Assembly: GCA_037447655.1 (NCBI GenBank)
Contig: JBBHKE010001598.1
Span: 52,262-108,096, forward strand
Reading direction: 5' to 3'
DNA length: 55,835 nucleotides
From: Zygnema cylindricum
Taxonomy: Eukaryota; Streptophyta; Zygnematophyceae; Zygnematales; Zygnemataceae
This document shows positions 1-55,835 of this stretch, in pieces. Both the position numbers and the translations under genes were made by a program. Position 1 is the first letter of the stretch, and each line of letters opens with the position of its first letter. The notes beneath the pieces were generated by a model. That model ran no database searches. It saw only the letters and a list, made by a program, of their open reading frames with translations, and had not been told where the DNA came from.

Positions 1-671
1 GAGTCTTTATAGGCGCAGTACTAAGGGTAGGTTTTTCGTAACGTTTTTAGTACCGGGTTTGAAAACTTCAGGCTCGTTGTTTCGGATATATAAAGTTTAA
101 GACGACGTTGACTAAAAGTGTTGTTTTGAGTCTGAAACTGCTCTCTGTATAGAAGTTAGAAGTTAACCAGCAACCGCTCCATGAGATACATCGTTTCCGA
201 CTCACTTTGTCCTTAAGGAGGTGGCACTGGTGAAACAAACTGGATGTTGAATAGCAACTGTCTATGAAAACGAACAAGTAGAACGGAGGTATATGGTATA
301 AATCAGGTTGAGAGAGGAATCAGCGACTTTCGTCAATAGTAATAAAGTTCGTACGTTTCGAGTTGGACTAAATATGGTATATGGAGGCAAGATGAACAAG
401 CAAAAGTATCTGTCAACGATAAGTTGTAGGTCAAACAAAGTGGTCACGGTGGAGGAATTCCTGTTTCACTCAGCCTTTGCTACATAGAGTACCTCGCCAA
501 CGACCAATTGAAGATTGAAGATATGTCTCTCGTCAAAGTCTGAGTTTTGTTGTGAAAATCAGTTGCAGCAGAATTTGAAATATATAGGCTTTGTTGCTCG
601 GACTTCAAAAGTTTGGGCCATGATTTTTGCAATGCTTTTTGGATGGGAATCATGACGCGGATATTTCTGAG
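1..671. repeat. Perfect 312-nt mirror repeat
   Basis: Bases 1-312 read left to right are identical to bases 671-360 read right to left on the same strand. Base i equals base 672-i throughout, which I checked line by line without finding a mismatch. The two arms flank a 47-nt centre (313-359) that is not mirrored. This is not an inverted repeat, because no complementing is involved. It is not a homopurine tract either, since base composition is mixed. Arm 1 begins at base 1, so the symmetry may continue outside the window. Ordinary antiparallel copying cannot produce such a structure, so an assembly or file-handling artefact is the leading explanation. Confidence 0.97.
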
Positions 672-1210
672 AGCCTAGTGCTGAAATCAAAAGGAAACAA
701 TTTGGAAAGATGGCATTAAACTACTTTTGGCAGAAATATGCTTGTAATCATGTGTTGAGGTACACATGTCATATTTATAAAGTTGACTTGTTGCCAAGCA
801 GGATGGCTGCGAAAATGACAAAGTATTGTTATGCAGAGTGTGTATGTTTGTCGTTTGGTGACAGACAGCATGTAAAATTGTATTGCCTTGTGTACCTAGT
901 AATTACTTGTTTTTTTTTATCTATATTTGATTTGTGTAGTTCCCACATTTGTTGGTCTTTGCATATAAATGCAACAGTCGTAAGTGTTTTGGGATGTGCG
1001 GATTCAACCTGTGATGTACATATCAACACATCAACAAGTGATACACGTCAGAGCAACAGGGCCCCAAATGACATCTCTATTCTGAAAACACTAACATCAT
1101 GCCAAATCCGTCAAATCTCGTGTTGGCTTGTGAGTATTTCAACCTCTCATGAAGTTCCAAACAAGTCCGGATGTACAAATTCGACAAGCAAACAATGACA
1201 ACACTCTATG
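672..1210. other. No recognisable feature
   Basis: Open for 162 codons on the plus strand (710-1198), but the translation is rich in Cys, Ser, Ile and Leu with no recognisable domain and no splice context. I see nothing else here. It lies between the mirror repeat and a Copia fragment and is probably decayed element sequence. Confidence 0.4.
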
Positions 1211-2002
1211 ACTAATGGTGACTTGGGTGAGGCTAAGTATATTCTAGGAATTCAGGTAGAAAGAGACAATAAACAAAAAAATATTTATTTAACTCAAAAA
1301 AAAACAATCAGGGACATGCTAGAAAGGTTTGGCATGTCAGAAGCTATGGGGAGTGCCAACCCTATAGAATTCACGTAGAAGTTGGAGGGTGCGGAAACGG
1401 ATGGTGGCGTTTTGGTTGATGATTTCTTGGATTCAGGGGAGACAGATTCTATGTCCTCCATTCCTTACAGGCAGATTGTCGGAAGCCTCATTTATTTCAT
1501 GAACTGTACTCGTCCGGACATCTCAGCGGCGGTTGGAGCTTTGAGCCGAAGCCTGCAAAATCCGAGGAAGTCGGACTATGAGGCAGCAAAGAGAGTTCTT
1601 CGTTATCTTGCAGTAACTCGAAATCTTAGACTCTCTCTCGGTGGAGAGGAAGTCAAAATTCATACATGGAGCGATGCGGGCTACGGAGATATGCCCAGCC
1701 GACGCTCCACCACTGGATACATTCTGAAGATCGTTAGTGGATCTTGATGCAGGAGCAGCAAACTTCAGAAGGTAAAAGCTCAGTCTACCATGGAGGCTGA
1801 GTACATGGCTGCCAACTCGGCAATTAAGGAGTTACTTTGGGTAAAGTCTCTCCTCCAAGAGCTTCTCTTTATACAATATGGACCTCAAATAGTGTGGTGT
1901 GTAGGCAGCCATAGCAATTGCATCTAATCCAAGCCATCACTTTAAGAGTAAGCACATTGACATCAAGTTGCACTTTGTGAGAGAAAAGGTGATGGGAAAA
2001 GT
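1211..2002 (+). pseudogene. Ty1/Copia reverse transcriptase tail plus RNase H fragment
   Basis: The translation carries the Copia RT thumb/connection signature (DLGEAKYILGIQVERD), then the YRQIVGSLIYFMNCTRPDI block, then RNase H signatures including MEAEYMAA. The domain belongs to the pol polyprotein and would degrade the RNA template during reverse transcription. It is broken by an in-frame TAG at 1376 and a TGA at 1745, and the frame is lost after about 1870. The upstream gag, protease and integrase are missing. At about 2003 it abuts an RT fragment on the opposite strand, so the two pieces were brought together by rearrangement or nested insertion. Confidence 0.9.
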
Positions 2003-2290
2003 CCTGAGAGCTGTTTTTATTTTATTAATCTCATTGATAGATTTGCTAATCAACAGCAAATCATCTACATACACTGCCACATAAATCACTCCATCCTCAC
2101 CTTGCATCATATAGATTGAGTGATCTAAACTGATCCTGGTAAAGCCAAGATTAGTTAAAAACTCATCTAATTTCAAGTTCCATTGTCTCGGAGCCTGTTT
2201 CAGACCATACAGGGATTTCAACAGTTTACATAACAGACTTTCTATCCCTTTTTCTGCATATATCTCTGGCTGCTTCATAAAGATGACTTC
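2003..2290 (-). pseudogene. Ty1/Copia reverse transcriptase palm fragment
   Basis: On the minus strand this encodes a Copia RT core: a LKSLYGLKQAPRQWN block followed by the intact catalytic YVDD box (AVYVDDLLLISKS). The fragment is open across the RT homology, but it has no start or end of its own. It stops at 2290, exactly where a Copia LTR begins at 2291, and at about 2003 it meets a plus-strand RNase H fragment. The reading frame running into the LTR is not meaningful. RT would synthesise the element cDNA; this isolated piece cannot. Confidence 0.9.
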
Positions 2291-3288
2291 TGTTGAAATT
2301 ACTAGTTTTATGTGGTATTTTCTTGGTTTGAATTTAGTACAAATTGAAAAAGGAAATAGGCGGACAGCCTGCCTCCGCCTCCTCTCTCTACCCACCATAC
2401 ATATCGTAGTCATTGAGGGATGGAGAGGGTGGCTGAGCCATGGCTGTCCTAGCTTAAGCAGGTTGGGCTAAAGAGTGACTTATCTCACTCTCAACAAAAG
2501 GTTGAGTCCGGCAGGACTCGAACCTCCGACCGGTAGAGCGCGGCTTAGCCGTTAGATGTAACCAGTTTGTCGTAGAAGTCTGTTAACATATGATAGGTTT
2601 GATATTTATTTAAAGAGTGTTACAAACATGAATTCGATTAACCGAATTGCGAACGAAAGAACATGGAACCAAGTACTATATAGTGCGAACATTATCTAGC
2701 ACGAAAACAAATGAATCGGACATTTGTTTTTACTGCGGACATTCAATATCGAATCTAATCCAACGGCGTACATCGATGCCGAGATCGCGGAATGGCGTTT
2801 ATGGACGTGGCATGACGTGGCGCCACGCGGAGGGATGGCATTTGGTCGCAAGAATTCCGACGAACATAAGGACAAGTGAAAAGTGGACACGCGTCCACTT
2901 AATGTCGTTGTCGTACATGGGCCGTACAGAAAGTACATCGGCCATAGTACTTTTTTGTACCCTACAGTGATATGATTGGTTCGTACTTCAATAGATAGGG
3001 GTTGTAAGATGGATTTAGGACTTAGAGAATTTGGTAGATAGGAACCTCTCTCCCTTTGAGAGTTTGTATAAACTTGGCATTTTTGCCGACTCATAACTTA
3101 TCGGCTTGTTGGTCGTTTTCAGTGATTCTTTTTGCTACGGACTCAGCGGAGTCTATGCTGCACGAGGGTGCAGTCAAATTGTCACTTTGCCCTTTTGTGC
3201 AACAGTGGTTGTGGCTTGAAGTGGGTTAGTTAAATACTATCTAGAGGCTTCCTATATTGTGTAGTCCAATGGAGGACACAGAATTGCA
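2291..3288 (+). repeat. Copia family A LTR (5' LTR, plus orientation)
   Basis: About 998 bp, starting TGTTGAAATT and ending TTGCA. Its ends are set by comparison with the solo LTR at 7234-8273, which has a target-site duplication, and with the LTRs at 6554-8632 and 14509-15500. It is immediately followed by a half-tRNA primer-binding site at 3289. The first third carries an antisense tRNA-like stretch. The conserved middle (about 2755-2935) aligns with 7040-7225. The annotated gag start codon at 3269 lies within the last 20 bp of this LTR. Confidence 0.85.
2497..2575 (-). other. tRNA-like 3' half inside the Copia LTR, antisense to the element
   Basis: Read on the minus strand, the stretch contains a B-box-like GGTTCGAGTCC, a T-stem with four of five pairs, and a 3' acceptor-like CCGGACTCA. 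There is no matching 5' acceptor strand upstream, so it is a partial tRNA relic rather than a gene. Counterparts lie in the same LTR position at about 6765-6850, 8003-8070 and 15205-15285, always antisense to their LTR. It may act as an internal Pol III promoter relic; that is inference. Confidence 0.6.
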
Positions 3289-4712
3289 GGTTATGGGCCC
3301 ACCCTCTAGGGTGCCCACCTTTAATGGATCTGGGTTCATCTATTGGGAAGCCATGATGATGGGAGGTTTGTGTGAAGAACGATACTGGGGTATCGTCAGT
3401 GGACAAGTGAAACGTCCACTTTTGGGAACTCCACCACGATTTGGAGAAGTAAGGTTTTTTACAGCAACGGTTACCTCAACGGAGGAGGCAGATGATGGGG
3501 ACAGCAGTGTGTCCGAAAAGGGAAAAGGGAAGGATACACCCCTCACTCCTATTGCCACAGTACCGGGATCGGCGACTGTGAAGACCACGGAGAACGATAC
3601 TCAAATGTGGGAGGATGTAAACATGGTTGCCAAGAACTTCATTCTCAGGCACCTCACTCAAGCTTTGGCCACTCCTCATCTTCACATTTACAAGGCCGAG
3701 GAATTGTGGGTGAGTTTGGTGGAGATTTATAGAGCTGGAACAATTCAGGAGCTCCAGTTGGCTGAGCAAAAGCTAGTGAGTTACACTTACAAAGGAGGAA
3801 AGATGTTAGATTACTGTAATGATCTTTCTTGTTTGTATATGGAGATGGAAAGTGCCGGATGGACAGGTACAATGAAAATGAAAGTTAACACTCTTATCAT
3901 GAAGTTACCAGATGAGTTCGAGAACATAGTGTATCGAGTACAAGAAATGCTTGATAGTTCATGGAAATGGAACACAGTGGTCAGGATGATACTTGTGCAG
4001 GAAAACACAATGGAGATTAGGAGAGGAGGAAAGAGCATTCAAGCTCTAGAAGCAGGAGGGGACCGATGGGGGAAGGACCCGAAGAAACCGTACAAAGGGG
4101 AAAGAGATCATCCTGGAGAACCGAGGCCCCCAAAGGGTCTTTGTCATTTTTTGCAAAAAACCGGGACACCTGATCGGAGATTGTGTCAAGCTATCGGAAC
4201 TGAGGCTCCAAGAGAACCGTGGAGGGGGTTCTTTTGGAGGGAAGAAAAAGGCACTTGCTGTTACAAAGGTGACAGGAGAAACCGAGGATGAATCCTCTGA
4301 AGAGGATGGGGAGCTTCTTCTTGACGAGAGTCTGGAGGAGAAGGAGATTCCTCGGAGACAGAAGTGTGCCCTTGGAGCAATTCGGAAAGCTCCACAGGAA
4401 GGATGGATTATGGACTCAGGTGCATCCATGCATATGTGTCGCGATAAAGAACTCTTCACTAAGTTAAGGAAAATCCCTACTGTAGAGATAGAGTATGGGG
4501 ATGGGAGAGTAGTTACTACAGATCTAGTAGGATTAGTAGATCTGAAAGTCTTAGTGGAGGGTAAGTCTTCTATACTTACATTCTTAGATGTACTTTACAT
4601 TCCTCAGCTGAGTAAATAGTTTGTCTCTACGTCTGTGTTAGATGACAAAGAGTTTGATACCTTCTCTCGAAAGGGAGTCTTTACAGCTAAGTATGGGGAT
4701 GAAGTTTACCAC
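3269..4712 (+). pseudogene. Copia family A gag-protease, frameshifted and truncated
   Basis: Gag starts at ATG 3269 or the in-frame ATG in the primer-binding site. The Gag body (about 3290-4060) has the plant Copia Gag look, with an LWVSLVEIY segment and an LPDEFENIV segment. A CCHC zinc knuckle follows at about 4137-4180. It is only complete after a one-base shift in the T run at about 4147, so an inserted T has broken the frame. The pepsin-type protease begins at about 4405, with the catalytic D-S-G in WIMDSGASMHMC. A stop at 4617 and loss of homology at about 4712 end it. Integrase and RT are absent because a DNA-transposon-like segment follows. It is close kin to the gag at 13043-14528. 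Confidence 0.9.
3289..3303 (+). promoter_or_regulatory. Half-tRNA primer-binding site (initiator Met anticodon loop)
   Basis: The 15 bases GGTTATGGGCCCACC follow the LTR end directly. They are the exact complement of the anticodon stem-loop segment of plant-type initiator tRNA-Met. Priming by a cleaved initiator tRNA half is the mechanism known for Drosophila copia and yeast Ty5. The ATG inside the site pairs with the CAU anticodon and also lies in the gag reading frame (V-M-G-P). Confidence 0.85.
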
Positions 4713-4771
4713 TGACGTAATATAATGTTGCCAACCGTCGGTGTACAGGCCGCCGGACCGGTGGCACAATG

Positions 4772-6033
4772 TACACGACGAATCGTTATTAGTGTCAACA
4801 ACTCTAATTTGGGTTCTTAAAATTTTGATTTTTTTCCTCAAATAGGATACATGATTTTAATTTTTCCTTGACGTTAATTAAGGTACCATACAAAATAGCG
4901 TAAAGAACGAAAGTACAAAAGATCAAAATAGTGTGATGTACAGTCGATGTCATACCGTACCTAACTGTACCTTTTCAAGTGAAAATTTTACAAAAAATGA
5001 AATATATCAAATGCGTACGCGTAGGAACGTGCGCTCAAAAAACGTAATTAGTCTGACACGTAAATTAGTCTGACATGTACGGATATTTAAATTCACGACG
5101 GCGTATGATTTCTAATATTTTGTACGAATATACATATTAATGTACACAATCGTACGAAGAATCTTTCATTTTTGTTGTTCCCAAATTAGCTTTAAGGGTG
5201 AAGTTCCATAAAGCGAAAAGTGGTTTTTCTAACAGAAATCCGCGACTCTCCGTACCAGATTGTACCGCCTATTTTGTTTTTATACGAAAACCAACATTAC
5301 AGAGAATCTTGCCGATACTCTCCGGAGGTCTTGGAGGTAATATTGGCCGTCGGATGTTCATCTGCGATGAGTTCGCTTCAGTTTTTTCTGTTAGACTCAA
5401 CCCACCTCGACGAGGTGGGTTGGCATACACAAAAAAAAAAGTTGTGACACGGTGGACACTTAAGCTACGTATCATGATGGAAAACCAACAAAAAAGCTTA
5501 ATATTTGCACATGTACACGCTTTCCAAAATAAAACCGAAAATATAAACGAAATTTCGTAACATTCATTCGTCTTGCTATTTTCAGCAACTTTTGTTCGTC
5601 ACTCTATTTCTCTCAAAGGACTTTCGTTATGTTCGAAAACAAAAACCCTAAACAAGGAGCTGGCGTATAGACTGGCGTCTGCAAAAAGTATAAAAGTTTT
5701 GTCGAAGTACGCGGGTACATGGTACGCAAGTGAAGATTTGAAGTTAAATTTGTTGGTGCTAAAAATCTGAAAGATTCTCACTATCGGATCGTAACTTGCG
5801 TGACGTCTATCAATTTAGAACATGTGGTTTACAAACTTTACGTGATGGAACTTGGACTCAATCGACCAGGTCTGTAGAGTTAGCCGTACAATTACAGATA
5901 CGTCTGATGGAACTTCAGCCGAAATTACAATACACCTTTAAAAAAAAAAAAACCAAACTCTTAATCAACATCAATTACGGTAAATTACCTCAACACTATT
6001 TAAGATTTGACACTAATAACGATTCACGGTGTA
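4772..6033. mobile_element. Probable non-autonomous mariner-type element
   Basis: The left end (TACACGACGAATCGTTATTAG) and the right end (inverse of TACACCGTGAATCGTTATTAG) form terminal inverted repeats like those of the MITE family at 38020-38250. No transposase is visible. The interior is AT-rich with many GTAC motifs and contains a second, foldback-type element. The flanking sequences (about 4720-4771 and 6034-6200) are also similar to each other in inverted orientation, both rich in GCCGTAC and GGCACAA, so the true ends may lie further out. The insertion interrupts the Copia gag-protease on its left. Confidence 0.5.
5194..5922. mobile_element. Foldback/Mutator-like non-autonomous element
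   Basis: The ends are AGGGTGAAGTTCCAT on the left and its inverse CTGATGGAACTTC on the right, followed inward by AAAGCGAAAAGTG-type sequence. The same terminal design recurs at 37076, 39347, 34383-34440 and about 50865-50900. Inside lies a perfect 25-bp hairpin at 5398-5422 (two 12-nt arms around one base) that recurs in the related elements. Open frames here are short and unrelated to known proteins. Confidence 0.5.
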
Positions 6034-6553
6034 ACGTTGCCGTGCGATTGTCCGCAGTACGGACCGTCGTACCACTAGCACAACGTAAGGTTGCCGTGCG
6101 TCAGCGGTACATACCGAAGTACCGTTGGCACAATAAGCGGTAAAGACCGCCGTACAGCTAACACAACATAACACTGCCGCATAGATGTCTTGTGCGCATG
6201 TTACGCACGCTATAAACTGACGAATACTACGTACAGTACGCATCAAACAATTTTTAAAAGTCCATTAAATTCGTAACATACTTTTAACCCGTACATATTT
6301 GGTACACTTATTTACAAATCCCGTACATGTTCGTACTTTTTATTGTTATTTAAGGAAGAGTTTTAGGAATTCCAAGGTATATTGCCGTACGTTACTTTAG
6401 ATTTCCATACGGCTGCCGTAGATATTCCCGTAATATGATGTTCTTTAGGGTACACTTTGATACAATTTTGTACATTTCTGTTAAATTTTCGTACTTTTAA
6501 AGATTTTTTAGGATTTTCTAAGATTACGCTTTTCGTACATTTTCGTACATGGT
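6034..6553. other. AT-rich spacer with many GTAC motifs
   Basis: No coding signal. At 6034-6200 there are degenerate repeats of GCCGTACxG and GTTGGCACAA type. The rest is AT-rich with repeated CGTACATTT-like words. It ends at the start of a Copia LTR at 6554. Confidence 0.4.
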
Positions 6554-8632
6554 GTTGAAATTAGCGGATTTCTATAGTATTTTCCAGGTTTAAATATGTT
6601 AGTATAAAACAAAAAGAAAAGAATGGGCAGCCTGCTTCCACCTCCTCTCTCTAGCCCCCATACTTGTTGTAGTCACTGAAAGATAGAGAGGGTGGTTGAT
6701 CCATGGCTGCCTTAGTTCAACAGACAGTTATTTTTGGTAGGTTACTAAAAATAGACCAGATGGACCCGGGATTTGATCCCGTTACCTTCGGTTCGTCAAG
6801 TTGGCCGATAGCGGTCAGCTTTATCCTATAAGACTAGGACCAGTGCTACATGCTATAGTATGTGATACATATATATTTATTTAGGGAAAAACAAATCCAT
6901 TTAACTAAAACTATATACGGCACGTATAGATACAGTTTTATGAAAGTACGAAGTACGATTCTATTTCAAAACAAATACCACGCACTTTCGACAGCAAAAC
7001 AAATATCGCGCAAGTATTTATAACAGTTAAGATTGCGTCTCTATGCAAATCCAACGGCGCACATCATCGCCCAAATTCCGGAGTGGTCACTTTGGCGTTT
7101 TGTGACGTGGCATGACCTGGAGCCACGTGGAGAGATGACATTCGGTCATGGGAATTTCGAGGAATGTACGGACGAGTGAAAAGTAGACACGCGTCCGCTT
7201 AATAGCCTTCTCGTACATAGGCCGTACAAAAGGTGAAACTCTGAGACCTCCATAAGTCCTCAGAATGGACAGTTTCCAAGAAGCCTCTAGGATAACTCTG
7301 ACCCCTTTGTGTTTCAGCGAAAACAACTGCCTCCTTGGCAGACAAAAACTCTGACTACCTGCACCCTTCTAAAGGCAAGACTCCCCTGAGTCTATTGCAA
7401 AATGAATCTCTGAATTAGCTCCCCTGAGCAGTAAGTTATGGAGGGTCAAAGTTGACCTTTTGTACAGAAGCTCTTTGGGAGAGAGGGTCCTATCTCCTAA
7501 TTTTTCTAAGTCCTATCTCTCTCACAGACTCTATCTACTCATGTACTGAACCAATCAGGTTACAGTTCCGTACGCAAAAGTACAGCTGCCGGTGTACTTT
7601 ATGTACGGACATTGTACGACATGGCCTAAATGTCGACACATGTCATATCCGGATTCGGTGCCATAATCTCCGGAGATTCCACGATCCATTGTAATTTCGC
7701 CACTTGTCATCCGATGTGGCGATGGCCACAAACCGCCGAAATCTTCTTCTGCGATCTTGGCGCTAATTCCGGCCGTCCGTTTAAATTCGGATTTAATCGT
7801 AGCCGTAATAAATACATGCGCGGTATTCGTTTTACTTAAGAAATAAATGCGCGGTATTGATTTTTTGTCCGTACCGTAATCCGTACTTTATACATTCCGG
7901 ATCTATGCATCCTGTAAACAATTACAGTTAAATGATTTATCTTACGTATACATGTTTAATTAAATATCAAACTATATACTATGTAACAGTAGTTCTTAGA
8001 CTTAACGGCTAAGGGTACCGACTATTCACGTACTGGGATCAAATCCTGTGGCCGGCACATACCTTTTAGATAAAATAAACCCCTAACTAATATAAATTTC
8101 CCGTAAACCTCTGGATAGCCTAGGTAGCCATGGCTCTAGCTCCCTCTCCAATTTCTCGGTGACTGCGACAAGTTTGAGAGTTCGAGAGAGAAGTTAGAGG
8201 TAGACTGCCTCGGCTTCTTTCTATATTTCTATTTAGACTAGAAAATACTAAAAATGGACCATTAATTTCTACAAAAGGTACACCTGCAGTAGTACTTTTT
8301 GGTACGGTACAGTAATCTGATTGGTCCATACTTTAGTAGATAGAAGTTATTAGAGGGAATCAGGACTTATAAAATTTTGGTAGGTAGTCAACTCTCCCTT
8401 TGAGAATTTGTACAAATTGGCATTTTTACTGCCTCATAACTTATCGCCTGGTTGGCCGTTTTTCAGTAATTTCTTTTCCTACGGACTCAAGGGAGTCCAC
8501 GCTGCACAAGGGTGCAGTCAAACTGTCATTTTGTCTTTTTGGACATCAGTGGTTGTGGCTTAAAGTGGGCTAGTTAAATATTATCTAGAGGTTTGCTGTA
8601 TTATGTGATCCAATGGAGGACACAGAATTGCA
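6554..8632 (+). repeat. Copia family A LTR (plus), split by a nested solo LTR
   Basis: It starts TGTTGAAATT and ends GAATTGCA, like the LTR at 2291-3288. It is interrupted at 7234-8273 by a minus-strand LTR of the same superfamily; without that insert it is about 1039 bp. The right part (8274-8632) aligns with 2950-3288, including the would-be gag start (ATGGAGGACACAGAATTGCA). No internal region follows, so it is probably a solo LTR. The base after its end belongs to another LTR (8633-8881) into which it appears to have inserted. Confidence 0.8.
7234..8273 (-). repeat. Copia solo LTR (minus) with 5-bp target duplication
   Basis: 1040 bp, TGTAGAAATT at its 5' end (8273 on the minus strand) and TTTCA at its 3' end (7234). 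It is flanked by perfect AAAGG duplications at 7229-7233 and 8274-8278. Removing it rejoins the plus-strand LTR seamlessly (compare 2935-2955). It aligns over its length with the LTR at 14509-15500. This solo LTR fixes the LTR boundaries of the whole family. Confidence 0.92.
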
Positions 8633-8881
8633 AGTTACCACGATCAAATCATGTGACTGACATACACCTTTTTGTAAATAAACCTTCCTATCTGTAAATT
8701 AACTAATCTATTTCTCGTAAACCTTTGGATAGCCTAGGTAGCCATGGCTCTAGCTTCTTCTCAGTGACTGCAACATGTGTGGGAGTTTAAGAGAGAAGTT
8801 AGAGGTAGACTGCCTCGGCTTCTTTCTATATTTCTATTTGGACCTAGAAAATACTAAAAAAATGGACCATTAATTTCTACA
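8633..8881 (-). repeat. Truncated 3' LTR of the minus-strand Copia element
   Basis: It begins TGTAGAAATTAATGG at 8881 (minus strand), directly after the polypurine tract, and matches 15260-15500. It is cut at 8633 where a plus-oriented LTR ends, so only about 250 bp of about 1 kb remain. Confidence 0.85.
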
Positions 8882-8895
8882 CTCCCCTTATTTTC
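8882..8895 (-). promoter_or_regulatory. Polypurine tract of the minus-strand Copia element
   Basis: Read on the minus strand, AAAATAAGGGGAG lies directly before the 3' LTR start (TGTAG). This is the position and composition expected for the plus-strand primer of reverse transcription. Confidence 0.75.
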
Positions 8896-10405
8896 TAGTC
8901 AATCTTTAATTTCAGACCGCACTTCTCCCTGCAGAAAATTAGTTTAGGGGAAGGCACAGGTTTGGTCATCATATCTGCTACCATCTCACTATCTGGTCGG
9001 TACTCTAAACTGATTATTTTGTTTTCTACTTTCTCTCTAACAAAGCTGAGACTAATGTCCATGTGCTTAGCTTTAAAATGATATTTAGGATTGGCAGAAA
9101 TAGCGATTAAAGCCTGATTATCACAAAAGAAAATTTGCACACCACTCTTAAGGTGACCAAGCTCACCAAGCAAAGATTTGACCCACATCAACTCTTTTAC
9201 AGCAGAGCAAGAGGCCATATACTCAGCCTCCATTATGGACTGAGCAATAACCTTTTGCTGTTTTCTACTACAACAGTAAGCCACATCACCCACATATAAT
9301 ACATATCCAGAAATACATCTCCTCATCGGAGCATCACCATAACTAGCATCACCCAAAGTAGTGATGTCAGTATTCTCCCCACCCAAATGCAACAATAGAT
9401 CCCTATTTCCTATCAAATATCTAAGGACTCTCTTAGCTGCCTCTTTCTTAGTGGGAGCATTTAGACTTATACTCAGCACTCCTTCAGCTGCAGCTAAAAC
9501 CTGCCGGGTAGATTTCATAAAATATATTAGGCTTCCCACTACTTGCATGTAAGGAATAGTCTGCATGAACTTCTGTTCTTCAAGAGATAATTTCTCGTCT
9601 AAGATTATGTCTCCTTCTTCCTCACTCCCCTCACTTCCCTTCTTTAACTCCATTGGAGTTGTACAACTATTAGTTTTATCCATTTGAAATTTTTCAAGCA
9701 TGTTCCCTATTGCTTCCTTTTGAGTCAATCTTATAATCTTTCTTTCTCGGTCTCTTTCTACTTCAATTCCCAAAATATATTTTGCTTCTCCCATATCTTT
9801 CATTTCAAATCTCCCTTTAAGATCTATTTTCAGCTTATTAAAGTTTTCATTGATTTACTTAAAACAAGCAAATCATCAACATAAATTACAATAAATATAA
9901 TACCATCCTCATCTTCAAAAACATAGATTGAATGATCTGAGCTGATCCGGATATATCCCAGACAGGTAAGAAACTCATCAAGTTTCTTATTCCATTGTCG
10001 AGTCGCTTGTTTCAAATCGTAAAGGGATTTAATCAGCCGGCATAACTTACTCTCTTCTCCTTCCTCCACAAATCCTTCGGGTTGTCGCATGAAGATCTCC
10101 TCTTCCAATTCTCCATGCAAAAGGTTGTCTTGATGTCCATCTGGTGCACCTCCATGTCTTCTGCTGCTACTAGGCTGAGAAGTATGCGGACGGAGGGAAA
10201 TCTGACAACCGGGGCAAAGGTTTCATCGTAGTTGATTCCTTCTTTCGGTGTAAATCCTTTTGCCACTAATCGGGCTTTGTAACGCTCAATGGTGTTATCC
10301 GGGTTCACTTTCAATTTGAAAACCCACTTACAACCGATTGGTTTTCGGTTAGGTGGACAATCCACTACCTCCCAAGTATCGGCTACCATAATTGAGGCCA
10401 TCTCC
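8895..10405 (-). pseudogene. Copia reverse transcriptase and RNase H (minus), frameshifted
   Basis: The N-terminal RT starts near 10401 with a CKWVFKLKVNPDNTIERYKARLVAKGF-type block, then KQATRQWNKKLDEF and the intact YVDD box near 9875. The frame shifts near 10120 and 9830. From 9803 to 8895 a 302-codon frame carries the KDMGEAKYILGIEVERD block, RNase H with EAEYMASCSAVKE and the C-terminal DMMTKP motif typical of Copia pol. This is the most intact module of the element. RT/RNase H convert element RNA to cDNA. Confidence 0.93.
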
Positions 10406-13055
10406 TCATTGATGGTTGTCTTCCACCGGTTCCTTTTCTAGGCAAGTCATCGCCTCTCCATAAGTTTGAGGTTCATCTTGATGAGATAGTTTTGTTACCT
10501 TGTTATTAACCTGTTTTTCTTGTAATCTTTTACTACTTCTCCTCCCTCCCTCAAAATCTGTGGCAGGAATAGATGGTTCTCGTGGGTTCTTTCGTACAAT
10601 CTCGGCTTCTCCCCTATCCCTTGATTGCGGATCAATTTCCATCACGTCTTTTGCTTCGGGTAGAGTTGTCACTGGAGTTTCTGCAGCCGAGTCTTTTTCG
10701 GTCTGATTTGTGCCTGCAAGAATGTCATCTTCTCTAACGCGTGGATAGTTAGGAAGTTCAAAGTCATCGGAATTTTTCTGACTCAAATCTAATTTTTACT
10801 GAATTTGTATACTTAAAGGGATCCACGGACTTTCCTTCATCCATAACTACTAGATGATTTACTAAGATTATATCTTCCCTTTTTAGATCATAAACTCTAT
10901 ATCGTTTAACATCCTCATCATATCCTAATAAGTATCCCGGTTTTCCTTTAAGATCTAGCTTCCAATTATACCGATCAGTATCTAGACTGAATATTTGACT
11001 GCCGAAAACCTTTAAGTGAGATATGTCTGGTTTCCGGTCTGTCCATCTCTCATAAGGTGTTTGATCTTTTATAGCTGAAGTAAGAACTCTATTTTTTAGG
11101 TAATTAGCACAGTTCATTGCTTCGGCCCAAAACCTTTTTCCTATCTTCTTGTCCGACAACATACTTCTTGCACTATCACTATGTGTCCTGTTTGATCTTT
11201 CAGCTACCCCATTCTATTCTGGGTTTTTTGGAACTGTCTTTTGTTGTTTTTGAAGATTTAGTTTTGTGCGTACGCGACGTTTCATGTGTACGTGAGGTTT
11301 CGTGCGTACTCGATGCGATTTGGAATGCGTGAGTACTAACTGAATTTAATTGGTGGAAACTCGAATGGATTTGCGGATAGGGAGAGTAATGGTAGGAATT
11401 GTTTTTAGGCGTACGGAATCAAATTTGAGTGACGCTAATCAAATTACGGAGAGTACGGTTTGCGTAATGTTAAATGGACGGCGGATCGCGAAGCGATCCG
11501 ATGTAATCGATTTTGAAATGTTTTTTTAAAAGTGTGTCGCCCGTACAAACATAATGTGAAAGGCGCACTTATGAAAAAGAAGCGGATTCGGTACGAAAAA
11601 GATTTGGAAAGTACGATTACATTTCGGCAAGTGGTTCGCGCTATTTTTGGATGTACTATCAAGTGGGTCGTACGTATGTGATGACGGGTTACTACGTGGA
11701 ATTATCGACAAGTGACTAAGCAAGTTGTCACTTATGACGCGGATATGTGGATGCGTCGGTGTAATTATTTGAAACATCAATATTATGTTTTATGCGAACG
11801 AATGATTTAGTGTTGATTAAAATAGTTATATTTTACGTGATTAATGAGGATATCGACACTTTAATTTATGTGTTGTTTTTACAGACAAGTGTACGCTTAC
11901 GATTGCTTGACTTTCAGCTGTACGCTTACGATTAATTTATTCTTAATAGTAGGTTATCATGCTTAAATAGGAGATAATGATAGTTACGTAATTTCCAGTC
12001 ACGATATTGTCGTAATAGGATATTATGTTTTAGTGGAAGTTATGTTGGATATTTTGACAGTTAGTGATTTGTTCACAGCTCACAAGTGTATATATTGCTA
12101 TGAACATTTATAGCAAATTCATAAATGCTTGTTAGAAAAGTAGGGACCAAAGTTGTAGTATTTTAGGGTTGTCGATTAGGTCATGCACTTTGACTGATAT
12201 AACGATTATTTGATTATACTTTTGTTTATGTGTGATGCGTTTGTTTGTTATTATTTATTTATGTTATTTTATATATGTTTGATATGCATTGTTTATGCAT
12301 TTGTCCTACGGTTTGTTTATGTCGATTATTCCATCAAACCTTAGATGTTGTCATAGGGTTTATTTATGTTTATTATTCCATAAAACCCTAAATGTTGTTT
12401 GTTGCGTCTGTGTACGCATATGGAGGATGCATTTCAAATGATTGTTGATTAGCCAAGCTTTGCTTAACTTATTGCATGATAGTTTGGGTTGCTTCTACGG
12501 TCTATTTTAGACTAAAGAACAACATCTTTTGGTGTTGGACTCCATCTTCCCTCAGAAAAAATCCTCAAACTGGTTAGAAGTATACTCTCCACCATTGTCA
12601 CTCCTTACTCTCTTGATTGGAGTTTCATGGAGTTTTTCGCTCCATGCTTTATATTGTCTAAAACAATCCTCAACTTCGGACTTGTTTTTCAAAAAATACA
12701 CCTTGGAATACCGAGACCAATCATCAGTGTTAGTCATCATAAATCTCTTCCCCCCTAGTGAGGTCACTTTAGCCGGTCCCCAAATATTTGTGTGTACTAA
12801 ATCTAGATTTTTTTCTCCCTTATAAGTGGCTGTTTTGGGAAAGGGTAATCTGTGTGCTTTTCCTTAAGCACATCCTCTACAATCACTTATATCATCACTC
12901 TCACTGAACTGAATCCCTTCCACCACTCCCATTTTTTTCATCTCTCTTAACTTATCTACAGTCACATGCCCAAGCCTCTTATGCCACATCATAATATCAT
13001 GAACACCAGCATAATAAAGTTTCTTTGTCTCATTACTTAAAATCAGCCTAAACAT
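10406..13055 (-). pseudogene. Copia integrase (minus), split by a solo LTR
   Basis: The GAG-pre-integrase HHCC-type segment lies at 13055-12864 (MMWHKRLGHV...CRGCA). The DDE core follows, with the first Asp in DDWSRY near 12725 and the second in RSDNGGEY near 12590. The solo LTR at 11242-12524 then interrupts. Homology resumes at 11241 (QKTVPKNPE) with NGVAERSNR, which holds the catalytic Glu, and NYLKNR. An acidic linker to RT covers 10786-10406. Stops interrupt at 12864 and at about 11217. Integrase would insert the cDNA into the host genome. Confidence 0.9.
11242..12524. repeat. Solo LTR of an unidentified family, 5-bp target duplication TCTTT
   Basis: 1283 bp with inverted ends TGTTGTT...AACAACA, flanked by TCTTT at 11237-11241 and 12525-12529. 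Excising it together with one duplication restores the integrase frame across the junction (G-V-Q-H-Q-K-T-V-P on the minus strand), which independently confirms the boundaries. No coding sequence inside. It contains a local palindrome GGATCGCGAAGCGATCC at about 11482-11498 and repeated (A)GGGTTTATTTATGT words near 12355. Family orientation cannot be set without an internal region. Confidence 0.93.
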
Positions 13056-14528
13056 CCCTTGGCTACCTTTCTCCCAATGAAATAGACCTCTTCCTCAAAA
13101 TTAACAGTAAAGACTCCTTCCCTAGTGCTAGTAAAAATTCCCTTATCATCTAATACAGATGTAGAGATGAGGTTTTTGTTCAGCTCTGAAATAAACAATA
13201 CATCGGAAAATGTTACTATAGATGTCTTTCCTTCTAACAACACTTTCAGATCTACCGATCCTACAAGAGTAGTAGTGACTATCCTCCCATCCCCGTACTC
13301 TATCTCTACGGTGGGAATCTTTCTTATCTTAGTGAACAGGTGCTTATCCTTACACATGTGCATGGAGGCACCTGAATCTACAATCCACCCTGCTTCACCT
13401 TTCAATCCACCGTAAGCACATTTCTGCCTTCGTGGAATTTCGACCTCGTTTTTCGCCTCCAACTCCTCATCCAATAGGAGCTCATCGTCCTCGTCCTCGG
13501 ATTCCGCCTCATGTACCTGTGTCACAAAGGCCTTTTTCTTTCCTCTCGGGGTTCCACCGGTCTGCCCCTCCTTTAACCGAAGCTCGGTTAGCTTAGTGCA
13601 CTCTGCCATATAGTGCCCCGGTTTCTTACAAAAATGACATAAACCTTTGGGAGCCCTTGGTCCTAACTCGTCGGTCTGATTTTTTTGCTCCCTCCCCCCA
13701 TAGTTTCCGACCAATTTCTGGGAATCCTTATTTCTCCAATCGGTCACGGCTGCCAAGGCTTGACCACTCTTTCCTCCCCTTCAGATCTCAATCGTATTCT
13801 CCCGAACGAGAATCATCCCTACCATTGAGTTCAATATCCACCTTGAGTCTCGCAAGTCCTGCACACGGTTGACTTTGTTCTCAAACTCATCGGGTAACTT
13901 CATCAGTAAACAGTTAACCTTTTTTTTTTCAATAAAATCTTTTCAAGCACCCTCTAGCTCCATAAAAAGTGTAGCAAGCTCATTGCAAAAATCCAACATC
14001 TTCCCCCCTTTATATACATTCTCTTTAAATTTTTGATCAGCCAACTGTTGTTGCTGAACCGTACCACTTCCGTACATCTCTATGAGAGCCATCCAAAGAT
14101 CGGAGGCCCTTTTTACCTGCAAATGAGGACATGCAAGCCCTTGAGTAAGATGGCAGAGAATGAATTGCTTTGCCCCCATATTGTTGAATTCTTAGGTATC
14201 ATTATCATTCTCCTCGTTCCTCGATACAGGTGACATATATGCTGAACTAGTTGCTATTGGTGAGGTTTTCTCCTTCTTCGTTGCTTTGTCTACCACCTTT
14301 TCTTCCTTTGTCTCCTCCGTTGAAGATTTTCCTTGTGAATTTGTTTCCTCCAAACCCTGGAGGGACTCCCAGACTTGATGGACGACCCACTCGTCCACTC
14401 ACTCTCCCCCAAAATCTTTTCTCGCATAGAGCTCCTATCATCATACTTTCCAAGTATATGAAGTGAGTTCCATTAAAGATGGGTACCCTAGAGGGTGGGC
14501 CCATAACCTGAAACTTTGAGACGTCCAT
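13043..14528 (-). pseudogene. Copia gag-protease (minus), several frameshifts
   Basis: Translation starts at ATG 14528 inside the 5' LTR and reads MDVSKFQVMGPPSRVP, where VMGP is encoded by the primer-binding site. The Gag body is broken by frameshifts near 14247, 14190 and 13943. A CCHC knuckle (CHFCKKPGHYMAEC) is intact near 13640-13600. An acidic stretch follows, then the protease with the catalytic D-S-G in WIVDSGASMHMC near 13380. The last frame ends at 13043, with GAG-pre-integrase continuing in another frame. The protein is clearly paralogous to the plus-strand copy at 3269-4712. Confidence 0.9.
14494..14508 (-). promoter_or_regulatory. Half-tRNA primer-binding site of the minus-strand Copia
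   Basis: On the minus strand GGTTATGGGCCCACC directly follows the LTR 3' end (TTTCA at 14509). It is the same 15-nt complement to the initiator tRNA-Met anticodon stem-loop as at 3289. Conservation of the site in two diverged elements supports function. Confidence 0.85.
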
Positions 14529-15500
14529 AAGTACCGTGTCACACAAAATCTCTGACCAGCTTCATTTTTGTGAAAGCAAGACTCCCCTGAGTCGATAGCA
14601 AAAAGAATCTCTGAATTTGCTCCCCTGAGCAGTAAGTTATGGAGGGTCAAAGTTGTCCTTTTGTACCGAAGCTCTCTGGGAGAGAGGGTCCTATCTACCA
14701 ATTTTTCTAAGTCCTATCTCTCTCACTAACTCTATCTACTGGTGTACGGCACCTATCATATTACACTGTCGTACATAAAAGTACAGCCGTCGGTGTACTT
14801 TTTGTACGTATATTGTACGATATGGCCTAAAAGTTGACACATGTCATTTCCGGATTCGGTGCCGTAATCCCGGAGATACCGTGATCCAACGCAATTTCGC
14901 CACGTGTCATCCGATGTGGCGATGACCATAAACTTCCGAGAATCTCTTCCGCGATCTCGACTTTCTTCCCGGCCGTCCGATTAAATGCAGATTTCAATCG
15001 GAGCCGTCATAAATACATGCGCGGTATTTGTTTCGTAAAAGAAACAAAATGCGCGATATTTGTTTCTTGTCCATACCGAAATCCGTACGTTTACATAACG
15101 GGATATATGTAACCGTAAAACATCCGTTGTTAAATGAATTTTCCTACGTGGTAACATATAAATACAAATCAAACCCAATAGTATGTATCGGAACTTCTAG
15201 ACTTAACGGCTAAGGCTACCGGCTACTGGTCGCTTTGACGGTTGGCAGGTACCAGGATTAAATCCTGTCACCGACATACACCTTTTAGTAAATAAACCTT
15301 CCTATCTGTAAATTAACTAATCTATTTCTCGTAAACCTCTGGATAGCCTAGGTAGCCATGGCTCTAGCTTCCTCTCCAACTTCTCAGTGACTGCAACGAG
15401 TGTGGGAGTTTGAGAGAGAAGTTTGAGGCAGACTTCCTCGACTTCTTTCTATATTCCAATTTAGAACTAGAAAATAATAAAATAACCATTGATTTCTACA
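14509..15500 (-). repeat. 5' LTR of the minus-strand Copia element
   Basis: 992 bp, TGTAGAAATC at 15500 to TTTCA at 14509. It aligns with the solo LTR at 7234-8273 almost throughout. It includes a tRNA-like antisense stretch near 15205-15285. The base at 15501 begins a different Copia fragment. The candidate target sequence on this side is GTAGT; the other side is lost. Confidence 0.9.
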
Positions 15501-16105
15501 GTAGTTTGTAAAGGTGGTAAAATAGCGGCTGCTACCAAGAGAGGGAACTTTGGAAGGGCCGAAGACATCAGAGTGAATAATACTAAGGAGATTTGTGGCT
15601 CGGTAATCCAAAACTTGTGGTAGGGGAAGCTTGTGAAGCTTTCGAGAGCAAAACCATCACAAACATGAGACTTTTTTTGACCAAGCTTGACTCCCTCTAT
15701 CATATCATGCTTTATCATCTTAGTAAGTCTCTCATGATGCACATGACCAAGCCATTTATGCCACAAAACATTATCACATAGGACACTGGAGTACGCAAAA
15801 ACAATTTTTTTAGCCAAGTCCATGCGGCACAAAATGTGTGGGCCTCTAGTTCATACTAGAGCTACTCTTCCATCCTTGCTCACTATATTCTTGCCATTTT
15901 TTTGGAGAACCTCAAAGCCTTTGCTTTCACTTATAGACGTAGAAAACAGATTTTTCTTAAACTTTGGAACATACAAGACATCAGACAAAGTTCTCTTAAC
16001 AACCTTTCCATTTATTACATAATCCAGATCTATATTTCCTTTGGCATTTGATTCAACGGCATAGCCACAAGCATAAAAGATCTGACGTAAAGGAACAGAA
16101 GACGT
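15501..16105 (-). pseudogene. Fragment of a second Copia family: protease end to integrase start
   Basis: The minus strand encodes SDVLYVPKFKKNLFS (end of protease), GAG-pre-integrase with LWHKWLGHVHHERL, and the start of the integrase core (HSDVFGPSKVPSLGSSRYF). A TAG near 15850 and a frameshift near 15640 break it. Sequence is clearly different from the family A elements. It was cut by insertion of the element ending at 15500, and on the other side it meets a plus-strand Gypsy fragment near 16110. Confidence 0.85.
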
Positions 16106-16144
16106 ATCCTTAACGGGTTCCACCAAATCGTTATGGAACCAAAA

Positions 16145-16450
16145 CACCGGGAGCGAACGACATTTTATGCCGGTTCCCGGCTGTATGAATGGATTTAAAT
16201 GCCCTTCGAGCTGAAGAAAGCACCTGCCAAATTCCAACGGGCAATGGACGAAGCGCTCCAAGGATTCGATTGTGCCTGGTGGTATATTGATGATGTGATC
16301 ATATTCTCAAATACTTTTGAGGAACATCTGGAGTATATCTAGATCGTTCTCCGGGCACTCCAAACAGCGGGATTCAAATGTCACCCGCGCAAAGGCATTT
16401 TTGGGGTGCAGAAAATCATTTACCTTGGACATGAGGTGACACTCGGGACC
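16145..16450 (+). pseudogene. Ty3/Gypsy reverse transcriptase fragment
   Basis: The translation includes YEWI-stop-MPFELKKAPAKFQRAMDEAL, the intact catalytic box WYIDDVIIFS near 16285, and GFKCHPRKGIFGVQKIIYLGHEV. These are Ty3/Gypsy RT palm and thumb signatures. Stops occur at about 16207 and 16339. Only about 100 residues remain. It is not the same element as the Gypsy copy at 26.6-31.6 kb, since it has YIDD and different flanking residues. Confidence 0.9.
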
Positions 16451-17244
16451 TTTAAACGTGACAAATCCAAAGCAAGATGGCATTAGAGTTAAACACTCAA
16501 GCAAGACAAAGATTCTCCAACAAAAGGTTTATTTTGAGTTTTTGAGACAGTCATGAAAAGCAACCTGTCTCTTTCGACCCTAAGTGCCTTATACAACCAA
16601 GTTTGTCCACTTTCCGGTACGAAAGTCAAAGCAATGTAAGGAACTAATCAGGGGAAAGCAATTTCGATCAAACTGACATAAGACAAACTAAGCCGTACTA
16701 CGCTTAGGGCAAAGAGTTTTACTTCTAGTTACGGCTAGATCCGCGGCAAAAGGTCATTTTTTGTTCTATTTTGATAAGACAAAGTACTGAAAATGACGCA
16801 TAAACCCCAGACTTTGACCTGATATAATTAATGGACAAAGAGTCCGTTGTACGTGAACTAAATTCCTACTGACATAAGGCGACCAAATCTGAATAACTAT
16901 CCGAAAAGCTACGTGGCGTTGCACAATGTAACCCCCACAGGGACAGGTGGCAAATGGTCGCATGTAACAGAATTGTAATATTTGAAAGCGTGATAACTCT
17001 GTCGTCCGCCCTCTGTTAAACGCAAAATAAAATGCGTTCTGCTCAGTATAGGGAATACCAGAATCTTGTCCGGTCAAGTGTACTTCAATTCCGTACTCTG
17101 ATGACCCTACGGATAGGAAGAGGCCGAAGATTATGGTTACAAAAATGTGTGCTGAAGATGCACACAAGCTTGACATAGCAACCATAAATGTATGTAAAAA
17201 AAAAAAGGGAGAAACTAGTATGTAAATTGATGTAGTCTTCGTAT
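16451..17244. other. No recognisable feature
   Basis: Mixed non-coding sequence between a Gypsy fragment and a Copia fragment. Open frames up to 139 codons exist on the minus strand but have no recognisable motif. A poly-A run (17197-17209) lies just before the Copia RT homology begins. Confidence 0.4.
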
Positions 17245-18373
17245 AGGCTGAAACAAGCCCCTAGACAATGGAACCTGAAGTTGGATGAATTCCTAACTGA
17301 ACTAGGCTTTAATGAACCAGTTTAGATCATTCTGTTTATGTTATGCAGGGTGAAGATGGAATAATCTATATTGCTGTATATGTAGATGATCTGTTGCTTA
17401 TCAACAAATCTATGAATGAAATTAACCGTATTAAGAAGCGTTAAAATTCAGATTTGAGATAAAAGACCTCGGTGAGGCCAAGTATATCATAGGGATACAA
17501 GTAAAGAGAGATATAAACAAAAAACAGATAATGTTAACTCAAAAGTAGGCTATAGGTTCCATGGTGGAAAAGTTTGAAATGAAAGAAGTTAAAGGATATG
17601 TAACTCCCCATAGAATTTAGGCACAAATTTGAAAAAAAGTGACTATGATTCAGGTTTTTAAATCAGTGAGAGTCTAGAGTCGAGGAGGAGGATTTTATAG
17701 CTTCAAAACCATACATGCAGGTAGTTGGTAACCTCATTTATTTTATGAACTCTACAAGGCCTGATATTGTAGCTGCTGTTCGTGCTTAAGTAGAAGTTTG
17801 CAGAATCCAAAAAAAGGTATAATGGGAAGCTGCAAAAAGAGTTATAAGATACCTGGCAGGAACTCGGAACCTCAAACTTGTCCTTGGAGGAGGAGAAGTC
17901 AAGCTGCAGACCTAGAGCGTTGGTAGCTATGGTGACATGCCTATCAAAAAATTAACTACCGGATTCGTTTTGCAGATTGGAAATGAAACTTGTTCATTGA
18001 GCAACAAACTTCAGAAGGTGACGGCCTAGTCAACAATGGAGTCAGAATATATGGCAACAAGTTTTGCCCTAAATGAACTCCAATGGGTTAAGGCACTTTT
18101 ACAGGAATTAGGACATAAAAAGACTAGTCCTCAAGTCATCTGCTGTGACAACCAGGCAGCCATTGCATACGCCTCCAATCCAAGCCACCACTTTAAGAGT
18201 AAGCACATGGATGCCAAACTGCATTTTGTGCGAGAATAAGTGCTTGCTAGAGTCACAAAATTGTGCTATTTGTTTGATGAAAATATGGTTGCAAATATGC
18301 TAACTAAAGCTCTGCCTGCACCTAATTTACAATTCTGCAAAAATGCTTTTGGGTTTAGTGAATAACTAAGATT
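17245..18373 (+). pseudogene. Ty1/Copia RT and RNase H, heavily broken
   Basis: Homology begins at LKQAPRQWNLKLDEF near 17247. An intact YVDD box lies near 17382 and a KDLGEAKYIIGIQVKRD block near 17465. RNase H follows, with the MESEYMATS motif at 18036 and CDNQAAIAYASNPSHHFKSKH to 18238. The C-terminus ends at 18364 before a purine-rich tract (TTTAGGGGAG at 18379-18388). Several stops and at least three frameshifts are present. Gag, protease and integrase are missing upstream. The RT is closest in sequence to the fragments at 1211-2290. Confidence 0.9.
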
Positions 18374-18388
18374 AAAGCTTTAGGGGAG

Positions 18389-19260
18389 TATTGGTTTTAA
18401 AGCTTTGTCCTCAGTAGATAGAGTTGTGAGGGGAGGTGTATAACCTAGAATAAATTTGAGTCAAAGTGATGATAATACTTACCTTAAAGAGTGTTACAGT
18501 GAAGAAGTACCTCTAGAGTATTTTGTACGGTCACATAAATACGCGTCAACATTACAAACAACGTAGGAAGTGCGGAATGGTCCTTGACACGTATCACTTA
18601 TCGAAAGAGGGAATTCGGCGGATTGGACGGACGGAATGTGAACCGGATATCTGGGAACATAATTGTTAAAAGACAAATACCGGACGCCGATTTTAACTAG
18701 CCTAACGGCTGAAATTCAAGTGGAGACCACAAGTAACGAGGTGCTTCGTAAACACTCCACATATTCGTACAAGTTAACCACAACCGGGTGGACTTATTTG
18801 GATGTTGCTGACTAAGCAACAACATTATGTGTACGGTGCCAAATTGTGAATACTTGAAGTAACAAATTTTTGTAGTGTAGTGCATTAGTAAATAGTGTTT
18901 ACTATTCACCTTTAGGCTAGTTGCAAATAGGTTTTTGTAAGTACGTTAATTTCTTGGTACAGACACCTGATTGGTTAGTGAGCAATAGATACTCACTCAG
19001 TATATAAAGTTTAGGACTTAGAAATATTTTGATATCCAGTTTTGGGAATATGGAAATCTAAGGGCACTTTTTGGGAAACTTGCAGAGTCTATATCTTATG
19101 GTTTACTAGACCAATTATGTTATAATTTTGGGAATCGACAGCTTATCAAGTGATTTGTATATGTGTTTTATTTGGTGTCAATTGGATCTGTGTGTCCGAT
19201 TGTGTAGTGAATCAAAAGTGGTGTTTTTGGTGGGATTCTTGTTAAGCTTTTGTTTTAGCT
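18389..19260 (+). repeat. Probable 3' LTR of the Copia fragment, with TATA box
   Basis: It follows the polypurine tract directly. The start (TATTGG) is atypical and the 3' end is not resolved. A TATA-like TATATAAAG at 19001-19009 sits about 600 bp in, where an LTR promoter would be. At 19261 a short frame MSASATTAAAPLA resembles a gag start, which would mean this LTR is followed by another internal region remnant. Confidence 0.5.
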
Positions 19261-19324
19261 ATGTCTGCTTCTGCAACTACTGCTGCAGCTCCACTTGCAT
19301 GAAGTGTCATAGAACAACGTGTTT

Positions 19325-20280
19325 TGCCCGTTTACGTTCAAATATGACGAAGAAAAGTACACAATTTGTTTCGTTTTGTCCGTTTTCGTCTAATACGGAT
19401 ATTTTTTCTTAGGAATCTCGAAATTCCGATGCCATTTCACGTTGACGCGACAGGCAACGCAAAGGCAAATTGCATCTTTTTCAACCATGAAACGACACCG
19501 GCTGGAAAGCGGCACGTCTACAAAGTCACGGTAAGACATGCGACGTCACAAGCAGTTCCAAAAAATATTGTGCGGCAACACAGATTGTAAACGTTGACAA
19601 CCGTCACAGGTATTGTCTGTTATTACGTCTCAGTTCTATTTGCGGCATTATAGTTTCGCCGGTGTCATTTGGTCCTGTACGGTAGTGTAATATTTTAGTG
19701 CGGCTACTTTGTGTCAAGTGCTAGTTCGCTGTACACCGTGAAGTTCCAGTTCTTCATGTCTTTGTGAGGCGTGGCATGAAATGTTCCGCGCGCCAATGTG
19801 TTTTGTACGGCGCACGTTCGCATGTGGACTGCGACGTTTATTGGACAGATTCTTAGTGGGCCTTTGTGGCAGTAAGTTGTCGGTGCCTTGGAAGGTATTT
19901 TAGGAATGTCTTGAGGCAGCCTTACATTATCAGTGTCAATGATCAGAGTTAGCAATCTGAGTGAGTGAGTGAGTGAGTGAGGATATATTGTAAGTGAGAA
20001 AAGCTTCAATGAAATATATTTATGTTTTGTTGGATTTCCGTGTGATCTATAAAATTGTGAATTGTATATTTTTATTTGCTTCCGCTGTGATTCGTGAGTG
20101 TATTTGTGAGCGTCAGATCGATCCTGATTTATAACATTGTCTGCGTTTACAATTGTCACAAAAGTAAGTTACGGTTAAGTTCTAACACATAGGGACACTT
20201 GAAAACCGAGTCCGCCGGATCCGGGCTAAAATACAAAGTAAATTCGTTAAGTTACAAGTACATGGGGACATACCCACATT
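19325..20280. repeat. Dispersed repeat, copy 1 (collinear with 35205-36040)
   Basis: Three blocks recur in the same order at 35.2-36.0 kb: 19325-19440 (AAAGTACACAATTTGTTT... CGATGCCATTT), 19480-19620 (CTACAAAGTCACGGTAAGAC... GCGACGTCAC), and 20185-20280 (ACACATAGGGACACTTGAAA). The material between blocks differs. No ORF of note. Two degraded copies of one unidentified element are the simplest reading. Confidence 0.6.
19958..19981. repeat. GAGT microsatellite
   Basis: About six consecutive GAGT units. Confidence 0.9.
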
Positions 20281-20559
20281 GTGTAGTATGAGTGTGTCGG
20301 TGAATTTCTTTCAAGAATCTTTTGCAGACATAGTTTGTTGTTGCGTTGAAAAATTCTTAAGTCGGCATAAAGTCGACCATCCGATGAATTACATCCGACG
20401 GCAGATTCGATTCAATATTTCGCCGAATCTGTACAGTAGTTAGCTTTCCTTATTCAACTGAATTCGAGGACGCCAAAGTTCGTAGTACAGTAGGTGTCTC
20501 GGATTTCGAAAGGTTTCTGACGTGTTTCCAATCCTTTTGTACTATGTCGTATAAAACAA

Positions 20560-21500
20560 CATGTCCCTTTGGCAGCAAACGTTTTTCAATGGATTTATCG
20601 ATTTTAATTTAAACTTTTATTTTTTCTTTGTCTTTTTCTACACGAACCTTTTTGATTTTGTCCACGTTATCAAACGGATATATTTTTGGTTTGTTTATCT
20701 GAATTCAAACGTTTATTTTTTCCTTGTCGTTTTTCGTGCATGCACGTTATTTGTCTTTTCTAGTTTCGTCACGTGTTTTTTATTTTCGATGTTGTATGCA
20801 ACCCGCGTTTTCCAACGGATCAATTTTTGCTTTGTTTACGTTGTTTTTTTTTTCGTTTCGATGTCGCACAAACCTTTTTGAAATCTCAACGCACCTTTTT
20901 TGTTTTGTCATTTTGGTTTCTCCTGTTTGTCTTTTTTTGGTTATGTCGTTTAATCCAACGTCCCATTGGGGACATACGTTTTCTATAGGATTAATTTTGC
21001 TTTGTTCCTTAATATTCAAACGTTTATTTTTTCCATGTCGTTTAGGCTCTACAGTAACTTTTCTTAACTCGTTGGGTTTTTTATACAATGTACCTTGTAA
21101 TATAGTAACGTATTATTATTAGCGTATTTAAAAAAAAAACGAATGTCAACGCTTACAACGGCTATTTTTTTGCTTGTCCGTTGTATGGTACAGTAATGTT
21201 TATTTTTCATTTGTCGTTTAAGTTTTTTATTACGTTTTATTAATCTTAGTGTACCTTTTTAGTTTTGTTTTTCTGTACACGCCTTTTGTTTTATTTGGCT
21301 TTGTCGTGTAATCTAACGTTCCTATTGCAAAGTACGAATTTCCAACGGATCTTTTTTTTCTTTGTCGATTTGTACGTTAACGTCCATTTTTCATTTGTCG
21401 TTTTAATGTCATTGTATTGTTTTCTAAACTATATCGTTCTTTAAAAAATGCATGTTTTTGGTTTTGTTTTTTTTGCTTTCGCCATTTGTTTTTTTTTCAT
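20560..21500. repeat. T-rich degenerate tandem repeat region
   Basis: Strongly T-rich on the plus strand. Words such as CAAACGTTTATTTTTTCCTTG, AACGGATCAATTTTTGCTTTG and TTGTCGTTT recur at irregular spacing of roughly 100-200 bp. Open frames here (up to 132 codons, Phe/Val/Leu-rich) result from the T-rich composition. No coding evidence. Confidence 0.6.
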
Positions 21501-24500
21501 TTGTCCTATAATCTAGAGATTACCGCGAATCGTAATTATAGTGAATCAAGAATTAGAGTAAAAAAACAAAAAAGAATAGAGTTATTAACGCTAATTTATG
21601 TGATAGAACTTTTTCACAGAGGAAGTTTACTCTAATTTATTTAAGTACTCTATATTGGGTTATGGCGGCAATAATTATCCGCGCTGTAAATATGATCACT
21701 AAATTATGTAGACCTACAAAAACTGGCAGGCCGTACATTTTGACGGCATTATGAAGCTAGTACTATTTGTCGCGCTGATTGAATAATGTTACGTCGGACC
21801 ACCGTCAAAGGTTACATGTAAATTTGCACAGCTAAATAATGAAAAATCCACATTTATGGACGAATGTATTACGCTTGTAATTCAAGTGTAAACGGCACTT
21901 CCGTTACGTTGTTTGATTTTCATATGAAAAAGGTACTTTTGAACTCAAATAATGTCGCACATTGTTGGTTTTATTAGAGTCATTTCACTTTAATAAGGTG
22001 CCTTAACTCTAATAAAGTTACGATCTGTTGAGTAAGTTACAAAAGGCACACGTATTACGGTAAAAAATGATTCTAATTTTGTCGCAATTTACAATTACCT
22101 TGATGAATCGACGTAACGCAACATATTATTGGATGACTACAGTTACACTTGGTTTATTTATTAACTGCAAAAACGTCATGGCTACAAAACAACAATAATA
22201 CAACACCGTCTTGTCCTTTTGGTCTCTCTTGGAATAAAATTTCGTGCATTCAATAAGATGCATCATTTTTCATGGCATATCTGTAGAATTTTTGGCGGCA
22301 AATTTTATAAATTCACGTTTCGTTTTTGAGATTGAAAAAAGGTGAGATTCGAAATTTAAAACCAAAAAAAAAAAATCTACAATTTGAGCCCATCGTCCTT
22401 TCATAATGGGTTGCCTCTTTTTTTTACCTCTCACTTTTCTAATTTTCCCATATATATTGTACTCGTGGAAAAATCTTTGAGCCGAGATGACAACACCACA
22501 GGCGAAAAATGTGGGGACTCAACCTACAGCTGTCAACCCCGTAGGTGTCCGCTGAAAAAAAACATGTTACCATAAAGTGAGTGAGACTAACCTTTCTTTG
22601 TATTATTTCCAGCCTGTCCTTTTATACCCTTTTATTATAATATTGCCCCCTTTTGTTGCCCTTTTCTTGTATACTATTTTTTCACTCACCCCTTCTTTGT
22701 ATACCTTTCTTTGTATACCTTTTTTTTGTATTGTAGGTGGATACATTTGGAAGTCGATTATGCCTCAAATATATATTTTAGCCTTTTGTGCTTGGTTTCT
22801 CCTTGGGTTTCTTTATAGTTTTGAGGCCTAGTTGCAAAATTACTTCTGATTTTGTTATTGAAAACCTTATTGAATGTGAGAATAACACTACTGATTTTGA
22901 TTAGTTCTTTTATTAAGTGTTTAGCCGGTCGTTAGTTCAACTGAGATTAGCCCTCATGGTCATGATTAGGGTTACAATTCACCTTTGCCATCTAGTTTTA
23001 CTATTTAGTTCTATTGCTCACTCGAACGATCCACTTTTTTAATTCACTTTTGGAATATTCTAGCATTTTAACGGTCCTAAATTTGTTTTTTGCAGAGTGA
23101 ATCTCATATCTCTTTCTTCCCAACTTTTTTGTCATGGTTGCATTTGGTGACGGGATAAGTTTTCTTTCGATTCGTTTCGGTTGACTGAGTCAGTAAGAGC
23201 ATATCAGTTTGAATATGTACAAGTTTCATCAGTCCATCTAAAGCATTATCTTCGAGGATATTCCGTATTTTGCGGAAGTTTTTTTTTGTTCTGTTCTGTT
23301 GACCCCAACTTATTTCTATAATTATACTATAAGTAGCAATGGTGATCCCCTGTTTGAGTCGACTGTTGAGGACCATGTGTTCTCTACAGTTGTTTGTTTT
23401 ACAATATTTTGAATTAGGTTAAGTGCTGGGTTTCAAAACTGAGATATTTTATGATTACGCTTCTACTGAAGATCTTCAGTTACGCTCTTGATTTGTCTTA
23501 TATGGTAATTGTACATGGAATTACTGGCGTTATTCCAAAGTTTTTTGTAAAAATTACTGCGATCATTGGCGAGTAACACTAATAATCACATTTGTTTATT
23601 GAACTTTTTAGGTAGCTCATTTAATTGAACCTGGTTGATATTTGTGCCTAAGGTTTTTTTTTGTATATGTATTTATAGAGATCAAACATTTGGCTCTCCT
23701 TTTCTCCGTAGTATGCTAAATCAGTTTCAATGTTTTGGTTTTATAGCTTGAGTACTACCTTGTGTACACCGTTCTCTTCTTTTTTACTTTCATTGGCCTT
23801 GAGATGGCTAAACCTGAGAAGTATATGAGCCTTGAGGCAGAAGCCTACAGGAAGTAAGAAGAAAAAAAAAGAGAGAACGATGAAGAGGAGTAAAGATGAA
23901 GGACAAATAGACGAAGTAACTCAAATGCAAGCTGTGGGAAAAAATGTCACAATTTCGACTTTTGGGGCTTATTTATTTAAAGAGTTTTTGCTCTTTTGCA
24001 ATGGTTGTTGTTTCTCGCGATATAGTTTAGGTGAAACACCGGGACAGTTTGTTGTTTATTTGTTCCTCCAGAGAAGAAGTTGGTAGATAAAATTGACAAT
24101 CGTTTTATAGATTAGGGTTTGACAACGATGGTATGGTACGTAACTTCTTTGTGTACGTTATTTATTTTTTTGTAAATATAGTTATGTTTATGTTTGCAAC
24201 AACCCAGTCAAATACGTATCTACAAACATACATACATAATGACATTCTTGTCCAGACCACAAAATTAGGGTTTTGGGTTTTGAATGATTCTAGTTTGGAT
24301 TTTTGTAAATCTATTTCATCGCCACAGTAGTCTTGTTTGGAAAAATGATCGAGTTTGTTTCGTTTGTAGTTTGTTGTTGTGTTGATGAGTGAAGTACATC
24401 CGTAGCTTGAGTGCAAATGTATAATTGCACCTATTCACTATTTAAAAATATATTTATTTGAACAAAAGGCAGATGTTGATGTTTGATTTACTTACACTCG

Positions 24501-25715
24501 AGTCTTATCATGTTTCCATTTTTGTAAAATTGCATTGTTGGTAATAAAATCTTGTTAGATGATGCATCAAATGTGAATTAGTATTTATGGAAAATGTCGA
24601 CAAATGCCAAGGCTGCTAAAAGCGAGTGAAAACGGTGTCAACACCAACTATGATATCAAACACTGTAGAACACGGCAAGACTACCCATTATAGTAAAGGA
24701 AATACAAGCGTTTACGCGATGTTAGAATGCATAATACTCATTTAGTGTAGGGGACGAGGGAGATTGTAATCCACTCTATTAATAGTATTAATAACAGATG
24801 TTTTTCTGCCAAAAAAAATAAAGTTTATAACTCTATTAGCAAGGTAGATGCTTCTACTATAACTTGAACCTAGAAAACTGATTTAGCTATAAAACTAAAC
24901 TGTATAGCCCATCTTGTAAACCATGTTCCTTTTCCACATTAATAGTATCATTTTCAATGAAACATTTATAATTTCACGAATGTCGACGCTTAAAAGGTTT
25001 TTGTATATTTTTTATTCCACATGTACGGATTGACGTACTTGTTTTGATCCCTCAGTTTTTGTAGCTGCCATTGAGATTTAAAATTAGGTTTTAAAGTACA
25101 TATGTGTCATAAAAAGAGCGTTCCACGTGACCATAAATAGTGTAAAAAATTGTTAAAACTCAACAAAAAAAAACGTTTACAGGGTGGCACAAAGAGTGCC
25201 CATTGGTGGCTACCTAGTTTGAGGCCAAAGATAAAAATAATTTTATTTTTGGATAGGGCGTCGTGTAAACCGATTAAAACCGTCACACAAGGTGAACTAG
25301 TGGAGCGGAAAACGAATATGGATCGAAGCATCGTATGCTGTTTAAACTCAATTGCACATCATTGTGGAGTTTGAGTTTGGACAACATATGATGGCGATAA
25401 GCATAGTTAATGATTCCAAAGCATAACTAAATTTTGGCCTTGTAGTTGTTTTGTTAATTTCTACGAGTACATACAATTTTTTTTTGTCAAACAAGGCTAA
25501 CTCTTGAATGCACATAGGTTCACTTGTAGCGGTATTTTTTCCCTTTCTCCTCTCTCTTACAACTAAGGGGCTTGTTCGTGAGGGATAAAGAGGCCAAGCG
25601 AGCAACGCGTTAAAAAGGAAGGGCTTATTAGATAAATATTAAAGGGTAGTAAGAGAGAGGGAGAGGAGAATTGTCGTAAGTGAGGAGGGAAGAACATAAC
25701 TGTTGAGTGAGAGGG
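21501..25715. other. Long non-coding stretch, no supported gene
   Basis: AT-rich. I find no protein domain, tRNA or clear repeat unit. A short exon-like frame at 23802-23857 ends at a good splice-donor match, but nothing connects to it. Poly-T and poly-A runs are frequent. It could be intronic or intergenic host DNA or very old element sequence. Confidence 0.4.
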
Positions 25716-26177
25716 TGTTATGATTGACATAGTGAGAATCGTCTAAGTGTTTATGTGAGTGTTTATGTTCAGTCCGGTAAATAACATTTGGTATTTTAGT
25801 ATGTGTATTTAGTTACGCCTTCATACCGCACACAAGGTCCTACTCACGTTTTGCTTCAATTAAATATGTCTTCGTTAATTGAATTGTTTGACTCTTAGTA
25901 TGGTTTTAGAAAAGTGATATTAACTTGTGTCCAAGGATTAAACTATGTTAGTTTGACCTCGCGGCCGTAATCCATGAACTGTATTCCAAGCTTTGAGAGA
26001 AGTGTGAGACAAGAAGAGGTTTTGTAAGTAAGTAAGAAAAGCTTCGGCTTAATATATGCCTATTTCCCCTATAATTTTATGGTGGTGAATTGGAGAGTGT
26101 GAGTGTTTTTTGTTGTGAGTTTATTTTCGCTTCCGCTTGTGACTATTTGTGCGGGCTAGGCACTCCGGTGTGTTACA
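25716..26177 (+). repeat. Probable Copia-type LTR, 462 bp
   Basis: It starts TGTTATGATTG and ends GTGTGTTACA, with inverted TGTTA/TTACA-like ends. Downstream, TTGGTATCTAGTAGG at about 26188 resembles an initiator-Met 3'-end primer-binding site, though it is offset by about 10 bases from the LTR end. No target duplication is visible and no internal coding region follows, so the element is truncated or the call is wrong. Confidence 0.5.
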
Positions 26178-26432
26178 ATCCCATTTTTTGGTATCTAGTA
26201 GGATTTGCTCCAAATTTTTTGATTTCATAAACACAAGCACTCTTTTGAAAAAACAGGGAAAAACAAAAAGCAGTGAGAAAACTAAACCTAAAAAAAGAAC
26301 AAAGTTAAGATCCTCTAGATGTTTTGAATAAAACCTCTACAACGCTGCATGAAAAGGTCACCAAAAACAGAGGCTGGAAACTTTTTTCTCATATAAAAAA
26401 ATAAAGGTAGCCAACCTAAAGAAATGTGTGTT

Positions 26433-26619
26433 GTGCATGAGAGAGAAGCAAGGAAATCATGCATCATAACCAACAAAGTCATGCTCTAGACATATATACA
26501 AACGGAAATGAACGAGAAGGGAAATATATATATACAACATGGAAAAGAATAAAGGTGAAGATGACCAAAGGAAACAAAGGGAAGAATACTCCCCTAGCGT
26601 GAAGTGACCCCTATAATTC
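26433..26619 (-). repeat. Inverted Gypsy LTR fragment joined to the truncated polyprotein
   Basis: Its reverse complement matches 31639-31829 (start GAATTATAGGGGTCACTTC, end TCTCTCATGCAC) with scattered mismatches. It lies in opposite orientation to the 3' LTR, so it is not the normal 5' LTR. Its LTR-start edge abuts open polyprotein sequence at 26620, which shows that the 5' end of the element was replaced or rearranged. Confidence 0.85.
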
Positions 26620-28240
26620 TTTGCGCTCAAGCTTGGTCTGACAGCAAACAAGCTTCAGGCTACAGCTACCCGCCTTCTTACTTCGACTGGGACCACGGAG
26701 CCGGTCCTCGGAATCACAAAGGACCCGCTCATCTTTCGGTTTCAGACAAGAACCGAAAATGAGTCCGTTGAAATTGCTGTCAGAGCATTAGTCACTAAAT
26801 GCGACGACTATGAGTGTTTGGTGGGTCAAGAAGTTGTATTCCGAATTGGCGGTGGTGTGGACATGCACGACCAAACATTTTCTTACCGATCGACATACTT
26901 TTTAGAGCGCAAAATTTGCCTCCCTCTCATTTCAGCCCGCCGACCTTTGCCCACTATGGCTGACTCGGCTACGGCTCTTCCCGCATTTTTGGGGAACTCC
27001 ATTGGGGAGGAAATTTTCCACTCTCTTTCAGCCGAAAAAATTAGACCGGATAGTTCTCCCTTACCCGAGCTCTTTGCGGAATCGGGTTTTCTTATCAATT
27101 CTCACACATTTGACAATATTTATGAGTCCGAATTATCTATTCCATTAACGACTATCCCTCCTATACCTACAGTTGCAACCGATCCTTCGGGTTTCCTTTC
27201 TATCAGTTGGAAGCCCGTACAGCTGAGTCCTCATACGGACGGGGTCGTTATTTTAGATCTATTCGCTGGGATCAGAACTTCACTATTGTCATGTTTACGA
27301 AATGGTCTCCTCATCCGTCACTACTATGCAGTAGAAATTGATGCATTAGCTAGAAAAGCACAATTGCACCACTGTAATCTCCTGCATTCACAGTATCCAC
27401 AGTTGTTTCCAAAGTCAGCCTTTTTACACATGCACAATGCTCTTCCACAAGATATCCGCATCCTTAGTAATCGTCATCTACGGGATGTCGAACCGATAGA
27501 CCTTGTTTTTGGGGGGTGGGAGTGTCGAGGCATGTCTCGGGCCAGCAAAGGTCTTGGTTTGGCGGATCCCCGTACCAAATTGTTTTTTGAGCTTTTGAGG
27601 GTCTTTCTTTTTCTTCAAACCATGGCCAAACTTGTCGGATACATTTTAGAGAACGTTGCAGCTTGTAATGATCCTCGGCCTACAGTTATGGCTGACTATA
27701 AGCATATAGAACACCTTATCGGACCCCTGCTAATTATTGATGCAGCTCGGCATGGGTTTTTGGCACATTGAGTTCGTTCCAAATGGACGAACCTAATCGA
27801 TGTTGGTCGTCTTGGTGAGGCAAATCTGTTTGTAAGACCTCCCACTACAGACATTATGACCGCTTTGCTTCCCTTTCACCAAGTCGAATCATGTTTCCAA
27901 ACTGACTACCCTCCGAATTACAGCATTAATGTACCTCGCCAGCCACTCAAGGTCCTTCCTACTTTAGTGTCTTACCCTAATTCCAATTAATACTCTCATA
28001 ACGGTCCAGGCATGCTTCGAAATAATGTCACTGGAGTGTTAGAGGAGCCTACGGCCACAGAACGGGAGCATCTAATGCATTTTAATCCAGGCACTACTAC
28101 GGCCTTCGGCCTTACGGATAGACACCGTTGCACTTTGTTGGGTAGGGTCATGGATCCTCAGTCTTTATCATTTGTCTTAGGTCTCGGCCTTACAGCTGGT
28201 CGCTACGCACAGAATCACCCCGTGCAACCAGCTGGGGGGG
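26620..28240 (+). pseudogene. Gypsy polyprotein part 1: protease end and DNMT3-like C5-methyltransferase
   Basis: Open from 26620 without a start codon. 26640-26930 resembles the C-terminal half of a retropepsin (YECLVGQEVVFRIGGG). A C5 cytosine methyltransferase follows. Motif I is near 27256 (DLFAGIRTSLL, usual second Gly now Arg). The catalytic Cys is at 27523 in GGWECRGMS, followed by KGLGLADPRTKLFFELLRV as in the DNMT3 class. ENV is near 27649, and motif X ends in LLGR near 28135. Stops at 27769 (TGA) and 27988 (TAA) and a frameshift at the G run near 28233-28242 disable it. By family it would transfer methyl groups to cytosine in DNA, possibly element cDNA. Confidence 0.88.
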
Positions 28241-31200
28241 GGAATATGGCGGCTCCTTCACGTCTTGTTTCCTCTCGCACCTCTCCTAGTCTCAAGGGAA
28301 ATCCATTTCAGATTTTTCTCTTCCTTTCTCTCACACCTGCGGTTAAGGACATCTCCATCTATGATTTCCTCAACCCCAGTCATATGTCTTGGGAAAGCCC
28401 GGCCTATACATTCGTTCAATCCACAATTACATCGTTTCTCGGTCCAGCACCGCACTGAACAGTTGCATTTCTGACGCGTAGCTGGCACCACTAGGTGAAC
28501 TGCCTGCAGCAGACCCCAATAAATTCGAGTTAGGCCACTCCCTTATTGCCGATGAGCAAATTGAATTTGCTCAAGCCATAGAGGCTTTCACCCTCAAGAG
28601 CCCTGAGACGCCCAAGTGGAAGTTCGGGTCCAGTATCACAAAGGCGGAACATGCACTATTAAGTGACACAGTCACCCATCATATAGATGCGTTTGCTTTC
28701 TCAATGAATGACCTTGGACGTCATTCTACTTACAAAATGTCAATCGACCATGAAGACGATCGACCTATCTTTAAGCCGAAACATCGTCTCTCCGAAATAG
28801 AATGGGAGATGGTGGACAAAAGGTACGCAGAATTGGAAGAAGCCGGTCTAATCTATCGGTCGGATTCCACCTTTGCCGCCCCCACAATCATGCCTAAGAA
28901 GAAAGATTCTGACGGAAATTTTACTGAGCGAAGAATGTGTGGGGACTATCGAGAGCTCAATGCTCAGACCGTTCAAGACCGCCACCCTATGCCTCTTGCG
29001 GAGGAAATATTTGACCATATAGGTGGTGCTAAGTTCTTTAGCATTCTTGACTTACGTCAAGGGTTTAGCCAGATTGAAATCGAGAAAAGAGATCGGCATA
29101 AAACTACATTTTGGGGCAGTGATGGTCAGTGGGAATGGGCAGTCATGCCTTTCGGTCTTAAGAACGCACCCGCTGTGTTTTAAAAACTCATGGATTCGGT
29201 GCTGGGTAGATGTAAATTTGCCCGGTAATACATCGATAACTCGATAATCGCTTCCGCCATGGTTGAGGAGCACGCTCGCCATATTGATTGAGTTCTCACC
29301 AAGTTAAAGAAGGTCGGGTTGAAGTGTCACCCAGCCAAGTGTACTTTCGGTGCGGAGGGAGTGCCCTATCTTGGCCATTTTATTTCGGCTGAGGGCATCA
29401 CCCCCTTGGAAGCTAAGGTAGAGGCGATCACCAAATTGCCAGCTCCCACCGATCTCACTTGTTTGAGGGCTTTCCTCGGACTAGCCAATTATTACCGTCG
29501 TTTTGTACTCAATTTTAGCACGATCGCTTCTCCTCTCAATGACCTTCTCAAAAAAGAAGTGCCTTTTGTTTGGGGACCCGCCCAAGTGGAAGCGTTTCAA
29601 AAATTGAAAACCGCACTTTCTAGCGCTCCCATTCTTTGACCTCCTAACCACAAGCTTCCCTTTTGCCTACAAACCGATTTCGGGAAGCCAGGCATTGCGG
29701 CTATTTTAACGCAAAGAGAGTTGAATGGAGAGGAATACGTAGTGGCATACGCCAGCCGGAGCAATAACCGAGCTGAATCTAATTACAGTAGTTACGAGGG
29801 TGAATGTCTCGCCGCGGTATGGGGTATTGTTCATTTTTGACATTATCTTTACGACATACCATTCACGCTCCTAACTGACCATCAAGCCCTTCATTGGTTG
29901 ATGTCCAACGATAAGCTCTCAAGGAAGCTTGCCCGATGGGCTTTAATTTTACAAGAGTACGACGTTGAGATCATCCATCGGCCCAATTTGTTAAGCTTGA
30001 ACGCCGACGGGATCTCCTGAAATCCACTACCTCGGACCACTAATATCGGTGTCCGGCAAGATTTCAACAAGGACAGGGTACTGGCCATGTCGGCTGGTTC
30101 CTATATCACTTACTGTCTCTCTTCTATCCCTCACCCTCGGCCGGCCACAGATCAGTGGTGTGATGGCCCATTGATCCTCTTCCTCTCCTCTCAAACCTTT
30201 CGGCCCGGTACTACCGCCGAGGAGGAAGACCGAGTAAAGAAACGAGCTAAAAATTATCTGTGGCTCGACGGATCTTTAGTTCGATTGCTGGCGGACAGCA
30301 GTCATCGGCATGTCCCCCGGCCAACCGAGCGCTTGTCCTTCATTGAGCAGATACATACCGAGCTTAACCATTATGGGACCAAGCGTACTTTGAACCTTGT
30401 ACAGGCACGCTATTGGTGGTCCGGAATGCAAGCGGAAGTGGTGGCCATTCTCCACAAATGCGCCACATGCGACCGGCTACGCACCTCTTTCTCTAATTGG
30501 CAGGTGTCTCTACAGCCATTGCGTATCAGAAGATTGTTTTATCGCTGGTCCGTGGATCTTGCCGGACCGTTTCCCTTATCTCGAAAGGGGAAACAATACA
30601 TCATGATAATGATTGAAAATTTTAGCAAATGGGTGGAGGTGGTCGCTTTTCCCCACAAGACCGCTAAATTGACCACCGCTGCTTTTAAAGAGCACGTTCT
30701 CATGCGTTACCGAGCTCTTGCGTAGGTTCTCAAGGACCAAGGTACGGAGTTCTGAGGGGAATTTCAAGAGATGTTGGATGAAGCATTAATTGATCATCGC
30801 CGGAGGAGTCGTGATCACCCACAATCTGATGGCTAGGCGAAACGAGCTGTCCAGACTTTTAAGCGGGCTCTCCGAAAGCATTCTTTCGAGAAACACATCT
30901 TCGTCTGGGACGAATCCTTAGGCTATATCACCATGGGATACCTGATGTCCGTACAGCCTAGTTTGGCTAATTTCAGCCCGTACTATATTCTTTTCGGTCG
31001 AGCACCCTTGCTCGGTCGGAATATTCAAAAAACAGCAAGTTTACCTTTGCCTCTAATGTCTAATACCCTTTTCTTGGAAGAACTAACTCGTCGTGCTTTG
31101 TTTATCGCTCGTGAGATGCCCATGGCTTTTGATAATTTGCAGATTGCCCATCATCGGGATACTTTGCACTTTGTCACCACGCGAAGTGGCAGTTACAAGC

Positions 31201-31625
31201 CTCAACATAAATCTTATAGGGTCGGAGATTACATGTACCTCCGACGACAATCTTTCGACACTTTGGACACGGATGTTTCACCACACATTCTTCGTGTGGT
31301 GAAAATGGATGCTAATGGGATGTTGGGTTTGCAGGGTGCGGATACAAGGATAATTCGAGAGCATTCAAAAAATTGTGCACCTTTCTACTTATCGGATAAG
31401 TCACAGGATATGGATCCGTTGAGGATGCCAATCACAGAGGCTACAGAATGTACCATTTGCAGGCGAGCTGACGGCGAGGCTTCCATGCTCTTGTGCGACC
31501 ATTGTAACCAAGGGTTCCACATGGAGTGCTTAGTTCCTCCATTGACGATTGTGCTAGCTGGCCACTGGTTTTCCCATGGCTGTCGTGAGATGCTGGCGGT
31601 TTTGACCAGCTCCTCCGCAGGCTAA
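28241..31625 (+). pseudogene. Gypsy polyprotein part 2: RT, RNase H, integrase and C-terminal PHD finger
   Basis: One continuous frame from about 28480 to the TAA at 31623. RT spans about 28620-29400, with MCGDYRELNAQTV and a catalytic box reading YIDN at 29229 instead of YIDD. RNase H is at about 29640-30020. Integrase has an HHCC zinc motif at about 30349-30470 and DDE positions near 30553, 30732 and 30840, where the expected Glu is Lys. A PHD finger lies at about 31447-31600: CTIC, CDHC, H-x2-C, and a final GC with the seventh ligand as Ser. Ten premature stops interrupt the frame (28479, 29181, 29226, 29289, 29637, 29838, 30018, 30723, 30753, 30834). The order RT-RH-INT makes it Ty3/Gypsy. 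Confidence 0.92.
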
Positions 31626-31638
31626 GGAGTTGGGGGGG

Positions 31639-32500
31639 GGGAATTATAGGGGTCACTTCACGCTAGGGGAGTATCCTTCCCTTGTATTCCTTTGGTCATC
31701 TTCACCTTTATTCTTTTGCATGTTGTATATACATATTTCCCTTATCATTCATTTTCGTTTGTATATATATCTGGAGCATGACTTTGCTGGTTGGGATGTA
31801 TGTTCGCTCTTTCTTGTCTCTCATGCACGACAGCTGTCATGCCGCATGGTATCGGACGGAGGAGCAAATGACATTTTGCATGCGTGCACGATATTGCGCA
31901 CGCACGCACGATATTGTGCTCGCGCGCGCGATTTTCTGCATGCGTGCACAATACAGTGTACTCACCCGCGATATTGTGTCCACGCGCACAATATCGTGCA
32001 CGCACGCGCGATATTTGGCGCGCGCGCATGATATCACTCACGCGCGCACGATATCATTCACGCACGCACAAAATTTCGACGTGCGTGTATGATTTCCTGG
32101 CGCACGTGCAACCGCGATTCATTAATGTTTGACATGTACGCGATTCGCGTACATGTCTAATGGAACAAATACTAATTTCGTGCGTGATACCGTTTTGTTT
32201 CATGCGCAGGTACACACTTTTTAAGTATTTCGTGCGATACCTTTCATATCGTGCATAGGTACCGCGATCTTGAAGTATGGACGTGGAGTATCGTTTGGAG
32301 GCGAATCGCGATTTTCGGGCGACGCTTCGATACCGCTTTAATATTTAAGTCGCGAACCCATGTAGGTTCGCGCATACATGTAGAATTTCTAGCTTTTGGA
32401 AAAGAATTTTCTCTTGGCGGTTGAGCTTCTTTCTTGCTCTCTCTCACCGATTGCTCACGTTTCTCTTTTTCTTTTACTAGCTAGCTATAGAGGCTAGATA
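31639..32500 (+). repeat. 3' LTR of the Gypsy element
   Basis: It begins after the stop codon and a run of ten G (about 31632-31641) that can serve as polypurine tract; the first bases are GAATTATAGGGG. The first 190 bp recur inverted at 26433-26619 and directly at 32941-33117. A 240-bp satellite follows at 31878-32117. The 3' end is not resolved. It may extend into the tandem duplication at 32493-32850. The usual TG...CA ends are not evident. Confidence 0.7.
31878..32117 (+). repeat. 20-bp satellite, twelve units, alternating purine-pyrimidine
   Basis: Twelve consecutive 20-base units approximating GCACGCGCGCACGATATTGT, with exact 20-base register and internal variation. Each unit pairs about 12 bases of alternating CG/CA with an AT-rich GATATT core. 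Such sequence favours Z-DNA and each unit is nearly self-complementary. It lies within the Gypsy LTR. ORFs here are composition artefacts. Confidence 0.9.
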
Positions 32501-32850
32501 GGTTAAGAACATTTACCTTGTATTTTTGCCCACGCTCTTTAATTCACACGGCTCAAAGCCAAGTCCGAAAGGTTTCCCTCCAACTTGTGTTATTTTTGGG
32601 AAGCGGTGGAGTGAAGTTCGTGTGGAGAGGCATCCAGATCCGGCTGCGCCTTCTACAGGCAGGGGAAGGGTTTGCTAGATAGTTTAAGTACATTCTCCTT
32701 TGTAATTCTGCCCACGCTTTTAATCCACGCGGCTCAAAGCCAAGTCCGGAAGGTTTCCCTCCAACTTGTGTCATTTTTGGGAAGTGGTGGATTGGAGTTC
32801 TTGTGGAGAAGCATCCGGATCCGGCTGCCCTTCCAACGGACATCTAGACT
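32493..32850 (+). repeat. Two-copy 181-bp tandem duplication
   Basis: The segment starting GCTAGATAGGTTAAGAAC at 32493 recurs at 32674 with about 10-15 percent divergence. The shared core CACGCGGCTCAAAGCCAAGT and TTTCCCTCCAACTTGTGT is well conserved. It lies at the end of, or just after, the Gypsy LTR and may be the U5/leader region duplicated. Confidence 0.8.
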
Positions 32851-32940
32851 GTTTGGGTGTTTGTTTTGTGTTGTTTGTATTTTCGGTTGGGAATGGAAGG
32901 GTGAATTTTGGCTGAATTTTGAGTTTTCCTTGTTTTTGGT

Positions 32941-33117
32941 TGGAATTATAAGGGAGTATTCTTCCCTTTTTATTCTTTCGCCATCTTCACCTTTATTCTT
33001 TTGCATGTTGTATATCTATTTTGACCATCTCATTCATTTTCGTTTGTATATATGTTTGGAGCATGACTTTGCTAGTTGGGATGCATGTTCGCTCTTTCTA
33101 GTCTCTCATGCACGGCA
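32941..33117 (+). repeat. Third copy of the Gypsy LTR start
   Basis: Matches 31639-31829 in direct orientation (GAATTATAAGGGAGTATT to TCTCATGCACGG). It ends without the 20-bp satellite. Probably a truncated second LTR or a fragment of another insertion. Confidence 0.8.
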
Positions 33118-35204
33118 TTATGTTAAGACATGCAACGAGTGAACGTTTTCTCGCAATTCGACACAACACCGTGAATTGTTATTAAGCTTATATTCCATTA
33201 GGAAATTTTGTAATTGTATAGCCAACATTACGGGCTGTTATATTTTGAACAATGTTCTACGCGTAGAGCCTATAAACCTTGTGGCTTAAATTGAGTGTTA
33301 CCACTTAAAGAAAGGTGTGATATTAAAAATCGTTAATGATTTTCACACTAACCAATTTTAACTTAAAATCTTCATTTGTGTGCCTTGTACGTGCGTAGCA
33401 TATCATTGTATAACACAATTTTTGTGCTCTTCGCAAACGCCTTGTCCTACATCAACTCATTATTTTAGGGTTCTGGTTTTTTTGCATAACGAACGAACGT
33501 TGAAAAAATAGGGTGACAATTGAGGGTTGGAAGAAATAGCGTGGCAAAAGAGTGTTTTAAAATTACTTTTGTATTTTTGGTTAAATTTTGGAAAAGACAC
33601 CGTGAATCGCCAATAGCGTTAATAACGCTAATTCGACGCACACAAATTTGGCCCTCAAACTTCAAATATAATTAATAAACTCTAATTGCTTTTTGACTTC
33701 AATATATTGTTTAATTAACGTTAATTACCCTAATTTGGACACTTTTTAAATAGTGTAGTGTACAAAATGTGTTAGCTCATACTAAAATTGTTTGTTATTT
33801 CGTACATTTTTACAAAAAAAACGTGTTTAATGGCGTCGACAAGTGAAAGTTAGTGCGTTGACACGGAAAAGAGCACTTATATTTGATTCCCAATGAAAAA
33901 GACGACGAGAAATTACGCCAAACTGTTCTAAAATGTTAAAACGTCGACTATGTGAACAGAGGTTATACCATTTACAATATGGGAAAAAGATACCTAAATT
34001 AGAGTTATGCATAATTTAGGGTTAACTTTATATTGGCGAAAGGCCTTCGACCCAATTTATAATTAACAACTAATTGGTTTTCTTACACTAATTAGTTCTT
34101 AACCGTAACAGCTATTCACGGTGTACCTATCATGTGCATTTTTTTTAAATTCTGTTGGTTGTCGATTGTGACACATATCTTTATCATTCAACAGATCGTG
34201 GCTATTTAATTTTTGTAACTGGCAACCCACCAACCCACCAACCCACCAAAAAAAAATGAAGAGAATACTTCGTGAATGAATATCCAACGTTTACTGTTAC
34301 CTCCCAAACCTTTGGAGGAGGTTGTCAAGATTCTCTCGAATGTTGTTCGCGCATAAAAACAAAAATAAATTGTAGGGCGTAGTACAGAGAGGTCTACATT
34401 TTGTAAACAACCTCACTTTTCGTCTGATGGAACTTCACCCTTTGCATAAAAAAATCATGTGTAAAGAAACGATTAGTGTTAATAACTATATTTTGGGTAT
34501 AATTGTGTAAACCCAACAAACCATTAACATTAACCTATATATGTTACGCTAATTTGGATACATATTCCCATAATGTAACCTTTATAGCCAACATCGACAT
34601 GGTCGACGTTTGAACATGTGAGAACAGGTACACGCGATTTTCTCACTTCTTTATTGATGGGAATCAAATCCGAGTGCGTTTTCCCTTGTCGACGTCACTC
34701 ACTTTCTAGTCTCGACACCGTTATTAAACACTTTTTTTGTATATTTGTACTTAAAAATGAGCAGTTTTAGTACGGATTGGAACATGTCATACACTACATT
34801 ATTGAAAATTTGCCTAAATAAGAGCTGTTGTCGTTAAGAAACTTTTGTACCTATATTAACATAAAAAAAAAACTCTTATTATTAATCAAATTTTAGATTC
34901 GAATGTCAAAATTTTGAGGCACCGTACCGCATAAGTTTCAACCGTACAAAAAAATAGAAAAAACGAGAAGTACATTTTGCGTCATCATCGAATTTTGGAT
35001 GTACTACATATTGTCGTCTGTGTTCTTCGACCCAAGGCCACGCCAATAAACGTCATCTTCAAACTTTTCTGTAAAACACGAGGAAGATCTGTTTTAAAAA
35101 ACAGTTTTTCCGGAAAACAAATAGGAACTCGTATTCGCATGTGTAAATTTTTTTACACAAATTTCAAACGAATTCAAGCAACGGGGAAAAGTACAGTATC
35201 CGTT
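33118..35204. other. AT-rich spacer with transposon end fragments
   Basis: No gene. Short matches to the mariner-MITE end (ACACCGTGAATCGC, ATTCACGGTGTAC) occur at about 33600 and 34120. A foldback-element right end (AACCTCACTTTTCGTCTGATGG) lies at about 34405-34440. CCAACCCA repeats lie at 34227-34247. These look like eroded DNA-transposon remains. Confidence 0.5.
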
Positions 35205-36040
35205 ATTTTTTTTTCGTTTGCATCCATCAAAGTACAGAATTTGTTTAGTTTTGTCGCGTTTCGTTCATTACGGATTTTTCCATTCCAGGGGTCTAAATAT
35301 TTCGATGCCATTTTGACGAAATCGTGAGAAACCTCTGAGGGCGCCCCTGCAAGTCGCACACGCCGGCCTCTCACGCAGCCTCGCATTCTCTCCTTCAACC
35401 CTCACTATTCCTCATCCTTCAATCAGGCGGCTTTACGTTGACCGGTGGGAAGCTGGAGAAAAATAAAATTGCTTTAAAAAAATAAAAACCCATAATTATC
35501 ATTGTTGTGGTTTTTAACCCAGACAAAGGCGAAATTTTATTATGATTATAATTATCAATTTTATTTGTTTTTCTTTATTATCTTCAATTCTTTACACAAC
35601 AATGGAAAATCAATGAATCGACTAGGAGTCAAAAAGAAAACTTAAATTTTCTGGTGATTATATCAAATTTGAGATAGGTTTCTCAAATAAGAAGAGAGAT
35701 TCAAAGCTCGTGGAAATTGCCAAAAAGGCAACTGTACAGGGAAGGCAGCGTCAGCCATGGACAGCATCCATGGACAAAGGGTTGAAAAGGTAAATGTCTA
35801 CAAATGTCACATAAAAATATGCGACGTCACTGACAATTTTTGAACAATCGGTTGCGTCATCACAAATTGTAGACTTTGACAAACGTCACGAGCATTGTCA
35901 ACCCATATAATCGCCACACCCTTAAGTAACAATTTTTTTTGTTACACATAGGGACACTTGAAATCCGGGTCCGTCGGATTTGCGCTAAAAAACAAAGTAA
36001 TTCTCCTAAGTATTAAGTACATGGAGACGCACCCTAAAAC
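35205..36040. repeat. Dispersed repeat, copy 2 (collinear with 19325-20280)
   Basis: Three blocks match in order with those at 19.3-20.3 kb. On the minus strand the block near 35310 opens a 45-codon frame starting MASKYLDPWNGK; the other copy is broken there. No known domain. It may be the coding remnant of the element or chance. Confidence 0.55.
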
Positions 36041-36830
36041 ATCTTTTTTTCGTACAGACGTGATGGATTGTGGATCTCGGTTTTTACCAAAATAACACTC
36101 ACACGTGTGACAGCGACACCACGTCATAATGGTTCTAAAATGTGGTATTTCTTAGTGTTTTACATCGGCAAGGTTTTGGCGATAATCGATATATACCTCT
36201 TTTTGGCTATAATCGATATATGGGCACGATACGATAAAGAACCGATAATATCGGTTTTTTATTGCGATAACATCGGTAACGATAACTATCGACGATCATT
36301 ATACGGCTCGCACCATACAATTGTACGGTTTATTCCGTAGTCCTGAATAGTCATTATTCCGCCACACAGAGTACAGAATAGATTGTTACACGTGGCTTGC
36401 CACTCGATACACAACGAAAAATGCAATACAATATATTATAAAATATTATTATATAGCTTACTATATTTTTCCACTTATCGCCGATAAGGAATTTGTTGGT
36501 ATCGGGGCGATATATCGGGACTCCTGACCATTCGATAACCGATAACTATCGGTCAGAGGTCGCAAACGGTTAACCGAACCGTGACCGACCGTTAACTGAC
36601 TGCCCGCGCCGGATCCGGAACGGATTCGGTTGCCAAATTTTGGGGGTCGGGCGGTTACGGTCGGTTGACTCACTAGGAAAAAAAAAACGGTCAGTTACGG
36701 TCGGTCAAACAAAAAACCAAAAAAAATGAAAATTTTGTACTTTTTTTTTCCAACATCATTGTTCTTTGTACTTTTGGTATCGTGGAAGTACGTGGTATCA
36801 TGATTTCCGTCCCAAATCTGACACGGTACT

Positions 36831-37050
36831 GTAGTTAGCTATTTATTTCGCAAATCAAAGGGAACGCGACAAAGCGTCGCAAATTTGACACAGTAGTACA
36901 CTATTCATTTCGAAAATCTTAGGGAAAGCGACAAAGCGTCTCAAATCTGACACGGTAGTACAATATTCATTTCGCAAATCTTAGGCAACGCGACAAATCG
37001 TTGCAAATCTGACACAGTAGTACACTATTCATTTCGTAAATCTTAAGGAA
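36831..37050. repeat. 62-67-bp tandem repeat, about 3.5 units
   Basis: Units share GACACGGTAGTACA, ATTCATTTCGCAAATCTTAG and CGCGACAAAGCGT. It sits inside the hAT-like element and is probably a subterminal repeat array. Confidence 0.8.
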
Positions 37051-37075
37051 CGCGACAAATCGTAATTATTGGCTT

Positions 37076-37742
37076 AGGGTATGGTTACATCAAGCGAAAA
37101 GTGAGGTTTAATACATAATTTTGTACTTGTCTTACCATGCCGTACTATATTTTCGTGAGTTTCTTGAAAACAACATTACAGAAAATAAGATTACGATTCT
37201 CCAATTATCCAGGAGAAGACGTCAACCGTCCGATTAAATTTTGGTCTTCATCTGCGAAGCAATCGCTCCATACGCCTCTGTATTGGTGAACCCACCTCCG
37301 CGAGGTGGGTTCACCAATACAGAACCAGTCAATTCGCTACACCTGGAAGGTAGACACGTGCATCGATGAAAAATGAAAAATTTCACACGCCCCCAAAGTG
37401 ACGTGCCTTCGGACAAGGTGACCGTAAAATCTTTGCCGAAAAGAAATAAGGTTTTTTTTTGAAAGTCAGCAGGGTGTAGGAGATCTTTGAGGTACATTGA
37501 CGCGGTACACTTGCGAAGTACACGTACGAAATACGCAAGTACGGATTTGCATACGAAAATGGTCGGTTTCCAAATCTTTGCGATTTTTGAGATTTGATCG
37601 TCGACTTACGTGGGGCCATTCAAATCAGAACACGTATGTAAAAACTTATTTACAGACGATACGCGATGTAACTGAGGCCTCTGTAATACAGAAATTTTGC
37701 TGTCCGTACTATTACAGAGACCTCCTGATGTAACCATGCCCT
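37076..37742. mobile_element. Foldback/Mutator-like element with perfect internal hairpin
   Basis: The ends are AGGGTATGGTTACATC and its inverse GATGTAACCATGCCCT. The long left arm (37076 to about 37455) recurs inverted at about 38965-39347. At 37278-37322 a perfect 21-nt-arm hairpin (loop CGC) is built on CCCACCTC/GAGGTGGG. A second hairpin lies near 37663-37735. Flanking TTATTGGCTT and TTATTCCGTT could be a decayed target duplication, but this is weak. It is nested in the hAT-like element. Confidence 0.7.
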
Positions 37743-38360
37743 TATTCCGTTGTACATTGATTAATTTTGTACTTTTTCGGTTACGGGCGGGCACGGTTAG
37801 TCGCTAAAAATCAAGATTCGGTTATTTTTTTTTTTGTAAACGAAGGTCGGTTAACGGTTAACAATTTTGGAGCGTGACAAAACTCGGGCGGGCGTCGGTT
37901 TCTCAGATTTTGAAATAAAAAAAACGGTCGGTTTCGGGTATGATTTTTTTTGACTTTTGCGACCTCTGCTATCGGTATAGGTGTTATCGCGATAAATTTC
38001 TTGCCGATACACAACACTACAGTACACCGTGAATCGCTATTAGTATAATTGTTTTTTTTTGCCACTTAAAACGTCTTTTCTCTGTACAAACACATTTCGG
38101 ATTTTAAACTTGACGGTTGCGATTGAAAGGCAAGATTCTCACCTTCCGAATGTCGGTCTCCGTCTGAAAATTGGACAAGTGTGTACGGAGAAAAGATGTT
38201 TTTATAAGGCGAAAAAGATGTTAACGCTAATAGCGATTCACGGTGTACTGTAGTATTTCCGCTTTCATTTTTTTTTTTTTTTTCTTCACTTTTTGGGCTA
38301 TTTTCACCATCATGTACCTTATTTACGTAACCGTACTTCTTTTGTTGTCTGTATCGTACT
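37726..38360. repeat. Near-identical 635-bp direct repeat, copy 1 (copy 2 at 39331-39963)
   Basis: The segment from TGATGTAACCATGCCC to TCTGTATCGTAC recurs 1605 bp downstream with essentially no substitutions; a 2-base length change is probably in the poly-T. It contains the right end of the hAT element, the end of the hAT MITE, and the whole mariner MITE. Two 84-codon minus-strand frames within it are identical. The flanks differ. Confidence 0.92.
38020..38250. mobile_element. Mariner-type MITE with TA target duplication
   Basis: 231 bp with perfect inverted ends CAGTACACCGTGAATCGC and beyond (24 bp), flanked by TA on both sides. The interior is itself a long foldback (TTTTCTCTGTAC... GTACGGAGAAAA). 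Related copies are at 39625-39854, 43040-43270 (rearranged) and 51909-52120, and an isolated end is at 43729-43756. It is inserted in the last TA of the hAT MITE at 36153-38019. Confidence 0.9.
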
Positions 38361-38964
38361 CACCTGTTGCAACTTTTTCTTGGTCAAAGTTGCCTTCTCC
38401 TTCTAAGTTGATGGGGTTCTCACAATTTCCCCCAGGTCCGGAGTTCTGCGATTGGTTGCCAGCTCCGTGGATGGTAGAAGTGCCATTTTTTTTTGGAATA
38501 GATGATGGTAATGTTCTTGGTGGAAAAGCAAACGGGTTGAAACCGCCCCCTATGAACGACATCCTGATGAGTAGATGATGAGTAGATTAGATTCAGGATA
38601 ACTTACACGGTAGACCACAGCCTGGATAGCCACGCTTAAATAAGCATCAAAGGTCCTTTTTATATCTGTTTTCCTTTTTAAAAAATTGATGTGATACATA
38701 AAATTTTGAGAGGATGGCGGGAACTCCATCTTTCCTTTCTTTTATGTAATTTAAAATTAGGTTGGAAGATTCTATTCCGATTTGAATTTACATTACCATT
38801 TGAATTTATATTTCAAACCAAAAGCGACAAAAAATATCGCGCGAAACCATGGAGCTGGAAGCAGGACAAAAACCGTACTTTTTTTGGAAGGCAAAAACGG
38901 TTTTTGCCTTCCTTTTTTGGAAGACAAAAACGGTTTTTGCCTTCGAAAAGAAGTACAGTTTTTG
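38361..38964. other. Spacer between duplicated segments
   Basis: No gene supported. 111-codon and 79-codon overlapping frames lack recognisable domains. At 38870-38960 nested short palindromes of the type AAGGCAAAAACGGTTTTTGCCTT alternate with A and T runs and can form stable hairpins. Confidence 0.4.
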
Positions 38965-39347
38965 AAAAACCGTACTTCTTTTCGTCAAAGTTTTTACGGT
39001 CACCCTTGTCAGAGGGCACGTGACTTTGGGGACGTGTGAAAATGTTATTTTTTCTTTGTCGCACGTGTTTATAGTCCACGTGTAGCGATTTTACAGGTTC
39101 TGTATTGGTGAACCCACCTCCGCGAGGTGGGTTGGCCAGTACAGAGGTGGATGGAGCGTTTGCTTCGTGGATGAAGACCAGATTAGAATCGGACGATCGA
39201 TGTTTTCTCCCGGATCTTTGGAGAATCGTAATCTTATTTTCTGTAATGTTCTTTTCAAAAAATTCACGATGACATAGTACGGCATGGTACGGCCAAGTAC
39301 AAAATTTTGTAATAAACCTCAGTTTTCGTCTGATGTAACCATGCCCT
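38965..39347 (-). repeat. Inverted copy of the foldback element arm
   Basis: Reverse complement matches 37076 to about 37455, including the hairpin (39101-39145, arms here imperfect) and the terminal GATGTAACCATGCCCT. The matching left end of this second element is not visible. Confidence 0.8.
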
Positions 39348-39963
39348 TATTCCGTTGTACATTGATTAATTTTGTACTTTTTCGGTTACGGGCGGGCACG
39401 GTTAGTCGCTAAAAATCAAGATTCGGTTATTTTTTTTTTTGTAAACGAAGGTCGGTTAACGGTTAACAATTTTGGAGCGTGACAAAACTCGGGCGGGCGT
39501 CGGTTTCTCAGATTTTGAAATAAAAAAAACGGTCGGTTTCGGGTATGATTTTTTTTGACTTTTGCGACCTCTGCTATCGGTATAGGTGTTATCGCGATAA
39601 ATTTCTTGCCGATACACAACACTACAGTACACCGTGAATCGCTATTAGTATAATTGTTTTTTTTTGCCACTTAAAACGTCTTTTCTCTGTACAAACACAT
39701 TTCGGATTTTAAACTTGACGGTTGCGATTGAAAGGCAAGATTCTCACCTTCCGAATGTCGGTCTCCGTCTGAAAATTGGACAAGTGTGTACGGAGAAAAG
39801 ATGTTTTTATAAGGCGAAAAAGATGTTAACGCTAATAGCGATTCACGGTGTACTGTAGTATTTCCGCTTTCATTTTTTTTTTTTTTTCTTCACTTTTTGG
39901 GCTATTTTCACCATCATGTACCTTATTTACGTAACCGTACTTCTTTTGTTGTCTGTATCGTAC
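39331..39963. repeat. Near-identical direct repeat, copy 2
   Basis: See copy 1 at 37726-38360. It contains a second identical mariner MITE at about 39625-39854. The near-absence of substitutions in non-coding DNA implies a very recent duplication or misassembled haplotypes. Confidence 0.92.
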
Positions 39964-40235
39964 ATAATTGTTCACAGAGGTGTAAATATCAAAAGCCATC
40001 AATTAAAATTGTCGGTGTTCCTACACAGATTTTAGGTACAATACTGGTCTAATAAGACAAAAAGTCAAGATTCGACTGCCTTTTTTGTCGGTTGTAGAAG
40101 TGGTAATGAATCTAACGGATAAGATATTATTTAATAGAATATAATGGGAATTGCTAATCGACGTGTACAAAGACGTGACGGAATCATATATAATAAATTG
40201 AGTCCATAATCCATACTCTATCGTTGGCTTGTAGC

Positions 40236-40696
40236 TAGTGTTATGTATCGATAGGGTTTTGCCGATAGCCGATATGCCCTTTTTTTGGGCTTATCGATTA
40301 TTGATATATTGGCACGATATATCAATACTGGTGTTATCGCAATAAAAACCGGCAGTATTGTTATTTTATTGTGATAACACCAATACTTATAACTATCGGC
40401 GATAATTGTACTGTTTTTTCAGTACATATCTACCGATAGTCGTCCGTACTGAACTCCCGTTGAACAGAGTACATAACAGATTGACATACGTGGCATGCCA
40501 CGCTATATATAGTCAATAATACAATACAATACATTATAAACTACTATTATATAACGTACTTTATTGTTTTCTACTTATCGTTGATAAGGAATTTGTTGGT
40601 CTCGAAGCGATACATCGGGACGCCTCACTGTTCATTAACCGATAACTATTGGTATCGGTTTTATCGCGATAAGTTTCTTGCCGATACACAACACTT
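40236..40696. mobile_element. Complete hAT-type MITE with perfect 8-bp target duplication
   Basis: 461 bp with ends TAGTGTTATGTATCG and the inverse of AAGTGTTGTGTATCGGCAAG. It is flanked by CTTGTAGC at 40228-40235 and 40697-40704. The interior is rich in TATCGATA and CCGATA palindromes. The TIR and TSD length assign it to hAT. Same family as 36153-38019 and the partial copy at 51655-51840. Confidence 0.9.
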
Positions 40697-40813
40697 CTTG
40701 TAGCCTCATACTAAATGGGACAATTACAATACCATAGGCTTTTGTCGCGTACAGCTTACGACCATTCACTTGAAGTGCATATAAACGCTTCCATACCCGT
40801 TAGAAATGTTCCG

Positions 40814-42818
40814 GGGAATTGATCATGATAGTGGTTGTTTTGGTTGCGCACAGTCAATTACGTCATTTTGTCAAAAATTGTACGTTTGAAGTACACATCG
40901 GTACAAGTGAAGTACCGCTGAGTCTAAATTTGACGGTCAATCGGTTGGACAACTTTGACTTTCAAAATATTGTTTCAACCGCTTAAACTTTTGCCGCGCT
41001 TGCAAACGTCGACTGTCATAATAAAATTAGCAATTCACACGGCCAGCAAACGTTTACGGTAACAAAACTGCGACAACCACATGTAAATAAAAGTGTGCAG
41101 ACAATCACTTTTTGTCGTTACGTGAGCTGCACGGTGAAAGCACGCTGGATATTAACTTAGCCGCGAAATTGAAATTTAGTCGTATAAGCGTTACATTGAA
41201 TAGAGACGCAAATTGAAACGAAACCTCTTTAAACTGAAGTACTGTAACTCTTGTACGGAAATAATAAAAACACACGAAACGAAATAAACTTTGTACACTA
41301 TAATAAAACCATAGTTGTTCAAAACGTATTCTACTCATGATTCGAACGCGTGTACAATACGTAGAAACTGGAGAGGTCGATTTGAAAAAATCGTAAAAAA
41401 TGTTAATGAATTTTTTTCCGTACGAATCCGTACATGTTAAAAAAATTGAATTGAACATGTACCGTAGTTTGTACGCTTTCCGTTCAAGGAGTGGTAAAAA
41501 TAAATATATATTCAAACTATTATCACATATCATGTATGCATCTGAAAATATACATTAACTGGTTAAGGACAAGTTTTTCAATGAGACTAGGCGACGTACA
41601 TAGGCGTGGTTCAAATCTTGCGAATTGTTACTCTTTTGTCGATTTTTTTGTCATAATAATTGTTGTTCACATAAAGGCATCCATAGCCTTCTCTCTCTAC
41701 CTCTCCGAGAGCATGCAACTTAAAAAAAAATAAAAAAAGGCCATATGCAGATTCCATTTTTCATCATTCAACATTGCACGCCGTAACATATTAATAAAAA
41801 AAACAAAAACAATCACACTAGAAAAAAAAAAATACATATATGTCCTTCAACTATTTTTACTCTAAATCTTCCTCCCCTACATCGAATTCCATCATGTCTT
41901 CATCTGAATCGTCTTCCCTAACCTCCCCTTCCTCTTCTTCCCATTCTATCAGATGCATTCCTTGAATTTCCGCATTCAACTGTTGAAGTATTTATGGCGG
42001 CTTCTTTTTGAAAATTTGAAGAAGACGCCCGTACACATTTTGAATTTACTGCGCTCAAGTAGTGTGACGCCGCAACGTCTTTTTTTGGAAATGTCCGTAG
42101 ACGTCATGATATTTTCCCGTACATTTCGTGTACATTATGTTCAGTTTACTGAACAGAAAGTACGGAAACATGCTTCAAATCTTTTCATCAACTACCGTAC
42201 AGTTTCCGTAAAAATTTGAACAGTTACCGTAATTTGTCTATAGGTTGCCGTAAAATTTCAGTTTCAGTTTACAGTTGACGTTTTTTTGCAAAATTTTGAA
42301 AAGTCACGTATAATACGTAGAAACTGGAAAAAAAGAAAAAAACACGCGTATTAAACAACTAGGAATAAAACGAACCGGCGTAAAAATATCAATTGAAATT
42401 AAATGAAAAAAATGTGCGTCGTCACGCGCGACGAATTCGAGCCACACTATCTACGAATCAACATTCTTACATTGACATCGAAATTTCGAAGTAAATATCC
42501 AGCGTGCTCTCACCGTGGATCTCACGTAACGACAAAAAGTGACTGTCTACAACACTTTTATTTACATGTGGTTCCCGCAGTTTTCTTACCGTAAACGTTT
42601 GACGGTCGTGTGAATTGCTAATTTTATTATGGCGGTCGACATTCGCAAGCGCGGAAAAAGTTTAAGCGGTTGAAAGTCAAAGCCCAACCGATTGACTGTC
42701 AAATTTAGACTCAACTGTACTATACTTGTCCCAATGTGTACTTCAAAAGTACATTTTTTGCCAAAATGACGTAAGTGACTGTGCGCAACCAAAACAATCA
42801 CTGTCACAATCAATTCCC
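40814..42818. mobile_element. Foldback element with roughly 430-bp inverted arms
   Basis: 40814 to about 41250 and about 42400 to 42818 are inverted copies of each other, with outer ends GGGAATTGATCATGATAGTGGTTG and its inverse. The arms share GGTTGCGCACAGTCAATTACG and the ACGTTTACGGTAA block. The interior (41250-42400) is AT-rich with no transposase. Short related words AATACGTAGAAACTGG occur in direct orientation at 41357 and 42312. Confidence 0.75.
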
Positions 42819-42841
42819 ATGTTTTGCGGCGTGTGGATCAA

Positions 42842-42990
42842 AAGTTTCAAACTGGTTACGATACTGTAGCAGCATTTCCCATTATCGAATAAAACGAGCG
42901 AAACTGCGAAACAAACCGAACGGAACCAAACCGAACCAAACCAAACCGAACCGAACGGGTAAGTTGAATTAATTTAACCACTAAGTTGAG
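42842..42990 (-). repeat. Dispersed repeat with AACCGAACCAAA microsatellite
   Basis: Its reverse complement matches 51515-51650 (GAGGACTCAACTT, TTCGCAGTTTCGCTCG, GATAATGGGAAATG). It holds a short (CCAAA/CCGAA) run at 42926-42957. The two copies lie on the upstream side of the two Aven-like genes, in opposite orientation. Confidence 0.7.
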
Positions 42991-43039
42991 TCCTCTAACA
43001 CTATTCAGACTTTATTGACGGACAACTTGTTCGTAAAGG

Positions 43040-43270
43040 TACACCGTGTATCGCTATTAGTGTTAAAAATTCTTTCGCCACTTAAAACATTTTTTCTCCG
43101 TACACACTTGTCCGATTTTCAATTTGAGACCGCCAATCGGAAGCTGAGAATTTTACATTTCAATCGCAACCGTCAGATCCACAATCGGACAAGTGTGTAC
43201 GGAGAAAATATGTTTTAAGAGACGAAAAAAACATTAACACTACACCTTGAATCACTATTAGCGTTCATGA
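43040..43270. mobile_element. Rearranged mariner MITE
   Basis: The left end (TACACCGTGTATCGC) and the foldback interior match the family. The right end is followed by another left-type end (TACACCTTGAATCACTATTAG) in direct orientation instead of the expected inverse. This suggests a nested or recombined copy. Confidence 0.7.
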
Positions 43271-43728
43271 CTCTAATTGAGGTACCCTGTTTTTTTCGGC
43301 AAAGAATTAATGATTCTAAATGTTTCTAAACGTTATTTGAGGTACCCCATTTAATAGGGTTCATAACTCTAATATGGTGCAATTTTATATAGGGTGATGT
43401 ACGGACTGCCAGATCCATACTATTTTATACCTTTTCACGTAGAAAAGTACAGAAATAATATTCACGAAGTCCCATAGTCGCGCTAACATGTAATTGCGTA
43501 AATATTTTCCGGCATACGCGGATGTCAAAAAAACGCGACGGCGTCCTATTTGAACAATTTTGTACATGAACAGGTTTTAGTGTGGATATATTACGCGCCG
43601 AAAATTTTTACAAAGCAGTTTATAAATTAGAGTTAATGATAAATTAGAATAAAAGTTTTTTTGGGAAAAAACTGAAATTCCCAATTAGCGTAAATAACGC
43701 TAATTGTTTCATTACGCTATCTATTTCA

Positions 43729-43756
43729 TTACGCTAATAGCGATTCACGGTGTACT
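43729..43756. mobile_element. Isolated mariner MITE end upstream of Aven copy 1
   Basis: CGCTAATAGCGATTCACGG followed by TGTACTGTA is the right terminal repeat. It ends about 55 bp before the start codon at 43810. The rest of this MITE is not attached here. Confidence 0.75.
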
Positions 43757-43809
43757 GTACGGCAACTCGTAATACTTTTTCACGCGCGAAGCTGCCGGGG
43801 AGGTTCACT

Positions 43810-46466
43810 ATGGATTCCAAGGCGGATTTACGGAAACAGCGAGCACAGAACCTCCGTTACAAGGGAAAGCGTGGAGGCTCGCGTGGCTCTGAACCCCGAC
43901 AGAGAGACACAAGGGCGTGAGTTTATGGAAAACCCTTCCAAAAAAAAGGGATTAAATTTTAAAAATATTAAAAAATTATGAAACCCTAAAAAATTATGAG
44001 ATTAATGTATGGGATAATATTTGGAATTTTCCTAAAGCATGTGAGAATATAAATTTTTAGGGAATAAGGACCTGTGAATATGATTTTTTTAAATAAAATG
44101 ACATTTAAGTTTGTAATATTTTGAAACAAACCCTAAAAATTTGTTCGGACAATTTTTTTGAAAATCTAGAAATTTGAAAATTAATGAATATTATATTAAA
44201 CTAAAATTTGATAGCATAATTTCAGAAATTTTAAATCGTACTTCTTAAAAATGACATATTCATGTTGAAGACCACAAAAATAAACCCCCTTATTATTGTT
44301 TTTTATTTTTTTTCCTGCTCACAAAATCTAGAAAAAATCTTGAACCCTAATAATGGTCTATGCATCCAATGTAGTTTCTCATTATCATTTGAAATTTATC
44401 AACTTAATGTCAAAAGTTATGTCCCTTTTTTTTCCATGTTTCTCATGTTTAGTTTCAAATGTTCCATGTCAGGGTTTTATTATAAACTTTTCAGTACTTA
44501 ATTTCTATTATTCAATTGTACTTCTTTTTCCAAATGTCCAATATGATCTTCAATTTAAGTTCACATTGTCCAATTTGATGTTCAATTTTGTCCTATTTGA
44601 TGCCCAATTTAATTTTAAATGTCCAATTTGATGCTCAAATTTTGCAATGTCTAGTTTGATTTTCTTTTTTAAATGTACAATGTCCAGCTATTTTTCAAAT
44701 TTCCAATTTTTCAAAATGTTGAAATTGACACTCGATAACAGTTGGTCGACACCCAATTTTCAAGCTCGAATTTTTAATTCCCACTCTTTGATGTCCGATT
44801 TTCCATTTTTAATTCGCTCGATTGTTTTTCTTAAATCCTTTTTTCGTTTTTTTTTTTTAATCTCACTTCAATCATCACCAGTCTTTGAGATGTGCGCGAC
44901 TACTCAATTATTTTTACCACGCTGAAATTAGTTAGATTTATTGCCAAGAAAGTATCCATTCTTTCCCAATATTTTTTCTTATGAATCCACACTAACTTTG
45001 TTCTCGGCTATCCGGGGACTTCACATTAATGCTGAAGTACTTTTTTGTACTTTTTTTCAGCATTGTTCCTCTTCAACCAAATTTGACCGATGACTTTGAG
45101 GCAGAGTCGTCACAGGACCGGCAGAGGGAGGGAGAGGGAGAGGGACAGGGAGGGGGAGAGGGAGAGGAAGCAGAGGTTGAGGATAAGAGAAAGAGTACGG
45201 GAGCCGACTATGAAGCTCTTTTGAGTGAATTTCACGCAGGTAAACCAAAATTAACGTGGGTCAACATGAGTCTGAAAGTGGTAATAGTTAATGAATTTGT
45301 TTTAATAATACACACTGCTTCACGTGAGGATCCATTTGGATTTGGAGTTTTTTTTAAAGTTTTCTTTGATTAAGTTTAGTGTGGTTTATACCCATTTTTT
45401 TGTGTTGACGAACATTTCACTTTTCGGGTCATCAAGATCGATAATAGTAGATTCACACTGTTTAATTTACTTCATTAGTGATGATTACTTTTTGCTTTTT
45501 CTTTCTTCCTTTTATCCATTTGAATCTTTCGCGGGAAAGTGTAGATTTAGTGTTGATTTGAATAAATTAACTACCATTTTTAATATGGGATGGAAAATTT
45601 TAACATTTTCAACCATTTTCAACGCCATTTTATGTGTAGAAAGTTATGGCATTCAAATTTTCTACGTCTAATTCATTTTTTTAATCTTTTTCTTTTTTAA
45701 TTTCAATGCTTTTGACTTCTCTGTACTTTAGGGATTTTTTATTTTTTTTCCTTTCTTTTTATGTTTGTTTTGGTATTTACACAAATGGCGGATTTTTTGC
45801 GTTATTTTTCCTTACAGACCCCTTTTTCCATCTTTCGACAAAAACGGAAAACCGTTCAGTCTTTACGGAAGATTGGAGTTTTAGCGATAATTTGTCGTCT
45901 TTTGTGCCTCCCATTGAACAGGTAACGAAAAATATTGAAACAAATTTGAATTTTATACCAATCCGATTTTGAACAATTTCATTAAATTGATCGAAACGAC
46001 TTTTTTTTTGTAGTTCGTTTTTATACTGTTTACATGTTTTAGTTTTTCTTTCAGTTTTGTTTCTTGTTGTTTCAACTTTTAACGAAATGAAAGGAGAAAA
46101 GAAGAAAAAAAAATAACAGAGCTTAAAGGTTTTTGTTCAACTCTGGATAATATTTGATCGCTGTTTTTATTCTTTTGACTAATTTTTAACACTTATATGT
46201 TTCACATAAATATTATTTTTGAAGACAATATTATTTCTGAAGGGTTTTGTTTTTTATTTTTTTCTTTTCAATTCATTTAGAGCTTTTGCAACACCCTAAA
46301 AACAAAAAAAAACTCTTACGTTTTTCAGGTGGATGTTTTATCATTGGATTTGGAAGCGTTAGCTTCCAATCTCTCCTCTCTCTCTCTCTCTTCTCGACTC
46401 GGTATTCCTCCCGTGTTTCTATCTCCTGAAGAGGTAGGCACTACTAACTCCAAACGGTTTATCTCT

Positions 46467-46522
<56 letters not shown>

Positions 46523-47671
46523 CGTACTAAATGTGTTGACGCCATTCACTTCACGAGAGTGAGAGAAAAACGAAATACATTTTATATACGTAATTTTTTG
46601 TTAAGTGTAAGCCATACTAATTATCAGAGATGATATTCCACACTAAATCTGGTGTCAGGTTCGAAGGTCATTTAAATTCCACACCAATCCATGTTTTGTG
46701 CAAAACCTCCCCTTATTTTTTTGTAAGTTTTTGTTTTTGTTCACTTTAAAAGAAACCGGAAAGAAGTTTAGTTCCCAACTTTTAGATTTAGAGTAGGTCG
46801 GGCTAATCACGGTAAGCAGTGAATCTTTTTCGCAATTTTCTTTTTCCTTTCTTTTCTTTCCTTTTTTTGATTTTGGTATGTGTAGAATACGGAGTTCACA
46901 AATTTTAGAAGCGGAATCGATGACGTCAGCTCTGAAGAAGATGATGTCAGCGAGGTCAGCGATCTCGGAAGTTTCGAAAGTCTTAATCCAAGCGAATGGG
47001 AATGGGATTCCAATGAAAAATGGACAGAAAAACCCGATTATTCGGCAGAAGTTTTGAAAATCGGAGAATTAAAAATTTCTGATTCGAACACTGACACTCA
47101 ACACATGCAAAAAGTTCCGTTTCCGTTAAAGCCGACAGTGGAACCAGAAACGTCAGAAAATAAATCTATTTTTGAAAAAGCATCTATTTTTTCGTCTATC
47201 GAACAAAAAAGTAAATTGGAAATGAGTCAAGTTTTTTTGGAAAAGGGAGAAAATGAAAAAAACGTCGAAGATGAACTCGATGCACTTTTGGAAATGGAAA
47301 ATTCCGATTCTTTTCAAGGTCGAGATTTTGTTGATAAGGGAAAACAAGTTTTGGGATCGACAAGCAATTTTGCTCTCACGGATGTAAAAAAAGGAGAAAA
47401 AGAAAAAAGTGTCGAGGATGAGCTTGACGAGCTTTTGGGAGTCGAAGGTTCCGATTCTTTTCCGGACCGAGGATTTGTCGATAAGGGAAAGCAAGTAGTG
47501 GGCTCGACAAGTAATTTTGTTTTTCCGAATGTGACTAATGGTATTAAGTTCGATAATAAAAATGTTGTCGTGGGAAAAGTTTCAAAAGATGGAGCGAACG
47601 AGAAGAAAGGAAATTCGGTTTCTACTTCGGAAGACGATTTTGATGCATGGCTCGACTCCGTAATTGTTTGA
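43810..47671 (+). CDS. Aven-like cell-death regulator, copy 1 (five exons)
   Basis: Exons: 43810-43916, 45061-45239, 45818-45921, 46329-46433 and 46886-47671. All introns are GT-AG and phases join cleanly to give 426 residues. Residues 1-36 are basic and include an RGG-type stretch. Residues 60-78 are an acidic, Gly/Glu-rich segment. YEALLSEFHAG, residues 96-130 (with EDWSFSD) and residues 131-165 (LDLEALASNLSSLSLSSRL) follow the order of animal Aven (DFxxLLSS, FRFAEEKEW, DSELLVRALQELPLCLRL). Exon 5 has two 49-residue repeats, each with an ELDxLL motif (295-300, 344-349), and ends DFDAWLDSV, like the Aven C-terminus. Aven restrains apoptosome formation and binds G-quadruplex mRNA in animals; function here is inferred. 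Intron 4 carries a (CT)n run at 46470-46518. Confidence 0.8.
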
Positions 47672-47695
47672 TTCGGTATGTTTTTATGTGATATA

Positions 47696-47990
47696 GTGTG
47701 GAAAAAGACAAAACATGATGTGGTAGGACAAGACAAAACAAGATGTGTAAGAAAGGACAAATTATAATGTGGTAGGAGAAGACAAAACAAGATGTATACG
47801 AAAGGACAAATTGGGACGTGGTAAGAAAAGACAAAAGAAGATGGATAAGAAAAGGACAAGACGTGATGTGGTAGGAAAGGACAAAAGTAGATGTATGAGA
47901 AAGGACAAATTATGATGTGTCAGGATAAGTCAGAACAAGCTGTGTAAGAAAAGCCAAATCATGACGCAACAAAATAAGACGACAAGTGAC
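47696..47990. repeat. Roughly 62-bp minisatellite after Aven copy 1
   Basis: About four to five degenerate units of ATGTGGTAGGAAAAGACAAA plus ACAAGATGTRTAAGAAAGGAC start 25 bp after the stop codon. They are likely in the 3' UTR. An apparent antisense frame across it is a composition effect. Copy 2 of the gene runs off the window before this point. Confidence 0.85.
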
Positions 47991-49299
47991 CATGTAATAT
48001 GACAAGCAGATGATTTGCAATCATAATAGAGTCGAAACCCAGGAAAATCTGGTGTCATTTTTTTTTTATTTTTTTTTTAAGGCAGTTTTTTTAAAGGTGA
48101 ATAATTGGTTCTCAACGTCAGAAGATACTTTTTGTCAGTATTGTCGACTCTTACCGGAAGGAATTAACAAAAACAAATGAGATACGATTTTTCCAAATGA
48201 GTTATGTATTGTTTTTTTTTATGGAGTTTTTTGAATGGGTTTTTGTATTTTTGGTTACATTATGGATTTTCTGATGTTTGAACGACTATTAGGGAGAGGG
48301 AGAGGGAGAGGGAGAGAGGGAGAGANNNNNNNNNNACTTGTCCTCGGATGCACCAAGGTTAGCTTTATCGTGTGCATACGCCATCAACTGAACGACTGTG
48401 TTGGACTATCTCTTCACTAGTTTAATAACGATTGTAATTTTCAAATGTACGCTAATAATCGCATCGGACTACCTCTTCTCGGCTTTACGAGGACGAAAAA
48501 AAACTTCAATTAAATGTACACCTTGAGTGCATTACAACGTTTTTACTCTACAATACATTTGTAAAACAAGCCTTTGTAAGAACAATACGCATTGTGATAA
48601 AAAGTTCCTGTAGTAATTTCACCAATTGTGTTTTACAGCAGAAAGCTACAATCGCAATTAAGACAAAATTACAATTATTGTGATTGAATACTAAAACCCG
48701 TTATTAACATTAAAACAGAATTAACGCTAACATCGAAAGACGACATTTTGTGTTAACCACTTTAATGATGTCCTTGAAAAATAGTGTTACGCATAACAAG
48801 AATGTTTCCGAACAAAATGTTTACATAACATCTCATTTTTGCAACATTACGTGAGTTCCACATGTAAATTAACTTCAAAAAAAAGCAGGAGCATTTCGGC
48901 TCTTCTCCATCAGGCTACGCTAATAATCGCATGTAAACTTTTAATGTTAGCAATAATTTGATCACTTCTCTATCAGGTTGTGTCAGCAAGTCAACTACCG
49001 CATACGTGTGCTATTTCGATTGGAACCACGTAGGCTCCTGTTCAAATTACGAGAATTGTCCAAGATTTTAAAAGCACAAAATCTGACCGGCATAAATGGG
49101 CGGACGAACAAAATTTAAGATTTGTAGAAAAGTATTAAATTCTAAAATCAGTCCGTGCGTACTTCATCACTGTTCAAATTGCACCATTATGTTTTAAACG
49201 CAAAGTACATTCCTCGAAGGCCTATATCTAAGCAAATAATAGTGGTCGTCTGTTTGCACATCTTTTATAGTAGGCCTAGTCTGCCGTCTACGTATATAT
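47991..49299. other. Non-coding spacer between gene copies
   Basis: AT-rich with no domain-bearing ORF. It includes the assembly gap and several CGCTAATAATCGCAT words. No RNA gene seen. Confidence 0.4.
48326..48335. other. Assembly gap (10 N)
   Basis: Ten undetermined bases directly follow a GGGAGA run (48291-48325). The gap is presumably a repeat-induced break of unknown real size. Confidence 0.99.
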
Positions 49300-49715
49300 A
49301 GAAATGTCTGTCCGTTTGTCCCTTGGGCGACCTCACCAATCGGGTAACGTTGTCCCTCGGGTGACCTCACCGATTGGGTAACTTTTAAAGTAGGCTCGGT
49401 TTGTTAAAAGTGGTGCAAAGTGTGTAGATGTCATGTTTTAAAGTAGGTCTGGTTCGATCGTTTAGCTTTTAAAGTAGGGTCGGTTCATCAAAAGTGGCGT
49501 AAAGTGTGTATCTGTCTCGTTTTAAAGTAGCCCCGGTTCATCAGGTGACCTCACCGATGGGGTAACTTTCAAAGTAGGCCTAGTCTGTTCGTCTACACGT
49601 CAGTATGAAAACGTTTTTCCATCTTGTCCCTCGGGCGACCTCAGCGATCGGGTAACTTTTGAAGTAACCCCGGTTCGTCAAAAGTGGCGCAAAGCGCAAA
49701 GTGTGTAGATGTCTT
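49300..49715. repeat. Degenerate tandem repeat into which the TRIM inserted
   Basis: Repeated modules GTCCCTCGGGTGACCTCACC, GATCGGGTAACTTTTAAAGT, CGGTTCATCAAAAGTGG and GCAAAGTGTGTAGATGTC occur in varying combinations. The array continues after the TRIM (50228 to about 50281). Internal repeats such as 49424-49447 show the sequence of an unoccupied insertion site. Confidence 0.8.
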
Positions 49716-49811
49716 TGTTGACGTACGAAAAGTGTACGGCTCGATACCCGGAATTGTGGTAGAATCCACACTAAAAACCTATAAAAAATCGGACCCACCA
49801 GCGTAACATCT

Positions 49812-49883
49812 GAGCTGGTGGCACAGTGGTAGTGCGTTCGCAGCTTGAGTGAAAGGTCCCAGGTTCAAATCCTGGCCGGCTCA
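49812..49883 (+). other. tRNA-like cloverleaf in the 5' LTR of the TRIM
   Basis: 72 nt. The acceptor stem pairs 7/7 with one G-U. The D stem GCAC/GTGC, T stem CCAGG/CCTGG and anticodon stem (one G-U) all pair. The A box is TGGCACAGTGGTAGTGCG and the B box GGTTCAAATCC. The anticodon position reads CTT (Lys) but position 33 is G instead of the invariant U. No CCA is encoded. Likely tRNA-derived (Lys-like loop) and not a working tRNA; internal Pol III promoter activity is plausible. Confidence 0.85.
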
Positions 49884-50100
49884 TCAATCCCTTTACTGGG
49901 ATCGTCCATTCTATTCTCGGATTCTATGAACCTTAACATGGTATCGAAGCCAGGGGGACTAGGTTTACATGGACAATTATGACCGGCTACCTCTCGAGGG
50001 GGGGTGTTGACGTACGAAAAGTGTACCTCTCGATACCCGGAATTGTGGTAAAATCCACACTTAAAACCTATATAAAATCGGACCCACCAACGTAAGATTT

Positions 50101-50172
50101 GAGCTGGTGGCACAGTGGTAGTGCGTTCGCAGCTTAAGTGAAAGGTCCCAGGTTCAAGTCCTGGCCGGCTCA
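50101..50172 (+). other. tRNA-like cloverleaf in the 3' LTR of the TRIM
   Basis: Same 72-nt fold as in the 5' LTR with two differences (loop GCTTAAG versus GCTTGAG, B box GGTTCAAGTCC). Its loop AGCTTAA is closer to a tRNA-Lys(CUU) loop. All stems remain paired, so the two LTR copies diverged without losing the fold. Confidence 0.85.
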
Positions 50173-50232
50173 TCAATCCCTTTATTGAGATCGTCCATTC
50201 TATCCCCCGATTCTAGAAATCTTAACAGTCTT

Positions 50233-51514
50233 GTTTTAAAGTTGCTCTGGTTTATGAAAGTGGCGCAAATTGTGTAGACGCGAGAAGCGTACGACAATTT
50301 AGTTTTGTAGTGTAGAAGTGTTTGTGATGCGTATGTGTTGCTTATCAAACCACCCTATGGTTGTTGTTCCCATGTAGAGTTTATGCATATTGTAAAATTA
50401 ATCATTGAACACGTAAACGTACGATGGTTGTGTACTTTGTTTAGGGCAAAAGAAAGCGTGATAAAACATGATACGGTCCATGCCCATGTAACGGGCATGA
50501 TAAAATAGGACACAGTCCATGCTCGTGTAGCGGGCATTGATTTACAAGTGGATGTGAAAGTTAGCGACAGATGATATCCTCTAGCAAGGATTTTCTTGTC
50601 GGTTTCGGTTGATGTGAATCCACCCTCTACGAAGGCACGTGGCCTTTGTCGATTGTTACGTTGTCATGGCTCGTACGTCGTGGATCATATCATTCATTTC
50701 CAAACACTTTTTTTTTTCGTAGCTCTAAGGCCTATGTTCCATTAGGCGGTCTCAATAAACGTATCGATACGTTCACTAAATGCCTTTGTTCCATTGTGTC
50801 AGGTCAGTAAATCACTTTTTAGTTGCGTGGCTCATTTTGGTTAGTACTAAGTAGGAACCATTCGATCCTGTAAACAACCTCACTTGACGTTTGATGGAAT
50901 TTCTTCCTGAGTACGTTTCCTACTCATTGGATTATATTGTGGAGTATCGGATGTCCGTTGATTCTGACTATGTATCTAACACCGGTGTACAATTTGGTTT
51001 CACGTATGGTTGAAAGTTAGTGTACGTCGTCGCGTCATACCTTTTGTACGGCTGATATTGAAGTGTTCGTTGTAGTGTTTGTGTAGTGATCACTTTAGCT
51101 CATATGAAGCTTAGCCTGAGCTGTCTATGGCCAGCACGCTTCGAGGCGCAGTGCAATGGGTTTTTTTTTTGGTACTCCGCGCACAAAATTGTCAAAAATA
51201 TTTCGGCACGTGCGACAACATTTGCCTATTCGATCACCTCATGGAACTTCATTTAAAATCACCTTGTGAGGTGATTTTATATAAAGTTTGAAGATGAGCT
51301 TGAAAGACGCGGAAGTGGGTCGAAACGCGCTAGACGACAAACTGCATCGCAATAGACGACAAACTCCAGTACATATAAAGTTTCAAGGTAACGCAACTTA
51401 TACGGTGGTAATTTCAGTTTTTTGGTATTGCTACGGATTTTCTCGTTTTTTTTCTAAGTTATGGAGGAAAACGACAGAAAAAAAACTAACTTTAGCACAT
51501 GCAAAAAAACCATT
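50233..51514. other. Non-coding spacer
   Basis: It contains the tail of the degenerate repeat, a two-unit 39-bp tandem repeat at about 50460-50537 (GATAAAACATGATACGG... ACGGGCAT), and a foldback-type end near 50870-50900 (AACCTCACTTGACGTTTGATGG). No gene supported. Confidence 0.4.
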
Positions 51515-51650
51515 AGAGGACTCAACTTTGCAGTTAACTTACTTCAACTTACCTGTTCGGTTTGGTTTGGTTCGATTAGGTTAGTTTCGCAGTTTCGCTC
51601 GTTTTATTTGATAATGGAAAATGTTGCTACATTACCGTAACCAATTTGTT
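51515..51650 (+). repeat. Dispersed repeat, inverted partner of 42842-42990
   Basis: Same sequence as the reverse complement of the earlier copy, including TTCGGTTTGGTTTGGTTCG. Confidence 0.7.
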
Positions 51651-51654
51651 GTGT

Positions 51655-51840
51655 TGTGTATTGGTAAGGATTTGCCATAACCGATATGGGCCTTTTTTCG
51701 GGTAGCCGATAATCGATATATTGGTACGTTACATCGTTATTAGTGTTATCGCCGATAAATAACCGATATTTATCGGTTATTATCGGCGATAACACCGATA
51801 TCGATAACTATCGGTGATATCTCTACGGACCGTACAGATA
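51655..51840. mobile_element. Partial hAT-type MITE with 53-bp hairpin
   Basis: It starts GTGTTGTGTATTGGTAAGG, matching the hAT MITE family end. The centre, 51743-51795, is a near-perfect palindrome (GTGTTATCGCCGATAA and its inverse). The right end is unclear and appears truncated. Confidence 0.7.
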
Positions 51841-51908
51841 AATGTACGGCCATTACACTCAACTGTACGTGTTATTCCCCGGACGCGCCGCGGACCCCCT
51901 TCCCCCCG

Positions 51909-52120
51909 ATTTCGCTTTTAGTGTTAATAATTTTTTCGCCACTTTGAAAACATCTTTTCTCCGACACACTTGTCCGATTTTCAGTTTGAGACCGCCAATC
52001 GGAGGCTGGGAATCTTACCTTTCAATCGGAACCGTCAGATATATAATCCGACAAGAGTGTACGGAGAAAAAATGTTTTAAGAGACGAAAAAAACATTAAC
52101 ACTAATAGCAATTCACGGTG
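51909..52120. mobile_element. Mariner MITE just upstream of Aven copy 2
   Basis: The right end is intact (AGCAATTCACGGTGTACTG followed by TA). The left end is eroded (TTTCGCTTTTAGTG). The interior foldback matches the family. It ends about 60 bp before the start codon at 52183. Confidence 0.85.
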
Positions 52121-52182
52121 TACTGTACTGTACGGCATCTCGTAATTCTTTTACACGCGCGAAGCTGCCGAGGAGGTTCACT

Positions 52183-54818
52183 ATGGATTCCAAGGCGGAT
52201 TTACGGAAACAGCGAGCACAGAACCTCCGTTACAAGGGAAAGCGTGGGGGCTCACGTGTCTCTGAACCCCGACAGAGAGACAAAAGGGAGTGAGTTTATG
52301 GAAAACCCTTCCGAAAGAAAATGGGATTAAATTTAAAAAATACTAAAAAATTATGAAACTCTAAAAAACTATGAGATTAATGTATGGGATAATATTTGCA
52401 ATTTTCCTAAAGCATGCGAGAATATAATTTTTTAGAGAATAAAGACCTGTGGATATGATTACATTGAATAAAAAGACATTTAAGTTTGTAATTTTTTGAA
52501 ACAAACCCTAAAAAATTGTTCGGACAATTTTTTGAGAATCTAGAAATTTAAAAATTAATAAATATTTTTAAACTAAAATTTGATGGCAGAATAACATAAA
52601 TTTTAAATTGTACTTCTTAAAAATGACACATTCATGTTGAAGGCCACAAAAATAAACCCCCTTAATTTTTTTTTTTTTTTTCCTGCTCACAAAATTAAAA
52701 AAAAAAATTGAACCCTAATAATGGTCTATGCATCCAATGTTTTTTCTCATTATCATTTGAAATTTTAACAACTTAATGTCAAAATTTATGTCCCTTTTTT
52801 TCATGTTTCTCATTTTCTTTTTCAAATGTTCCATGTCAGGGTTTTATTATAAACTTTTCAGTGCTTAATTTCTATGTTCAATTGTACTTCTTTTTTCAAA
52901 TGTCCAATATGATCTTCAATTTCATTTTACAATTGTCCAGTTTGATGTCCAATTTTATTTTAAATGTCCAATTCGATGCTCAAATTTTGCAAGTCTAGTT
53001 TGATTTTCTTTTTTAAATGTACAATGTCCAGTTATTTTTTAAATTTCCAATATTCAATGTTGAAATTGACACTCGATAACCATTGGTCAACACCCAATTT
53101 TCAAGCTCGAATTTTAATTCCCACTCTTTGATGTCCGATTTTCCATTTTTATTTCGCTCGATTGTTTTTTCTTAAATCCTTTTTTTGTTTTTTTTTTTTA
53201 TCTCACTTCAATTATCACCAGTCTTTAAGATGTGTGCGACTACTCGATTATTTTTACCACGCTAAAATTAGTTAAATTTATTGCCAAGAAAGTATCCATG
53301 CTTTCCCAATATTTTCTCTTATGAATCCACACTAATTTATGTTCTCGGCTATTCGGGGACTCCACATTAATGCTGAAGTACTTTTTCGTACTTTTTTTCA
53401 GCATTGTTCCTCTTCAACCAAATTTGACCGATGACTTTGAGGCAGAGTCGTCACAGGACAGGCAGAGGGAGGGAGAGGGAGAGGGACAGGGAGGGGGAGA
53501 GGGAGAGGTTGAGGATAAGAGAAAGAGTACGGGAGCCGACTATGAAGCTCTTTTGAGTGAATTTCACGCAGGTAACCAAAATTAATGTGGGTCAACATGA
53601 GTCTGAAAGTAGTAAAAGTTAATGAATTTGTTTTAATAATACACACTGCTTCACGTGGGGATTCATTTGGATTTGGAGTTTTTTTTTAAATTTTCTTTGA
53701 TTAAGTTTAGTGTGGTTTATACCCATTTTTTTTGAGTTGACGAACATTTCACTTTTCGGGTCATCATGATCGATAATAGTAGATTCACACTGTTTAATTT
53801 ACTTCATTAGTGGTGATTACTTTTTGCTTTTTCTTCCTTCCTTTTATCGTTTTGAATCTTTCCCGGGAAAGTGTAGATTTAGTGCTGATTTGAATAAATT
53901 AACTACCATTTCTAATATGGGATGGAAAGTTTTAACGTTTTCAACCATTTTCAACGCTATTTTATGTGTAGAAAGTTATGGCATTCAAATTTTCTACGTC
54001 TAATTCATTTTTTTTTTCTTTTTCTTTTTTAATTTCAATGCTTTCGACTTCTCTGTACTTTTGGGAAAAAAAGTTTTTTTTTCTTTCTTTTTATGTTTGT
54101 TTTGGTATTGACACAAATGGTGGATGTTTTGCGTTATTTTTCCTTCCAGACCCCTTTTTCCACCTTTCGACAAAAACGGAAAACCGTTCAGTCTTTACGG
54201 AAGATTGGAGTTTTAGCGATAATTTGTCGTCTTTTGTGCCTCCCATTGAACAGGTAACGAAAAATATTGAAACAAATTTGAATTTTAAACCAATCCGATT
54301 TTGAACAATTTCATTAAATTGATCGAAACGACTTTTTTTTTGTGGTTCGTTTGTATTCTGTTTACATGTTTTAGTTTTTCTTTCAGTTTTGTTTTGTGTT
54401 GTTTCAACTTTTAATGAAATGAAAGGAGAAAAGAAGAAAAAAAAAATAACAGAGCTTAAAGGTTTTTGTTCAACTCTGGATAATATTTGATCTTTGTTTT
54501 TATTCTTTTGACTAATTTTTTACACTTATATGTTTCATGTAAATATTATTTTTGAAGAAAATATTATTTCTGAAGGGTTTTGTTTTTTCTTTTTTTCTTT
54601 TCAATTCATTTATAGCTTTTGCGACACCCTAAAAAAAAAAAAAAAACTCTTACGTTTTTCAGGTGGATGTTTTATCATTGGATTTGGAAGCGTTAGCTTC
54701 CAATCTTTCCTCTCTCTCTCTCTCTTCTCGACTCGGTATTCCTCCCGTGTTTCTATCTCCTGAAGAGGTAGGCACTACTAACTCCAAATGGTTTTTACTC
54801 TCTCTCTCAATCTCTCTT

Positions 54819-54878
<60 letters not shown>

Positions 54879-55835
54879 CGTACTAAGTGTGTTGACGTCA
54901 TTCACTTCACGAGAGTGAGAGAAAAACGAAATACATTTTATATACTTAATTTTTTGTTAAGTGTGAGCCATACTAATTATCAGAGATGATATTCCACACT
55001 AAATCTGGTGTCAAGTTCGAAGGTCATTTGAATTCCACACCAATCCATGTTTTGTGCAAAACCTCCCCTTATTTTTTTGTAAGTTTTTGTTTTTGTTCAC
55101 TTTAAAAGAAACCAGAAAGAAGTTTAGTTCCCACCTTTTAGATTTAGAGTAGGTCGGGCTAATCACGGTAAGCAGTGAAAATTTTTCGCAATTTTCTCAT
55201 CACTTGTTTTTTTCCTTTCTTTTCTTTCCTTTTTTTGATTTTGGTATGTGTAGAATACGGAGTTCACAAATTTTAGAAGCGGAATCGATGACGTCAGCTC
55301 TGAAAAAGATGATGTCAGCGAGATCAGCGATCTCGGAAGTTTTGAAAGTCTTAATCCAAGCGAATGGGAATGGGATTCCGAAGATAAATGGACAGAAAAA
55401 CTCGATTATTCAGCAGAAGTTTTGAAAATCGGAGAATTAAAAATTTCTGATTCGAACACTGACACTCAACACATGCAAAAAGTTCCGTTTCCGTTAAAGC
55501 CGACAGTGGAACCAGAAACGTCAGAAAATAAATATATTTTTGAAAAAGCATCTACTTTTTCGTCTATCGAACAAAAAAGTAAATTGGAAATGAGTGAAGT
55601 TTTTTTGGAAAAAGGAGAAAATGAAAAAAACATCGAAGATGAACTCGATGCACTATTGGAATTGAAAAATTCTGATTCTTTTCAAGGTCGAGATTTTGTT
55701 GATAAGGGAAAACAAGTTTTGGGATCGACAAGCAATTTTGCTCTCACGGATGTAAAAAAAGGAGAAAAAGAAAAAAGTGTCGAGGATGAGCTTGACGAGC
55801 TTTTGGGAGTCGAAGGTTCCGGTACTTTTCCGGAC
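52183..55835 (+). CDS. Aven-like cell-death regulator, copy 2 (partial, runs off window)
   Basis: Exons: 52183-52289, 53402-53571, 54150-54253, 54663-54767 and 55254 onward. All splice sites are conserved with copy 1 and phases are the same. Exon 2 is 9 nt shorter (three residues lost in the acidic Gly/Glu stretch). Introns align throughout with copy 1. Substitutions in exons are few and mostly conservative, and no stop or frameshift is seen up to 55835, so both copies look intact. The window ends inside the second 49-residue repeat of exon 5, so the C-terminal WLDSV-type motif cannot be checked. Intron 4 contains a (CT)n run at 54823-54874. Tandem orientation and 8.37-kb spacing indicate duplication. 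Confidence 0.8.

Follow-up and report, generated by a model that had tools for sequence, protein, structure and literature searches.

The stretch of DNA analysed here, to which we refer as the window, comprises 55,835 nucleotides of the zygnematophyte alga Zygnema cylindricum and corresponds to positions 52262-108096 of scaffold C1197 in an assembly of 352.8 Mb in 2,689 contigs. Pieces of Ty1/copia-type retrotransposons lie at 1208-4291 and 8895-13756, with Pfam matches to Retrotran_gag_2 at 3257-4291 (+ strand) and to RVT_2 at 8895-9803 (- strand); the other open reading frames (ORFs) in these regions are copia-like by eye only, and those at 1208-1378 and 1382-1747 have no Pfam match. The copia-type protein encoded at 8895-9803 has 225 relatives; among the 120 matches listed, identity does not exceed 42%, and plants predominate among the named organisms, which also include some oomycetes and two insects. 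An ORF at 26818-27771 (+ strand) matches C-5 cytosine DNA methylases (E = 1.1e-6), and downstream of it, within 26818-31625 (+ strand), lie Ty3/gypsy-like remains, namely an RVT_1 domain match at 28704-29183, an Integrase_H2C2 match together with a sub-threshold rve match at 30087-30725 and a PHD finger at 30933-31625, all on the + strand. By its position, the methylase ORF is a candidate part of this Ty3/gypsy-like element; retrotransposons carrying DNA methyltransferase genes have been reported in dinoflagellates and charophytes (PMC5890265).

The right-hand part of the window contains two genes for tRNA-Lys (CTT) at 49812-49883 and 50101-50172, both on the + strand and with starts 289 nt apart, as well as a protein encoded at 47054-47671 that lacks homologues at E 0.001. 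The window's final 935 nt (54901-55835), which run up to a gap of 2,500 N, are 95.8% identical to 46545-47467; the two copies flank a gap of 10 N and either arose by tandem duplication or are two alleles placed one after the other.

At its left end, the window begins with a perfect mirror repeat, described previously from the letters alone, in which base i equals base 672-i at 312 of 312 positions by direct count. Arm 1 (1-312) starts right after a scaffold gap and is arm 2 (360-671, + strand) written back to front and uncomplemented, and the centre between them (313-359) measures 47 nt. The preliminary description had also advised inspecting the bases to the left, and there the symmetry stops exactly at base 1 of the window, the preceding base being the last of a run of 5,154 N (C1197:47108-52261). 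What the first reading missed is that the same window holds a second and longer mirror, which emerged from a mirror-word scan of the window. It pairs arm 1 at 48336-48680 with arm 2 at 48700-49044 (+ strand), a perfect 345-nt match under reversal without complementing, around a 19-nt centre (48681-48699). This mirror, too, immediately follows an N run, the 10-N scaffold gap at 48326-48335. In both mirrors, the arms are 100% identical to each other.

Neither mirror is a product of chance: in 20 first-order Markov sequences of 55,835 nt each, the longest mirror word between any two places was 15-21 nt, compared with 312 and 345 nt here. When simple repeats were filtered out, the next-longest mirrors in the window and approximately 10 kb leftward of it (half of which is N) measured 22 and 20 nt. 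An unfiltered scan of the window returns trivial mirror words of up to ~49 nt in TC dinucleotide tracts, whereas the arms of the two large mirrors are mixed in composition. No further mirror of at least 24 nt was found in the whole of scaffold C1197 (165,966 nt) or in positions 1-70000 of scaffold C2127, in a scan from which simple repeats, frequent words and distances above 20 kb were excluded.

Two known kinds of symmetric DNA were considered and rejected. Homopurine-homopyrimidine mirror repeats form H-DNA (PMC13404959, PMC9171763), and the present repeats share with them mirror symmetry within a single strand. Arm 1 of the first mirror, however, is 54% purine, and the longest homopurine or homopyrimidine run is 7 nt in the arms of the first mirror and 9 nt in those of the second, so that the arms are of mixed composition and H-DNA does not apply. 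An inverted repeat, or palindrome, is likewise rejected for the first mirror, where none of the 312 positions match under inverted-complement pairing and the arms are thus not reverse complements of each other. Fold-back, or palindromic, chimeric reads produce inverted complementary repeats; such reads resemble our case in creating an artefactual symmetry next to a junction, but differ from it in that the first mirror has 0/312 inverted-complement matches.

The question of which part of each mirror is written the wrong way was addressed through homologous loci. Positions 1-359 as written, searched against the whole 352.8-Mb assembly, match only themselves (1 candidate, 1 scored), a result that is not in itself proof of uniqueness, as the search passes over simple repeats and very common words. 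The preliminary description had proposed searching the genome with the reversed arm 1, and this search, carried out with the spacer included, gave an outcome that favours an artefact. The uncomplemented reversal of 1-359 matches arm 2 (query 48-359) and, genome-wide, C2127:310310-310668, with which all 359 positions, the 47-nt centre among them, align at 91%. In a local comparison, the same piece aligns at 90.8% across 1-359 with L005:4811-5169, which is the same place on C2127. The right flank matches this locus as written: positions 360-786 align with L005:4858-5282 at 90.7%, and a genome search with 360-1200 returned C2127:310357-310781 at 91%. Since the reversed 1-359 and the unreversed 360-786 match the same C2127 locus, the whole of 1-359, centre included, most likely stands back to front, and, as judged from these alignments, the true order would be the reversed 313-359 followed by 360 onward. 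Of the two origins offered in the preliminary description, our searches therefore support the one in which a stretch of the assembly is reversed and left uncomplemented. Its suggestion that arm 1 is the reversed copy held insofar as arm 1 lies on the wrong side, but not as regards a freestanding copy, since the reversed unit extends through the centre.

The second mirror follows the same pattern. The uncomplemented reversal of 48336-48699, centre included, matches C2415:7518-7879 at 87% over query positions 1-364 in the genome-wide search, and 38 further places match partially, at 73-79% and mostly over query 1-195. These come from 40 scored of 540 candidates, all 40 of which match: arm 2 of the window itself, C2415 and the 38 others. 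As many as 34 of the 40 scored matches begin at query 1-3 and thus take in the reversed 19-nt centre wholly or almost wholly; the remaining 6 comprise arm 2 of the window itself and five that start at 218-222. Hence, beside its own arm 2, each reversed piece has a full-length homologue at one place, on C2127 for the first mirror and, with 40 of 540 candidates scored, on C2415 for the second. Six loci were compared locally with the window (L002, L005, L028, L030, L031 and L032), representing four distinct places, as L002, L005 and L028 overlap at one place on C2127. In these six loci, neither 1-359 nor 48336-48699 has a match as written at E 1e-4; for the second mirror, the lack of a match as written refers to these six loci, whereas for the first it refers to the genome-wide search. 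Once reversed, both stretches are collinear with their flanks in this comparison, with register offsets of 47 and 19 nt. The reversed piece of the second mirror corresponds to L030:1501-1862, in register with the flank 48700-49205, which matches L030:1520-2023 at 84.6%. No mirror of at least 24 nt occurs in L005, L028, L030, L031 or L032.

These alignments bear directly on the converse assignment, in which arm 1 would be correct and the reversed part would consist of arm 2 and its right flank. Over both strands, the longest stop-free frame of the first mirror is indeed in arm 1 (80 codons, against 63 in arm 2), and, in the second mirror, a composition model of 5-mers trained on the window very slightly favours arm 1 (+0.9). 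On the + strand only, by contrast, the longer frame is in arm 2 (47 versus 32 codons). The preliminary description had based its choice of arm 1 as the reversed copy on a longer protein-like frame in arm 2, a statement that is accurate for the + strand and fails when both strands are counted. In the first mirror, the composition model favours the reversed reading of arm 1, with a difference of -6.9; among 135 other stretches, most of them from the training region, it favoured the written reading in 126, and among 18 held-out ones in 16. In the second mirror, it does not discriminate, giving -0.5 for the whole stretch 48336-48699 beside the value for arm 1. Arm 1 is, moreover, the side that touches the gap, and for the first mirror a wrong arm 2 is contradicted by the self-only search with 1-359 as written, by the genome-wide match of the reversed 1-359 and by the match of arm 2, through position 786, to C2127 as written. 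We consider this assignment very improbable.

Five gaps were surveyed, three in C1197 and two in C2127:1-70000. Mirrors occur at 2 of the 5 right gap edges and at none of the 5 left edges; both begin at the first base after the N run, and the other three gaps have no mirror. No direct duplication, such as would stem from an extension left unmerged but correctly oriented, was detected at four of the five gaps, with both edges inspected over 1,500 nt per side; the edges of the 10-N gap have only direct repeats of 39-153 nt with 76-92% identity over the same span. CT- or GA-rich simple repeats lie at one or more edges of four of the five gaps (starting at 47108 and 100587 in C1197, and at 10099 and 47420 in C2127), and in both gaps that bear mirrors, simple sequence of this kind forms the left edge. 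Such edges are a likely reason for the breaks in the assembly, and may be so for these two gaps.

A true chromosomal mirror duplication would have had to occur twice, each time beside sequence that resists assembly, and by a copying of strands in parallel orientation. The exactness of the symmetry over 312 and 345 nt, far beyond chance, is what speaks for it. Against it, both cases start precisely at an N gap, the homologous loci scanned show nothing of the kind, and the centres are themselves reversed genomic sequence, so that the duplication would have had to include the normal neighbour sequence of arm 2. We regard such an event as exceedingly unlikely.

Our preferred reading, to which we give a probability of roughly 97%, is that the mirrors are an assembly artefact arising at the edges of scaffold gaps and do not represent a true biological feature; they are real in the assembly file and very probably absent from the genome. 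At both sites, the order in the file is that of an extension plus flank, reversed, followed by the flank, the overlap with the correct flank being 312 and 345 nt. Each piece (359 and 364 nt), which reaches from the gap edge through the centre, looks like ordinary genome sequence that has been reversed and left uncomplemented. We propose that a gap-extension or gap-closing step would start from the right flank as read on the opposite strand, lengthen it into the gap by 47 new bases in the first mirror or 19 in the second, and return the product with just half of the reverse-complement operation carried out. The overlap with the flank would then go unrecognised, and, as a result, the entire piece would be placed in front of the flank rather than merged with it. 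On the real chromosome, a short extension should accordingly be followed once by the flank, with no mirror. Because only an extension to the left needs strand conversion, an error of this kind would affect right edges only; the restriction observed fits such an error, although five gaps amount to an indication and not a demonstration. Given the three mirror-free gaps, such a slip occurs only conditionally. That the two pieces are similar in length (359 and 364 nt) could stem from the length of a read or a mini-contig.

The same reversal might instead have been introduced after assembly, when files were converted or in the genome copy as stored, and it is in that stored copy only that the mirrors were observed. 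We think this hardly credible, because the pieces end exactly at gap edges, have similar lengths and overlap the flank, as a product of extension would, and because a file error has no reason to duplicate flank sequence.

Software for gap filling and contig extension is known to produce a class of misassemblies at gap edges. The artefact proposed here resembles this class in that the wrong sequence is confined to the gap edge, overlaps the flank and is left unmerged, and differs from it in that the piece is reversed without complementing. We found no description of such an error in the titles and opening lines of abstracts of open-access papers, which is not proof of its being undescribed.

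Collectively, these results indicate that this assembly, and perhaps others produced by the same pipeline, includes short stretches beside gaps that are written back to front. As little or nothing matches them, they tend to escape ordinary alignment, and they can give rise to sequence that falsely appears unique, to spurious open reading frames and to spurious "novel" repeats. Such stretches would be found and flagged by searching for perfect mirrors longer than 50 nt that abut N runs.
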